A stretch of DNA of 64,000 bases, taken from contig NC_018015.1 in NCBI RefSeq assembly GCF_000265525.1, positions 310,001-374,000 on the forward strand. Reading direction: 5' to 3'. Origin of the DNA: Thermococcus cleftensis. Lineage in GTDB: Archaea; Methanobacteriota_B; Thermococci; Thermococcales; Thermococcaceae. A model generated the notes under the pieces. That model was given only the letters and a program-made list of their open reading frames with translations. It was not told where the DNA came from and did not search any database. The translations under genes and the position numbers were made by a program. Shown in pieces: positions 1-64,000 of the stretch; the first letter of the stretch is position 1, and every line of letters begins with the position of its first letter.

Positions 1-1
1 C

Positions 2-823
2 CTCAAGTGCCCGGACGCGAGAAGGGCCAGGGAAGTTGCAGAGTGGGTTAAGGCCAACATCGACTACCTCCAGGAGAAGGCCGTCAGCAAGGTAACGAGG
101 CACGGAAAGCTTAGGGACGTTAAACCCTTCATAGTCGGCAACAACCTCTACCTCCGCTTCGAGTTTGAAACAGGCGATGCGATGGGAATGAACATGGTGA
201 CCATCTCCAGCGAGGAGATAATGAAGGTCATCGAGGAGGAGTTCCCCGATGTCAAATACCTCGCCCTCTCCGGCAACATGTGTGTGGACAAGAAGCCCAA
301 CGCAATGAACTTCATCAACGGGCGCGGAAAGACGGTGATAGCCGAGGCGATAATCCCGCGTGAGATAGTCGAGAAGAAACTCAAGACCACCCCGGAGCTC
401 ATTGCCGAGGTGAACTACCGCAAGAACCTCGTCGGCTCCGCCCAGGCAGGCTCCTACGGCTTCAACGCCCACTTCGCCAACATCGTCGGCGCCATATTCC
501 TCGCCACAGGCCAGGACGAGGCGCAGATTACAGAGGGCTCGCACGGTATAACCCTTGCTGAGGTGACTCCCGAGGGGAACCTTTACATAAGCATCACCAT
601 GCCGAGCCTTGAGATTGGAACGGTTGGCGGGGGAACGCGCGTCCCGACCCAGAGGGAGGCGCTAAGCATAATGGGCGTCGCCGGTGGTGGCGAACCGGCA
701 GGAACGAACGCCAAAAAGTTCGCCGAGATCGTTGCGGGAGCCGTCCTGGCCGGGGAACTCTCGCTCCTTGCGGCTATAGCTGCCAAGCACCTCGCCAAGG
801 CCCACAAGGAGCTGGGGCGCTAG
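2..823 (+). CDS. hmgA: HMG-CoA reductase, C-terminal part (cut by window edge)
   Basis: NADPH-dependent reduction of HMG-CoA to mevalonate, the committed step of archaeal isoprenoid lipid synthesis. The reading frame is open from base 2, giving about 273 residues, so the N-terminus lies outside the window. Class I (archaeal/eukaryotic) features are visible: the MCVDKKPN segment with the catalytic Lys, the GNMCVD and GTVGGGT motifs of the NADPH and substrate sites, EGSHGITLAEVTPEGN with the family's Glu/His region, and a C-terminal HLAKAH segment with the catalytic His. The frame ends normally at 823. It is followed by about 450 bases without an intact gene. Confidence 0.96.
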   Translation, partial: LKCPDARRAREVAEWVKANIDYLQEKAVSKVTRHGKLRDVKPFIVGNNLYLRFEFETGDAMGMNMVTISSEEIMKVIEEEFPDVKYLALSGNMCVDKKPNAMNFINGRGKTVIAEAIIPREIVEKKLKTTPELIAEVNYRKNLVGSAQAGSYGFNAHFANIVGAIFLATGQDEAQITEGSHGITLAEVTPEGNLYISITMPSLEIGTVGGGTRVPTQREALSIMGVAGGGEPAGTNAKKFAEIVAGAVLAGELSLLAAIAAKHLAKAHKELGR

Positions 824-1280
824 AGGGAAACCCTCCCCACGAACCCTTTCTTTTCCGATGCCCTTATCGTTTTCTCCACGAACTTTTCCTCGAGCTCCGC
901 TATCGCCCCCTTCCCCGCTTTGGGCCGAGGAGGTACTCAACAGGTGCAAAGATCGCACCGAGGAGAAGGGACCCCAAAGGCCGAGATTGAAGTAGTCGCT
1001 TATTGAAACTACCGCAAAGGTGGCACCCCGCTGACCTCCTCCCCGCCGTGAGGGACGAGGATTCGACTTAACCCCTCGCTAAGGACGGGAAGGTTTGAGG
1101 GTTTCTCATCAGGATAACCCTTGAAACGGGTTCCTCGAACCCGCCCTTCATGGGGCTTCCGCAGACAGGCAAGTTTGAGACTTCAAAGTTCGTAAAGCTT
1201 CTCGACAGATCGGTATCTGCCCCCAAAGTCACCTTTCAGAAAAGACGCCAGGAATCAAGTAAAGTTTAAGGGAAAAGAGT
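824..1280. pseudogene. gene-free stretch with decayed coding remnants
   Basis: No intact gene is seen in this 457-base gap. The minus strand, read from about 1025 down to 830, gives protein-like fragments separated by frame changes: GATFAVVSISDYFNLGLWGP, then LLLGAIFAPVEYLLG, then KGAIAELEEKFVEKTIRAS ending at a stop near 831. This looks like the C-terminus of a hydrophobic membrane protein with a charged tail, broken by at least two frameshifts. A further minus-strand fragment lies near 1070-1150, and a plus-strand one near 1150-1268. The protein family was not recognised. Confidence 0.4.
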
Positions 1281-1673
1281 TCAGGCACTCTCCTCCTTGA
1301 TAAGGACGGCGTTTACAACTCCGTCCTGGCCGGGCCTGCTGGTGACGATGGCCTTTCCTGCCTCGGTCTCGATGATGGCACCCTTGGTGATGATATTCCT
1401 CCTGACGTACTGCCTGTTGGCCGGGTTCTCGACGACGTTGAGTATCTTGACCTTCTTGCCCTTACCACCGTCGAAGACGTTGGCGTAGAGGGCCTCGATG
1501 AGGCGAACCTTCCTGTTTCCGCCGTAGGTCCTGATTATCTTCTTCTTTTCCCTGTCCTCGCCGACCTTGGTAAAGGCCGGCTCCCTTCCGAGCTCCCTCT
1601 TCCTCTTCTTCCTAGCGAGGATAATCCTTCCACCTGAAGGCTTCTTGAGTGACCTTCCCTGCCAGATAGCCAT
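1281..1673 (-). CDS. rps8e: 30S ribosomal protein S8e
   Basis: Small-subunit ribosomal protein of the archaeal/eukaryotic S8e family, with no bacterial counterpart. The 130 residues begin [15 protein letters not shown] and contain the family signature of a basic [11 protein letters not shown] segment followed by [14 protein letters not shown], with a C-terminal [24 protein letters not shown] beta-rich end. The frame is open for 16 more residues upstream, but the ATG at 1673 is preceded by GAGGTGAG at good spacing and matches the family start. It is divergent from the membrane protein at 1796, and a TATA-like TTTATAAGC lies between them. Confidence 0.96.
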
Positions 1674-1765
1674 TCTTCTCACCTCATGAGATTGATATTC
1701 TCGTTTACAACCTATCGCCACTTTCGGAGGTTCGTTTATAAGCTTTTCTGGCTCGCGGGCTCAAA

Positions 1766-1777
1766 AAATTTAAAAGG
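1766..1777 (+). promoter_or_regulatory. TATA region of membrane protein gene, possible leaderless start
   Basis: The AATTTAAAAG box is centred about 25 bases before the ATG at 1796, so transcription would begin at or next to the start codon. No ribosome binding site precedes that ATG. This suggests a leaderless mRNA, but no mapped start site is available. Confidence 0.5.
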
Positions 1778-1795
1778 CCTCCACCCATTACTCCA

Positions 1796-4544
<2,749 letters not shown>

Positions 4545-4925
4545 TCACTCCTCCAGCTCCAGACCGTCCCCCTCTTCCTCCTCGGTCAGCTCGCGAATCT
4601 CGTAGACCTTGAGGGGAACCTTCTTGAGGGCCTTTCCGATGACGGCCTTGGCTATCCTCTCGGCGTGCTCGATGGTCTGGGCGTTGTAGACCTTGATAGT
4701 AAGGTACATTCCGACCAGGCCGACAGAGCCTATGACAAAGGCGCTCTCGAAGTGGGCGCCGCAGACGGGACACTGGGAGTAGCCTATCTCAACCCTCACG
4801 AAGTCGAGCTTCTCCTTATTGAGTGCCTTGGCGACCTTGCTCACCGCGACGTTTATCGCGTCCTCGCTCGTCTCAACGTCCCTCACGATTATCGGCGCTT
4901 CCAAAACGACAACGTAGTCTCCCAT
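4545..4925 (-). CDS. DUF555 / UPF0212 family protein
   Basis: 126 residues of the archaeal DUF555 (UPF0212) family, found widely in Euryarchaeota and of unknown function. It begins MGDYVVVLEAPIIVRDVET and carries a CPVCGAHF motif near residue 51, which could bind zinc with another thiol pair or a partner. The tail is strongly acidic (EEEEGDGLELEE). The start at ATG 4925 is chosen because GAGGTGGG precedes it at the right distance. The frame upstream overlaps the neighbouring gene. It lies ten bases behind the DUF357 gene, so the two are probably cotranscribed. Confidence 0.85.
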   Translation of the reverse strand: MGDYVVVLEAPIIVRDVETSEDAINVAVSKVAKALNKEKLDFVRVEIGYSQCPVCGAHFESAFVIGSVGLVGMYLTIKVYNAQTIEHAERIAKAVIGKALKKVPLKVYEIRELTEEEEGDGLELEE

Positions 4926-4935
4926 GGCTCCCACC

Positions 4936-5241
4936 TCAGCCGAAGGCAAAAAGCCTGTCGTCCTCTCCCTTGAAGACTCCAAGCCTCACACCAGCGTCTA
5001 TGAAGCCGTGAGCGTAGTTCAAAGCGGCGAAGGCGGTAACGTAGTCACCTTTCTCGTAGTAGTATCGGGCATCGTTGAAATAGCTCCTCGCCATCGTCAG
5101 AAAATCCTCCGCAACGCTCCTCAGAAGACTCTTCTCGTGAACGGCTATTTCAAGGACCTTCAAGGCCTCTTCGGTGATTCTAAAGTACTTCTGGAGCTTT
5201 TCCTCCGTTATCTCCCGCCCCACCGGTCTCGCCTCAGCCAT
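4936..5241 (-). CDS. DUF357 family protein
   Basis: 101 residues, mostly helical, of the archaeal DUF357 family (function unknown). The pattern [19 protein letters not shown]...[34 protein letters not shown] resembles a TPR-like helical hairpin. It is the first gene of a two-gene unit with the DUF555 gene. A TATA-like TTTATAAGC sits only about 20 bases before the ATG at 5241 and no ribosome binding site is visible, so a leaderless transcript is likely. Confidence 0.85.
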
Positions 5242-5535
5242 CGTTGGAGGGGTCGCTTATAAACCTTACCTCGGAAGCTTTTGGGAAAGCTTCACTGAGA
5301 AACTTTTCAAAGCAACGCTTTATCAGAGCTTGTGATTCTTCCCCACAAGGTGCGGTTGATATGGCTTACCCTACCAGACTGCCGTTCCACAAGCCCTAAA
5401 ACACGGTTCGAACTCTTAAAGCACTCCAACGGAGCGGTAGAGAAGCAAACCCCCTCGCTAAAAATCACCTGGAATTAAGCTGTGCAGGAAGAAGCTACAA
5501 ACTTTGATGAATCTTTCCGCGAGAAAAGTTTCTTA
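5242..5535. other. intergenic region without a recognised gene
   Basis: About 294 bases. It holds the DUF357 promoter at its left end (minus-strand TTTATAAGC near 5258-5266). AT-rich fragments such as GAAGCTTTTGGGAAAGCTTC near 5276 and GAGAAAAGTTTCTT next to the tRNA resemble short sequences seen near other tRNA genes in this window. No gene is supported. Confidence 0.5.
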
Positions 5536-5613
5536 TGGTGGGCCCGCGGGGATTCGAACCCCGGACCTCCACCTTGTCAGGGTGGCGTCATAACCAGTCT
5601 AGACCACGGGCCC
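5536..5613 (-). tRNA. tRNA-Val (GAC)
   Basis: The cloverleaf reads on the minus strand: acceptor GGGCCCG pairs with CGGGCCC, the anticodon stem CCACC/GGTGG encloses the loop CTGACAA (anticodon GAC), and the T-arm is CGGGGTTCGAATCCCCG. The discriminator is A and the 3' CCA is encoded. Anticodon GAC reads GUC, so valine. Confidence 0.95.
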
Positions 5614-5624
5614 AGCCCAAATGT

Positions 5625-5702
<78 letters not shown>

Positions 5703-5824
5703 ACTCCCATCGACGCCGTAATCACCTATCTGGGGGGGTTTATAAATTTTGCGGTTGGGATATCTTTCAGATACCCATCGAAAAGCTAATATGGTGTTCT
5801 GTGAATACCGAAACGGTGATTGGC

Positions 5825-6970
5825 ATGAATCCCGTCGAAGAGGCTCTGAAGATTAAGGAGCAGATTATCTCCTGGAGAAGGGACTTCCACATGTATCCTG
5901 AGCTAAAGTACGAGGAGGAGAGGACGTCGAAGATTGTAGAGGAACACCTGCGTGAGTGGGGCTACAGGGTAAAGCGCGTCGGGACGGGCATCATAGCGGA
6001 CATCGGGGAGGGCGAGAAGACGATAGCCCTCCGCGCCGACATGGACGCCCTGCCGATTCAGGAGGAGAACGACGTTCCCTACAAGTCCAGAATTCCCGGA
6101 AAGATGCACGCCTGCGGTCATGACGCCCACACTGCGATGCTCCTCGGGGCGGCAAAAATAATAGCCGAGCACGCCGAGGAGTTCAACGGCAGGGTAAGGC
6201 TCATCTTCCAGCCGGCGGAGGAAGGTGGCAACGGAGCGGTTAAGATGATTGAGGGTGGCGCTTTGGAAGGCGTTGACGCAATCTTCGGCTTCCACGTGTG
6301 GATAGACCTCCCGAGCGGAATAATTGGAATCCAGGAAGGGCCGTTCATGGCGGGGGCTGGAATATTCTCCGCCAGGATAACGGGCAGGGGCGGACACGGG
6401 GCTTCCCCCCACCAGACGGTTGACCCAATTCCCATATCAGCGGAGACGATACTGGCCCTTCAGACGATAGTGAGCAGGAACGTTTCCCCGATCGAGACAG
6501 GAGTGGTCAGCGTCACGGCGGTGCACGCTGGAACGGCCTTCAACGTGATTCCTGAGGAAGTCGAGATGAAGGGTACGATAAGATTCTTCAAGCCTGAGAT
6601 AGGGGATCTTATCCAGAGGCGCATACGGGAGATATTCAGGGGCGTCGCCATGGCCCACGGTGCCTCCTACGAGCTCTCAATAGAGGAGCTCGTCCCACCG
6701 ACGATTAACGACGCTGAGATGGCAAGGTTTGCCAGAAGAGTCGCCGAGAAGTATGGCATTAGGCACGGAGGTGTTGAACCGACGATGGGTGCGGAAGATT
6801 TTGCCTTCTACCTCCAGAAAGTTCCCGGGGCTTTCCTAACGCTCGGGATCCGCAACGAGGAGAAGGGGATAATTCACCCGCACCACCACCCGCGCTTTGA
6901 CGTGGACGAGGACGTGCTTTACCTCGGAACGGCCATGGAGGTTGCCCTAGCTCTGGAGTTCCTCAGGTGA
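5825..6970 (+). CDS. M20-family amidohydrolase / carboxypeptidase
   Basis: 381-residue metallohydrolase of the M20 (IAA-amino acid hydrolase, aminoacylase, carboxypeptidase) family. Zinc-site motifs are in order: RADMDALPI, HACGHDAHTAML (metal His and Asp), PAEEGGNGA (catalytic and metal Glu), and GAEDFAFY with the C-terminal HPHHHPRFD. The dimerisation domain lies between, near residues 185-300. Characterised homologues in Thermococcales are thermostable L-aminoacylases and carboxypeptidases; the exact substrate cannot be read from sequence. The start is ATG 5825, with GGTGAT just upstream. The longer frame runs back through the tRNA and is not coding. Confidence 0.93.
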   Translation: MNPVEEALKIKEQIISWRRDFHMYPELKYEEERTSKIVEEHLREWGYRVKRVGTGIIADIGEGEKTIALRADMDALPIQEENDVPYKSRIPGKMHACGHDAHTAMLLGAAKIIAEHAEEFNGRVRLIFQPAEEGGNGAVKMIEGGALEGVDAIFGFHVWIDLPSGIIGIQEGPFMAGAGIFSARITGRGGHGASPHQTVDPIPISAETILALQTIVSRNVSPIETGVVSVTAVHAGTAFNVIPEEVEMKGTIRFFKPEIGDLIQRRIREIFRGVAMAHGASYELSIEELVPPTINDAEMARFARRVAEKYGIRHGGVEPTMGAEDFAFYLQKVPGAFLTLGIRNEEKGIIHPHHHPRFDVDEDVLYLGTAMEVALALEFLR

Positions 6971-7796
6971 GGGGCTTTCCCATTATTTTAACTTCCCCAA
7001 CCTTTTCCACCCCAAAGCTCCTAGTTCCGCGCTGGAGGACGGTTAAAACCCCCTCAAAGCCAAGGACCTTTGCCCGCCCGAGGACGGGTTTAACGTCTTC
7101 AATCCTCCCCCACAGGAGAAGTGCAACCCCCTCCCTGCCGGGAAGGTTTCTGAGGGCGTAGTAGGAGTCCCCGCTCTTTCCTGCTTCGACCGTGTAGTGA
7201 ATGCCAGCGATGTTGTCCCCGAATGCTGAGAAGAACACGCTGTAGGAGCTCTGGAAGCGTCCTGCAACCAGTTCAAGGTTTTTAACGTTCTGCCAGCTGA
7301 ATTCAAGAACCTCCGTCCGTCCCATGCCCTTTGCATGAACCCACACTATGGTTCCATCAAAGAGCTCAACGTTGAAGCCGAGCCTCTCGTAAAAGCCCTT
7401 GGCTTCATCGTCGGGCTGAACCGTCAGCATCTCCGCACCCCTCTCCCGGGCAACGTCCTCGACGAACTCCACTAGGGCCCTTCCTATTCCCCTACCCCTG
7501 TAATCGGGGTGAACTTCGATGACGTCAACGTGGGCTATCCTCATCTGCCTTCCCAAAACGGGCTCCTCCGAGAAAAGGACCTCAACTTCACCAACGATTT
7601 TCCCGTCAAGCTCGGCAACAGCAACGAGCTGGTCGTCGAGGAGAAGGTTGTTGATGTGAACCGCTAGGGTCTCAACGCTCGTCCACGGGCCACCCTTCGT
7701 GTAGCGCTCGTAGAGACTGCCCTTCAAATTCTCTCCGGCGGTATGGAGCTCAACAATACCTCTAACGTCTTCAAGGGTCGCCAAGCGGATCCTCAT
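6963..7796 (-). CDS. GNAT-family N-acetyltransferase with C-terminal extension
   Basis: 277 residues. The N-terminal 150 residues form a GNAT acetyltransferase domain: [15 protein letters not shown] at the start, [23 protein letters not shown] with the acetyl-CoA loop RGRGIG, and [10 protein letters not shown]. The C-terminal 120 residues (from about [16 protein letters not shown]) are a second, unrecognised domain, possibly substrate-binding. ATG 7796 is chosen because GGTGAG lies eight bases upstream; a GTG three codons earlier is possible. It overlaps the 3' end of the phosphoglycolate phosphatase gene by 26 bases, so the two are cotranscribed. It converges with the M20 gene with an eight-base overlap. 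The acyl acceptor is unknown. Confidence 0.85.
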
Positions 7797-8508
7797 CGCC
7801 CTCACCGAGGTAGCCGAACTTCCGGAGAATGTGAATTATAGCCTCGGCACCGCCGTCGCCGTAGGGCTTCCGGGTTACGTAGTCGGCCTCTCTTTTCACG
7901 CTCTCGGGGGCCTGGGCTATGGCAACACGGTAACCGACGACGCGGAAGGCGTCGAGGTCGTTCTCCCCATCGCCGACGTGCGCCACCTCGCTCGGCTTTA
8001 TCCCTAAAAACTCGCAGGCCTTCTCAATCCCAGTCCCCTTGTTTATCCAGGGCTTCTTGACGTGGATTGCGAAGCCCGAATCGACGGCTATTAGGTTAAG
8101 CCCAAGCTCCTCGATAATCTCTCTTACAACCTCGACCGGAACCGTTCTCCTCAGCACGAGGCCGGCTTTCCGCTCCATCGTCGAGTAGCTGAGCTCGGCC
8201 TCAGGATAGCGCTTCTTCAGCTCGCTCCAGAGTATCCACTCCTCGTCCATATCCGTGAGGAAAACGCGCTTCCTCATCGTCCCCTCACCCTTGAGCGAAA
8301 GTGCTCCACCGTCTTCGGCTATGACCGGCCCGCTCGTGCCGATGAAAACCGCGGCCGCCTCGGCGAAAGGAACGGAGTTCCCCGTTACGAGCATCACCGG
8401 AACACCAAGCCTCTCCGCGAGCCTTATAGCTTTCAAGGCATCGATGCTGAGCGTCCTGTCGCGATAGGTTATCGTGCCGTCTATGTCAAGTGATATCGCC
8501 TTTATCAT
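7771..8508 (-). CDS. phosphoglycolate phosphatase (archaeal HAD, Cof-type)
   Basis: 245-residue HAD-superfamily phosphatase. Motif I is SLDIDGTIT near the N-terminus, motif II VTGN, motif III the Lys in WINKGTGIE, and motif [12 protein letters not shown]. The order and a C2-type cap place it with the archaeal phosphoglycolate phosphatase group (Thermoplasma TA0175 type), which removes 2-phosphoglycolate. The true substrate could differ, since this family is broad. It is first in a two-gene unit with the GNAT gene. Confidence 0.88.
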
Positions 8509-8559
8509 TCTCTCACCCAGAAACGGGAAGGAAGGAGCGATTATAAGGATTTCTACCCA

Positions 8560-9807
8560 TTAATGGTCCTTCATTATCTCCCTCAGGACACTCGTCGCGT
8601 AAACCCCCTTCGGCAGGAAGAAGCGGAAGCACATGCCCGTGCCGGGAATGTAGCCGTAGGTTAAGCCAAGGGGCCTTATCAAAAGCTCCCTCCTCCCGCC
8701 GGGTTCGGCCATCGGCCTCGGCAGTCTCCTGAAGGCTTCAAGGCCAATCCCTTCCTCCTCGAGGATTTCCCTCTCAAGCTCTCCCGGGAGACCCTTTGCT
8801 TTCCTCATGGAGAAGCCGAAGAGCGGGCCTGAAACCATCGCCTGCCCCTTCCGTACCTTCTCATTGACGAAATCCCTGTTGGTCTCGGTGACGCGGTAGG
8901 TTCTGTCGCGGTAGGGGATTCCGCCCTTCATTTGGACCACGACGTCCCCGACGAGGGCCTCGTTCAGGGGAAGCTCCTCTATTCTCCTCGACAGGTAGAG
9001 GTTGAAGAGGTAGCTCTGGTAGGAGTGAATGAAGATGCGCATTATCGGGAGCGGGAGCGAGAGAAAAGCCTTTTTCCAGCTCCCCGTTTTTTTGTAGGTG
9101 TGGAGCAGAGTCCTCTCGTACCTCAGAAAGCGCGGGAACTCCTCCAAAGCCCTGTCCACGTCCCCGGTTTCCCAGAAGGTTTTCCTGGCCTCGTCGCCCT
9201 CCATACTCCCGTCCGCATAGCCGAGGAAGAGCCTCGCCGCTTCCTCAAACTCCCCCTGGAGGAGGAGCTTCCCGACTAGGTGGTTCACCACCCTTCTCTC
9301 TCCGAAGCGCTGGTAGCCGAAGTAGTTCGGGAAGCCCCCCTTCTCGCGGAGCTCGCGGACTATCTCCTTCGTCCTCTCAAAGGCTCCCTCGCCAACGTCT
9401 CGGACGATTATCCTGAACCGGTTCCCGAGCAGGTGGCCGAGCTTGATGAAGCGGCCGTAGCCTACAAAGGTCAGCTCGATATCCCTGATCCGGAGCGATT
9501 CCACCTTTTCCCTGGCCTCAGCGGGGACGCTTACGTACTGGTACGTTACCGCGTGCCTGTCCTTGGTCCCGGCGAAGCCTATCTCGCGATGGCTTATTCC
9601 GGCACGCTTCGCTATCTCCTTTACGGCAGTCATCGTGTCCCAGTTGCGCTTCTTGAGGAGGAATATGGCATGTCTCTTGCCCTCGAAGATCGAGGGCAAA
9701 GGCTCTTCTATTACGACAAAGTCCTCGGGGAGGGCCTTTATCCGCCCGCCTATCCCAGGCTTCTCGCTCAGATGGCGGAGCAGGGAGAAGAACTCGCGGT
9801 AGTTCAT
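8560..9807 (-). CDS. truD: tRNA pseudouridine synthase D
   Basis: 415 residues of the TruD family, which converts uridine 13 of tRNA (and in archaea/eukaryotes related sites) to pseudouridine. The catalytic Asp lies in [14 protein letters not shown] near residue 85, and further family motifs are [24 protein letters not shown] and the C-terminal [17 protein letters not shown] 9807 is preceded by GGTGTGAGAG. The stop of pth2 lies three bases upstream, so pth2 and truD form an operon. Confidence 0.95.
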
Positions 9808-9810
9808 CTC

Positions 9811-10167
9811 TCACACCAGCTTGAGGTGGCCAGTAACCTTATCCAGCAGTTCCTCCGGACCGGGACCGATTGCTAAAACTGTCACCGTCCCCGGCGGAAT
9901 CTCGGTTAAGCCAGCGTCGCGTATCAGCGCTGTTGGAAGGCCGAGCTTCTCAGCCTTCTCCTTGAGCTGGAAGAGCTCCTCGAGGTTCTCCGCCTTCACC
10001 ACGACCTTCTTCTGGCCCTCATTGAACCAGGCCCTGAACCACTCTGGCTTCTCTTTCTGGGCCTTTAAAGCGGCCGTCACCGCCCCGTGAGCCACTTGAA
10101 CGGCGAACTTGCCCTTGCTGAGCTTGAGATCCTTCCGCGAGACTATGACCTGCTTGTACCTGAACAT
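9811..10167 (-). CDS. pth2: peptidyl-tRNA hydrolase, archaeal/eukaryotic type (Pth2)
   Basis: 118 residues. It releases peptidyl groups from prematurely dropped tRNAs. The family pattern is clear: [29 protein letters not shown] at the N-terminus, [31 protein letters not shown] in the middle, and [11 protein letters not shown] near the end. The ATG at 10167 starts the conserved [10 protein letters not shown] minus-strand TATA-like CTTTATAAAC lies at 10199-10208. It is the first gene of a unit with truD. Confidence 0.96.
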
Positions 10168-10231
10168 GACCCACACCGGAGAAACTCTGAGGGGTCGGTT
10201 TATAAAGTTAAGGAAGCAGAAAAAGGGAGAA

Positions 10232-12289
10232 TCAGAGCTCGGCCATTCCCTGGCCGGTCTCGGTTTCTTCGCCCTCCTTCTTGGGCAGTCCTCCCGGGCG
10301 CCTCTGCTTCTTCCTCTCAAGCTTCTCCCTGAGCTTCTCCGCCTCATCGCGGTACTTATAGGCCAGTCCTCCCGCTATCACCGCGGCCAGCAGGAAGATT
10401 ATCGCCAGGGGCAGCCAGGGGTTGCTCTTCTCTTCCTTGGGAAGGTAGTAGGCGGAGATGTTGGCGAGCTTCTCGGCCAGCGGGATCGGGTTCTCCATTC
10501 CGGCCAGGGTCTTGTTCACGTATTCCGGAAGCTCTTCGGGGGTAGGCCAGACCTTGACCTCCTCCTTGATTATCCTCGGCGGAACACTGTTTATGGTGAC
10601 GAGGTTTCCGAGGTTGAGCCTGTGCTGACCGCCGAGCGGGTCGAGGTAGACGAGGGTGGCCCCAATGTTGGTAAGGTTCTCCTTGAGGACGGTGAGGTCG
10701 AGCTGGACTGTCTTGGTCTCGCCGGCCCTTATCGTGCCGAGCTCAACCAGACCCTGACCATCGACGCTTGCCGGGAGGTCAAGGAGCAGGGTGGCGTTCT
10801 TCACGAACTCGAAGTCGGGGTTACCCTCGGAGGCGCTAAGGGTGAACTTAACTTTAACCTCATCACCGACTTTGGCGGTCACGTAGTTACTCCAGGTGCC
10901 GTTGTAGGCCTGGGCAGTGACCTCGATGGTGGGCACGTTGTAGACCTTGATGCCGGTCAGGGGAGCGGAGTACACGGTTTTCTTCTTGCCCGTCTCAAGG
11001 CTCTGGTCGTCGTAGAAGGTAACGACGGCCTTTCCAATGTCGAACTCGCCGACCTTGGTGGGCTTGAGGACGTAGATGAGCGCCGGCATGTTGGTGAAGG
11101 CCGGGAAGGTCTTGAGGTTCCAGGTCTTGGTCATGCTGATGAGCTCGAAGTCGTTCGGTATCGGCGCGGCGACGCTCACGTCGTAGGCGTCGCCCCTTCC
11201 CAGGTTCTTGACGTTGATGGTGACCACCAGGTTGTCGTCCAGCATTATCTCCTTGGGTATCGCATCGATCGTCGCCACGATGTTGGCCTGACGGAGTATC
11301 GGGGTCACCTGGGTTCCAAGTGGAGCGTAGACCCTAATCGTGGCCCTCTTGTAGTCCGGCTCGACGTTCTGGACGGAGAGCTTAAGGGGCGTTCCCGGAA
11401 CGTCCTTTGGAACGTCTCCAACCTCTAGGAGCATCGTGCCGAGGCTCTCGCTGCCCTCCAGAACCTCAACCTTGGCAACGTCTGGAATCGCAGAGACAAG
11501 CTTAACGTAGTAAGTGGTGTTCTCAACCTTCACGGGGAGCTTCTCGTTCACGTAGAGGAGACCGTTGTAAACCAGCACCGTCTCCTCCTGCGGCGGTTCC
11601 GGCGGGTTCTCCTCGCCCTCCTTCACTATCTTGAAGTCCGTCGAGGCGACCTTGGGAATGTAGATGTTCACGGTAGCACCGTTAGTGACGGTGTTGGTGA
11701 CCTCCACGGTGAGGTAGTTGGAATAGGAGTGTGAACTGTCAAGCTGGTAGCCGACGGAAGCCGCCGAACCCTTGTTCACGGTCAGCGTGTAGGTCTTCCC
11801 GTAGGGCATGGTGACGGTGAAAGTGGCCGTATCGCCCGAAACAGAGGTCAGTTTTATCTTTATCTGGGGGAACCCCTCGGGTAAGGTAATGGTGTTTCCA
11901 ACGACCATGTTTTGGTCGGAGAGAATCTTCTGGAGGGGTGATTTTATCTCGAGGAGGACTGACTTGGTATCGTATCTAATCCAAAGGAGACTCACGTTCA
12001 AGTAAACGTTCGCACTCGACGGGTAGAGGAGGTAACCGTTGAGGCTCAGGACGTACCTGAGCGGCCCCTGAGGCCCGTTGACAAGGAGATAAATCTTGCT
12101 CCAGTTTGGCGTGACATCGACGAACTGAATCTCGAAAGGTCCGAGAATTGCCTTGTCTCCCAGGCCAAGGTAAACGTCACCGGTTATGCTGGCGCTCTCG
12201 GGCACGGCAGCTGACATCACTGGGCGTGCCATCGGTGTCAGTGAGAAAACCATCAGCCCCAGTAGGATTAAAGCAATGGCCTTTTTCAT
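10232..12289 (-). CDS. secreted, membrane-anchored COG1361-type surface protein
   Basis: 685 residues. It begins [21 protein letters not shown], a signal peptide. A long beta-rich extracellular region follows with repeated Ig-like segments; [26 protein letters not shown] and [10 protein letters not shown]...[16 protein letters not shown] resemble CARDB/NEW3 modules of COG1361 S-layer-like proteins. The end has one transmembrane helix ([19 protein letters not shown], about residues 625-645) and a basic, cytoplasmic coiled tail ([18 protein letters not shown]). The predicted topology is outside with a C-terminal anchor. The start is ATG 12289, next to a GGAGGC-like site. The ligand is unknown. 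Confidence 0.8.
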
Positions 12290-12349
12290 GCCTCCAGCCT
12301 CCAAAGAGTAGTTAGCTAATCACCAAAAGGAAAAGGTGGTATAAAGGCG

Positions 12350-13666
12350 TTACGGTGTGAGCCTCTTCCTGTCCCTCGGGAAGAGTATAACTTCCCTGAT
12401 GTTTGGAAGGTCGAGCATCTGCTTTATCAGCCTCTCAGCGCCGAGGCCGAAGCCCCCGTGCGGCGGCATGCCGTAGCGGAAGGCCTTGAGGTAGAACTCG
12501 AAGTTATCTGGATTGAGCCCCTTCTCCTTTATCTGCTCGACGAGAACATCGTAGCGGTGCTCCCTCTGACCGCCGGAGGTTATCTCAACGCCCCTGTATT
12601 CGAGATCAAAGGCCCTGCAGATTTCTGGCCTATCCTTGTACTTCATTATATAGAACGGCTTTGCCTCGCTCGGGTACCTGTAGAGGAAGTAAAGTGGAGC
12701 GTTCTCGTTCTCCATCATGTACTTCCCGAGGAGCCTTTCCCCTTCGGTGTCTATGTCCTCTCCCCAGGGGATTTCCTTGCCCAAATCGGCGAGAATCTCA
12801 AGTGCCTTGTCATAGCTCAGCCTCGGGAACGGGAGCTTCGGCTCCTCAAGCTCGAAGTTGAGGTTCTCCAGTTCCTTCGCGTTGTGCTCGCGGACGTAGT
12901 TTATAGCGTGGGCCACCAGCCTCTCAAGGAGGCTCATCACCTCTTCCTCGTTCTCGATGAACGCCATCTCCGCATCGACGCTCCAGGCCTCGTTGAGGTG
13001 TCTGGTGGTGTTGTGCTCCTCGGCGCGGAAGATTGGGGCTATCTCGTAGACCCTGTCCAAACCTGAAGCCATCATGATTTGCTTGTAGAGCTGGGGGCTC
13101 TGGGCAAGGAAAGCGTCCTTCTCGAAGTACTTCATGGGGAAGAGCTCGGTTCCGCCCTCGGTGGCAGTCGCTATAATCTTGGGCGTGTGGATTTCGATGA
13201 AGCCGTTCTCGTGGAAGAAATCCCTGATTGCCTTGAAGACGCTTGAGCGTATCTTGAAAATCGCCATCACTTCCGGCCTTCTAACGTCTATGAAGCGGTT
13301 GTCGAGCCTCGTGTCGAGCTCGGCCTTTACCTTGCCGGTAGGGTCAAGGGGGAGCGGGCTCTCGGCCCTGCTGAGGATTTCGAGCCTCTCAGGGAGAATC
13401 TCGAAGCCGAGCTTTGCCTTGGGCGTGAAGTTCACAGTTCCCTCAACCGCCACTACGTCCTCGGCGTTGAGCTTCGGAATGAGCTTGAAGAGCTCCGGCT
13501 CGACCTTCTTCTTGGGGGCGGTTATCTGGACTATGCCTTCCCTGTCCCTGAGCCAGAGGAACTTTATTCCGCCCAAATCCTTGATTTCCCATACCCAGCC
13601 GGCCACCTTAACCTTCTGGCCGTTCAGCTCCTCAGTTATCTCGCTCGAGTAGTGCGTCCGATACAT
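12350..13666 (-). CDS. aspS: aspartyl-tRNA synthetase
   Basis: 438-residue class IIb aminoacyl-tRNA synthetase that charges tRNA-Asp. The N-terminal OB-fold anticodon-binding domain (residues 1-105, [23 protein letters not shown]) precedes the catalytic core. Motif 2 is [22 protein letters not shown] and motif 3 is [10 protein letters not shown]. The length and lack of the bacterial insertion domain match the archaeal type, well studied in T. kodakarensis. ATG 13666 follows GGAGGTAGATGGT. Confidence 0.97.
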
Positions 13667-13711
13667 ACCATCTACCTCCGGTTGTGAAACCTGTAGGAGA
13701 GAAAAGGAAGT

Positions 13712-14224
13712 TCAAATAAAGTTTATCTTTACCTCGGATCCGGTTATCTGGGAGAGTATGCTCTCCAGCACCTCAGCCTTCTCCGGGAGCTTCTTCCTGT
13801 CCCTGCCAAGGACGAGAACCTTGTAGTAGGTTCCCCCTCCGGGCTTGTAAACGATGTTCACGCCAAAGACTCCCGCCGGGTAGAGGAGGTCGGTGGCGAG
13901 CTTCTTGATGTCCTCGGTACCTTTGACCTCAACGGCCTCGATAACACGTATCCTCTTTCCAAGCTCCCTCATGAGGGCCTTGATGTTCTTTCCGCCTTTG
14001 CCGATTGTTACGGGGACGTCGCCCTCACCAACAACGATGACTATGAGATCGCCGGCCTCAACGGCCTTCTTGAACTCCATATCAACGTCCCCGATGAGCC
14101 TGTAGAGAAGCCTCGCGACCTTAACGTCCAGTTCGGAGATAATCCCCTCTTGGAGCTTTTTCTCGTCAGCCGGACACAGAATGTCGTCGGTCTTCAAGCA
14201 CACCTCACAGATTGGCGCCTTCAT
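13712..14224 (-). CDS. KH-domain protein with N-terminal zinc-like cysteines
   Basis: 170 residues. The first part has CEVCLKTDDILCPADEKKLQ, three cysteines that could bind a metal. The middle has a KH RNA-binding signature, VPVTIGKGGKNIKALMRELGKRI, and the C-terminus is a second alpha/beta segment. It matches archaeal proteins annotated as KH-domain transcription or translation factors, related to NusA-like proteins; the RNA target is unknown. ATG 14224 has an ideal GAGGAGGTGAGAAG upstream. The gene lies just before aspS in the direction of transcription. Confidence 0.82.
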   Translation of the reverse strand: MKAPICEVCLKTDDILCPADEKKLQEGIISELDVKVARLLYRLIGDVDMEFKKAVEAGDLIVIVVGEGDVPVTIGKGGKNIKALMRELGKRIRVIEAVEVKGTEDIKKLATDLLYPAGVFGVNIVYKPGGGTYYKVLVLGRDRKKLPEKAEVLESILSQITGSEVKINFI

Positions 14225-14325
14225 CTTCTCACCTCCTCGCCTGAGAATGACCTTAAAGGGGCTAACCCTTAATTCTGGAAGTCCTTTAAAAAGGTTATTA
14301 TGGAATTAAAAAGCCGGAAAAGGGT

Positions 14326-14946
14326 TCAGATTTCGCCCTCTATCTCGCGCCTTATCCTCTCAATGAATTCAAGGGTAAAGACGTGTCTCTCCTCGGCAAT
14401 CCTCCTGGCGGTTTCGGTGTACATCAAATCCTTGAGCTTGAAGATCTTCTCCTCGAAGTGCCTTAGAGAGGCCTCTATGTCCCTTCCATTCTCGCCCGAG
14501 TACATAAAAACACGCGCTATTCCGATAGCACCAATCGCGTCAAGCTTGTCGGCGTCGCTCAGGATTTTTGCCTCGAGCGTTTTCGGCTCGGGTCCCCTCG
14601 AAAAGCGATGGGCTTCGATGGCATGGGCGACAGCTTCAACCTTCTCCTCGGGGTAACCTAGGCTCGTCAGGAAACGCCTCGCAATTTTTGCACCCTCAAC
14701 CGCGTGGTCCTCGACCTTCCCCGCGCTCTCCAGGGGCCTCGCTATGTCGTGGAGGAGAGAGGCCAAAGCGAGCACCTCTAAATCGGCCCCCTCCTCCCTG
14801 CCGATGTGGAGGCAGAGGTTGAAGACCCTTTCGGTATGGCTAAAGCCGTGCGTCCCTTCCCTCTCGAAGAAGCCCCTCGCGAACTCCCTCGTCCGTTCTA
14901 TCAATCTGATTGAATCCTCTTCCCTTATGAAGTCTTCCAGCCTCAT
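14326..14946 (-). CDS. HD-domain phosphohydrolase
   Basis: 206 residues of the HD superfamily. Metal ligands are visible as HGFSHTERV (first His), LASLLHDIARPLE (the HD pair, about residues 67-68) and LSDADKLDAIGAIGIAR (distal Asp). The pattern is closest to the YedJ/YpgQ-like group of small HD hydrolases acting on nucleotides or other phosphoesters; the substrate is unknown. Its ATG overlaps the stop of the DUF4392 gene as ATGA. It is the last gene of a five-gene operon that begins with the FtsZ-like gene at 17349. Confidence 0.87.
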   Translation of the reverse strand: MRLEDFIREEDSIRLIERTREFARGFFEREGTHGFSHTERVFNLCLHIGREEGADLEVLALASLLHDIARPLESAGKVEDHAVEGAKIARRFLTSLGYPEEKVEAVAHAIEAHRFSRGPEPKTLEAKILSDADKLDAIGAIGIARVFMYSGENGRDIEASLRHFEEKIFKLKDLMYTETARRIAEERHVFTLEFIERIRREIEGEI

Positions 14947-15761
14947 TCCACCACCTTGAGGGAATCCTTGACGAGCACGTTTAAAAGCTCAACGATGGCA
15001 TCGTGAACGCTCAAGCTTACCCCGTCCACGGAAGGCGTCTGGGTCTTCAGGACACCGTCGATTAACCCGAGCTTCGAGATGGCCTTCACTATCGTCCTCT
15101 CGTCCCAGCCGGGGAGCAGCTCCCTCCCTAACTCAATTGAGGCCTGGGCAACGAGGCCATAGGCGCCCCAGTTGGAAACGGCCGAGAGGATCAGCTCATC
15201 GGTCTCCACGACGCTTGCTATTCTCTCACCATGGGGAACGTGCTTGACGACCAGATCCCTTATCCTGCCCATTCCAGCCTCGTTTCCCCCGTCGCCTATG
15301 CCTATCGTTGGCACCCCAACCTCTCTAGCCTTGAGGATAACACCGTCAAAAGTTTCCCTCGTTATCTCCAGCCCACTCATGGAGTAGTACCTCCCATCGG
15401 CCGCCCTGCCGGGGGTTTCCACCGCGATGACCAGAGAATAGGAGGAAACGTCCGGTTCCCTGACGAATTCCAGTCCAAAGGCATCGAGTGCATTTTCCAC
15501 CTCGGGATAAGTCAGTATCTCCACCCTGCCGCCGAGGGTTTCAACGGCCTTGGCCAGGGCCAGCGTTCCCGGCGGCCCGTCGGTCTCGGCGCGCATGGTG
15601 GGGGGTATGGGGAAGCCCGTGACGATGAGCACTCTATCATAATTGTCCAAAAACATTTTTGCAGAATTATGTAAAAAATTGGGATTCCTCCTGCGGTAGT
15701 CCAGGTACAGGCCCAGAACCCCGCGGTTTCCCACGTCGGTGTTTATGAGGTGGGCTATCAT
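14943..15761 (-). CDS. DUF4392 protein, D-glutamate cyclase-like
   Basis: 272 residues. It resembles the DUF4392 / D-glutamate cyclase C-terminal family: VLIVTGFPIPPTMRAETDGPPGTLALAKAVE at the N-terminus, VETPGRAADGRYYSMSG in the middle, and IGIGDGGNEAGMGRI, a glycine-rich acidic loop likely to be in the active site. Mammalian D-glutamate cyclase turns D-glutamate into 5-oxoproline; whether the archaeal protein does the same is not known. It starts four bases after the stop of the 59-residue protein and its own stop overlaps the HD gene, so it is embedded in the operon. Confidence 0.8.
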   Translation of the reverse strand: MIAHLINTDVGNRGVLGLYLDYRRRNPNFLHNSAKMFLDNYDRVLIVTGFPIPPTMRAETDGPPGTLALAKAVETLGGRVEILTYPEVENALDAFGLEFVREPDVSSYSLVIAVETPGRAADGRYYSMSGLEITRETFDGVILKAREVGVPTIGIGDGGNEAGMGRIRDLVVKHVPHGERIASVVETDELILSAVSNWGAYGLVAQASIELGRELLPGWDERTIVKAISKLGLIDGVLKTQTPSVDGVSLSVHDAIVELLNVLVKDSLKVVE

Positions 15762-15764
15762 GGC

Positions 15765-15944
15765 TCATTCCCCTATCTCGTACACGACCACCTTAACCCT
15801 CTTTCCCTTCACGGCCTCCTTGAGCTTCCACCATAGCTCCGTCGGCTTCTCACTCCTGTGGGTCAGCTCGTGGCCGTTCTCAAGTTTGACCTTCTTCTCC
15901 GAATACTCGACAAAGACGCCCTCCCCACTGAATATCTCCTTCAT
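15765..15944 (-). CDS. small conserved-looking protein, 59 residues
   Basis: A 59-residue frame beginning MKEIFSGEGVFVEYSEKKV and ending VKVVVYEIGE. Several signs support it. Its ATG overlaps the HAD gene stop as ATGA, GGGGG precedes it, its stop lies three bases before the DUF4392 ATG, and leaving it out would leave a 180-base hole in a tight operon. The alternation of hydrophobic and charged residues suggests a small beta-barrel or beta-sheet fold. No family was recognised. Confidence 0.75.
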   Translation of the reverse strand: MKEIFSGEGVFVEYSEKKVKLENGHELTHRSEKPTELWWKLKEAVKGKRVKVVVYEIGE

Positions 15945-16585
15945 TCCAATCCCCCCAGGATTTTTCTAAGCTCGTGAAGGGCCCTAATCTCGTAATCCGC
16001 CATGTTGTAACCGATTTCACCTTCCCGGTTTATCCAGACGGCGGTCATTCCAACGTTCTTGGCACCGTAAACGTCCTGGCTCAGTGAGTCGCCGACCATA
16101 ACCGCCTCACCGGGCTCGACTCCCAGGGCTTCAAGGGAGTAGAGGAAAATTTTAGGTTCGGGCTTTATGGTCCTCACGTCCTCGCGGGTGACGATTACGT
16201 CAAAGTACCCCAAAAGGCCGGTCAGCTCGAGCTTGAGCCTCTGGTACTCTGGCCCGCTCGTGACGGCGCCCAGGAGGTAGCCCTCTTTTTTGAGCCACTC
16301 GAGGGTCGGCACCGTGTCGGGATAAACCTTGAGCCTGTGGGGGTATCTTTTTAGGAGCTCTTCGTAGCGTAGGTCGAGGTCGAAGAGCCTGAAGAAGAAG
16401 TTCCAGTCGTGCCAGTCGTAGGTGTCCCTCCTTTCGAATATCTCGGCCAGAAAGCGCTCCCTTGCCTCGTCCTTGCTGATTCCAAGCTTTTTCGAGAGCC
16501 TGTCGTAGACCTGCGGGAGGAAGAGCTGGATAAGAGGCATCTCTGTCAATATCGTCCCATCGATGTCGAAGAGAACCGCCTTCAT
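15941..16585 (-). CDS. HAD-superfamily hydrolase
   Basis: 214 residues. It has HAD motif I VLFDIDGTIL at the N-terminus, motif II VTSGPE, the Lys of motif III in KPEPKIF, and motif IV VMVGDSLSQDVYGAKN. A helical C1-type cap lies between residues 15 and 90. It belongs to the small archaeal HAD group that includes phosphatases of sugars and nucleotides; the substrate cannot be deduced. ATG 16585 is preceded by GGTGAT. It is the second gene of the operon, overlapping neither stop nor start of the FtsZ-like gene but separated by only eight bases. Confidence 0.87.
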   Translation of the reverse strand: MKAVLFDIDGTILTEMPLIQLFLPQVYDRLSKKLGISKDEARERFLAEIFERRDTYDWHDWNFFFRLFDLDLRYEELLKRYPHRLKVYPDTVPTLEWLKKEGYLLGAVTSGPEYQRLKLELTGLLGYFDVIVTREDVRTIKPEPKIFLYSLEALGVEPGEAVMVGDSLSQDVYGAKNVGMTAVWINREGEIGYNMADYEIRALHELRKILGGLE

Positions 16586-16593
16586 TCTATCAC

Positions 16594-17349
16594 CTACCAC
16601 TTCTTAACCAGCAGTGCCAGTATCTCGACCCTGCCGTTTAAACTTTCGTCCGTTATGACGCCCCATATTATGTCCTTCTCCGACAGTACCTCCTGAAAGT
16701 TCCGCAGTATGCTGTGGGCGCCCCTCAGTGGAAAGTCGCTCCCGACCAGGATTCCAATCAGGCCCCTCTCCCATATCCCCCAGTGCCAGGTGAAATCCAC
16801 CTCGCGGAGGAGGCGAAGTATGCCCACGTTGCCCCCTCGGATCATGTTGAAGAGGTCCGCATAGTCGATGTTCACGAGCATCTGCGTTTCCAGGTAGTAG
16901 TAGAGACGGGAGAACATCTCGGCTATGTTGGCAGAGGCTCTCTCAAAAGCTTTTACCAGGGAAACGTTTTCATCGGAGAAGAAGTCCCAGAGGGAGTCGT
17001 AGAAGACCGTTTCAAATTCCCGTGCCCAGGAGGGTTTTTTCTCCTCAACAAGTTCCTTGCGGGGAGTGAGGACGTAGGCCAGCTTTATGGTATCCCCCGG
17101 GGCACTCTCGGTTATGATTTCCCTGAGCTCGTGGTTGATGTCCTTGTCCTCGAACACGAGCCAGAGAAACGTGTCCCTTGGGAGCCTGGAAAAGAAGTTC
17201 CTCAGCCGATCCTCGTAACTATTGGAGTTCGGAAGGAGATAGTATGCTGGATTGACGGTTACCTTGACTATCCCGTCGGCAGTGATGCTGTTTACAATCC
17301 TCGCTCCGGTTCCCCCGATTCCGACGAAGACGTGGGTAAAAGACTGCAT
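16594..17349 (-). CDS. divergent FtsZ/tubulin-superfamily protein lacking the GTP signature
   Basis: 251 residues. By eye it aligns with the genuine FtsZ at 54196-55314. Residues 10-22 (GIGGTGARIVNSI) match the T1 loop [13 protein letters not shown]. Residues 158-171 (MLVNIDYADLFNMI) match the T7 loop [14 protein letters not shown] and keep the NxDxxD residues (N160, D162, D165). Residues 226-248 (from KDIIWGVITDESLNG) match the last strand region of FtsZ ([13 protein letters not shown]). In the place of the T4 signature GGGTGTG there is FEDKDINHEL, so the normal phosphate-binding loop is missing. It is also about 120 residues shorter than FtsZ. A structural or regulatory role on cell-division filaments is inference. 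It is first of five operon genes. Confidence 0.75.
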   Translation of the reverse strand: MQSFTHVFVGIGGTGARIVNSITADGIVKVTVNPAYYLLPNSNSYEDRLRNFFSRLPRDTFLWLVFEDKDINHELREIITESAPGDTIKLAYVLTPRKELVEEKKPSWAREFETVFYDSLWDFFSDENVSLVKAFERASANIAEMFSRLYYYLETQMLVNIDYADLFNMIRGGNVGILRLLREVDFTWHWGIWERGLIGILVGSDFPLRGAHSILRNFQEVLSEKDIIWGVITDESLNGRVEILALLVKKW

Positions 17350-17400
17350 GACGACCCCTAAAAGGAAAATATGGGGGGCCGTTCATATCCTTTTCGGTGC

Positions 17401-18621
17401 TCACTCAAGGGTGGCGTGCTTCCGTTTCATGTCCTTCTCGGTCTTCTGGAAGGTCGCCATGAGGAGCGCTATGACGCCGTCGAGGAATATCATCGTCGAG
17501 TCCTCGAAGAGGGTTCCCATCGGCGCTATCCACTTGTACTTCGTGAGCATCTGCCTCGCTATGTAGTCGGTTGGTATGTCGGTCTTGGCCCTTCCGGGTA
17601 TCTCAACGACGACATCAGCGAGCCTTCCAAGGGTCGAGCTGGCGTAGGAGGTTATCGCAACAACCTTGCCTCCCTGCTTCTTGGCTATCTCCGCGGCATC
17701 GACGATGCTGTTGGTCTCGCCGGAACCGCTGATGGCTATGAGGAGATCTCCTGGTTCAAACGCAGGTGTTATGGTCTCACCGACGACGTAAACGTTGAAG
17801 TCGAGGTGCATGAGCCTCATCGCGAAGGCCTTGCCGACGAGGCCGCTCCTGCCGGCGCCGTAGATGAATATCTTGTTGGCCCCTATCATGGCGTCGATGA
17901 AGCCGCGAACCTGATCAAGCTTCAGCTCTCCCGCGACGTTGTTGATGTGGTCGAGTATGTCGGTCATGGCCTTTCTTATGGTCATCATGTACTCGCCCCA
18001 GAAGAGGTCTATTATCTTCCTGGTGACTTCCTCCGGATCCTTGGCCTTGGTTATCGCGCCGCCGACGATTATTATGGTGGCGCCAAGCTCGACGACCTTG
18101 GGTATGGTATCAAGGTTTAAACCACCGGCCACCGCAACGGGAACGCTCACAGCCTTGACGACCTTTTCCAGGTCCTCCAGCGGGCTCTTGCCCTGAACCT
18201 GCTCGTCTATGCCCGTGTGGACGAGTATGTAGTGGACGCCCATCTTCTCGAGTTCCTTGGCGCGCTTAACCTTGTCCTTGACACCGATTAGATCGACCAT
18301 GACCCTGATTCCATACCTCCTGGCGACCTCGACCGCGTCCTTTATGGTCTTGTCGTCCGCGACGCCGAGGATAGAAACAACATCGGCACCGTGCCTGGCC
18401 GCCATCTCGACCTCCAGAGCGCCGGTGTCCATGGTCTTGAGGTCGGCGACGATTTTCCTGTCCGGAAAGCGCCTCTTGAGAAGCTCGACAGCGCGCATGC
18501 CTTCTTTCTTTATGAGCGGGGTCCCAACCTCTAGCCAGTGAGCGCCGCCCTTCGCAGCCTTCTCGGCTATAGAAATGGCCTGCTCAATATCAGTGAGATC
18601 CAGGGCAACCTGGAGTATCAT
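17401..18621 (-). CDS. bifunctional hexulose-6-phosphate synthase / 6-phospho-3-hexuloisomerase
   Basis: 406-residue fusion. Residues 1-210 are the synthase, an OMP-decarboxylase-like barrel with VALDLTD and VADLKTMDTG. Residues 225-406 are the isomerase, a SIS domain with IYGAGRSGLVGKAFAMRL and AISGSGETNSI. In T. kodakarensis the fused enzyme runs the ribulose monophosphate pathway in reverse, making ribulose 5-phosphate from fructose 6-phosphate with release of formaldehyde, in place of the missing oxidative pentose phosphate pathway. ATG 18621 follows GGAGGCGAGGAG. The frame is open for 40 more codons upstream, but that part runs into the promoter. Confidence 0.96.
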   Translation of the reverse strand: MILQVALDLTDIEQAISIAEKAAKGGAHWLEVGTPLIKKEGMRAVELLKRRFPDRKIVADLKTMDTGALEVEMAARHGADVVSILGVADDKTIKDAVEVARRYGIRVMVDLIGVKDKVKRAKELEKMGVHYILVHTGIDEQVQGKSPLEDLEKVVKAVSVPVAVAGGLNLDTIPKVVELGATIIIVGGAITKAKDPEEVTRKIIDLFWGEYMMTIRKAMTDILDHINNVAGELKLDQVRGFIDAMIGANKIFIYGAGRSGLVGKAFAMRLMHLDFNVYVVGETITPAFEPGDLLIAISGSGETNSIVDAAEIAKKQGGKVVAITSYASSTLGRLADVVVEIPGRAKTDIPTDYIARQMLTKYKWIAPMGTLFEDSTMIFLDGVIALLMATFQKTEKDMKRKHATLE

Positions 18622-18663
18622 CTCCTCGCCTCCGAAGAGTTTTCGATTTAAGCTTGCGATGCT

Positions 18664-18729
18664 ACTTTTTAAACTTTGGCATTGCAAATTAACATTTAGA
18701 TGTCCAAGAGCTCGGCCAAACTTTAAAAG
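18664..18729. promoter_or_regulatory. divergent promoters of HPS-PHI and the arginase-like gene
   Basis: The minus-strand box AGTTTAAAAA (18666-18675) lies about 50 bases before the HPS-PHI start. The plus-strand box CTTTAAAAG (18721-18729) lies about 35 bases before the arginase-like start at 18760. The two promoters are back to back. Confidence 0.6.
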
Positions 18730-18759
18730 CACGAGACCCAACAGGGGGCGGTGGAATCA

Positions 18760-19482
18760 ATGGTAACGTTCATTCCCTTCGGAGAAAAACCCAACAGGGA
18801 CGGGGTTCTGTACGTTCTCCAGCTCCTCAAGCGCAACAAGCTCATCGACGACTACATGATAGTGGAATCAAGCAGGGTCGAGCTTTTGGCCGAGAGGATT
18901 CCCCAGGATAGGGCGTACATAATAGGGGAGCACCTTGCCACGTACGGGATAGCTGAAAAGCTCAGGCCCCAATCTCTCATCAGCGTCGATGCCCACACTG
19001 ACCTTATGCACGACTACCTTGACCACGGCTCGTGGCTCGCCTACGCCCTGGAAGAGCGCCTCGTGAACAGGGCCGTCGTTCTGGCCCCGGTTCTGATGAT
19101 ACCCACAACCGAGAGGACCCAGCTGTGGACGAGAAGGGTCAAAATATTCCCGGCTCTGCTGAGGAGCAGGAGGGTAAGGGGAAAGTGGAGGGCCTACAGG
19201 AACCTCCAGACCAACGACCTCTTGGAGATACTTGACGAAACCAAGAAGTACCTCGGTGATGAGGTTTACCTCACCGTGGACATGGACGTCTTAAGACCGG
19301 AGTACAAGATAGCCCGCTTCCAGCACGGCGAGCTGACCCTAGAAGAGCTCCTGGAGCTTTTGGAGGGAATCAAGGAGAACTTCAGGATAAAGGCCTTTGA
19401 CATTGCCGAGGTCTCGGACAGAATAAGACGCTCGAGACTCGGAAAGAAGGCGTTCGTCGAAGTGTTCCAGCTCCTGGGAGGG
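18760..19482 (+). CDS. arginase/agmatinase-fold protein, divergent
   Basis: 240-241 residues. All six expected metal ligands of the ureohydrolase fold can be placed: H58 in IIGEHLA, D77, H79 and D81 in SVDAHTDL, and D174 and D176 in TVDMDVL. However, the usual GGDHS is replaced by IGEHL and the DP that normally follows the last motif is absent. It is also shorter than typical agmatinases (about 290). It may therefore act on another substrate. ATG 18760 is chosen over an upstream GTG because GCGGTGG precedes it. The zinc-ribbon gene follows closely. Confidence 0.8.
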
Positions 19483-19488
19483 TGAGAG

Positions 19489-19815
19489 ATGACGAAGGGT
19501 CCCACGGAGGAGGAGATAAGGAAGATAATAATGCCCCTCATGCTCTCCGGCGCTAAGATGCTTGACAGGCACTGCCCCAAGTGTGGCTCCCCGCTCTTCG
19601 AGAAGGACGGGAAGGTTTTCTGCCCCGTCTGCGAGCACAGGAAGAAGCAGAGACAGGCTGAGCTGAAGGGCGTCGAGGAGAGGCTGATGGAAAAGCTAAA
19701 CGAGCTCGCCAACTCCCTCCCGGAGGACATCGAGGAGCTTGAGAAACACTTAAGGGTCATGGAACTCATAATAAATCTGTTAGAAAGGTACAAAGTCCTG
19801 GAGGGAGGGGAATGA
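19489..19815 (+). CDS. SSSCA1 / autoantigen p27-like zinc-ribbon protein (UPF0148)
   Basis: 108 residues. The first half has a zinc ribbon CPKCGSPLFEKDGKVFCPVC (two CxxC pairs near residues 28-47) of the Sjogren's syndrome/scleroderma autoantigen 1 family. The second half is a coiled-coil of Glu/Leu-rich helices. Archaeal members are often encoded near transcription or translation genes, and their function is not known. GGTGAGAG precedes the ATG. Its stop overlaps the ATG of the next gene. Confidence 0.88.
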   Translation: MTKGPTEEEIRKIIMPLMLSGAKMLDRHCPKCGSPLFEKDGKVFCPVCEHRKKQRQAELKGVEERLMEKLNELANSLPEDIEELEKHLRVMELIINLLERYKVLEGGE

Positions 19816-20024
19816 AGAACGTGAAGGTTCTCAAGGCCCTTGAGAGCGGCCCGAAGACCGTCGAGGAGATAGCGGAGGAAACCGGGATCAGACCGATGGA
19901 AGTGAGGCGTTATTTACTCCGCTTCGCCGAGAGCGGGAAGGCCGAGGCCTTTGAAAGGGACGGGAAGCTTTACTGGAAGCTGAAGGAGAAGGACGAGCTT
20001 GAGGAAGAGTTCAAGTACGTCTGA
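19812..20024 (+). CDS. small winged-helix DNA-binding protein
   Basis: 70 residues: VLKALESGPKTVEEIAEETGIRPMEVRRYLLRFAESGKAEAFERDGKLYWKL, a compact winged helix-turn-helix with the wing at GKLYW. It has no ligand-binding domain. Its ATGA overlap with the SSSCA1-type gene suggests translational coupling. The target is unknown. A converging pair of ends with trmBL2 follows. Confidence 0.85.
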   Translation: MKNVKVLKALESGPKTVEEIAEETGIRPMEVRRYLLRFAESGKAEAFERDGKLYWKLKEKDELEEEFKYV

Positions 20025-20083
20025 CTTTTCTTTCCATTATAATTGCAGAAAAGAGCAACACAAACGAAAGGGGAGAAAAGGAA

Positions 20084-20878
20084 TCAGGCCTTCTTGGCCT
20101 TCTCCCAGTACTCGTTGAACTTGCCCTCGAAGAGGGCCTTGACGCGGAAGTCCTTGATCCAGATCTGGGTCTCGTAGTTGAAGTACCTCGCCGCCATGTC
20201 CTCGAGGGCGAAGAAGACCTCGTCGTCGCAGATGAGCATCGGGAGCTCGAGCTTGTCGATGACCTTGAGCTCGAGCTTGCCGGCCTTGTAGTAGTCCATT
20301 ATCTTTGAGGTGCCGAGCCTGTGGAAGACGTTCTCGGTGACTATTATCTTGGCCTTGGCGCCGTTGTCAATGGCCTTGATGATGTCGCTCTCAAGGTTGA
20401 TGGCTATGTAACCGTCGTCAGCCAGGAGGATCTGCTCCTTGACCTCCTCGAACATCTCCTTGGTCTTGAGGGTGGCGTTCCTTATGCCCCTCACGACCCA
20501 GACCTTCTCGACACCGTACTTCGGAATCTCGGTTTCAATGAGCGGGCTCATGAGCTCGAGGAGCTCCTCCTTCGCCTTCTTCTTGGCCTCAAGCTCCTCG
20601 GCAACGCGCTCCTGCCACTCCTCGATGAACTTCTCGAGGATGTTCTGCGGGTGAACGGGCCTGTACTTGTTCACCTTGCCCGGCTGGCTGATGGCGAAGC
20701 CCTTCTTCTCGAGGCTCCTGAGAACGTCGTAGGTCCTTGGAGCCGGGACCTCCGAAACGCTGGCCAGCTCGGCCGGGGTGAGGACGCCAAAACCGACTAA
20801 TGCCACGTACGCCCTGGCCTCGTAGAGGTTCAACTCAAAGTGCTCCTGAAGGAGCTCAACCATCCTGTCCTTAACCAT
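20084..20878 (-). CDS. trmBL2: TrmB-like protein 2, abundant chromatin/DNA-binding protein
   Basis: 264 residues. The N-terminal winged helix (residues 5-80, YEARAYVALVGFGVLTPAELASVSEVPAPRTYDVLRSL) is typical of the TrmB family. It is followed by a helical region and an alpha/beta C-terminal domain (GVEKVWVVRGIRNATLKT...). Length and neighbourhood (next to reverse gyrase) match TrmBL2 of T. kodakarensis, a protein that coats DNA as thick filaments and represses many genes. It lacks the sugar-binding C-terminus that true TrmB uses. ATG 20878 follows GGTGGTGGTAAAG. Two inverted repeats lie upstream of its TATA box. Confidence 0.9.
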   Translation of the reverse strand: MVKDRMVELLQEHFELNLYEARAYVALVGFGVLTPAELASVSEVPAPRTYDVLRSLEKKGFAISQPGKVNKYRPVHPQNILEKFIEEWQERVAEELEAKKKAKEELLELMSPLIETEIPKYGVEKVWVVRGIRNATLKTKEMFEEVKEQILLADDGYIAINLESDIIKAIDNGAKAKIIVTENVFHRLGTSKIMDYYKAGKLELKVIDKLELPMLICDDEVFFALEDMAARYFNYETQIWIKDFRVKALFEGKFNEYWEKAKKA

Positions 20879-21227
20879 CTTTACCACCACCACATTTTCT
20901 ATATTCGAAGTTGGATTTCATCACATATAAGTTTTTTCCAAACTTTGTTAGTGTCTCCGGTTATGTTCCGGAGACTGCCCGGGATAACTTTCCCGGATAT
21001 TACGGCCGTTGCGCATTCATGCAAACCTATTACTACATAGGGATTTTAAAATTTTTGGTTTTACTGGGGAGCAAAATTTCAAGTTGAAACTTTATGTTGC
21101 TCTCCGCCAGAGAAAATCAGCGAAAACCAGACTTTATGTACGTGTGAGTTCCAAGATCGTACCACCACGATGTTGTTAGAACAAATATTTAGAAATTTGG
21201 AAAGGGTAACTGACCGTACGGAAATCA
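20879..21227. promoter_or_regulatory. trmBL2 upstream region with TATA box and two inverted repeats
   Basis: This 349-base gap contains no gene. A minus-strand TATA-like CTTATATG lies at 20925-20932, about 50 bases before the trmBL2 start. Upstream of it is a perfect dyad, GTCTCCGG (20953-20960) with CCGGAGAC (20968-20975). A second, CCGGGA (20979-20984) with TCCCGG (20991-20996), is close by. Neither matches the TATCAC-N5-GTGATA sugar-regulator motif. The rest is AT-rich and separates trmBL2 from the end of reverse gyrase. Confidence 0.6.
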
Positions 21228-24200
21228 TCATACGGAGCCTTCATTTCCACCTTTAAGGTATTCCTGAAGCTCCCGATAAAGGCCCCCCAGAACCTTCTGG
21301 TAGTCCACGCCCTTCTCCTCTATGCGGTCCATCAGCTCCTCCAGCTCCCTCGTCTTCTCCTCACTTACGAGTTCTTTATATTTACTTATGAGATAGTGGT
21401 AGACCTTGATGCCCTGATCCGTGGGCACGAGCTTCTTTCTTCCGCGAGTCTCGATCACGTAGTAGCGCTGGAGCAGTGTCTGGACTATCTTGGCGTAGGT
21501 TGAAGGCCTTCCTATCTTGCGCTCTTTCATGAGCGCTATTATGTCGCCCTGGGTGTAGAGGGAAACCTTGGGCGCCTTCCACTTCTTGGCCTCGACGACT
21601 TTAAGCTTAGCTCCAGGCTCAAGCTTTGGCAGCTGCCTCATCGGCGGGCTCCTCAGCTTTGTCCAGCCGTCCTCGATTACCTCGACGTAGCCCTCGAGCT
21701 CGACCTTCCCAACGCCGGCATCGATGACCACCCTCTCCATGAGAAGCTTCGCAGCCCTCATCTGGCTCGTCATGAAGCGCCTGAATATCATGTCGTAGAG
21801 CCTGTAGTGGTTCCTTGTGAGGTTCTTTGGAATCTGAATGATTCCATCGCGGATTAACTGCATCAGCCTGCCCGTGTCTATTGGCCTCGTGGGCCTTATG
21901 GCCTCGTGCGTTCCTTCTTCACCCCAGTGTCTCGGCCTGAAGTACTCCTCACCGAGCTCTTGGGTGATGTACTCCTTCGCTATCTCTATCCCGGTGTTGC
22001 TGACGTGAGTGGAGTCTGTTCTGTGATAGCTCGTCAATCCGGCCTCGAACAGATCCTGCGCTAAGCGCATCGTCTCGGGCGCGGACAGCTTGAGGAAGGT
22101 CGAGGCATCCTTCAGCATGGCGTCGGTCGTGTAGGGGGGCAAGGGGTTGAGCTCCTTCTCCTCCAGCTCGACCTCCTCAACGGTGACGTACTCCGGCGGC
22201 TCAACCTTCTTGCCGTCCTTTCCCACCTCAAGGGTTACCTGGAGACCGTTCTCAAGGGTTAAACCGAGGAAGTAGGTCTCGCTCTCGGTGAACTCCTTAT
22301 AGCGCTCGATTATCCAGCCGAGAACTGGCGTTTGAACCCTTCCGGCTGAGAGGTTGCGGTTCTCAAAGACGCGCTGGAGTTCCTGGCTCAGCTCGAAGCC
22401 TATCCATCTGTCCTCTATGCGCCTCACTATCTGGGCATTAACGCGGCCCTCGTTCACGTCCCTGGCTTCCTGAATGGCCCTCATTATCGCCGGCCTCGTC
22501 ACCTCGTGGAACTCTATGCGCTTGATGTTCGGCGTGTAGGGGCTGAGAACGTTCCTTATGTCCCAGGCTATCTTCTCACCCTCCGTGTCGGGGTCGGTCG
22601 CGATGAGTATCTCATCTACCTCTTGCGCCAGCTCACGCATGGCCTTAACGTTTTCAAGCGCGTCCCTCACGTTCGTTGAGCCGCAGCGCGGGCAGGTACC
22701 TTTCTCCTCCCAGTCAACGAACTGATGGCCACAGTCGCGGCAGCGTTTTATGGTGTCGTAGACGGGAACAAACCTCAGCATGCCATCTTTTTCATCAACG
22801 AGAACGCCGTGGTAGCCCTCGTTCGTCACGAGATCGAACATGTGCCCGCCGCTCGCGAGAATGGTCAGCATCATGTTACCTATGCTCACCTCGTAGGCGA
22901 CGAGGTCACCTATCCTCGTCTTGCTCGGCTGACCGAAGAAGTTGGCTATCGTTCTGGCCTTGTTGGGGCTCTCGACTATCATGAGTGCCGACTTGACCAA
23001 ATCCTTGACCTTGGCGCTTATCCTGCCCTCCATGACGAGGCGAACCTTTTCCCTGTCCTCGTCTATCTGCCGCAGGAGTTCGCCGAGGTCCAGCTCCTCG
23101 AAGGGCACCATCTTGAACTCCGTAAAGCGCCAGCGCATCTGCCTGACCAGGCCGTTGAAGACCTTCTCGTTGTCCACTATGAGGACGCTGAGGCCCTTGG
23201 TTATTCCGCCCGCGAAGAGCCTGCTAGTCCTCCCAGTGGCCTGGATATATGTTCTGACGTCGGGAATCTCGATGTACCACTTCCCCTCTTCCTCGACGAG
23301 GCTGACGAATGGATCCTCGGCGAGCCTTTTGAGAACCTCCTCGTCCCTCAGAACCTTCCTCAGGAACTCCACCAGCTCGCGGAAGACGCCGAGCACGTGG
23401 TTGTGGAAGTCGTTCTCTATAGGCAGTCCCTCCGCGAGGGCCTCCTCTATCTTGAGAAGCTCGAACTGTGGAATGTTCCTTATGAGCCTCCTGAGCCTCG
23501 CGTGGAGCTTCTCAGCCTGCTTCCTGTCTTCATCGCTCAGAAAGTCCATGACCTCACTGAGGAGGCCGAGGGCACGGTAGATTGTCGGCCTCTCAAGATC
23601 TATGGAAAAGCGGAACTTGGGAACGCCGGTGAAGACGGCGTAGCGTATCAGGTGGGGCAGGTCGAGACCCCTGACCAGTGAGCCGTAGTAGGTGGCGGAG
23701 CCTATGAGGTAGTCCGCCTCGCCGTTTTCAAACCTCTCGATGGCCTTCCTGTTCTTTGAGCTTACCAGCTCGACCCTGAATCCCCTCTCGCGGAGGTAAC
23801 CGACCAGCTCCTCAGCATAGCTCAATCCCTGGTCTATTGGCGTGAATATTATTCCTCCCTTCCCGAGCCTCGTTAGGAGCTCCTCCACATGCTCCCTTAT
23901 GTCCTTCGTGGGCTTGAGGTAGCTGTCCACAACGTTCCTCAGTGCGCTCCTTCCGCTTCCGACCTCGAAGCCAAGAAGCTCGCGGTAGAGCTTTATCCTG
24001 TCACCCCTCGCGCTTCCCGTCGCGGAGGCAATAATCATTATTCCAACCGGGTTCTCGCGCTTGAACTCCTCAATTTCGCGCTGAAGCTCCGAGATCTGGG
24101 AGTTCAGCTCCTTGAGTCTCTCTTCCCTGTCCTGGGAGCGGCCGTTGAGGTACTTTGACATCTGCTTCTTGAGCCTTATTATCTCCCAGGCCTTAGCGAT

Positions 24201-24914
24201 GATCTCCTCGTTGAAGCCGAGCAGGTAGAGAGAGCGGTCTATGTTCTTGCTGGCCTTGAGAAACGCATCGACGTCATCGACGAAAATGAAGTCGAAGCGC
24301 CTGCCCTCCAGCTTTTCGTCGTAGTTCCTAGCCAGCCACTGGGCGCTGGTTATGAGAACGTCATAGTTGCCACCCTCGATTTTGGCCAGCATCTCCTCCT
24401 TCTCCTTCTTGCGGAGGTTACCGTGGTAGTAGGCGAGGTTTATCTCGACGCCCGCCCTCTCGGCTATGGCCTGAATCTTCTTGGCGGTTTGAATCACCAG
24501 TGGGGTGGTTGGGACCACTATGTAGCTCTTCTTACCCCCGAGGGCGTGCCACACCGCCATGACCGCTCCAAAGGTGCTCTTACCCATTCCGGTCGGCGCG
24601 ATTATCGAGAAGCTTCTCCCCTTTAAGAGCCTCTTCACCCACGTCCTCTGGGCACTCCAGAAGGTGAAGCCCGTCGCCTTTTCAAAGAACTCCTCGACCT
24701 CCCTGAGCCCGGCTTCAAGGGAGTGAATCCTCTCCCACTCCTTGAGCGTTCCCCTCAGCTGGAGGGCGTTTCTGACGGCAGTGATGAGTTCAAAATAGGA
24801 ATCAGCGTGAACGGGACTTTCGAGACACTCATCACAGGGGTTCTTCATTACGAGCCTCTCGTCGGAGATTCTACCGGCGCAGTTCGGGCACATCTCCCGG
24901 TAAATCGCCTTCAT
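21228..24914 (-). CDS. rgy: reverse gyrase
   Basis: 1228-residue fusion of an SF2 helicase-like ATPase and a type IA topoisomerase, which introduces positive supercoils and is the hallmark of hyperthermophiles. Seen in order: N-terminal zinc finger CPNCAG...CDECLE; Walker [10 protein letters not shown] near residue 107; Walker B VDDVD; Toprim start [16 protein letters not shown] near residue 645; a second zinc finger CRDCGHQF...CPRCGST; metal Asps in [14 protein letters not shown]; and the catalytic Tyr in [12 protein letters not shown] near residue 960. The length leaves no room for an intein. ATG 24914 follows GAGGGTGGG. Confidence 0.97.
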
Positions 24915-24966
24915 TTTCCCACCCTCTAAGTTTTTATTTGGGGAACGGGGGATTTATAAGGCTTTT

Positions 24967-25497
24967 TTAGAGGGCAGACTCGAGTTCTCTCAGCTCGTCC
25001 TCGAGCTTCACCGCCAGCTCGTAGTCATCGAACACGTGGCGGTACTCATCGAGAACTTCTTCAAGGACGTGGAGGGCTTCCTTCTTGCGGGTTATACCAA
25101 CCAGCCTTAAGGCCCGCCTGAAAAGCTTCGCAACCTCGCTCCCGCTCTCGTCGGTGCTCATGGTAAAGAGGAGTTCCTTGAGGGTAACGTCGAGCGCCAG
25201 CTCGGGGACCTCGGCCAGAAACTCCATGGCAACGGCCTCAGGAAAAAGCTCGGCATGTTTATCAAAGCTCTCGAAGTAGAAGCCGCTCTCGTGGGCCTTG
25301 AGAACGGCCGCGACGTGCTTGCAGTCCCCGCCAAGGGGGCAGGTGCAGCGGTTCTCGCCCGTGGAGAGATCTAGCTCGACGTAATAGGGATACGTGCCGA
25401 GAACCTTGGAAAAAAGCTTACCCCCGTGCTTGACCACCCATAGGACCTTTCCCGCCTTATAATAACGCTCCCCCTTCCGGAGGGTTTTTTCGTCCAT
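24967..25497 (-). CDS. SWIM zinc-finger protein
   Basis: 176 residues. The SWIM motif CTCPLGGDCKHVAAVL (CxCx5CxH) lies near residues 53-65, after a beta-strand region (WVVKHGGKLFSKVLGTYPYYVELDL). The C-terminal 100 residues are helical and acidic. SWIM proteins bind DNA or proteins and are often linked to recombination in archaea. ATG 25497 is chosen over an upstream ATG at 25512; GAGTGGGTG lies just before it. It sits downstream of reverse gyrase on the opposite side of a short gap, in a different promoter context. Confidence 0.8.
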   Translation of the reverse strand: MDEKTLRKGERYYKAGKVLWVVKHGGKLFSKVLGTYPYYVELDLSTGENRCTCPLGGDCKHVAAVLKAHESGFYFESFDKHAELFPEAVAMEFLAEVPELALDVTLKELLFTMSTDESGSEVAKLFRRALRLVGITRKKEALHVLEEVLDEYRHVFDDYELAVKLEDELRELESAL

Positions 25498-25591
25498 AGC
25501 ACCCACTCCCAAAGGCTCGGCCTACACCGCTTTAAGCCTTTCGGACGAAAGCATTTTATCCCCAGGGTACATACAGCAACCGGTGGGACAG

Positions 25592-25825
25592 ATGGACGTG
25601 TTCGAACTCGCGAGGCGCTACCACGATGAGCTGGGCATAAAGGAGCCGAGCATGGCCACGATGGCTGCTGAGCTCTTCGACGACCTGGGCCTCAAGATGG
25701 CGGAGTTCCTGAGGGAGGAGGGCTACGCGGTAGTTGGAACCAAGTTCATCGACTACGACAAGAGCCTCGTCATCGAGGTTACAAGGGGAGAAAAAAGGTT
25801 TGAAGTAACGCTCCGGAAGGGCTAA
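25592..25825 (+). CDS. small conserved hypothetical protein, 77 residues
   Basis: Begins MDVFELARRYHDELGIKE and ends EKRFEVTLRKG; an alpha-helical first half and a beta-strand second half are predicted from the residue pattern. ATG 25592 has CGGTGGGACA upstream, favouring it over the in-frame GTG at 25583. Its stop overlaps the end of the convergent DUF4139 gene by four bases. No family was recognised. Confidence 0.65.
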   Translation: MDVFELARRYHDELGIKEPSMATMAAELFDDLGLKMAEFLREEGYAVVGTKFIDYDKSLVIEVTRGEKRFEVTLRKG

Positions 25826-27126
25826 TAGCGGTTCTCGTAGTCAAAGATTATCTCCTTCTTTTCACCGGGGTTAATCGTAACCTTGAACTCCACGTAGTTT
25901 GCAGTCTCGTTGATAGGTTCAACGTTTGATGTAACTACCTTTCCCCACTTGTGGTGCCTGACGATGACCGTTTTAGTCTCGTTCCCGAAGTTCTCAAGGG
26001 TGATTTTGACCTTGTAGTAGGAGTAACCATCACCGTTCCTCTGATCGAGCACGGTCGTCGTGCCTTTAAGGTCGTAGTCCCGTCCAATGCCTATCCTAAG
26101 CACATCACCCCTGGGGGTGTGCTCTATGGCCCTCTCACCCACCAGCAGGCTTCCATCATCGGTCTCCCGGTATATCTCCACTATACCCGCCGGGAGAACC
26201 TTCTCGGTCTTGAAGGATATCGACTCGTAAACCGGCCCTTCCCGACTGTAGGGCCAGCTCTCGTAGAGGTACTCCCTCTCGAAGGGAACCTCGAAGCTTA
26301 TGTAAGGGTACATCATCTTGCTCGATGGGTTGAGGTCAACGACTCCAAGCTTGTAGAGGTAGAACGCCTCTATCTTCTCCGGCTGACCGACGTTAACCTG
26401 GTCGGTTCCCTTCTCCGCCATGGCGTAAAGAACCCTGGGCTGGGGAACGTTCTGGTAGAGCTGAACGTCGCCGGCCACCAGCAGGACCTTCGCATCCTTG
26501 AACTCCTGGGCGGTCGGGTTGTTGAGGACGATGTAGCCGTAGAGCCTTGCGTCATCACCGATGTAGAGCTTGTACCTGCTCTCCCAGCTCATGTTGGCGA
26601 CGCGGTAGGTTATGCTCACGTTGTACTTCCCCGCTTTGTCGGCCTGTATGGCGGCATAAACGCTCGCCTGACCCTCAAGATTCCTGGCCTTGAAGTAGAC
26701 AACCTCGTTGGGGTTGATCAGGTAGTAGCCGTCCCCCTCGATGGCTATCTTCCCGTTCTTGAAGCCGAGGAACTTGCCGGTAACGGTATCACCACTTCTC
26801 AGCTTTATCTCAACTTCACTCCCGATGTTGGCGCTGTAGACGTCCCCGCCCTGGCCTTTACTGAAGATGCCGAGAACCCGGACCCCCTCATCAAGGGACA
26901 TTATCGTGACTTCGGCTATGTTAAGACCCGCAAGCTCCTCGAGGGGAACATCGTTTATTCCCTCTTCCAGTTCAAGCTCGAGCGTCTTCTCTACAACCCC
27001 AATCTTCGCGGAATTGTAGAGAACAACGGTGGTGTCGCTCGCCACCGCCTTTTCTCCCTGGAACGAAAAAACCGCCAGGATTACAAGTGCAATTCCACCA
27101 ACTGCAGCCATCGCCTTTTTCCTCAT
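25822..27126 (-). CDS. secreted DUF4139-type protein
   Basis: 434 residues with a signal peptide (MRKKAMAAVGGIALVILAVFSFQGEKAVA). Residues 30-150 form a beta-rich N-terminal part with VEIKLRSGDTVTGKFLGFKNGKIAIEGDGYYL. The rest fits a DUF4139 layout: ANMSWESRYKLYIGDDARLYGYIVLNNPTAQEFKDAKVLLVAGDV and the C-terminal KKEIIFDYENRY. Such proteins are found outside cells or in the envelope and have no known activity. No C-terminal transmembrane segment is seen, so it may be released or bound to another surface protein. ATG 27126 follows GGTGAT. Confidence 0.78.
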   Translation of the reverse strand: MRKKAMAAVGGIALVILAVFSFQGEKAVASDTTVVLYNSAKIGVVEKTLELELEEGINDVPLEELAGLNIAEVTIMSLDEGVRVLGIFSKGQGGDVYSANIGSEVEIKLRSGDTVTGKFLGFKNGKIAIEGDGYYLINPNEVVYFKARNLEGQASVYAAIQADKAGKYNVSITYRVANMSWESRYKLYIGDDARLYGYIVLNNPTAQEFKDAKVLLVAGDVQLYQNVPQPRVLYAMAEKGTDQVNVGQPEKIEAFYLYKLGVVDLNPSSKMMYPYISFEVPFEREYLYESWPYSREGPVYESISFKTEKVLPAGIVEIYRETDDGSLLVGERAIEHTPRGDVLRIGIGRDYDLKGTTTVLDQRNGDGYSYYKVKITLENFGNETKTVIVRHHKWGKVVTSNVEPINETANYVEFKVTINPGEKKEIIFDYENRY

Positions 27127-27280
27127 GAGAATCACCTGTACTATATTCGGCGGCAGGGTATTTATACCCCCCTCATCGCTTCAAACCGGGCCGAAACGAA
27201 AGAAACGAAAGGTTGGCAAATGGAAACCCTTTTAACCCCCCGACCGGATTGAGAACTGTCAAGCTGATGGGGTGATTGGT

Positions 27281-27979
27281 ATGGACAGGATTGAAAAGGC
27301 TAGGGCAATCATCGAGAAGGCCAAGGCCGAGAACAGGCCGCTCGTCGAGCCTGAGGCGAAGGAGATACTCAAGCTCTACGGTGTCCCCGTCCCGGACTTC
27401 AAGGTCGCCACCAATGAGGAAGAGGCCGTAAAGTTCGCCCGTGAAATAGGCTATCCGGTCGTCATGAAGATCGTTTCTCCGCAGATCATTCACAAGAGCG
27501 ACGCCGGCGGTGTCAAGGTCAACATCAAGAGCGACGAGGAGGCGAGGGAGGCCTTCAAGAAGATAATGGAGAACGCCAGGAACTACAAGCCCGACGCCGA
27601 CCTCTGGGGCGTCATCATCTACCGCATGCTCCCGCTCGGCAAGGAGGTCATCGTCGGTATGATCCGCGACCCGCAGTTCGGCCCGGCGATAATGTTCGGT
27701 CTCGGTGGAATCTTCGTCGAGATTCTCAAGGACGTCAGCTTCCGCGTTGCCCCGATAACGAAGGAGGAAGCCCTCGACATGATAAAGGAGATCAAGGCCT
27801 ACCCGATTCTGGCTGGGGCACGCGGTGAGAAGCCGGTGGACATCGAAGCTCTGGCGGACATCATCGTCAAGGTTGGAGAACTTGCCCTCGAGCTTCCCGA
27901 AATTAAGGAACTCGACATCAACCCGATCTTCGCCTACGAGGACTCAGCCGTTGCCGTCGATGCCAGAATGCTTCTCTGA
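27281..27979 (+). CDS. acdB: ADP-forming acetyl-CoA synthetase, beta subunit
   Basis: 232-residue ATP-grasp subunit of the ADP-forming acyl-CoA synthetase (ACD I or II beta), which makes ATP from acetyl-CoA or other acyl-CoAs at the end of sugar and peptide fermentation. Features are the N-terminal swivel ILKLYGVPVPDFKV, the ATP-grasp Lys/His region KIVSPQIIHKSDAGGVKVN, the catalytic phospho-transfer part FGLGGIFVEILKDVSFRVAP, and the ligand site ELDINPIF. The length equals that of the P. furiosus enzyme. The alpha subunit is not in the window, as expected for the split genes of this genus. ATG 27281 has GGTGATTGGT before it. Confidence 0.95.
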   Translation: MDRIEKARAIIEKAKAENRPLVEPEAKEILKLYGVPVPDFKVATNEEEAVKFAREIGYPVVMKIVSPQIIHKSDAGGVKVNIKSDEEAREAFKKIMENARNYKPDADLWGVIIYRMLPLGKEVIVGMIRDPQFGPAIMFGLGGIFVEILKDVSFRVAPITKEEALDMIKEIKAYPILAGARGEKPVDIEALADIIVKVGELALELPEIKELDINPIFAYEDSAVAVDARMLL

Positions 27980-31605
<3,626 letters not shown>

Positions 31606-31609
31606 GCCC

Positions 31610-32223
31610 ATGATAAGGGTCAAGCTGAGGGCGTGGACTGCCTCGTTCCGCTATCCCACCTTCCAGTCAGGCTACCAGCCGACGCTGCCCGTTCCACCGC
31701 CCTCAACGATTCAGGGAATCCTCTCGGCGGCGAAGGGCGAGCCTGTCTATCTAACCGAGCTTCCATACGTCGGCTACGTCTTCAGGAGCGAAGGTAAAGG
31801 GCTTGACCTCGAAAAGATCTACGCCCTTGGAAAGGTCGAGACGGACATAATGAGGCGCGAGTTCCTCTACAACGCCGAGCTTTACCTTTATCTCCCCGAT
31901 GAATGGGAAGAGCACTTCAGGAGGCCCAGATACCAGCTCCTCCTTGGACGTTCGAGCGACGTGGCGACGGTTGAGGAGATAAAGGAGGTCGAGCTTGAGG
32001 AGACCGAAGCTCCCGTCGGCGGGACGGTCCTTCCCCTGGAGCTTGGAGTCCCCGGCGTCGTTCACGCCCTCGTCGTCGAGTACGACTACTCCGTAACGCC
32101 GAGGAAGGCGAGACTCGTCAGGCCCTTCGTCGTCCTGCCGTTTCCAAAGGGCAAAGCGTCGAAACTGAAGCTCCCCTACGATGAGGAACTCGGTGTCGGA
32201 GTCTACCTCCACAGGTGGCACGA

Positions 32224-32227
<4 letters not shown>
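31610..32227 (+). CDS. cas5: Cas5 (Cas5t) Cascade subunit
   Basis: 205 residues of the Cas5 RAMP family. It holds the 5' tag of the CRISPR RNA. The N-terminus MIRVKLRAWTASFRYPTFQSGYQPTLPVPPPSTIQGIL has the usual Cas5 signature with the FxxP...PPPST loop. The C-terminal RRM-like half includes YDYSVTPRKARLVRPFVVLPFP. The ATGA at its end overlaps the start of cas3. It is smaller than many Cas5 proteins but normal for the Cas5t group. Confidence 0.92.
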
Positions 32228-35960
<3,733 letters not shown>

Positions 35961-35970
35961 GGTGATGCCC

Positions 35971-36678
35971 ATGGGTGAAGTGGAGGAGTTTGCCAGGAGA
36001 CTCGAGAACTATTTGAGGCACGGGAATCCTCGGGGACCAAAGAAAAGCATACCCATAACACAGCTATCCTTTTGCCCTCTTAAGCTTGCGTTGAGCCTGC
36101 GCTTTGACGTTCGTTATTTTGGAACCAAGAACGACGGCCAGATTCTGGGAACGGTGTTACACGCTGGTCTATTGAACACGATAGTTGATTCTTGGGACTA
36201 CCTGAGGGGCAATCTAACGGAGAAACCGCTCGTTGAAGTCCCTCTCCAATACGAACTTGAGAACGGGTGGGTTCTGAGTGGACGGGCCGATCTGGTCGTC
36301 GGAAAGCATGTCTTCGAGTTCAAGTTCCTGCACGAGTACCCATATGAAGCGATACCGGAGAGCATTGAGGAGATAGACGAAATACCAGACGACAGCGTGG
36401 TGAAGGCATACGTTGAACAGCTGAATGCGTACCTCCACGTGCTCCCCGACGTTGAAGTTGGGCACCTCTGGATATTCAACAGGAATAGTCTCGTGCCTTG
36501 GAAAAAGATACTGGTTGAAAAAAATGGTGACATGTTTGATGAACTACTAAAGCGCGCAAGAAGGGTTGTAAAGCTCGTTGAGGATCTTGAGAACGGAAAC
36601 GTGCCAGATAGTTTTGAACCAAGGTTCGGCTGGGAGTGCAGGAACTGCATCTACCGACCGATATGTCCAAGGAGTTAG
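35971..36678 (+). CDS. second Cas4-like nuclease (Cas4-2 type)
   Basis: 235 residues, only distantly related to the first Cas4. It keeps the cysteine layout: one Cys in QLSFCPLKLAL near the N-terminus and CRNCIYRPIC at the end, for an iron-sulfur cluster. The PD-(D/E)xK core is LSGRADLVVGKHVFEFKFLHEY. In P. furiosus, two Cas4 proteins act together, setting different ends of the new spacer, and this may be the second of that pair. ATG 35971 follows GAGGTGATGCCC; ATG 35965 is also possible. The gene is less GC-rich than the other cas genes. Its end overlaps cas2 by four bases, convergently. Confidence 0.88.
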   Translation: MGEVEEFARRLENYLRHGNPRGPKKSIPITQLSFCPLKLALSLRFDVRYFGTKNDGQILGTVLHAGLLNTIVDSWDYLRGNLTEKPLVEVPLQYELENGWVLSGRADLVVGKHVFEFKFLHEYPYEAIPESIEEIDEIPDDSVVKAYVEQLNAYLHVLPDVEVGHLWIFNRNSLVPWKKILVEKNGDMFDELLKRARRVVKLVEDLENGNVPDSFEPRFGWECRNCIYRPICPRS

Positions 36679-36932
36679 ATGATGTCCTCCATCGGGTTCT
36701 TCTCCGTGCCGAGGACATCGCGGAGGGGCTGAGAGCGGAGGCGGTAGATTACAACTGAGTCCTCACCCTCGTCTATTATCCCCTTCAGCCCGGCCTTAAT
36801 CCTCTCGTACTCCGCCTTCGTAACCTCGCCCTCGAAGACGCTGTTCTGAACCCAGTGAAGGTGCTGGCGGAGGAACTTCTTTACGCCATTGACGCGCCTC
36901 ACGTTCACGTCGTAGACCACGATGATGTACAT
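36675..36932 (-). CDS. cas2: Cas2 adaptation protein
   Basis: 85 residues with the ferredoxin-like Cas2 fold: MYIIVVYDVNVRRVNGVKKFL with the conserved Asp, and HWVQNSVFEGEVT. It bridges two Cas1 dimers during spacer integration. It is the only cas gene on the minus strand. It converges with the second cas4 and lies on the CRISPR leader side. GGTGG precedes the ATG, and a TATA-like AGTTAAATTC lies at 36963-36972. Confidence 0.95.
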   Translation of the reverse strand: MYIIVVYDVNVRRVNGVKKFLRQHLHWVQNSVFEGEVTKAEYERIKAGLKGIIDEGEDSVVIYRLRSQPLRDVLGTEKNPMEDII

Positions 36933-37446
36933 GGCACCACCTTTTTGAATTTGAGGTCTCTGAATTTAACTTTTGTGGCGTATCACGCCTGGAACGCCTT
37001 ATTCTTTGAAACGGGTCGTTGAAGGGACCAGAACCTCAAATAAGCCCTCCCCCATGCTCTGGAAATCGATTTTTAGGCTTTTTAATTTGTAACTTTTTGT
37101 TTCATATATTTCACGATCGCGTAACGAAATATTTTCGAAAAGTAAAACCGAGCCATGATTGGGCCTGGATATGCCACTTCCTTGAGGAGATACGTCCCTT
37201 TCCCATTCTGGCATTAGGTGCAGTCTGTTCGCGAATTTACAGCCCGTTTAACCCTTTGCATTACCCTGCAGTGTCCATCGGCCCCGTGGGAAGCTCCTTT
37301 CAGGAGCATTCTTTATGTGGGTTAAAGCACTGAAAAGTCTCGGATTCGAAGCCTGATGGGACCCTTTTTCCATCGGTTTTCAGAAAGACTTAAATATTCG
37401 AAGCCTCTCAATACTCCAATGGGCAAACGGGCAAATTTTCCGCCCT
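36933..37446 (+). promoter_or_regulatory. CRISPR leader
   Basis: 514 AT-rich bases between cas2 and the first repeat, with no supported gene. A TATA-like CTTAAATA at 37389-37396 lies about 50 bases before the first repeat and points rightward. ATTCGAAGCCT occurs twice, at 37344-37354 and 37396-37406. A small hairpin GCTCCT-TTC-AGGAGC lies at 37293-37307, and GGGCAAAC/GGGCAAAT is tandem just before the array. The leftmost repeats are perfect while those at the far right are decayed, which supports the leader being on the left. Confidence 0.75.
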
Positions 37447-40029
37447 GTTGCAATAAGACTCTAGGAGAATTGAAACGTTACCAACGCCGCCGGCGAGGTC
37501 GTCGCCGTGGGTTGCAATAAGACTCTAGGAGAATTGAAACAGGAGGAGGCCTGGCGGAGGGTCGAGAGAATCCACATGGGTTGCAATAAGACTCTAGGAG
37601 AATTGAAACACACACGAAGTTATTGCAATTTTGGCGTTATTGGTGGGGGTTGCAATAAGACTCTAGGAGAATTGAAACTTGGCTGAGCGTCGGTAACTTG
37701 TTGCGCTTGCAATAGTGTTGCAATAAGACTCTAGGAGAATTGAAACATACTTGCCACCGCTGTAATACAGAACCTCGCCCGTGGTTGCAATAAGACTCTA
37801 GGAGAATTGAAACCACGAGGCGACAACTACTCGAATATAAAAGACAACTGTTGCAATAAGACTCTAGGAGAATTGAAACGGGGTCGAGTGATGAGCACGA
37901 CGGCCAGAATGCTTGGTTGCAATAAGACTCTAGGAGAATTGAAACGTATAAGTAGCCGTCTCAATCCCTCGACTGCCCACCTGGTTGCAATAAGACTCTA
38001 GGAGAATTGAAACGTAGTAGCGTTATAGTCTATGCTGAGGCTGCTAACAGGTTGCAATAAGACTCTAGGAGAATTGAAACCTCTTCTTTATCGTGCCTAT
38101 AATCGCTGGTAGCGTGTGTTGCAATAAGACTCTAGGAGAATTGAAACCTGTGCTTCTTGTAGATGGCCTCAAGGACTTCGTTGAAGTTGCAATAAGACTC
38201 TAGGAGAATTGAAACTCATTTCTGAGGGCGACATAAAGGCCTATAACTACACGTTGCAATAAGACTCTAGGAGAATTGAAACGGCCGTCCCGGTGAGCGT
38301 TGCCGCTGAGACGGATAAAGTTGCAATAAGACTCTAGGAGAATTGAAACGCACTTCCGCGTCAATCCACCTCGGGTCGCCTGTCGTGGTTGCAATAAGAC
38401 TCTAGGAGAATTGAAACAAGCTTAAACGGGGGTATCTCGTAAAAATCGCCGCCTGTTGCAATAAGACTCTAGGAGAATTGAAACATCGACGAAAATTTAA
38501 TAATCGGGCTGGTGGGTGGTTGAGTTGCAATAAGACTCTAGGAGAATTGAAACAGTAACCTTATCAGGTCCTTAGCCCTTCCCTCCGCTGTTGCAATAAG
38601 ACTCTAGGAGAATTGAAACCAAGCTTTACATATGCCTCATTCCCCCGCCAGTATAAAGTTGCAATAAGACTCTAGGAGAATTGAAACTGTTGTACGTGAA
38701 CATACCCTCTTCCATGGCATCAAGGTTGCAATAAGACTCTAGGAGAATTGAAACGTGAGCATTTTCATATTTTTGCCCTTTGTTATACAAAGTTGCAATA
38801 AGACTCTAGGAGAATTGAAACGCACGCTCAGCGGCGGCTACATTGCAATCGACAGCAGTTGCAATAAGACTCTAGGAGAATTGAAACATGCCAACGTCAG
38901 CATGGAGGACGTTCTCAAGGCGAGTTGCAATAAGACTCTAGGAGAATTGAAACAGGAAGAGTTACATCATACTGGTGGACCCGGAGGTCGTTGCAATAAG
39001 ACTCTAGGAGAATTGAAACGCGATCGGGTTTTCAGTCTTAATCCACACCACTAGGGCGTTGCAATAAGACTCTAGGAGAATTGAAACCTGAGTAATTTTA
39101 GGCTCGTTGAGGACCTCGGCGTCGTGTTGCAATAAGACTCTAGGAGAATTGAAACTCGTCGAGCGTTACGGGGTCCCGCTTCATGCTCGCGGGTTGCAAT
39201 AAGACTCTAGGAGAATTGAAACAGACTGCATCAAGGAAGGCTGCGACAGTGACGTTTTTGTTGCAATAAGACTCTAGGAGAATTGAAACGTCATTGCGAG
39301 CATTGCGATGCTACCGATGACGAGGAGTTGCAATAAGACTCTAGGAGAATTGAAACGGTAGATAATCCAGAAAGCCCTGGCCGTCTCTGCAAGGTTGCAA
39401 TAAGACTCTAGGAGAATTGAAACTTGCCTCGGTCGTCTGCTGTACGGTGATGTTATGTTGCGTTGCAATAAGACTCTAGGAGAATTGAAACAACAGAACC
39501 ATCTCAGAGTTTGTCATGCCTATCACCTGTTGCAATAAGACTCTAGGAGAATTGAAACAGGGCAACGCTTATAATCAGTTTCAGCGCGTAGTTCGTGTTG
39601 CAATAAGACTCTAGGAGAATTGAAACCTTGCTTATAAGGGGCAGAATTCTACCCCTTTTCGGGTTGCAATAAGACTCTAGGAGAATTGAAACAGAGCGGT
39701 GCTTATCTTCTCTGGAAGCCTTGACTCTTCGTTGCAATAAGACTCTAGGAGAATTGAAACGTACCTGAGGCCGAACCGCCTCCAGCCCCCAAACCTTGAC
39801 GTTGCAATAAGACTCTAGGAGAATTGAAACGAAGTATCTCATCGAGAACAAAGACGCGTTGCGTGTTGTTGCAATAAGACTCTAGGAGAATTGAAACCAG
39901 TCGGGTCGCTCTTGCTCTCGTAGGCGCTGCCAATGTTGCAATAAGACTCTAGAAGAATTGAAACGGTATAAGGCGCTGGACCAAATATCCTCTGACAAAG
40001 TTGCAATAAGACTCTAGAAGAATTGAAAC
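37447..40029 (+). CRISPR. CRISPR array of 39 intact 30-base repeats
   Basis: The repeat starts GTTGCAATAAGACTC and ends GAGAATTGAAAC, 30 bases, with unique spacers of about 34-39 bases. I count 37 identical repeats and two at the right end (39935-39964, 40000-40029) with one G to A change. The ATTGAAAC end is the eight-base tag left by Cas6, so the plus strand is the transcribed strand. Homologues in Thermococcales have nearly the same repeat. A decayed 40th and a fragmentary 41st copy follow. Confidence 0.98.
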
Positions 40030-40066
40030 GCGGTGGGGCAGCGAGGCTATGACTTCCCTGTTCTGG

Positions 40067-40180
40067 GTTGCAATAAGACTCCTAGGAGAACTTGGAACTC
40101 TATAAAACCCCGGCGGAAGTTCGAGGGGGTGTGGGGGACGGAACGTCCCCCCGGACAATAAGACTCCAGGGAAACTGAAG
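40067..40180 (+). repeat. decayed leader-distal repeats and a GC-rich hairpin
   Basis: At 40067-40098 a repeat copy carries two single-base insertions and an A to G change. A second fragment, CAATAAGACTCCAGGGAAAC, starts at 40156 and has several changes. Between them lies a perfect hairpin, GGGGGACG-GAA-CGTCCCCC (40133-40151), which could end the CRISPR transcript, though no T-run follows. Confidence 0.8.
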
Positions 40181-40229
40181 ACGGCACAACTGCATAATTA
40201 ATGAACTGGTGGATCACATAAAAACTGAA

Positions 40230-41165
40230 TTAACTAGTCTCAGTTGAAAGCGCCATCTCGACGATTCTCTCGAAGAGCGCCCCGTGGTTCCCGAAGGCCT
40301 CGAACATTCTTCCCGAGTAGTTCTCCGAGGCGGTCTCAAGGAAGTGCCGGAGATTCCGGCCGATCTCGTCGCTTATTGGGACGTGGAGCGGAGAGGGCTC
40401 ATAGTAGTCAAGTCCCTTCATCAAGGCCGTGGAAAAGTACCAGAGCGTCTTTCTGACTTTCCTGCCCTTTATCCTGGAAAAGCTCGCCTCCATGCAGTTA
40501 AAGGCCGCGTGAAGGAGCACTATAATGTCCACCTCCACTCCCCTCTCCAGGAGCTTTTTCCTTTCCCGGTCGCCGCGGAGGTCCTTTATCCTGTACCCGC
40601 TCCTCGTCTGCTCGTCGTAGGGAACCTCGACGCCGTAGATGCCCTCGATCCTTGGGTCATAGACGAGGACGTCCGTGCCGCCGACTATGTAGAGCCGCCC
40701 GTTTCTGGCTTCGATGATGGTGTTTTCAGTGCTCAGAACCGGAAAGCCGTTGGCCATTGCCAGGACGGACATCGTGCTCTTCCCCGTGTGGGGGTAGCCT
40801 ATGAACAGAACCGCCTTTCCGTTGGGCGTAACGACGCCAACGGAGTCCGTTATGAACAGTCTGCCTACCTTAGCAGCGGCTCTTGCCGCGGCCTGGAGTA
40901 TGAAGAAAATCGGAGCCTCGTTTCCATAGGCGGAGGGGACCTTTGACTCTATCTTGTACTCGTCCCTTCCCAGGTGGTCGTAGACCGCGCTGAATACGCG
41001 GAACTCCTCTCCCTTGAAGCGCTCCACGATGACGTTCGGCTCACCACCGCTTTCCCCAACGTCCGGAAGGTACCTCCTGGCGAAAAGTCCCCCGAAAGCG
41101 TCCTCAAAACCGTCGTCAAGCTCCCCTGTGAAGTGAACATCAACACCGCCTATTCTCACGCCCAT
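40230..41165 (-). CDS. HprK-like P-loop kinase-type protein
   Basis: 311 residues. A P-loop GYPHTGKST lies at residues 123-131, set in AVLFIGYPHTGKSTMSVLAMANGFPVLSTENT. This late P-loop after about 110 residues, followed by a conserved acidic/polar strand, resembles HPr kinase-like proteins and related Ser kinases. The N-terminal part could be a substrate-recognition domain. No HPr or PTS genes are known in Thermococcus, so the target must be something else. It lies downstream of the CRISPR array on the other strand, with no sign that it belongs to it. Confidence 0.65.
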   Translation of the reverse strand: MGVRIGGVDVHFTGELDDGFEDAFGGLFARRYLPDVGESGGEPNVIVERFKGEEFRVFSAVYDHLGRDEYKIESKVPSAYGNEAPIFFILQAAARAAAKVGRLFITDSVGVVTPNGKAVLFIGYPHTGKSTMSVLAMANGFPVLSTENTIIEARNGRLYIVGGTDVLVYDPRIEGIYGVEVPYDEQTRSGYRIKDLRGDRERKKLLERGVEVDIIVLLHAAFNCMEASFSRIKGRKVRKTLWYFSTALMKGLDYYEPSPLHVPISDEIGRNLRHFLETASENYSGRMFEAFGNHGALFERIVEMALSTETS

Positions 41166-41332
41166 TGGCTTCCCCGGTATGGGCTAGAGAGAGGCACTTA
41201 TAACTTTTCCGTGGGAAGATTGGACGTCAGAAGAGGGGTGCATTAACATGGAAATGAAAAGCCCGCAAAGAATAACAGCCCCCAAACAGCTTGAATAGAG
41301 AGTTTGTTAAAGAAAAAGACCAAGAAAACTCC

Positions 41333-42013
41333 TCACTCGAGGGCGGCAAGAAGCTTCTCCATGAACATCTTCTCCGGGTAGGCACCCTCGAACTGAACCT
41401 TGTCCTCGCCGTCCACCTGTATGACTATCTTCGGAACTGCCATGACGCTGTACTGGTCGGCCCACTCGGGGTACTCGATGGCCTCGACCATGTCGCCGAG
41501 TATCTTACCCTTGCCCGCGTTGGTGTTCTCGATGGCGAACTTGTGAGCCATTCTAACGGCGAGCGGGCAGTAGGGGCAGGTCGGGGTGACGAAGACGAGT
41601 ATCCTGACGTCCCTGTCGATCTTCGCCAGCTCCTCCTTGCTCTCGGGCATGAGGTCGGTGCTAGCGTTGCTGACATCGACGATGTCCTCGAGGAAGGCTC
41701 CAAACTCGTGGCCGGCCGGAAGGCCGAAGAAGCGGACGCCCATGTCCTTGCCGTCCTGGGTTATCGTGACGGCGGGGGCGCGGTCTATCCTGTACTGCTC
41801 GGCGAGCTTCCTGCCCTCTTCACTGTCGAAGTCGTGGAACTCGTAGGTAAGCTTGTCGGTCAGCTCTGAAAGCTCCTGGACGAGCTGCTTGAGCTGGTCG
41901 CAGTACTGGCAGTGGTCCTTTCCGATGAAACCGATAATCTTAACCGGGTTGGTCAGCTTGGAGAAAAACTCCTCCTTGATGACCTTCTTGTCGTTGTCAC
42001 TAATCAGTCCCAT
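41333..42013 (-). CDS. pdo: protein disulfide oxidoreductase (Pdo, glutaredoxin-like)
   Basis: 226 residues made of two thioredoxin folds, each with an active site: CQYC at residues 35-38 and CPYC at 146-149, the same positions as in the P. furiosus protein. It forms, breaks and reshuffles disulfides in the cytoplasm, and in Pyrococcus it is the partner that can reduce SurR. GGAGGTG precedes the ATG at 42013. It is divergent from surR, with a SurR half-site (GTTTATAAC) at 42036-42044 in between. Confidence 0.95.
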   Translation of the reverse strand: MGLISDNDKKVIKEEFFSKLTNPVKIIGFIGKDHCQYCDQLKQLVQELSELTDKLTYEFHDFDSEEGRKLAEQYRIDRAPAVTITQDGKDMGVRFFGLPAGHEFGAFLEDIVDVSNASTDLMPESKEELAKIDRDVRILVFVTPTCPYCPLAVRMAHKFAIENTNAGKGKILGDMVEAIEYPEWADQYSVMAVPKIVIQVDGEDKVQFEGAYPEKMFMEKLLAALE

Positions 42014-42035
42014 TCTCAACACCTCCATGCTAAAG

Positions 42036-42116
42036 GTTTATAACGTTTTGAGCGCAATACTCCCAGGAGTTTAATCTCCGGTTTGCAACCTAAGGTTGAA
42101 TGTTCACTATATAAGC
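42036..42116. promoter_or_regulatory. pdo-surR divergent control region with SurR sites
   Basis: GTTTGCAACCTAAGGTT at 42081-42097 fits the extended SurR site GTT-N3-AAC-N5-GTT exactly. It lies 11 bases before the surR TATA box CTATATAAG (42108-42116). A second, simple GTT-N3-AAC site, GTTTATAAC (42036-42044), sits 23-31 bases before the pdo start and coincides with a possible minus-strand TATA. This suggests SurR acts on both genes, including its own. Confidence 0.8.
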
Positions 42117-42146
42117 TTTGCGTCACAGATCTGGGTGGTGTGGGTC

Positions 42147-42857
42147 ATGGCTGAACCGGACATCTTTTACATACTGGGGAACAGGGTGAGGCGCGACTTG
42201 CTGAGCCACCTCACCTGCACCGAGTGCTACTTCAGCTTCCTGAGCAGCAAGGTTAGCGTTTCTTCAACGGCCGTTGCAAAGCACCTTAAAATCATGGAGC
42301 GCGAGGGAATACTTAGGTCCTATGAGAGGGAGGGACCCTTCATCGGGCCTGCGAGGAAGTACTACGACATAGCCATAGCAAAAACCTACGTCGCCACGGT
42401 CACGCCCAACCTCTTTTGGTACCGTGGACTCGACTTGGGCGGCGAGGTTATCAAGAGAACCGAGATAGACATTTCCCGCATTCCGGACGAGCACAGCTCG
42501 CTCCTGGAGATGATTCACTCCTTCCACGAGCTCAGTGTGGAGCTTGAAAAGGTTCTTCAGGCACTCAAGGCAGTTGAAACCAGGCGCGATGCGCTGATGA
42601 AGGAGATAAAGGAGCGCTACCTCAAGGAGATAGGCGACATGACCCAGCTCGCCATACTGCACTACATTCTCCTCGTCGGCGAGGCAACGGTGGACGAGCT
42701 CAGCGACAGGCTCAACCTCAAGGAAAGGGAAGTCCTTGTGAAGGCCAGGGAGCTGGACAGGTTCGTACCGTTAATAATAAAAGACGGGGCCATTAAGATT
42801 GACGAAGAAAGGCTAAAACAAAAACTCGGCGGTGAAAGTGATGCCGGAGAAGATTAG
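42147..42857 (+). CDS. surR: SurR, redox-responsive transcription regulator
   Basis: 236 residues. The winged helix at the N-terminus contains the redox switch CTEC (C24, C27) in SHLTCTECYFSFL, whose oxidation by sulfur blocks DNA binding in P. furiosus. The recognition helix is in VSSTAVAKHLKIMEREGILRSY. The C-terminal half has a coiled region and a second helix-turn-helix-like part (GEATVDELSDRLNLKEREVLVKA). In Pyrococcus it activates hydrogenase genes and represses sulfur-reduction genes. ATG 42147 is preceded by GGTGGTGTGGGTC. Its end overlaps the ferredoxin gene by 17 bases. Confidence 0.95.
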   Translation: MAEPDIFYILGNRVRRDLLSHLTCTECYFSFLSSKVSVSSTAVAKHLKIMEREGILRSYEREGPFIGPARKYYDIAIAKTYVATVTPNLFWYRGLDLGGEVIKRTEIDISRIPDEHSSLLEMIHSFHELSVELEKVLQALKAVETRRDALMKEIKERYLKEIGDMTQLAILHYILLVGEATVDELSDRLNLKEREVLVKARELDRFVPLIIKDGAIKIDEERLKQKLGGESDAGED

Positions 42858-43044
42858 AGTCATCGTGAACGAGGACAGGTGCTACCTCTGCGGTGGTTGC
42901 GCCGGCGTTTGCCCGACTCTGGCCATAGAGGTCCACTCAAGCGGCTGGGAGTTCTTCCAGGACAAGTGCATCAGCTGCAGGATATGCATCAACGCCTGTC
43001 CGGTTGGAGCGCTCAGCGCTGAGCCACTGGAGGTGAGCGAATGA
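42841..43044 (+). CDS. 2[4Fe-4S] ferredoxin
   Basis: 67 residues with two cluster motifs, [12 protein letters not shown] and [12 protein letters not shown], giving eight cysteines for two [4Fe-4S] clusters. ATG 42841 follows GGTGA and lies inside the 3' end of surR. Its stop overlaps the ATG of the geranylgeranyl reductase gene. The direct coupling suggests it delivers electrons to that enzyme, as shown for methanogen homologues; here this is inferred from position. Confidence 0.92.
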
Positions 43045-44231
43045 AGGAGATGAAATACGACGTCGTCGTTGTCGGTGCCGGAATAGCCGGCCCGATCGTT
43101 GCCAGAAACGTCGCCAAATCAGGTTTTTCCGTCCTTCTCATCGACAAGAAGCCCGCGATTGGAACGCCCAAGCAGTGCGCCGAAGGCATAAGCATCAAGG
43201 TCTTCGATAAGTACGACATACCCTACGACAGGCGCTTCATCAACCGCGAGATTTATGGAGCAAAGCTCTATTCACCGAGCGGCTACGAGCTTGAGCTCAG
43301 GTACAAAGAGGCCAGCGGCGTTATCCTTGAGAGGAAGGTCTTCGACAAGATGCTGGCTTATTACGCGGCCAAGGCTGGAGCAGATGTGCTCGCGAGGACG
43401 GAGGCTTTGGACGTCATAAAGAAGAACGGCAAAGTCGTTGGAATCAAGGCCAAGCACGAGGACGAGCCTGTCGAGATCTACGCCGACGTTGTAGTTGCTG
43501 CCGACGGCGTCGAGAGCACCATCGCGAGGAAAGCCGGAATAAACACCTACGCCCCGCCGCACGAGTTCGACTCAAGCTACGAGTACGAGATGCTCATAGA
43601 GGGCTTCGACCCCGACATGATACACCTCTGGTTCGGCAACGAGATAGCGCCGAGGGGCTACGTCTGGGTCTTTCCGAAGGACGAGGACCGGGCCAACGTC
43701 GGGATTGGCATCAACTCGGACAATCCAAAGACCGCCAAGTATTACCTCGACAAGTGGCTGAGGGAGAACAACATTCCAGCAAAGAAGCTCCTCGAGATAA
43801 ACGTTGGCGTTGTCCCCGTTGGTGGCTTCGTTAAGGACCTCGTCAAGGACAACGTTCTCGTCGTCGGAGACGCGGCCAGACAGGTAAACCCGATGCACGG
43901 CGGTGGAATGGCCGAGGCAATGGAAGCTGGAACCATAGCAAGCAAGTGGATAGTGAAGGCCCTCGAAGAGGAGAACCTCGAACTCCTGAAGAACTACACG
44001 ACCGAGTGGTGGGAGACCGACGGGAAGAGGCTCGAAAAGGTTCTCAAGGTGAGGCGCGTCACCGAGAAGCTCACCGACGAGGACCTCGACCTGTTCATAC
44101 AGATCCTCAGCGGGGCAGACGCCGAGAAGATAGCGGGCGGAGACTACGGAGAGGTGATAAAGGCTCTCCTCAAGCACCCGAAGGTTCTCCTCAGCCCGAG
44201 GAGGATAACGCTCCTCAAGGAGCTCCTCTAA
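43041..44231 (+). CDS. geranylgeranyl reductase (digeranylgeranylglycerophospholipid reductase)
   Basis: 396-residue FAD enzyme that saturates the geranylgeranyl chains of archaeal membrane lipids. The Rossmann start [25 protein letters not shown] binds [12 protein letters not shown] contains the redox or substrate Cys region, and [24 protein letters not shown] is the second FAD motif. The gene begins inside the ferredoxin stop codon. The unit surR-ferredoxin-reductase ties lipid saturation to redox control. Its end overlaps topA by four bases. Confidence 0.94.
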
Positions 44232-46378
44232 TTACCCTTTTTCTTCCACTCCTTGCAGTTCATATCCACGCATATCTCGTACTCCCTTCCCTTCTCGCGA
44301 ATCTTCACCACGGGTGCACCGTTGCAGCAGGTCTTGTCCGTCGGGATTATCTCTCCCCGCTGGAGAAGGGGGTAGGTGACGTCGCATTTGGGCCAGTTGG
44401 AGCAACCAACGAAGCGCTTGCCCGTTTTCCTGTTGTAGCGAACGACCAGGTCACCGCCGCACTTGGGGCACTTGCCGAGAACGAGCCCCTTCCCCGTTTT
44501 CCGGCCTTCTTGAGCCTTGGAGCTGGCAGTTCCCTTGGGCACCTTCGCAGAGTCCTCCGAAACCTTGGCGGAGTCTTTAGAGGTCGTTACCCCAGTTCCC
44601 GTCGTTTCAAGGAGCATCTTACCTATGTCCAGCTCCTTCTCCTTGAAGACCTTCAGGATTTTAATCAACTGTCCCCTGCTCTCCTCGATGACTTCGTCCT
44701 TCTTTGCCTTTCCCGCCATTATCTCCTCCATCTTCTCCTCGAAGGCCCTCGTCAGCTCAACGCTCACTATGTCCGGCACGTTCTTCTCGAGGGCCTCCAC
44801 AACGCGCATTCCGAGGGGGGTGACCTTTATCTTCTTCTTGCCCTCGATGTAGCCCCTGCTGTAAAGCGTCTCAAGGATTTGGGCGCGCGTGGCTTTAGTT
44901 CCAATTCCAAGGTCTTCCATCTTTTTGATTACGGCCGCCGGGGAGTATCTCGCCGGGGGCTTCGTCTTCTTCTTCTCGCGCTTTATCTGGAGAACCCTGA
45001 CCTGCTCGCCCTCCTTAAAGGCGGGCAAAATAACCTCGTCGAACTTGACGTATTTACCATAGACCTTCAGCCAGCCCTCCTTTACGGTTCTCGCCCCACT
45101 CAAAATGAAGCGATGATTGTTGGAGTTTATTATCACCCTCGCTATCTCCCTCACGGCAGGCTCCATGAAGAGGGCCAGGAAGCGTCTCACTATGAGGTCG
45201 TAGAGGTTCGCCTCGTCTCTGGTCAGCTCTCCAGCTTTTGGAAGCTCTCCGGTGGGGTATATCGCCGGGTGGGCAGGGTCTTCCTTCTTGCCCTCTACGG
45301 GCCTGAGCTTATCCTTTCCCAGAAGCTCGTGGGCGAAGGGCTTGTACTCGGGTAGCTTTGCCAGGTTCTGGAGAATGGAGCGGAAGTTGAGGTTCTTGGG
45401 GAGCTTCTGCGAGGAGGTGCGGGGGTATGAGCACAGGGCTCGCTCGTACAGCTTCTGTGCAATCTCCAAAGTCTTCTTCGGGGAGTAGCCAAACGCCGAA
45501 TACGCTTCCCGCTGGAGTGTTCCGAGGTCGAAGGGGACGGGCGGATTCCTCTTCTGCTGTTTGACTTCCACCCTTTCAACGAAGGCCGGCCCCTTCTTGG
45601 CCTCCTGAACGATTCTCTTCGCCTCCTCCTCGTCCCAGATTTTGTCCCTCTCGTAGGTTGCGGTGTAGCTCTTGCTGTTCTTCTCGAGGGTCATTTTGAT
45701 GACCCAGTATGGTTTGGGCTGAAAGTTGGCTATCTCCCTCTCCCTCTCCACTAGGAACTTCAGCGTTGGCCCCTGGACGCGGCCGGTTGAGAGAACCTGC
45801 CACTTGCCGCTGGCGCGCTTTATGGCCGAGGTAAGGGCGCGGGAGAGATTGACTCCCCAGTACCAGTCGAGGACGTGGCGCGCTATTCCTGCATCGGCCA
45901 TTCCGAAGTTTATCGTCGGTTCGAGGTTGTACCATGCCTTCAGGAGGTCCTTCTTTGTTAAGGCGGAGAACTTCATTCTCTTCGCCCTGGTGGGGTCAAC
46001 GCCGCAGGCGTACTTGAGAGCAGTATAACCAATAACCTCACCCTCGGTGTCGTAGTCGCAGGCAACCACGAACTCGTCGGCCCTCTTGGCGAGGGTGGCC
46101 AGGGCTTTGATGTAGTCCTTCGCGTAGCCCTTGCCCTTCTCGGCGACGTAGACGGGAACCCATTCTATATCGAAGACAGGATAGCCGTAGGTTTTAGTTT
46201 TCGGCGCGAGTGAGAAGAGATGGCCAACCGCCGGAGCTACGATTATTCTCTTCCCGTCTCGGGTGAACTCGTAGTAGCTCACCTTTCCGATGGTCTTCCT
46301 GACGGGCTTGCCTTCCGCTAACGCATAGGCGATTTTACGGGCAACGTTGGGCTTTTCCGCTATGATGAGCGTGACCAT
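44228..46378 (-). CDS. topA: DNA topoisomerase I / III (type IA)
   Basis: 716 residues. It relaxes negative supercoils and resolves DNA strands by a transient single-strand cut. Toprim motifs are [17 protein letters not shown] and [13 protein letters not shown]. The catalytic Tyr lies in [16 protein letters not shown] near residue 318. The C-terminus has two zinc-binding parts, [29 protein letters not shown] and CC..CVDMNC. A linker before them ([17 protein letters not shown]) repeats a seven-residue unit. ATG 46378 is preceded by GGTGTCGTC. Confidence 0.95.
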
Positions 46379-46548
46379 GACGACACCTTGAGGCGATAGG
46401 CAGATGGATTATAAAAATCCTGCGGAGCAGGCTTTTAGCAAAGATGTTCAGGATTCCACCGGACGCGAGCCTTTGAGAGACTGCGAACTTTTGGTGAAGC
46501 TTCAGCGAAAAGCTTAATAAGGAACCCCCCGATGCACCTACCGCGGGC

Positions 46549-46626
46549 GGGGCCGTAGGGTAGCCTGGTCTATCCTGCGGGCTTTGGGAGCCCGTGACCC
46601 GGGTTCGAATCCCGGCGGCCCCACCA
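46549..46626 (+). tRNA. tRNA-Pro (TGG)
   Basis: Acceptor GGGGCCG pairs with CGGCCCC, the anticodon stem CGGGC/GCCCG encloses TTTGGGA (anticodon TGG), and the T-arm is CCGGGTTCGAATCCCGG. The discriminator is A and CCA is encoded. A TATA-like CTTAATAA lies upstream. Confidence 0.95.
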
Positions 46627-46947
46627 TAACAGCCCTTTGCTCCGCATGTTGAGGCTTTGCCTCAACACGTCGGGAAGCTTCGCTTCCTACGAAGCGCTGG
46701 CGGAAGAGTGCGTGCAATTCCAAAAGTTGCCTGTTTTTCACGGGGTTTGTTCTCAACTGACAGTTTGCAGTGTTCCACTCTCCACAAGGCGTCCTTCGAA
46801 CGCTAAAAATGAAGTGAACCATTAAAGAGGCCCTGTTCAACAGTTAAACCTCGTTAAAACTGCATAAAATCATGTCACTCAAAGCACGCTTTTTCAAAAG
46901 GAATCACGAACCTTGATCAAACTTTTGCAGAGCAAAAGTTTGTAGAA
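46627..46947. other. region between two tRNA genes with three perfect hairpins
   Basis: 321 bases without a supported gene. TGTTGAGGC-TTT-GCCTCAACA (46647-46667) and GGAAGC-TTC-GCTTCC (46673-46687) directly follow tRNA-Pro. CAAACTTTTGC-AGA-GCAAAAGTTTG (46918-46942) lies just past the 3' end of tRNA-Thr. They could act as terminators or processing signals. Confidence 0.6.
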
Positions 46948-47024
46948 TGGAGCCCCGGGCGGGGTTTGAACCCGCGACCTGCCGCTTACCAAGCGGCCGC
47001 TCCACCAGGCTGAGCCACCGGGGC
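46948..47024 (-). tRNA. tRNA-Thr (GGT)
   Basis: Minus-strand cloverleaf: acceptor GCCCCGG with CCGGGGC, anticodon stem GCCGC/GCGGC with TTGGTAA (anticodon GGT), T-arm GCGGGTTCAAACCCCGC, discriminator T and encoded CCA. Confidence 0.95.
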
Positions 47025-47050
47025 GTCGATGATACGATGCAGGTGAGGCT

Positions 47051-47650
47051 TTATAAATTTTTCCCTTCTCCCAGCCTCTCGACGAGGCCCTCAAGAACCT
47101 CACGGAAGTTGGCCGCGTCTATCCATTTAATGCCCATCTTCTGAGCCCAGGTCAGTATTCCCACGTCGGCGGAAACTATCGTCGCATCGAGCTCCTTGGC
47201 GAGGAGGATAAGCTCGAAGTCCTCTTTGCTGTCCACTATGCCCTCCCTGAGGGCCTTCCGGTAGTTCCTCCTAAGCTTCTGGATTATCCTGTCCACGTTG
47301 TCCGTCTCGATGACGCTCTCGCGGACGGCTTTCTCAGCCACACGGAGTCCCTTGTCTATCCTTCGCCGTATGTCGTCTATCAGCTCGTAGACCACGAAAG
47401 CGGGTATCCTTATGTCGTGAACATTGGGGGGCTTCTTGATTATGTAAAGCTCAATCTCGGGAATGAGTTCCTCCCCGTCCACGAAGTGCATTACCTCGCG
47501 GTAGATTCCGGGGGGCATGTAGAACTCGACCCGCCCGAAGAGCCTCTCGGCGTAGCGCAGGAAGGTCCTCATGGCTTCGGTAGGGCTGTCGCCGAACTTG
47601 CCCCTTATCTCGGGATTGACGAAGATGCTCGTGTCGAGGACGAACCTCAT
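47051..47650 (-). CDS. RNA ligase partner protein, PIN domain (UPF0278)
   Basis: 199 residues beginning MRFVLDTSIFVNPEIRGKFG, with the PIN-domain acidic residues in LDTSIF, in DFELILLAKELDA and in VSADVGILTWA. This matches the archaeal UPF0278 family, called RNA ligase partner because it often sits beside a 3' RNA ligase-type gene. No ligase gene is adjacent here. A nuclease activity is inferred from the fold. The ATG at 47650 is preceded by GGTTGCC; the frame upstream continues but lies on the opposite gene. Confidence 0.88.
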   Translation of the reverse strand: MRFVLDTSIFVNPEIRGKFGDSPTEAMRTFLRYAERLFGRVEFYMPPGIYREVMHFVDGEELIPEIELYIIKKPPNVHDIRIPAFVVYELIDDIRRRIDKGLRVAEKAVRESVIETDNVDRIIQKLRRNYRKALREGIVDSKEDFELILLAKELDATIVSADVGILTWAQKMGIKWIDAANFREVLEGLVERLGEGKNL

Positions 47651-47702
47651 GGCAACCACAAGCTTATTTAAGCGCGGAAGTTTAAAACGGTTAGGTGAAA
47701 GC

Positions 47703-48911
47703 ATGAAGGTAGGAGTCGTTTTTGGGGTTAGCGAACTCGCGAACCCTAAGGCGTTCGAGAAGAAGGCGTCGGAGTTCATGACGAAGCTCGCCGGAGAGTT
47801 CGAGGTCGTTGGAGGGTTCTTCGTATCAACAAAGGCCGACTTCAAGGAAGCCAAGGAGGAGGTAAACTTCAACGAGGTGGACGCGATAGTCCTCTATCCC
47901 CTGACAGGGGGTACTGAAGGCCCGCTGAAAGAGTTCTTCGTCTACAGGAGGCCCGTGGTCATCTACGGTGACCCCTTCAACAACTCCCTCGCGGCAGGGA
48001 TAGAGTTGAGGGAATACTTCAGGGACAGGCTGGTTCCTTCAACGCTGGTCAAGGACTTCAACGAGCTTAAAGCCGCCCTGCTCGGTTACGAAGACATGCG
48101 GGAGACGCTGGACAAGTTCCTCCGCATGCGTATAGGGCTGATAGGCAGGATTTCGCCATGGCTGATAAACGAGAGGTTCGAGCTCCCATACACCAGGATA
48201 AGCCTCAAGAAGTTCTACGAGTACTACGAGGCCACGACCGACGCGGAGGGCTGGGAGGTCGTCGAGGAGATAGTTGGAAAAGCTGTTGAGATAAGGGAAG
48301 CACAGAGGGAAGACCTGATTAGGGCAGGTAGGATATATCTGGCCATAAAAAGAATCCTCGAAGACTACCGGCTGGACGGCTTCACCATAGGGTGCTTTGA
48401 CATAGTCATGAAGTCCAAGATGACCCCCTGCCTCGCGCTGGCGATGTTTAACGCCCAGGGCATTCCAGCAGCGTGCGAGGGCGAGCTGAACGCGCTCGTT
48501 GGAATGATGATAGCGAGGCGCTTCTTCGACAAGCCGGCGTTCATGGGCAACATTGCCGACTACGGGGACGATTACATAATCCTCGCCCACTGCACCGCTC
48601 CGCTGATAGGAAGGTACATCATACGGTCGCACTTCGAGAGCGGCACGGGGGTTGGCGTGGACGTCCAGCTGCCGAAGGGTAAGGCCAGTCTCCTCAAGAT
48701 ACGCGGAAGGAGAGCTGTTGTTGCCGGTGTCGAGGTCGCTGGCCAAGAGCACAGCGACTTCAGGTGCAGGACCCAGGTAAGGCTGAAAGTCGAAGATGCA
48801 ATGGACTTCATAGACGGAACCCTCGGCAACCACCACCTGCTTGTTTACGTGGACAGCGAGGAGCTGGCAGACCTGCTGAGCGAGCTCGGCTTCGAGGTCA
48901 TGCTATACTGA
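47703..48911 (+). CDS. L-fucose/L-arabinose isomerase-like protein
   Basis: 402 residues. MKVGVVFGVSELANPKAFEKKASEFM starts a Rossmann-like first domain. Then VDAIVLYPLTGGTEGPLKEFF is a conserved loop of the fucose isomerase family. The C-terminal domain has FTIGCFDIVMKSKMTPCLALAMFNAQGIPAACEGELNALVGMM, with the acidic metal-site residues of that family, and HCTAPLIGR. Its sugar substrate is unknown and it may be non-catabolic. ATG 47703 follows GGTGAAAGC. A TATA-like CTTATTTAAG lies at 47662-47671. Confidence 0.8.
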   Translation: MKVGVVFGVSELANPKAFEKKASEFMTKLAGEFEVVGGFFVSTKADFKEAKEEVNFNEVDAIVLYPLTGGTEGPLKEFFVYRRPVVIYGDPFNNSLAAGIELREYFRDRLVPSTLVKDFNELKAALLGYEDMRETLDKFLRMRIGLIGRISPWLINERFELPYTRISLKKFYEYYEATTDAEGWEVVEEIVGKAVEIREAQREDLIRAGRIYLAIKRILEDYRLDGFTIGCFDIVMKSKMTPCLALAMFNAQGIPAACEGELNALVGMMIARRFFDKPAFMGNIADYGDDYIILAHCTAPLIGRYIIRSHFESGTGVGVDVQLPKGKASLLKIRGRRAVVAGVEVAGQEHSDFRCRTQVRLKVEDAMDFIDGTLGNHHLLVYVDSEELADLLSELGFEVMLY

Positions 48912-48991
48912 ACTTCCAAATTTTTAGTTTCATTTTCGAACCAACCAAAAGAGTTATTAGGACCTTAGTGGTATTATTCTCGGTGAGAAAA

Positions 48992-49165
48992 TTGAGAAGA
49001 GCACAGGCGGCGATTGAGTACCTCTTTATGATAGCACTGTCCCTTGTGATGGTGCTAATCATATTCCGGGCAATTCAGCAGGCGGCCAACAGTGCAACAA
49101 GACAGATAGAGACCGCATCGGACAAGATGGCCAGCGAGCTGAGCCAAATAGCCCAAGAAGGTTGA
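48992..49165 (+). CDS. small pilin-like protein with class III signal peptide
   Basis: 57 residues. The class III (archaeal type IV pilin) signal is plain: RRAQAAIEYLFMIALSLVMVLIIF, with the cleavage site between the basic part and QAAIEY. A short C-terminal helix follows. The mature protein is expected at the cell surface, held by the hydrophobic helix, after cutting by a prepilin peptidase. TTG 48992 with GGTGA five bases before is the best start; GTG 48983 is possible. The gene is very short and so was probably missed by start rules based on ATG. Confidence 0.75.
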   Translation: MRRAQAAIEYLFMIALSLVMVLIIFRAIQQAANSATRQIETASDKMASELSQIAQEG

Positions 49166-49220
49166 TTTAATCTTGAGCGTCCAAAAAAGCTGTGAGGGGC
49201 AAAAATTAAAGCCCCCACAC

Positions 49221-51530
49221 TTATGAGGCCGCGAACTTCGAGCCGTAGAACTTCAGGCCGAGCCATGCGACGACCCCTGCCCCGATGACGATGGGGTTGA
49301 GGGTGACTCCGGCCAGGCCGATTGCGCCGATCACAGCCCGCATCCACTTCTTCAGATGCGTGTTGTAAAAGCCGGTCAGCGAGATGGCCAGCAGGTACAT
49401 CACGAAGAGCGTCGCCAGGAGGTAGTAGAGCACCCTGAGTATCATCGCGGGCGTCCAGTCGGAGACCGTTATGAGGAACATCTCCGGGTGTGTGAAGTAG
49501 ATGTACGGGCCTATGTAGCCAGCCAGCGCGTACTTGACCGCGTTGATCGCCGTCTTCCAGAAGTCACCGCCCGCTATCGCCGAGCCGGCGTAGCTTGCGA
49601 GGGCCACCGGCGGCGTAACGTCGGCGAGGATACCGAAGTAGAACACGAAGAAGTGAGCCGCGAGCATGGCTATGAGGACGGTGTAGCCGGGAACCGGCTG
49701 GTTGTAGGGTTCGATGTTCCTGACCAGCATGTAGATTGCCGGGGCGGCGACGAGCGAGGTGATGATATAGTTGGCGGTCGTGGGGACACCCATTCCAAGT
49801 ATGAGGCTGAAGACCATCGTGAGCAGAAGGAGCAGCCAGAGGTTTCCGTGGGTAAGGCTGATGAGGCGGTAGCCGATGTTTGTAAGCTCACCGGTCATCG
49901 TGAGAACACCCTGAATGAGGCCCGCACTGGCGGCCGCGAGCATGACGCTGACGCTGGTTTTGCCGGCGTCTATCATGGCCTCGTAGGTCGCACGGTACAT
50001 CATCTTGCCGCTGTCGAGTGCCGAACGGTAGCCGACGAGGATTGAGAAGACTATTCCAAAGACTCCCGTCATCAGTACTATCTGCTCCTTGGTCATTCCC
50101 AAGTACTTGGTCAGGGCTATAAAGAGGAGGAACATCGCGCTGATGTAGAACTTCTCGTTGAAGGCGACGCCCTTCTTCGCGATTCCAAGTCCGACCAGCA
50201 GGAAGAACATCGCCAGGAGAACCAGAGCGGTCTGTTTCGCCACGTTGTTCCCGAGGAACATCAGCAGGGTGGTGAGCAGGGCTACCGCGACGTAGAGCTT
50301 CTCGTCTCCGTATATCTCGTCCCTTGAAATCCACGCCACCCAGATGGCAATCCCGAGCGAGGAAATGGCCGCGATCTGGGGCGCTATTCCCCACACGAGG
50401 GCGACGGTTATGACGACGATGGGAAGGAGTATGTAGAGCTTGCGCAGGAAGTAGGCCATGGTCTTGAAGGCCTCGGCAGCCATACCCTTGAGGCCCAGCC
50501 TCTTGGTCTCGAGGTCTATGAAGAGGTAAACGCCGCCGTAGTAGACTATGGCCGGCAGCACCGCGGCGATGATTATCTTGTTGTAGGGCAGGTTGAGGAA
50601 CTCGGCCATTATGAAGGCTGCCGCGCCCATTATCGGGGGCATCAGCTGGCCACCGGTGGAGGCGACGGGCTCGACGGCCCCGGCTATCTCCGGCGGGTAG
50701 CCGGCCTTCTTCATGAGGGGAATCGTGAAGGTTCCCGTGGTGAGGACGTTGGCCACGCTCGAGCCGCTGACAGTTCCCATGAGGGCGCTCGATATGACGG
50801 CCGACTTAGCCGGACCACCGGGCCTCTTTCCGAAGAGGCTTATCATGAACTCGGTGATGTAGTCGCTGACGCCTATCTTGAGCAGGAAGGCGCCGAAGAA
50901 GATGAAGGCGAAGACGTATATCGTCATGACGAAGAACGGGATTCCGAAGATGCCCTCGTCAAAGTAGAGCTGCTGCACGAAGCGGGTCCAGTCGTAGTTG
51001 ATGGCGTAGATTCCGTAGAGAAGGAACAGGCTCACTATGGCCGGGAGAACCCAGCCAAGGACGCGCCGCGTTGCCTCGAGAACCATGAGCACCGCGATGA
51101 GTCCAAAGACCACGTCGGTCTGGTTGAGGGAAGAGGTTAGTATGTAGCGCTCGTAGACTGCGAAGAGGTAGAGCATGGAGATTACCCCAACGGCGCCCAT
51201 CACGTAGTCGTAGGCGAAGACCTTCCTGAAGTACTTCTCCTTCTTGCGTATCGGGTAGAGCAGGAAGGTTATTACCATCAGCATTGCCATTACGAAGGCC
51301 TCTCCCTGCTTGGGCTGGAACGTTATTCTAAGGAAGTCCAGCTCCAGTCCCAGGCGCTGGAAGAGGTCGTAGAGGGTGTAGTTGAAGTTGAAGATGAAGA
51401 GTATCTCGTAAAGGCCTATTAGTATGGCCGCGACCTTCACCACGAACTCAAGCCTTGGGGGGAGGGTTCTGGTCCTTTCTATCACGACCTCCTCCGCGGC
51501 GACGACATCGATGCTGGGTTCTTCAGACAA
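49221..51530 (-). CDS. TRAP transporter, fused TAXI-type permease
   Basis: 769 residues with about 18 hydrophobic segments. It joins the small DctQ-like and large DctM-like membrane parts of a TRAP transporter, as in TAXI-type systems. Conserved patches include GGQLMPPIMGAAAFIMAEFL, ISSALMGTVSGSSVANVLTTGTFTIPLMKK and the matching half GMGVPTTANYIITS. It moves an organic acid or other solute using an ion gradient; the substrate is not known. The start is TTG 51530 with GGAGGTGG directly before it. The gene follows DUF1850 by one base. Confidence 0.9.
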   Translation of the reverse strand: MSEEPSIDVVAAEEVVIERTRTLPPRLEFVVKVAAILIGLYEILFIFNFNYTLYDLFQRLGLELDFLRITFQPKQGEAFVMAMLMVITFLLYPIRKKEKYFRKVFAYDYVMGAVGVISMLYLFAVYERYILTSSLNQTDVVFGLIAVLMVLEATRRVLGWVLPAIVSLFLLYGIYAINYDWTRFVQQLYFDEGIFGIPFFVMTIYVFAFIFFGAFLLKIGVSDYITEFMISLFGKRPGGPAKSAVISSALMGTVSGSSVANVLTTGTFTIPLMKKAGYPPEIAGAVEPVASTGGQLMPPIMGAAAFIMAEFLNLPYNKIIIAAVLPAIVYYGGVYLFIDLETKRLGLKGMAAEAFKTMAYFLRKLYILLPIVVITVALVWGIAPQIAAISSLGIAIWVAWISRDEIYGDEKLYVAVALLTTLLMFLGNNVAKQTALVLLAMFFLLVGLGIAKKGVAFNEKFYISAMFLLFIALTKYLGMTKEQIVLMTGVFGIVFSILVGYRSALDSGKMMYRATYEAMIDAGKTSVSVMLAAASAGLIQGVLTMTGELTNIGYRLISLTHGNLWLLLLLTMVFSLILGMGVPTTANYIITSLVAAPAIYMLVRNIEPYNQPVPGYTVLIAMLAAHFFVFYFGILADVTPPVALASYAGSAIAGGDFWKTAINAVKYALAGYIGPYIYFTHPEMFLITVSDWTPAMILRVLYYLLATLFVMYLLAISLTGFYNTHLKKWMRAVIGAIGLAGVTLNPIVIGAGVVAWLGLKFYGSKFAAS

Positions 51531-51531
51531 T

Positions 51532-52002
51532 TTACCACCTCCCAATCAACCTCATCACAAGTGGAACGCGCTTAATTTGAAAGTTCACGACAACCTTTTT
51601 TCCACCGTCGGAATCAACAAGGACAGGAGAGCCATTGACGGTGACGTTGGCGTGGTTTATGGGTATGAACCAGTAGGTGAAACTCCTTCCAAGATAATCC
51701 CTCGTCCTCTTGACGTAGAAGCCGTCGGTGAGGTTCTGAACGTCCTCTGGAAGGCCGGCCCCAAAGTCCTTCCACCTCATCTCAACGACGTAAAATCCGG
51801 TTCCGTTGGCGGTGATGATCTCAACCACCTCGCTCCTTTCAACGCTGTGAACGTATTCAATCTCGATTGTGGAGCCGGGGGAATAAGTGTAAGACCTGCC
51901 ATTGAAGCTAATCTCGACCGCATTAACCGGCAGAAGAAGAACGAGAGCGACGGTAATGATAAGAAAAGAAAGGGCTTTTCGGCTCAAAGTGACCCTCCTC
52001 AC
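51532..52002 (-). CDS. DUF1850 secreted protein of TAXI transporter operon
   Basis: 156 residues. It starts MRRVTLSRKALSFLIITVALVLLLPVNAVE, a signal or anchor segment, and then has a beta-rich domain with YVHSVERSEVVEI, typical of DUF1850. This family is usually encoded with TAXI-type TRAP transporters. The ATG overlaps the end of the binding protein gene by four bases, and its stop is next to the permease start. It may help the binding protein dock, but its role is unproved. Confidence 0.88.
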   Translation of the reverse strand: MRRVTLSRKALSFLIITVALVLLLPVNAVEISFNGRSYTYSPGSTIEIEYVHSVERSEVVEIITANGTGFYVVEMRWKDFGAGLPEDVQNLTDGFYVKRTRDYLGRSFTYWFIPINHANVTVNGSPVLVDSDGGKKVVVNFQIKRVPLVMRLIGRW

Positions 52003-53042
52003 GGCTTTAGATCATCTGGAACGGTCTTGCCCTTCTCCTCGTAGTACTTGATGGCTCCGGGGTGGAGCGGTATGCTCATACCATCGAGGGCTGTGTCAAA
52101 ACTTATGTACTGGGCCTTTGCGTGAACCTGCCTGAGCTCATCGACGTGGAGGAAGAGCAGCCTGGTCATAGCATAGACCACGTCATCGGGAACGTCGGCG
52201 CTGACGACGAGAACGGCCTTAACCGCGAGCGTCTGGGTGTCCTCGGTCATTCCCTTGTAGGTGTCCTTCGGGAGGGTCTGGCTGACGTAGAAGATGTAAC
52301 CCTCGTCCTTGAGCTTCTTGAGGATATCGTCCCCAATTGGGAGGATCCTGACGGGGGTCTGAACCGCTATTTGATCAACCGCCGGCGTCGGAGCGCCGGA
52401 AACTATAACGGCGGCATCGATCTGGCCGAGCTTGAGCTGCTGGGTTGCCTCGCTGAAGGAGAGGTAGACCTTATCAACGTCGTCCCAGACTCCCGCAGCC
52501 TCAAGTATCTGCTGGGCCGCGACGGCGGTACCGCTTCCGGCAGCACCAACGGCAACCTTCTTGCCCTTGAGGTCCGCCAGGGTCTTTATGTTGCTGTCAG
52601 CTTTGACAACGAACTGTATCGTCTCCGGATAAAGGGCGGCGATGCCGCGGAGCTTGGTCACTGGCTTGCCCTGGAAGGCCTCGAGGGTGGTGCCGTGGAA
52701 GGCGTAGTAGGCAACGTCGTTCTGCATTATAGCCGCCTGGGCTCTACCATCGCCTATGGCCTGGGCGTTGGCGACGCTGGCACCGCTTGTAACTGCCCTA
52801 GCCTCAATCTTTATCCCGGTCTCGTCCTTACTGTACTGGTTCAGTATGTTGGCATAGGCGGAGCCAAGTGGGTAGTAAACACCGCTGGTTCCCCCCGTGT
52901 ATATCTCAATGGAGTACGTTTCGGTTGGGCCAGTAGTCTGGGTTCCAGTCTCCTCCCCTCCGGGACTTATGCAACCGGCCATTAAAAGAGAAACCGAAAG
53001 CACAAAAACCAATACACCAACTACCGACTTCTTCATACTCAT
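51999..53042 (-). CDS. TAXI-family solute-binding lipoprotein
   Basis: 347 residues. The signal ends in the lipobox LMAGC, so it is a lipid-anchored extracellular binding protein. The mature part has the TAXI pattern: YTGGTSGVYYPLGSAYANILNQY, VTSGASVANAQAI, ALYPETIQFVVKADSNIKTLADLKGKKVAVGAAGSGT, and the C-terminal PLHPGAIKYYEEKG. It captures the solute for the fused permease downstream. ATG 53042 follows GGAGGTGGAC. A TATA-like CTATATAAC lies at 53112-53120 on the minus strand. Confidence 0.93.
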   Translation of the reverse strand: MSMKKSVVGVLVFVLSVSLLMAGCISPGGEETGTQTTGPTETYSIEIYTGGTSGVYYPLGSAYANILNQYSKDETGIKIEARAVTSGASVANAQAIGDGRAQAAIMQNDVAYYAFHGTTLEAFQGKPVTKLRGIAALYPETIQFVVKADSNIKTLADLKGKKVAVGAAGSGTAVAAQQILEAAGVWDDVDKVYLSFSEATQQLKLGQIDAAVIVSGAPTPAVDQIAVQTPVRILPIGDDILKKLKDEGYIFYVSQTLPKDTYKGMTEDTQTLAVKAVLVVSADVPDDVVYAMTRLLFLHVDELRQVHAKAQYISFDTALDGMSIPLHPGAIKYYEEKGKTVPDDLKP

Positions 53043-53258
53043 GTCCACCTCCATACTGTAACGTACACCTATGGCCTAACGACCACATTAGGATATTGAA
53101 GTACATTCAAAGTTATATAGTTTTCGTTACATTTCCGTAAATCTTTCAGGTTATCTCCCAAGCAAAACGCAAGAACATCGATGAAAGCTATACAAAGGTA
53201 GAACTTCGAACCCGGGTAAAGCCTTTTAACGGAGACGGCTATTCCAAAGGGGATCGTT

Positions 53259-54077
53259 ATGAAGGTGATAATGACAACGAAAATCGACCTCGCGTCGATG
53301 AACATACTGAACAGGCTCGTTGAGAACTTCGGGTTCAGGGAGACCGAGGGGATCTTCGACGGAAATCCCGTTTATGCCAGGGGCGACACGCTCATACTGA
53401 CGACCAACGAGGAGATGATATACTATGACGACCTCGATAATGCAATAGAAGCCCAGCTCGGATTTAAGCCAGAGATAATAGCCTTCGCCTCCAGGCACTC
53501 CAGCAAGCAGAAGCTACCTGCCCTTACCACTCACGTGACTGGGAACTGGGGAAAGGCCATGTACGGGGGAAAGGACGAGAGCCTCGCCATAGCTCAGCCG
53601 GCCGCCATGAAGCTCGCCCTGCTCAAGATGAGCGAGCTAAACGACCTCGGCTGGACCGTCTGCTACGAGGCAACCCACCACGGACCGAGCGAGCTGGAGG
53701 TTCCAAGCTTCTTCATAGAGATAGGCTCGAGCGAGGAGGAGTGGGTGATTGACAGGGCCGGCGAGATAATAGCCGAGACCATAATTTACGTCCTGGAGAA
53801 CTACAAGAAGGCCAAGTTTCCAGTCGCACTGGGAATCGGCGGCGGCCACTACGCCCCCAAGCAGACGAAGCGCGCCCTAGAAAGCGACATCGCCTTCGGC
53901 CACATAGCCCCCAAGTACACCCACCCGCTGAAAAAAGAGCTGATCCTCCGGGCGATTGAGAGGACACAGGGCAAGGTAGATGTCATTTACGTTGATTGGA
54001 AGGGCAGTAAGGGAGAAACCAGGCAGATGGCCAAGACCCTGGCCGAAGAGCTGGGCCTGGAGTTCATACGGGACTGA
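53259..54077 (+). CDS. dtdA: D-aminoacyl-tRNA deacylase, archaeal type
   Basis: 272 residues of the DtdA/GEK1 family, which removes D-amino acids from mis-charged tRNAs. Conserved parts are [29 protein letters not shown] near the N-terminal third, [27 protein letters not shown], and [17 protein letters not shown]. Zn-binding His residues are in HHG and GGHY. ATG 53259 has GGATCGTT before it. The frame is normal. ftsZ follows on the same strand with its own promoter. Confidence 0.95.
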
Positions 54078-54136
54078 AGAGGCGAAATCTTTAAAGACGT
54101 TGAGCGGGATTTAAAATCAGCATCTGCCTAGCTAAA

Positions 54137-54144
54137 TTTATATA
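54137..54144 (+). promoter_or_regulatory. ftsZ TATA box
   Basis: TTTATATA, about 52 bases before the ftsZ ATG at 54196, with transcription expected near 54165 and a leader of about 30 bases. Confidence 0.7.
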
Positions 54145-54195
54145 CCACCTGCGTACAAAGTGGAACAGATGTTAAATTGCCCGGAGGGTGAAAAA

Positions 54196-55314
54196 ATGCT
54201 GAAGCTGATTGAAGACGCCATCGAAAGAACCTCCGCCGGCCTCAACCAGGTGCCGGAGGCCCCGAGCCAGACCGATGTTGATGAGGAGCTCAAGAGGATT
54301 CTTGAGCAGATTCAGGCTAAGATCTATGTCGTTGGTGTCGGCGGTGCCGGCTGTAACACCATTAACAGAATGATGCAGGTAGGAATCCAGGGGGCGAAGG
54401 TCATAGCCATCAACACCGATGCCCAGGACCTCCTCAAGGTCCGCGCTCACAAGAAGATACTCATCGGAAAGGAGCTTACCAGGGGCCTTGGAGCCGGGAA
54501 CAACCCCAAGATGGGCGAGGAGGCCGCGAAGGAGAGTGAGCGCGAGATAAGGGAGGCCCTCGAAGGGGCGGACATGGTGTTCATCACCTGCGGTCTCGGT
54601 GGAGGAACCGGAACGGGCGCAGCTCCAGTCGTGGCCGAGATAGCCAAGAAGATGGGCGCCCTCACCGTTTCAGTCGTCACCCTCCCGTTCACCGTCGAGG
54701 GCATAAGGCGCATAAAGAACGCCGAGTACGGCCTTGAGAGGCTCCGGAAGAACAGCGACACCGTCATAGTAATCCCGAACGACAAGCTTATGGAGGTAGC
54801 TCCGAACCTGCCGATCCACATGGCCTTCAAGGTCGCGGACGAGATACTCGTCCAGGCCGTCAAGGGCATAACCGAGCTCATCACCAAGCCCGGCCTGGTT
54901 AACCTTGACTTCAACGACGTCAGGGCAGTCATGAAGGACGGCGGCGTTGCGATGATAGGCATAGGCGAGAGCGACAGCGAGAAGAGGGCTTTAGAGGCCG
55001 CCCAGCAGGCCCTCAACAGCCCGCTCCTCGACGTGGACATAAGCGGTGCCAAGGGCGCTTTGATAAGCATAAGTGGAAGCGATGTCAAGCTCGAGGAGGC
55101 CCAGCAGATAATAGAGCTCGTCACCAGCAAGCTCGACCCGGAGGCCCAGGTTATCTGGGGCATACAGCTCGACGAGGAGCTCGGCAAGATGATTAGAATC
55201 CTCATCGTCGTCACCGGCGTCAGCTCACCCTACGCGGTGGCCGAGGAGGAGCCGGGCTACTACGGTGAGGAACAGGAGAGAAAAGTTATTAAGCTCGACC
55301 TTGACGAGCTTTGA
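54196..55314 (+). CDS. ftsZ: cell division protein FtsZ
   Basis: 372 residues. The GTPase forms the division ring. T1 is [15 protein letters not shown] (around residues 46-59), T4 the signature [12 protein letters not shown] (133-144), and T7 [14 protein letters not shown] with N236, D238 and D241. The C-terminus ends in a short acidic tail ([11 protein letters not shown]... VIKLDLDEL), which probably serves as the site for anchoring partners. ATG 54196 is chosen because GGAGGGTGA precedes it; the frame extends 12 codons upstream. The gene lies before secE and spt5, a common archaeal order. Confidence 0.96.
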
Positions 55315-55351
55315 CTAACTTTCATTTTCAAAATTTGGCGAGGTGACGGCA

Positions 55352-55537
55352 GTGGCAACGACTACGGAAAAGCTTAAAAATTTCTTCGCGGAGTCGCGGA
55401 GGGTTTTGCTGGTCACTAAGAAGCCGGGTATGAAGGAGTTTAAGATGGCCGCCAAGATAACCGGCATCGGAATGCTCCTGATAGGTACCATCGGCCTCAT
55501 AATCCGCCTGATAGGCTACCTGATTACAGGGGCCTGA
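55352..55537 (+). CDS. secE: preprotein translocase subunit SecE
   Basis: 61 residues, a single-span SecE/Sec61-gamma. An amphipathic stretch ([29 protein letters not shown]) precedes the hydrophobic helix ([21 protein letters not shown]). It clamps the SecY channel. GTG 55352, with GAGGTGACGGCA upstream, is preferred over the GTG three codons before. The start of spt5 lies about 20 bases further on. Confidence 0.93.
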
Positions 55538-55557
55538 ACTGTTCGCGGGTGAGAGCG

Positions 55558-56016
55558 ATGAGCGAGGGCAGGATCTTCACAGTGCGCGTCACGGTGGGAC
55601 AGGAAGAGACCACCTCCAAGCTGATATACAGCAAGATTAAGACATACAACCTCCCGGTCTACGCCATACTGGCGCCCTCGAAGGTAAAGGGCTACATCTT
55701 CGTTGAGGCACCGAGCAAGAGCGCCGTGGACGAAGCTATAAAGGGCATACGCCACGCCAAGGGCACCCTGCCGGGAGAGGTCAAGTTCGAGGAGATAGAG
55801 CACTTCCTCGAGGAGAAACCAGCCGTGAGCGGCTTCGAACCGGGAGACATCGTTGAGCTAATCTCCGGCCCGTTCAAGGGCGAGAAGGCCAAGGTCGTCA
55901 GGGTCGATGAGGCCAAGGACGAGATAGTCGTCGAGCTCATAGGTTCAATCGTCCCGATTCCAGTCACGGTGAGGGGCGAATACGTTAGACTTATAAGCAA
56001 ACGCCAGAAGGAGTGA
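55558..56016 (+). CDS. spt5: transcription elongation factor Spt5 (archaeal NusG)
   Basis: 152 residues: NGN domain (residues 5-85, [23 protein letters not shown] and [19 protein letters not shown]) then a KOW domain ([37 protein letters not shown]). With Spt4 it binds the RNA polymerase clamp and raises processivity. ATG 55558 has GGTGAGAGCG before it. Its end overlaps the upstream frame of the L11 gene. Confidence 0.95.
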
Positions 56017-56042
56017 ACGGTCAAAGGACAGAGGTGAGAAAG

Positions 56043-56534
56043 ATGCCGCAGATTGTTGAGGTGCTCGTTGAGGGAGGAAAGGCTTCACCCGGTCCGCCTC
56101 TCGGCCCAGCCATCGGACCGCTCGGACTTAACGTCAAGCAGGTCGTTGATGAGATAAACAAGGCTACCAAGGACTTCGAGGGAATGCAGGTTCCCGTCAA
56201 GATCATCGTCACCGACCCGAAGAAGAAGACCTTCGAGATAGAGGTCGGTGTTCCGCCGGTCAGCCAGCTCATCAAGAAGGAAATCGGCGCCCCGAAGGGC
56301 TCCAGCGAGCCCGGCCACAGCCCTGTCGGGAACCTGACCATGGAGCAGGTCATCAGGATAGCGAAGGCCAAGCAGGAGCAGATGCTCGCGGCCGACCTCA
56401 AGGCCGCGGCCAAGGAGGTCATCGGAACTGCCCTCAGCATGGGCGTTACGGTTGAAGGCAAGGACCCGAGGGAAGTCCAGAAGGAGATTGACGAAGGCGT
56501 TTACGACGAGATTTTCGCCAACGCCGAGGAGTGA
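56043..56534 (+). CDS. rpl11p: 50S ribosomal protein L11
   Basis: 163 residues of the large subunit stalk base. It begins [30 protein letters not shown] and has the C-terminal RNA-binding segment [20 protein letters not shown] 56043 follows GAGGTGAGAAAG. It is the last gene of the secE-spt5-L11 unit. The next promoter begins nine bases after its stop. Confidence 0.97.
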
Positions 56535-56540
56535 GGGAAA

Positions 56541-56580
56541 AGTTTAAAAATCCCTCTTTTTACGCATTTTTGACTTTTTC
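56541..56580 (+). promoter_or_regulatory. L1-L10-L12 promoter overlapping T-rich terminator-like tracts
   Basis: TTTAAAAA (56543-56550) is a good TATA box about 65 bases before the L1 ATG. T-runs at about 56557-56561, 56567-56571 and 56575-56579 on the same strand look like the oligo-T terminators used by archaeal RNA polymerase and could end the L11 transcript. Confidence 0.5.
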
Positions 56581-56614
56581 GGGCTTAAATCAAAACCGAA
56601 AGGGAGGGCTGTAA

Positions 56615-57265
56615 ATGGCCTTTGACAGGCAGAAACTCGTGGAAGCGGTGAAGGAGGCGAAGGCCCGGGCTAAGCCGCGCAACTTCACACAGACCGTCGA
56701 GATGGCAGTCAACCTCAAGGATATAGACCTCCGCAAGCCGGAGAACAGGTTCAAGCTTGAGGTTGTGCTGCCCCACGGTCGTGGGAAGGAGCCCAAAATC
56801 GCGGTCATCGCTGATGGTGCCGTTGCCGAGGCGGCTAAAAAGCTCGGGCTTGATGTGATTAGTGGAGAGCAGCTTGAAGAGCTCGCGAAGAGCCCAAGGC
56901 AGGCAAGGAAGCTGGCGAAGAACTACGACTTTTTCATTGCCGCAGCGCCGCTGATGCCAAAGATCGGTAGGTACCTCGGTAGGTACCTCGGTCCAAGGAA
57001 CAAGATGCCCCAGGTCGTTCCGCCGACGATGACCAACCTCGAGCCGATAGTGAACAAGCTCAAGAAGACCGTCAGGATACAGCTCAAGAACAACCCCGTC
57101 GTTCACGCCAGGATAGGCACCGAGGACATGGACGATGAGAAGCTCGCCGAGAACGCCGAGGCCGTTCTCAACGCCATACTCAACAAGCTGGAGCGCGGCG
57201 AGAACCAAGTGAAGTCAGTGTACATCAAGACCACGATGGGACCGGCAGTTAAGGTGGAGAGGTGA
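56615..57265 (+). CDS. rpl1p: 50S ribosomal protein L1
   Basis: 216 residues of the L1 stalk. The motif [22 protein letters not shown] near residues 115-140 is the rRNA-binding loop; the rest is two-domain L1. In other archaea, L1 represses its own operon by binding mRNA, but a matching site was not identified with confidence here. GGGAGGGCTGTAA precedes the ATG. It is first in the L1-L10-L12 operon. Confidence 0.97.
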
Positions 57266-57270
57266 GGGAG

Positions 57271-58290
57271 ATGGCCCACGTTGCCGAGTGGAAGAAGAAG
57301 GAAGTTGAAGAGCTCGCCAAGATCATCAAGAGCTACCCAGTGATAGCGCTCGTTGATGTGGCCAACGTTCCAGCCTACCCGCTCAGCAAGATGCGTGAGA
57401 AGCTCAGGGGCAAGGCGCTCCTCAGGGTCAGCAGGAACACCCTCATCGAACTCGCCATAAAGAAGGCCGCCCAGGAGCTCAACAACCCGGATCTCGAGAA
57501 GCTCATTGACCACATTCAGGGCGGAGCCGGAATCCTCGCCACCGAGATGAACCCCTTCAAGCTCTACAAGCTCCTCGAGGAGAGCAAGACCCCGGCCCCG
57601 GCCAAGCCCGGAGCGGTGGTCCCGAGGGACGTCGTGATACCAGCCGGTCCAACTTCACTCTCGCCGGGTCCGCTCGTCGGTGAGATGCAGGCCCTCGGCA
57701 TTCCGGCGAGGATTGAGAGGGGTAAGGTCAGCATCCAGAAGGACTACACCGTCCTCAAGGCCGGAGAGGTTATAACCGACCAGCTCGCGAGAATCCTCAA
57801 CGCCCTCAGCATAGAGCCGCTTGAGGTCGGTCTCAACCTGCTCGCGGCCTACGAGGACGGAATCGTCTACACCCCGGACGTCCTGGCGATCGACGAGGAG
57901 GAGTACATCAACCTGCTCCAGCAGGCTTACATGCACGCCTTCAACCTGTCCGTGAACACCGCCTATCCGACCAGCCAGACCATCGAGGCAATCATACAGA
58001 AGGCCTTCCTCGGCGCGAAGAACGTCGCTGTGGAGGCTGGCTACGTCACCCCAGAGACCGTCGAGGACATCTTTGGCAGGGCCCTGCGCGCTGTCCTGCT
58101 CATAGCGCAGGAGCTGCCTGAGGAGCTGCTTGACGAGAAGACCAAAGAGCTTTTAAACCAACAGGCACAAATAGCCGTTGCCGCTCAGCCTCAGCAGGAA
58201 GAGAAGGTTGAGGAGGCTGAGGAAGAGGAGGAAGAAGAGGAAGCCTCCGAGGAGGACGCGCTCGCCGGACTGGGCGCGCTCTTCGGCTGA
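57271..58290 (+). CDS. rplP0: 50S ribosomal protein L10 (P0)
   Basis: 339 residues. It is the anchor of the stalk, binding 23S rRNA at the N-terminal domain ([29 protein letters not shown]) and L12 dimers by the C-terminal helices. The acidic tail ends [16 protein letters not shown], almost identical to the tail of L12, and recruits translation GTPases. ATG 57271 has GAGGTGAGGG before it; the in-frame GTG at 57262 is less likely. Confidence 0.96.
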
Positions 58291-58366
58291 ACTTTCCATT
58301 TCCCTCGTATCCCTGAACAACCCGTGTGAAATGAATGAAAAATGAAGATGATTGGAGGTGCGAAAA

Positions 58367-58684
58367 ATGGAGTACGTGTATGCCGCTCTGCTGCTCCACG
58401 CCGCTGGTAAGGAGATAACCGAGGAGAACCTCAAGGCCGTCCTTGAGGCCGCTGGAGTCACCCCGGACGAGGCTAGGATAAAGGCCCTCGTCGCCGCCCT
58501 TGAGGGCGTCAACATCGACGAGGTCATCGAGAAGGCCGCCATGCCGGTCGCCGCCCCTGTTGCCGTTGCCGCCGCTCCGGCCGCCGAGGGCGGTGCCGAG
58601 CAGGCCCAGGAGGAAGAGGAGGAAGAGGAAGAGGAGGCCAGCGAGGAGGAGGCCCTCGCTGGACTCGGTGCCCTCTTCGGCTGA
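58367..58684 (+). CDS. rpl12p: 50S ribosomal protein L12 (P1 type)
   Basis: 105 residues: N-terminal dimer domain [30 protein letters not shown], an Ala/Pro hinge, then an acidic hinge of Glu residues and the tail [11 protein letters not shown]. Several copies bind P0. ATG 58367 follows GGAGGTG. It is the last gene of the operon. Downstream, CGCCTTTGGGCGGAC could be a hairpin near 58702. Confidence 0.96.
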
Positions 58685-58722
58685 ACTCCTTTCCCCTTTT
58701 GTCCGCCTTTGGGCGGACGTTT

Positions 58723-59163
58723 TCACAACTTTTCTCCACCGTTCTTGAGCATTACAATCATTCTCCAAGTCCTTCTGTACCTATCTGGGTCAAGCTTTTT
58801 CCTTAGAATCTCAATGATGACCACATAAAGAATGAAAAACACAGCAGAAACGGCCGCCTTTTCGGAAGTGCTTTCCATGTTGTTGATGGTGTTTACCCAG
58901 ATGAGACCCAAGGTTCCCATTATCACAAACTCGGCCGTCTCGTATAGGGCAACGTTTCTTGGAAGTCTTTCGAATTTTCTGAGGGCCACGCCTCCGATCA
59001 GAGTGACGAGCCCGAGCAGTCCCAAAGCTACCGTTAGTAGGTCTATTGGTTTCGCACCGTATTTCTCCACCAACATGGGATACAAGGGAAGGGCCGGTGC
59101 CAGGGCAAAGAAGCCCAGGATTGCCAGTGCACTTACAGTTAATACCACAGTGCTCCGTCTCAT
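58723..59163 (-). CDS. small membrane protein, unknown function
   Basis: 146 residues with four hydrophobic segments: TVVLTVSALAILGFFALAPAL, LLTVALGLLGLVTLIGGVAL, ETAEFVIMGTLGLIWVNTI and AAVSAVFFILYVVIIEIL. The first three loops are short, and a basic C-terminus (RKKLDPDRYRRTWR) follows. It converges with L12 with a 38-base gap. The length and spans fit none of the families I know. The gene appears AT-richer than its neighbours. Confidence 0.65.
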   Translation of the reverse strand: MRRSTVVLTVSALAILGFFALAPALPLYPMLVEKYGAKPIDLLTVALGLLGLVTLIGGVALRKFERLPRNVALYETAEFVIMGTLGLIWVNTINNMESTSEKAAVSAVFFILYVVIIEILRKKLDPDRYRRTWRMIVMLKNGGEKL

Positions 59164-59259
59164 TGTTATTCCCCCAGGTTAATATTCTGTATAGTAATCT
59201 AAAAGTTTTTCGAAAAAGACCGCAAGGTTTATGTTTGATCCTTATGAACCATCTCTGGC

Positions 59260-59335
<76 letters not shown>

Positions 59336-59707
59336 GTTCAAATTTTGGCGAAGTTTGACAAAGGCCTGGCTCTTTCCTCTTTTTGTGCAAGAGCTACTAA
59401 CTTTTGGTGAAGGAGATTTATATGTTCAAACTTTGCCAGGTTTGAGCGCGTGTTCTCTTCATCATGAAGGATCGTTTGAACTAAACATTCCTATTCATGC
59501 CACTATGGGCATATAACGCATACAACTTTGTATACAACTTTCCTCTTGCCCTTTTAGATAATTAAACCATGTTGGTCAAGCTTTTCATGCGAAAGCTTTC
59601 TGGCCTCAGAAGTGGTGGCCCTCCGCACCGCTCGGTGCCGGGCCAATCGCTCATCATCGGCCAGATTGTTTTTATATCCCCTATTTAAATTCCCAGCGGT
59701 GGTTCCT
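59336..59707. other. gene-free region between tRNA-Arg and dcd with strong stem-loop
   Basis: 372 bases without a supported gene. ATTTTGGCGAAG and AACTTTTGGTGAAGG are related AT-rich pieces near the tRNA. A nested stem, GGCCC (59617-59621) with GGGCC (59640-59644) around GCACCG-CT-CGGTGC (59625-59638), lies about 70 bases before dcd. A TATA-like TTTTTATATCC lies near 59670. Confidence 0.5.
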
Positions 59708-60178
59708 ATGATGCTTCCAGACTGGAAAATCAAAAAGGAGATACTAATCGAGCCCTTCAGCGAGAAGTCGCTCCAACCGGCAGGTTACGACCTGCGCGTT
59801 GGTAAAGAGGCATACATAGAAGGAAAACTGGTAAACATCGAAGAGGTAGGCAAGATTTCCATTCCCCCGGGGACTTACGCACTCGTCTTGACCTTGGAAA
59901 GGCTAAAGCTTCCCGACGACGTGATGGGTGATATGAAGCTCCGGAGCAGTCTGGCGAGGGAAGGCCTTCTCGGCTCTTTCGCATGGGTCGATCCCGGCTG
60001 GGACGGCAACCTCACTCTCGGCCTCTACAATGCCTCTGACGAGCCGGTTGAGCTTTCCTACGGCGAACGCTTCGTCCAGATAGCCTTCATCAGGCTGGAG
60101 GGGCCGGCCAAAAATCCATATCGGGGGAACTACCAGGGAAGCCAGCATCTTGCACTCTCAAAGAGAAAGCAGGGATAA
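59708..60178 (+). CDS. dcd: dCTP deaminase
   Basis: 156 residues of the dUTPase/dCTP deaminase family. It turns dCTP into dUTP for dTMP synthesis; some archaeal forms also cleave dUTP. Conserved parts are LQPAGYDLRVG, the catalytic Glu/Arg region KLRSSLAREGLLGSFAWVDPGWDGNLTLGLYN, and SYGERFVQIAFIRLE. Two ATGs (59708, 59711) follow GGTGGTTCCT; either may be used. The C-terminus ends NYQGSQHLALSKRK. Confidence 0.93.
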   Translation: MMLPDWKIKKEILIEPFSEKSLQPAGYDLRVGKEAYIEGKLVNIEEVGKISIPPGTYALVLTLERLKLPDDVMGDMKLRSSLAREGLLGSFAWVDPGWDGNLTLGLYNASDEPVELSYGERFVQIAFIRLEGPAKNPYRGNYQGSQHLALSKRKQG

Positions 60179-60513
60179 TCCCTCAGTCTCCTTCTTTTTG
60201 TCGTGGGTGCTCTCCAATGGCCGCGGAAAACAAGTCAGAAAATCCTGGGGGAGGTTCTAAAAGCAGGCCCCACGATTACCGGGTTATAGCCAATGGAAGG
60301 CACCATCTGGGTGGGGGCTTCTATTGAAGACCCAGCCCGTGACAGGTTACCTATTCTCGTGAACCTTCATGAAAATATTGATATAGCCCAGTCGATTGTA
60401 CTCAACGGCGCACTTGCTCTCTAACCGATGCAGAAAGCCCCGTTTACCGAAAGGTTTATATACCTCCAATTCCAAAAAAAAATACCGAAGAACCCTTTAT
60501 GGAGGTGTTGTGA
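60179..60513. promoter_or_regulatory. region before histone gene: TATA box and possible relic
   Basis: 335 bases. The box TTTATATA (60455-60462) lies about 52 bases before the histone ATG, with GGAGGTG at 60501-60507. A 43-codon frame at 60293-60424 begins MEGTIWVGASIEDPARDRLP. It has an unconvincing start and no strong ribosome binding site, so it is listed here as a possible relic rather than a gene. Confidence 0.5.
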
Positions 60514-60717
60514 ATGGCCGAGCTTCCGATTGCCCCGATTGACAGGCTTATAAGGAAGGCCGGCGCCGAGAGGGTCAGCGAGGATGCCGCCAAGGTTCTC
60601 GCCGAGTACCTCGAGGAGTACGCCATTGAGCTCGCCAAGAAGGCCAACGACTTCGCCAGGCACGCCGGCAGAAAGACCGTCAAGGCCGAGGACATCAAGC
60701 TTGCCATCAAGGCCTGA
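60514..60717 (+). CDS. archaeal histone
   Basis: 67 residues of the HMf/HPk family: [44 protein letters not shown] then [20 protein letters not shown]. The minimal histone fold (helix-strand-helix) has no tails. Dimers wrap DNA into chromatin with TrmBL2 as the rival coating. GGAGGTG precedes the ATG, and a strong TATA lies 52 bases before it, fitting a highly expressed gene. Confidence 0.97.
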
Positions 60718-60786
60718 AGGCCTTTTTGGCTTTTCTACTCATTTCTACACCGTTAGCGTTTTAAGTTCCTTATCCAGGCTTCAACC

Positions 60787-62061
60787 ATGCCCGAGATAGC
60801 CGTCCGAATGACGAAGCGCAACCACAATGCCTTCGTTCACCTATTGGGCGCCCTGGAGAGCCAGGGATACGACCTAGAAAAGTTACTGATAACCAAGGAC
60901 TTCAGCGAGATACTGAAGGCCCGGCCCAAGGTGGTTCTCTACTCCTTCTTCACTGAGGAGATATGGGGAAACCTGCCCGAGGAGATTAAACTACTGAAGG
61001 AGGGAGGCTCGCTCCTGATAGCCGGCGGTTATCATGCTATAGCGATGCCCAAACATACGCTCAATCAGCTCGGGTTTGACATAGCAGTTATCGGTGAAGG
61101 TGAAGAGGTAATCTACCAGCTCCTGACGGCCCTTGAGCGTAGCGGATACAGGATAACCAGAGACCTACTCTCAATCCCGGGGCTGGCGTTCTACCTCAAC
61201 GGTGAGTTCGTCTTTACAGGTTTTGCGAAGGTGGAGGACTTCTGGCGTTTTCCCCCGTACCCAGAGAGTGTTCGGCTCATATCTCCGATAGAGATAACGC
61301 GCGGCTGCCCTTTCGGCTGCTACTACTGCCAGACGCCTTACATCAAGGGGCTCAGAATGAGGCACCGGCCAATAGATCAGATTGTGAAGTACTCGAGGAG
61401 AATGAAGGACATGCGCTATATAACCCCCAACGCCTTCGCCTATGGCTCACCCGGGGCGATACTCAAGCTCAGCAAGCTCGAGGCCCTCCTCAAGGCCCTT
61501 CAGCCCCTCAGGAAAGAGGGTAGGAGGCTCTTCTACGGCACCTTCCCGAGCGAGGTTCGACCCGAGTTCGTTTTACCGGAGACGCTTGAGCTCCTCATTG
61601 ACTACGCCGACAACAGGAGGTTAGCTATAGGCGCTCAAAGCGGCGACGATGCCATGCTCAAGGCCATGCACAGGCTCCATCGGGTGGAGCACGTCCGGAG
61701 GGCGGTTGAGTACATGCTCGAGTATGGTTTTGAACCGGTCGTTGATTTCATCGTGGGCCTGCCGAACGAGAGCAAGGAGAGCCAGAAAAAGAGCATCGAG
61801 CTTATGAGGTGGATAATGAGAAAGGGTGGAAAGGTCCGCGCCCATTACTTTATGCCCCTCCCAGGAACCCCCTGGGCACGCTGTAAGCCAAGTCCGCTGA
61901 GTGAGGAGATGAGAAGGTTCCTGGGGAGAATGGCCGCAAAGGGTAAGATCGAGGGGTCATGGGGCAAGCAGATCGAGCTCTCGCAGAGGCTCCAGAGGCT
62001 GATGGAGGAGTTCTACGAGGAGCCAATGAGCCACACGGTGCCCGTTAGGGACGTCTGCTGA
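60787..62061 (+). CDS. B12-binding-domain radical SAM protein (MJ1487 family)
   Basis: 424 residues. The first 130 residues are a cobalamin-binding-like domain (KVVLYSFFTEEIWGNLPEEIKLLKEGGSLLIAGGYHAIAMP...) without the classic DxHxxG. The radical SAM cluster is RGCPFGCYYCQTPY (CxxxCxxC), followed by VVDFIVGLPNESKESQ. It fits the TIGR04013-type archaeal group. The substrate is not known. It starts ATG 60787 with a modest GCTTCAACC before it. The region between it and the histone has only a short gap. Confidence 0.87.
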   Translation: MPEIAVRMTKRNHNAFVHLLGALESQGYDLEKLLITKDFSEILKARPKVVLYSFFTEEIWGNLPEEIKLLKEGGSLLIAGGYHAIAMPKHTLNQLGFDIAVIGEGEEVIYQLLTALERSGYRITRDLLSIPGLAFYLNGEFVFTGFAKVEDFWRFPPYPESVRLISPIEITRGCPFGCYYCQTPYIKGLRMRHRPIDQIVKYSRRMKDMRYITPNAFAYGSPGAILKLSKLEALLKALQPLRKEGRRLFYGTFPSEVRPEFVLPETLELLIDYADNRRLAIGAQSGDDAMLKAMHRLHRVEHVRRAVEYMLEYGFEPVVDFIVGLPNESKESQKKSIELMRWIMRKGGKVRAHYFMPLPGTPWARCKPSPLSEEMRRFLGRMAAKGKIEGSWGKQIELSQRLQRLMEEFYEEPMSHTVPVRDVC

Positions 62062-62184
62062 GTACATTTTTCTTTTGGAGCCTCGCCCCTCACGGCAGGG
62101 AGGAGGTCAGTATGAACATAAACGTGTCAAAGAGCCTCCAATAAGCTTATAACCTCGTTGTTTCGTTATCCAACCGACGGCGAA

Positions 62185-62586
62185 ATGTACGCCGAAAACT
62201 ATAAAAGATTCCTGGAGCTTATAGACAAACTGCGAGAGTTTGAGGGTGCCCTCATCGTCGAGGGCATGCGAGACGAGGTGGCTCTGAGGAATCTGGGGGT
62301 CAGGGCGGAGATAATAAGACTCTCCCGCCTGCCTCTGGCGGAGGTCGCGCTCATCGCGTCATCACATAAAGAGGTCATCATACTTACCGACTTCGACAGA
62401 AAGGGCGAAGAACTCGCGAGAAAGCTCCTCCGATATCTGGAGGGCTACCCCTGCAGGGTCGATACAGAGACGCGCAGGGAGCTCAAGAGAATAGCGAAGA
62501 AGGACATTAAAGGTATCGAGGATCTCTACAGCCTGTACATCAAGATCGTCTCCGTTTCTGACCCCCTGGCGGAGGGGATTCGATGA
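62185..62586 (+). CDS. small Toprim-domain protein (UPF0292-like)
   Basis: 133 residues. The Toprim signature is clear: GALIVEGMRDEVALRNLG (conserved Glu) and VIILTDFDRKGEELARKL (DxD). It is a small, single-domain archaeal Toprim protein of the UPF0292 type, like the ribonuclease M5 and DnaG-type folds. Function is unknown, but the tight link to dnaG suggests replication or RNA processing. ATG 62185 is preceded by a short leader from a CTTATAA box near 62146. A TTG frame start at 62158 is less likely. Confidence 0.85.
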   Translation: MYAENYKRFLELIDKLREFEGALIVEGMRDEVALRNLGVRAEIIRLSRLPLAEVALIASSHKEVIILTDFDRKGEELARKLLRYLEGYPCRVDTETRRELKRIAKKDIKGIEDLYSLYIKIVSVSDPLAEGIR

Positions 62587-62660
62587 AGAGGAAGAAGACC
62601 GTGCTTCACCACATTTTGGCCGAGAAGCAGAAGTTTGAAAAACGAAAAGAGGGTGGTGGT

Positions 62661-63974
62661 ATGTCAGCCAAAGATGAGTTTGGAACTACCAAATACGTTA
62701 TCTATGCAGAGTTTGAGGCTAACGGCATTGTTGAAAGGCCCGATGTCGTTGGGGCCATTTTCGGGCAGACAGAAGGTCTTCTAGGTGACGATCTAGACCT
62801 TAGGGAGCTCCAGAAGACCGGAAGGATTGGAAGAATAAGGGTTGAGGTCCACACAAAGGCCGGAAAGACCTACGGAACTATAACCGTCCCCTCGAGCCTA
62901 GACAGGGTCGAGACTGCTATCCTCGCCGCTGCGCTAGAGACCATTGACCGCGTCGGCCCGGCCGAGGCCAAGATAAAGGTTCTCCGCATCGAGGACGTCC
63001 GCGCAACGAAGAGGAAGTACATCATCGAAAGGGCCAAGGAGATACTCGAGAGCCTCATGGAGCAGGAGATTCCGGAAACGCAGGAGCTAACGGAGGAGGT
63101 CAAGAAAGCCGTCCGCGCCAAGGAGCTCATAGAGTACGGTCCGGAGAAGCTTCCGGCCGGCCCGCACGTGCCGTTCTCTGACTCAATCATAGTCGTTGAA
63201 GGAAGGGCCGACGTGCTCAACCTCCTCAAGCACGGCATAAAGAACGCCATAGCCGTTGAAGGAACCTCCGTTCCAGAGACCATCATAAAGCTCAGCAAGG
63301 AGCGCATCGTTACGGCCTTCACAGACGGCGACCGCGGCGGCGAGCTCATACTCAAGGAGCTCCTCCAGGTTGCTGATGTGGACTACGTGGCTCGCGCGCC
63401 GGAGGGCAAGGAGGTCGAAGAGCTCACCAAGAAGGAAATAGTCAAGTCCCTCAGGAGCAAGGTTCCGGCGGAGCAGGTCATAACGGAGATATTCTACAAG
63501 GGCAGGAACTTCTACGAGGTCCTCAGGGAGAAGGAGAGGGCCAAGGTAAAGGAGGAGAGGAAGGAGAACAAACCCACTCCTGCGGTCGTTCCCGCACAGC
63601 CCCAGAAAGCGGAAGAGAAAAAGCCCCAGCCCGAACCCAAGAAGGAGGAACGCATAATAAAGCCCATACAGCAGCCGAAGCAGAGCGAGCTCGACGAGTT
63701 CAAGGAGTTCGTCGAGAAGGTTAAGGCCTCCAAGGAGTCCGTCGCCCTGCTCTTGGACAAGGACAAAAAGGTAATAGCCGAGATACCGGTCAGGGAAATG
63801 ACGAACCAGCTCAGGGAGCGCAAGGACGTCTACGCAGTTGTGTTCAACGGCGTCATAACCCAGCGCCTCATCGACACTGTAAGTGAGAGTGGCGTGAAGT
63901 ACCTCGTCGGCGCAAGGAAGTACAACGTCGTCAGGAGGCCAATAAACCTCAAGATAATAACCTTCGCGGAGTGA
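62661..63974 (+). CDS. dnaG: archaeal DnaG primase-like protein
   Basis: 437 residues. The Toprim domain shows IIVVEGRADVLNLLKHGIKNAIAVEGT and TAFTDGDRGGELILKELL. The N-terminal part (KYVIYAEFEANGIVERPDVVGAIFGQTEGLLGDDLDLRELQKTGR) and a Pro/Lys-rich linker (residues 320-365) fit the archaeal DnaG group, which works with the RNA exosome and has some primase activity. Two starts are plausible. ATG 62661 has GAGGGTGGTGGT upstream. ATG 62583 overlaps the previous stop as ATGA with GGAGGGG before it, which would add 26 residues. The first is preferred. Confidence 0.9.
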   Translation: MSAKDEFGTTKYVIYAEFEANGIVERPDVVGAIFGQTEGLLGDDLDLRELQKTGRIGRIRVEVHTKAGKTYGTITVPSSLDRVETAILAAALETIDRVGPAEAKIKVLRIEDVRATKRKYIIERAKEILESLMEQEIPETQELTEEVKKAVRAKELIEYGPEKLPAGPHVPFSDSIIVVEGRADVLNLLKHGIKNAIAVEGTSVPETIIKLSKERIVTAFTDGDRGGELILKELLQVADVDYVARAPEGKEVEELTKKEIVKSLRSKVPAEQVITEIFYKGRNFYEVLREKERAKVKEERKENKPTPAVVPAQPQKAEEKKPQPEPKKEERIIKPIQQPKQSELDEFKEFVEKVKASKESVALLLDKDKKVIAEIPVREMTNQLRERKDVYAVVFNGVITQRLIDTVSESGVKYLVGARKYNVVRRPINLKIITFAE

Positions 63975-64000
63975 CCCTCCGCGATCTTTTTAACTCTTCT

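Follow-up and report, generated by a model that had tools for sequence, protein, structure and literature searches.

Plant ARC3 carries an FtsZ-like N-terminal domain. It interacts with FtsZ and inhibits FtsZ assembly (PMC5471200), and it enhances the GTPase activity of FtsZ2 according to a title cited in PMC5855766. In FtsZ itself, GTP is contacted by loops T1 to T4 at the phosphates, by T5 at the ribose and by T6 at the base, and the Asn and two Asp residues of the T7 loop act on the GTP of the neighbouring subunit; filaments are polar, with T7 exposed at the growing end and incoming monomers binding via their GTP face (PMC8936486). Published surveys cover FtsZ1, FtsZ2, CetZ, FtsZl1, FtsZl2 and scattered non-canonical members (PMC2875224, PMC9856176, PMC9871819, PMC8178401, PMC7617429). 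FtsZl1 and FtsZl2 are divergent FtsZ-like families recognized by profile methods (Makarova and Koonin 2010, PMC2875224), and non-canonical tubulin-superfamily proteins have been reported from two Thermococcus strains only, Thermococcus sp. AM4 and T. gammatolerans (PMC9856176). The family described here does not appear in any of these surveys; Vaughan 2004, to which PMC2875224 refers for archaeal paralogues that lack motifs, might mention it. A literature search by presumed locus tags found no paper on the gene.

The gene lies in a 64,000-nucleotide stretch of Thermococcus cleftensis DNA (the window; Table 1), and its reading frame, 251 residues on the minus strand from an ATG start, stands exactly where the first-pass annotation had drawn it. 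Standard annotation would call the product hypothetical because its NCBIfam and Pfam scores lie far under the curated cut-offs. As a single sequence it scores 23.3 bits (E 3.4e-5) with NCBIfam FtsZ (TIGR00065), which places it outside that equivalog (curated cut-off 295.2 bits), and E 0.042 with Pfam FtsZ_C (PF12327; 15.7 bits in the genome search, E as low as 2.7e-4 in orthologues), and the Pfam search gave no match to the FtsZ/tubulin GTPase domain (PF00091). A single-sequence PDB search returned weak FtsZ matches at the three blocks that the first-pass annotation had aligned by eye. Promoter and terminator scans for the gene gave no signal above chance.

In hhalign comparisons the family profile matches the FtsZ2 profile with E 3.6e-12 and the FtsZ1 profile with 8.6e-9, against 0.13-0.2 for reversed FtsZ profiles and 0.05-0.56 for ten unrelated neighbouring families, and residues 8-246 are covered against a joint FtsZ1/FtsZ2/CetZ alignment (E 7.8e-9). 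The profile used for database searches, built from 33 orthologues, has M. jannaschii FtsZ as its top PDB match (E 2.1e-7, in collinear segments) and matches FtsZ2 in Thermococcaceae genomes with E as low as 7.6e-11 per genome. Two AlphaFold2 models, made with different lead sequences and shallow alignments of 13 rows, reached pLDDT 69 and 72, the C-terminal half being their weak part; Foldseek searches with both returned solely FtsZ structures among the matches listed (best 50), with probability 1.00 and TM-scores of ~0.6 by query length. Homology and the S1-H7-S10 topology, the latter read from models of low confidence in their C-terminal half, thus place the protein in the FtsZ/tubulin superfamily. 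A 47-sequence alignment and hhalign both show the three blocks in the order claimed, collinear with FtsZ1 as well as FtsZ2, and the proposed identity as an FtsZ-superfamily paralogue is upheld by sequence profiles, by fold prediction (an FtsZ fold whose C-terminal half is modelled with little confidence) and by conservation across the family; profile searches matched FtsZ and no unrelated Rossmann family. The genome also encodes FtsZ1, FtsZ2, one CetZ (as classified by Pfam) and SepF, and we are nearly certain that the 251-residue protein is a fourth tubulin-superfamily protein of the Thermococcaceae, derived from FtsZ and reduced to ~250 residues. Profile comparison gives FtsZ2 as the best-scoring relative. 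In the tree the paralogues, which evolve fast, form one clade on a stem of ~7 changes per site with no placement among the FtsZs, so that descent from FtsZ2 rests on the profile scores and on the spelling of T7.

Whole-genome searches of 94 Thermococcaceae genomes detected an orthologue in 89, with a partial copy in one of these; three more genomes, which had brought the raw count to 92, matched through FtsZ2 only and were removed. In all five genomes without an orthologue the adjoining hps-phi gene is likewise absent or truncated at the end of a contig, so these absences are likely assembly gaps. Other sampled families of the same GTDB class and phylum yielded no orthologue, their matches being canonical FtsZs only, and on present evidence the family is therefore confined to the Thermococcaceae. 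Two short FtsZ matches from other families of the class (in genomes G112 and G108) were considered as possible intermediates and rejected, as they are canonical FtsZs with GGGTG.

Table 1. Coordinates of the FtsZ-like gene, its sequence elements, its neighbours and the reference FtsZ within the window
Feature	Position	Strand	Basis
FtsZ-like gene, putative pseudo-GTPase, 251 aa	16594..17349	minus	ORF, ATG start; TIGR00065 3.4e-5
T1-like phosphate loop FVGIGGTG, residues 8-15	17305..17328	minus	F8, G10, G12, G15 invariant in 67 orthologues; FtsZ alignment
T4 site, FEDKDINHEL, residues 66-75	17125..17154	minus	hhalign, MAFFT; FtsZ G-x-GGGTGTG deleted
S6/T6 region FETVFYDSLW, residues 112-121	16987..17016	minus	highest conservation in the family; IxNDKL in FtsZ
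Core helix H7, residues 131-155	16885..16959	minus	AlphaFold2 secondary structure; aligned to FtsZ H7
T7 synergy loop MLVNIDYAD, residues 157-165	16855..16881	minus	N160, D162, A164, D165 invariant
WHWGIW motif in place of FtsZ H9 segment, residues 188-193	16771..16788	minus	family-specific; WxWGxW in all orthologues
FtsZ_C-like S8-H10-S9-S10 with DIIWG, residues 197-245	16615..16761	minus	PF12327 matches
hps-phi, bifunctional hexulose-6-phosphate synthase / phosphohexuloisomerase, upstream	17401..18741	minus	NF041755 2.6e-167
HAD hydrolase, TIGR02253 subfamily, downstream	15941..16585	minus	family search; synteny
Small conserved ORF, ~60 aa	15765..15947	minus	no Pfam/NCBIfam match; synteny
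Stand-alone D-glutamate cyclase-like C-terminal domain gene (GLUCM-like)	14943..15761	minus	PF14336, 8e-69
Canonical FtsZ1, reference	54160..55314	plus	TIGR00065 8.4e-136

The anatomy of the protein was read from the 47-sequence MAFFT alignment with FtsZ, in which the elements S1-T1-H1-S2-H2-S4-H4-S5-S6-H6-H7-T7-H8-S7-S8-H10-S9-S10 are retained in order, including the GxGxxG of T1. The first-pass annotation had placed FEDKDINHEL where T4 should be, and hhalign and MAFFT agree: at the GMGNGTGTG segment of FtsZ the protein carries an exact 8-residue deletion, after which EDKDINHEL follows. GxGTG is absent from all 67 distinct orthologues, which thus lack the tubulin signature GGGTG[TS]G; a T4-like pattern match in one of them proved to be the T1 loop (GGTGAG). 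Compared with FtsZ, the protein further lacks T3/H3 (~29 residues), the H9 segment, both terminal tails and part or most of T5-H5. Of the guanine contacts, the T6 Asn is replaced (NDKL to YDSL, in a T6 register uncertain by three residues) and the H7 Asp has become a small residue. Since T3 and T4 are deleted and the T6 and H7 contacts replaced, and given the roles of these loops in FtsZ (PMC8936486), GTP binding of the FtsZ type is predicted to be lost.

The other half of the active site is invariant. T7 reads NxDxAD in 67 of 67 distinct orthologues, which agrees both with the superfamily pattern NxDxxD and with the retention that the first-pass annotation had noted, and its window ranks 6th of 241 when conservation is scored over 11-residue windows across the 67 orthologues. 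The spelling is that of FtsZ2 in these genomes (NIDFAD/NIDYAD), unlike the NLDFND of FtsZ1. Further conservation peaks fall at S6/T6 (FETVFYDSLW), WHWGIWERG, S7 and S9, and 50 positions are invariant across the 67 orthologues. Values of dN/dS against close relatives are 0.035-0.099, with dS near saturation; such strong purifying selection indicates that the gene is functional.

Set beside the described systems, the protein shares with the FtsZ2 and FtsZ1 of Thermococcales the fold order, T1 GxGxxG, H7 and an FtsZ_C core with xxIxWG, and with archaeal FtsZ2 the T7 NxDxAD, but it lacks T3, T4, the guanine contacts and the C-terminal tail, has WHWGIW in place of H9, and measures ~250 residues against ~380-450 for FtsZ. 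CetZ, also of the tubulin superfamily and present in one copy in the same genome, shows the reverse pattern, keeping GGGTG with a T7 that reads TLDASD here. Assignment to CetZ was rejected, as the genome's CetZ is a separate gene and an intact GTP site is required. FtsZl1 and FtsZl2 keep GGGTG(S/T)G, and FtsZl1 lacks a recognizable T6-H7, whereas the present protein has no GTP loop and keeps H7-T7; as defined in PMC2875224, neither family accommodates it, since that loop is absent and its C terminus is FtsZ_C-like. The AM4 and T. gammatolerans proteins likewise represent an extra divergent member in Thermococcus (PMC9856176), but they are known from two strains, in contrast to nearly all Thermococcaceae for the present family, which that paper does not include. 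ARC3 offers a possible functional likeness, since it too would be a derivative of FtsZ with an influence on FtsZ assembly (for its effect on FtsZ, PMC5471200 and, by cited title, PMC5855766), with the differences that it has a MORN domain, works in the chloroplast and is of independent origin. The protein described here keeps T7.

The identity of the family is firm, and the mechanism is what we infer from it. Because the GTP loop is lost but T7 strictly retained, control of FtsZ filaments is possible. The first-pass annotation suggested that the protein caps or tunes one end of an FtsZ filament. FtsZ polarity (PMC8936486) sharpens this, as it implies that a subunit with only T7 would address free monomers, at their GTP face, and the nucleotide-exposing, non-growing filament end, whereas the growing end exposes T7; it would compete for GTP-loaded monomers, cap the nucleotide end and could trigger hydrolysis. 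We accordingly propose as the most likely reading, with a probability of about 0.4, a pseudo-GTPase peculiar to the Thermococcaceae that would control FtsZ by presenting its T7 face to the GTP-loaded form. It would not itself bind GTP in the FtsZ manner; through T7 it would dock on the GTP-bearing nucleotide face of FtsZ, with FtsZ2 as the first candidate, either on the soluble monomer or at the slow filament end, and would there block further stacking, trigger GTP hydrolysis or both, making it a GAP-like cap or a monomer sequesterer without a tail of its own for SepF. The proposal is favoured by the homology, the loss of the GTP site, the invariant and highly conserved T7 with its FtsZ2-like spelling, the action of the T7 Asn and Asp residues on the neighbour's GTP in FtsZ, the purifying selection, near-universal presence in the Thermococcaceae, the possible partners FtsZ1, FtsZ2 and SepF in the genome and the ARC3 precedent. 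Against it stand the metabolic gene neighbours and the conserved S6/T6 side described below, and the low model confidence in the C-terminal half; the longitudinal interface may also have been changed by the deletions near H9 and H5 and by the insertion of WHWGIW, and T7 may be retained for folding reasons. A narrower form, in which the protein uses its T7 half-site in trans on FtsZ2, either capping it and activating its GTPase or sequestering it, and thereby ties division to pentose synthesis (the hps-phi operon), we consider rather unlikely.

If T7 donation is correct, the protein would be a new type of archaeal FtsZ regulator, of which, to our knowledge, few are known. The FtsZ active site is split over two subunits, and here one half is deleted and the other strictly retained, which would make this protein a clean test of the T7 face acting alone; the Thermococcaceae include genetically tractable species.

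The genomic neighbourhood supplies the main rival, doubtful but deserving weight, in which the FtsZ fold would now serve its own operon (HPS-PHI and the HAD phosphatase) as a scaffold, regulator or ligand sensor. The rebuilt T5/T6 pocket would then bind another protein or a sugar phosphate, with no role in division. The order hps-phi, FtsZ-like gene, HAD hydrolase, small ORF and GLUCM-like gene is common to all Thermococcaceae genera examined, and hps-phi adjoins the FtsZ-like gene in every intact orthologous locus examined, in many genomes at a spacing of 9-60 bp. In the window the start of hps-phi may lie downstream of 18741, and the HAD hydrolase ATG falls 8 nt past the stop of the FtsZ-like gene. 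No division gene stands beside the FtsZ-like gene in any locus examined, the neighbours being sugar-phosphate and other metabolic genes. The GTP site is deleted, and on the former nucleotide face the S6/T6 side holds the top conserved windows and equals T7 in conservation, so that the conserved function may lie there; together with the metabolic operon this leaves room for an HPS-PHI or ligand role. Against it, the T7 catalytic residues are invariant though they are not required for a role of this kind, the protein has no enzyme-like motif and no family match except FtsZ, and synteny in archaea can mean shared expression only. The small ORF (15765-15947) shows ~57-80% identity across the Thermococcaceae, between the HAD and GLUCM-like genes.

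Conservation on both the T7 and the former nucleotide side, within a complete S1-S10 fold order, would also suit a nucleotide-independent copolymer subunit that is built into FtsZ filaments by contacts on both faces (T7 below, the rebuilt top above) and, as a joint that does not hydrolyse GTP, alters how stable they are or how they turn over. This we regard as improbable, as T3, T4 and much of T5-H5, the builders of the top interface in FtsZ, are gone.

Chance resemblance of an unrelated Rossmann-like protein, to which the weak lone single-sequence Pfam match and the pLDDT near 70 might point, is extremely unlikely in view of profile E-values with clean controls and of a PDB profile search and two fold searches headed by FtsZ alone. 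A decaying FtsZ pseudogene, which would fit the long stem branch and a broken extra copy in one genome, is just as improbable and already contradicted by the dN/dS range, the invariant positions and intact genes in 89 of 94 genomes (counting the one partial copy). That broken copy belongs to a duplicated region (loci L072, G069:C2:358500-364500, 2448-3199, and L073): L072 has a truncated hps-phi and a stop within the FtsZ-like gene, and the L073 copy is intact. One other assembled genome carries two intact FtsZ-like genes, each beside hps-phi (L074, G066:C33, and L035, G066:C157), which could reflect a mixed assembly.
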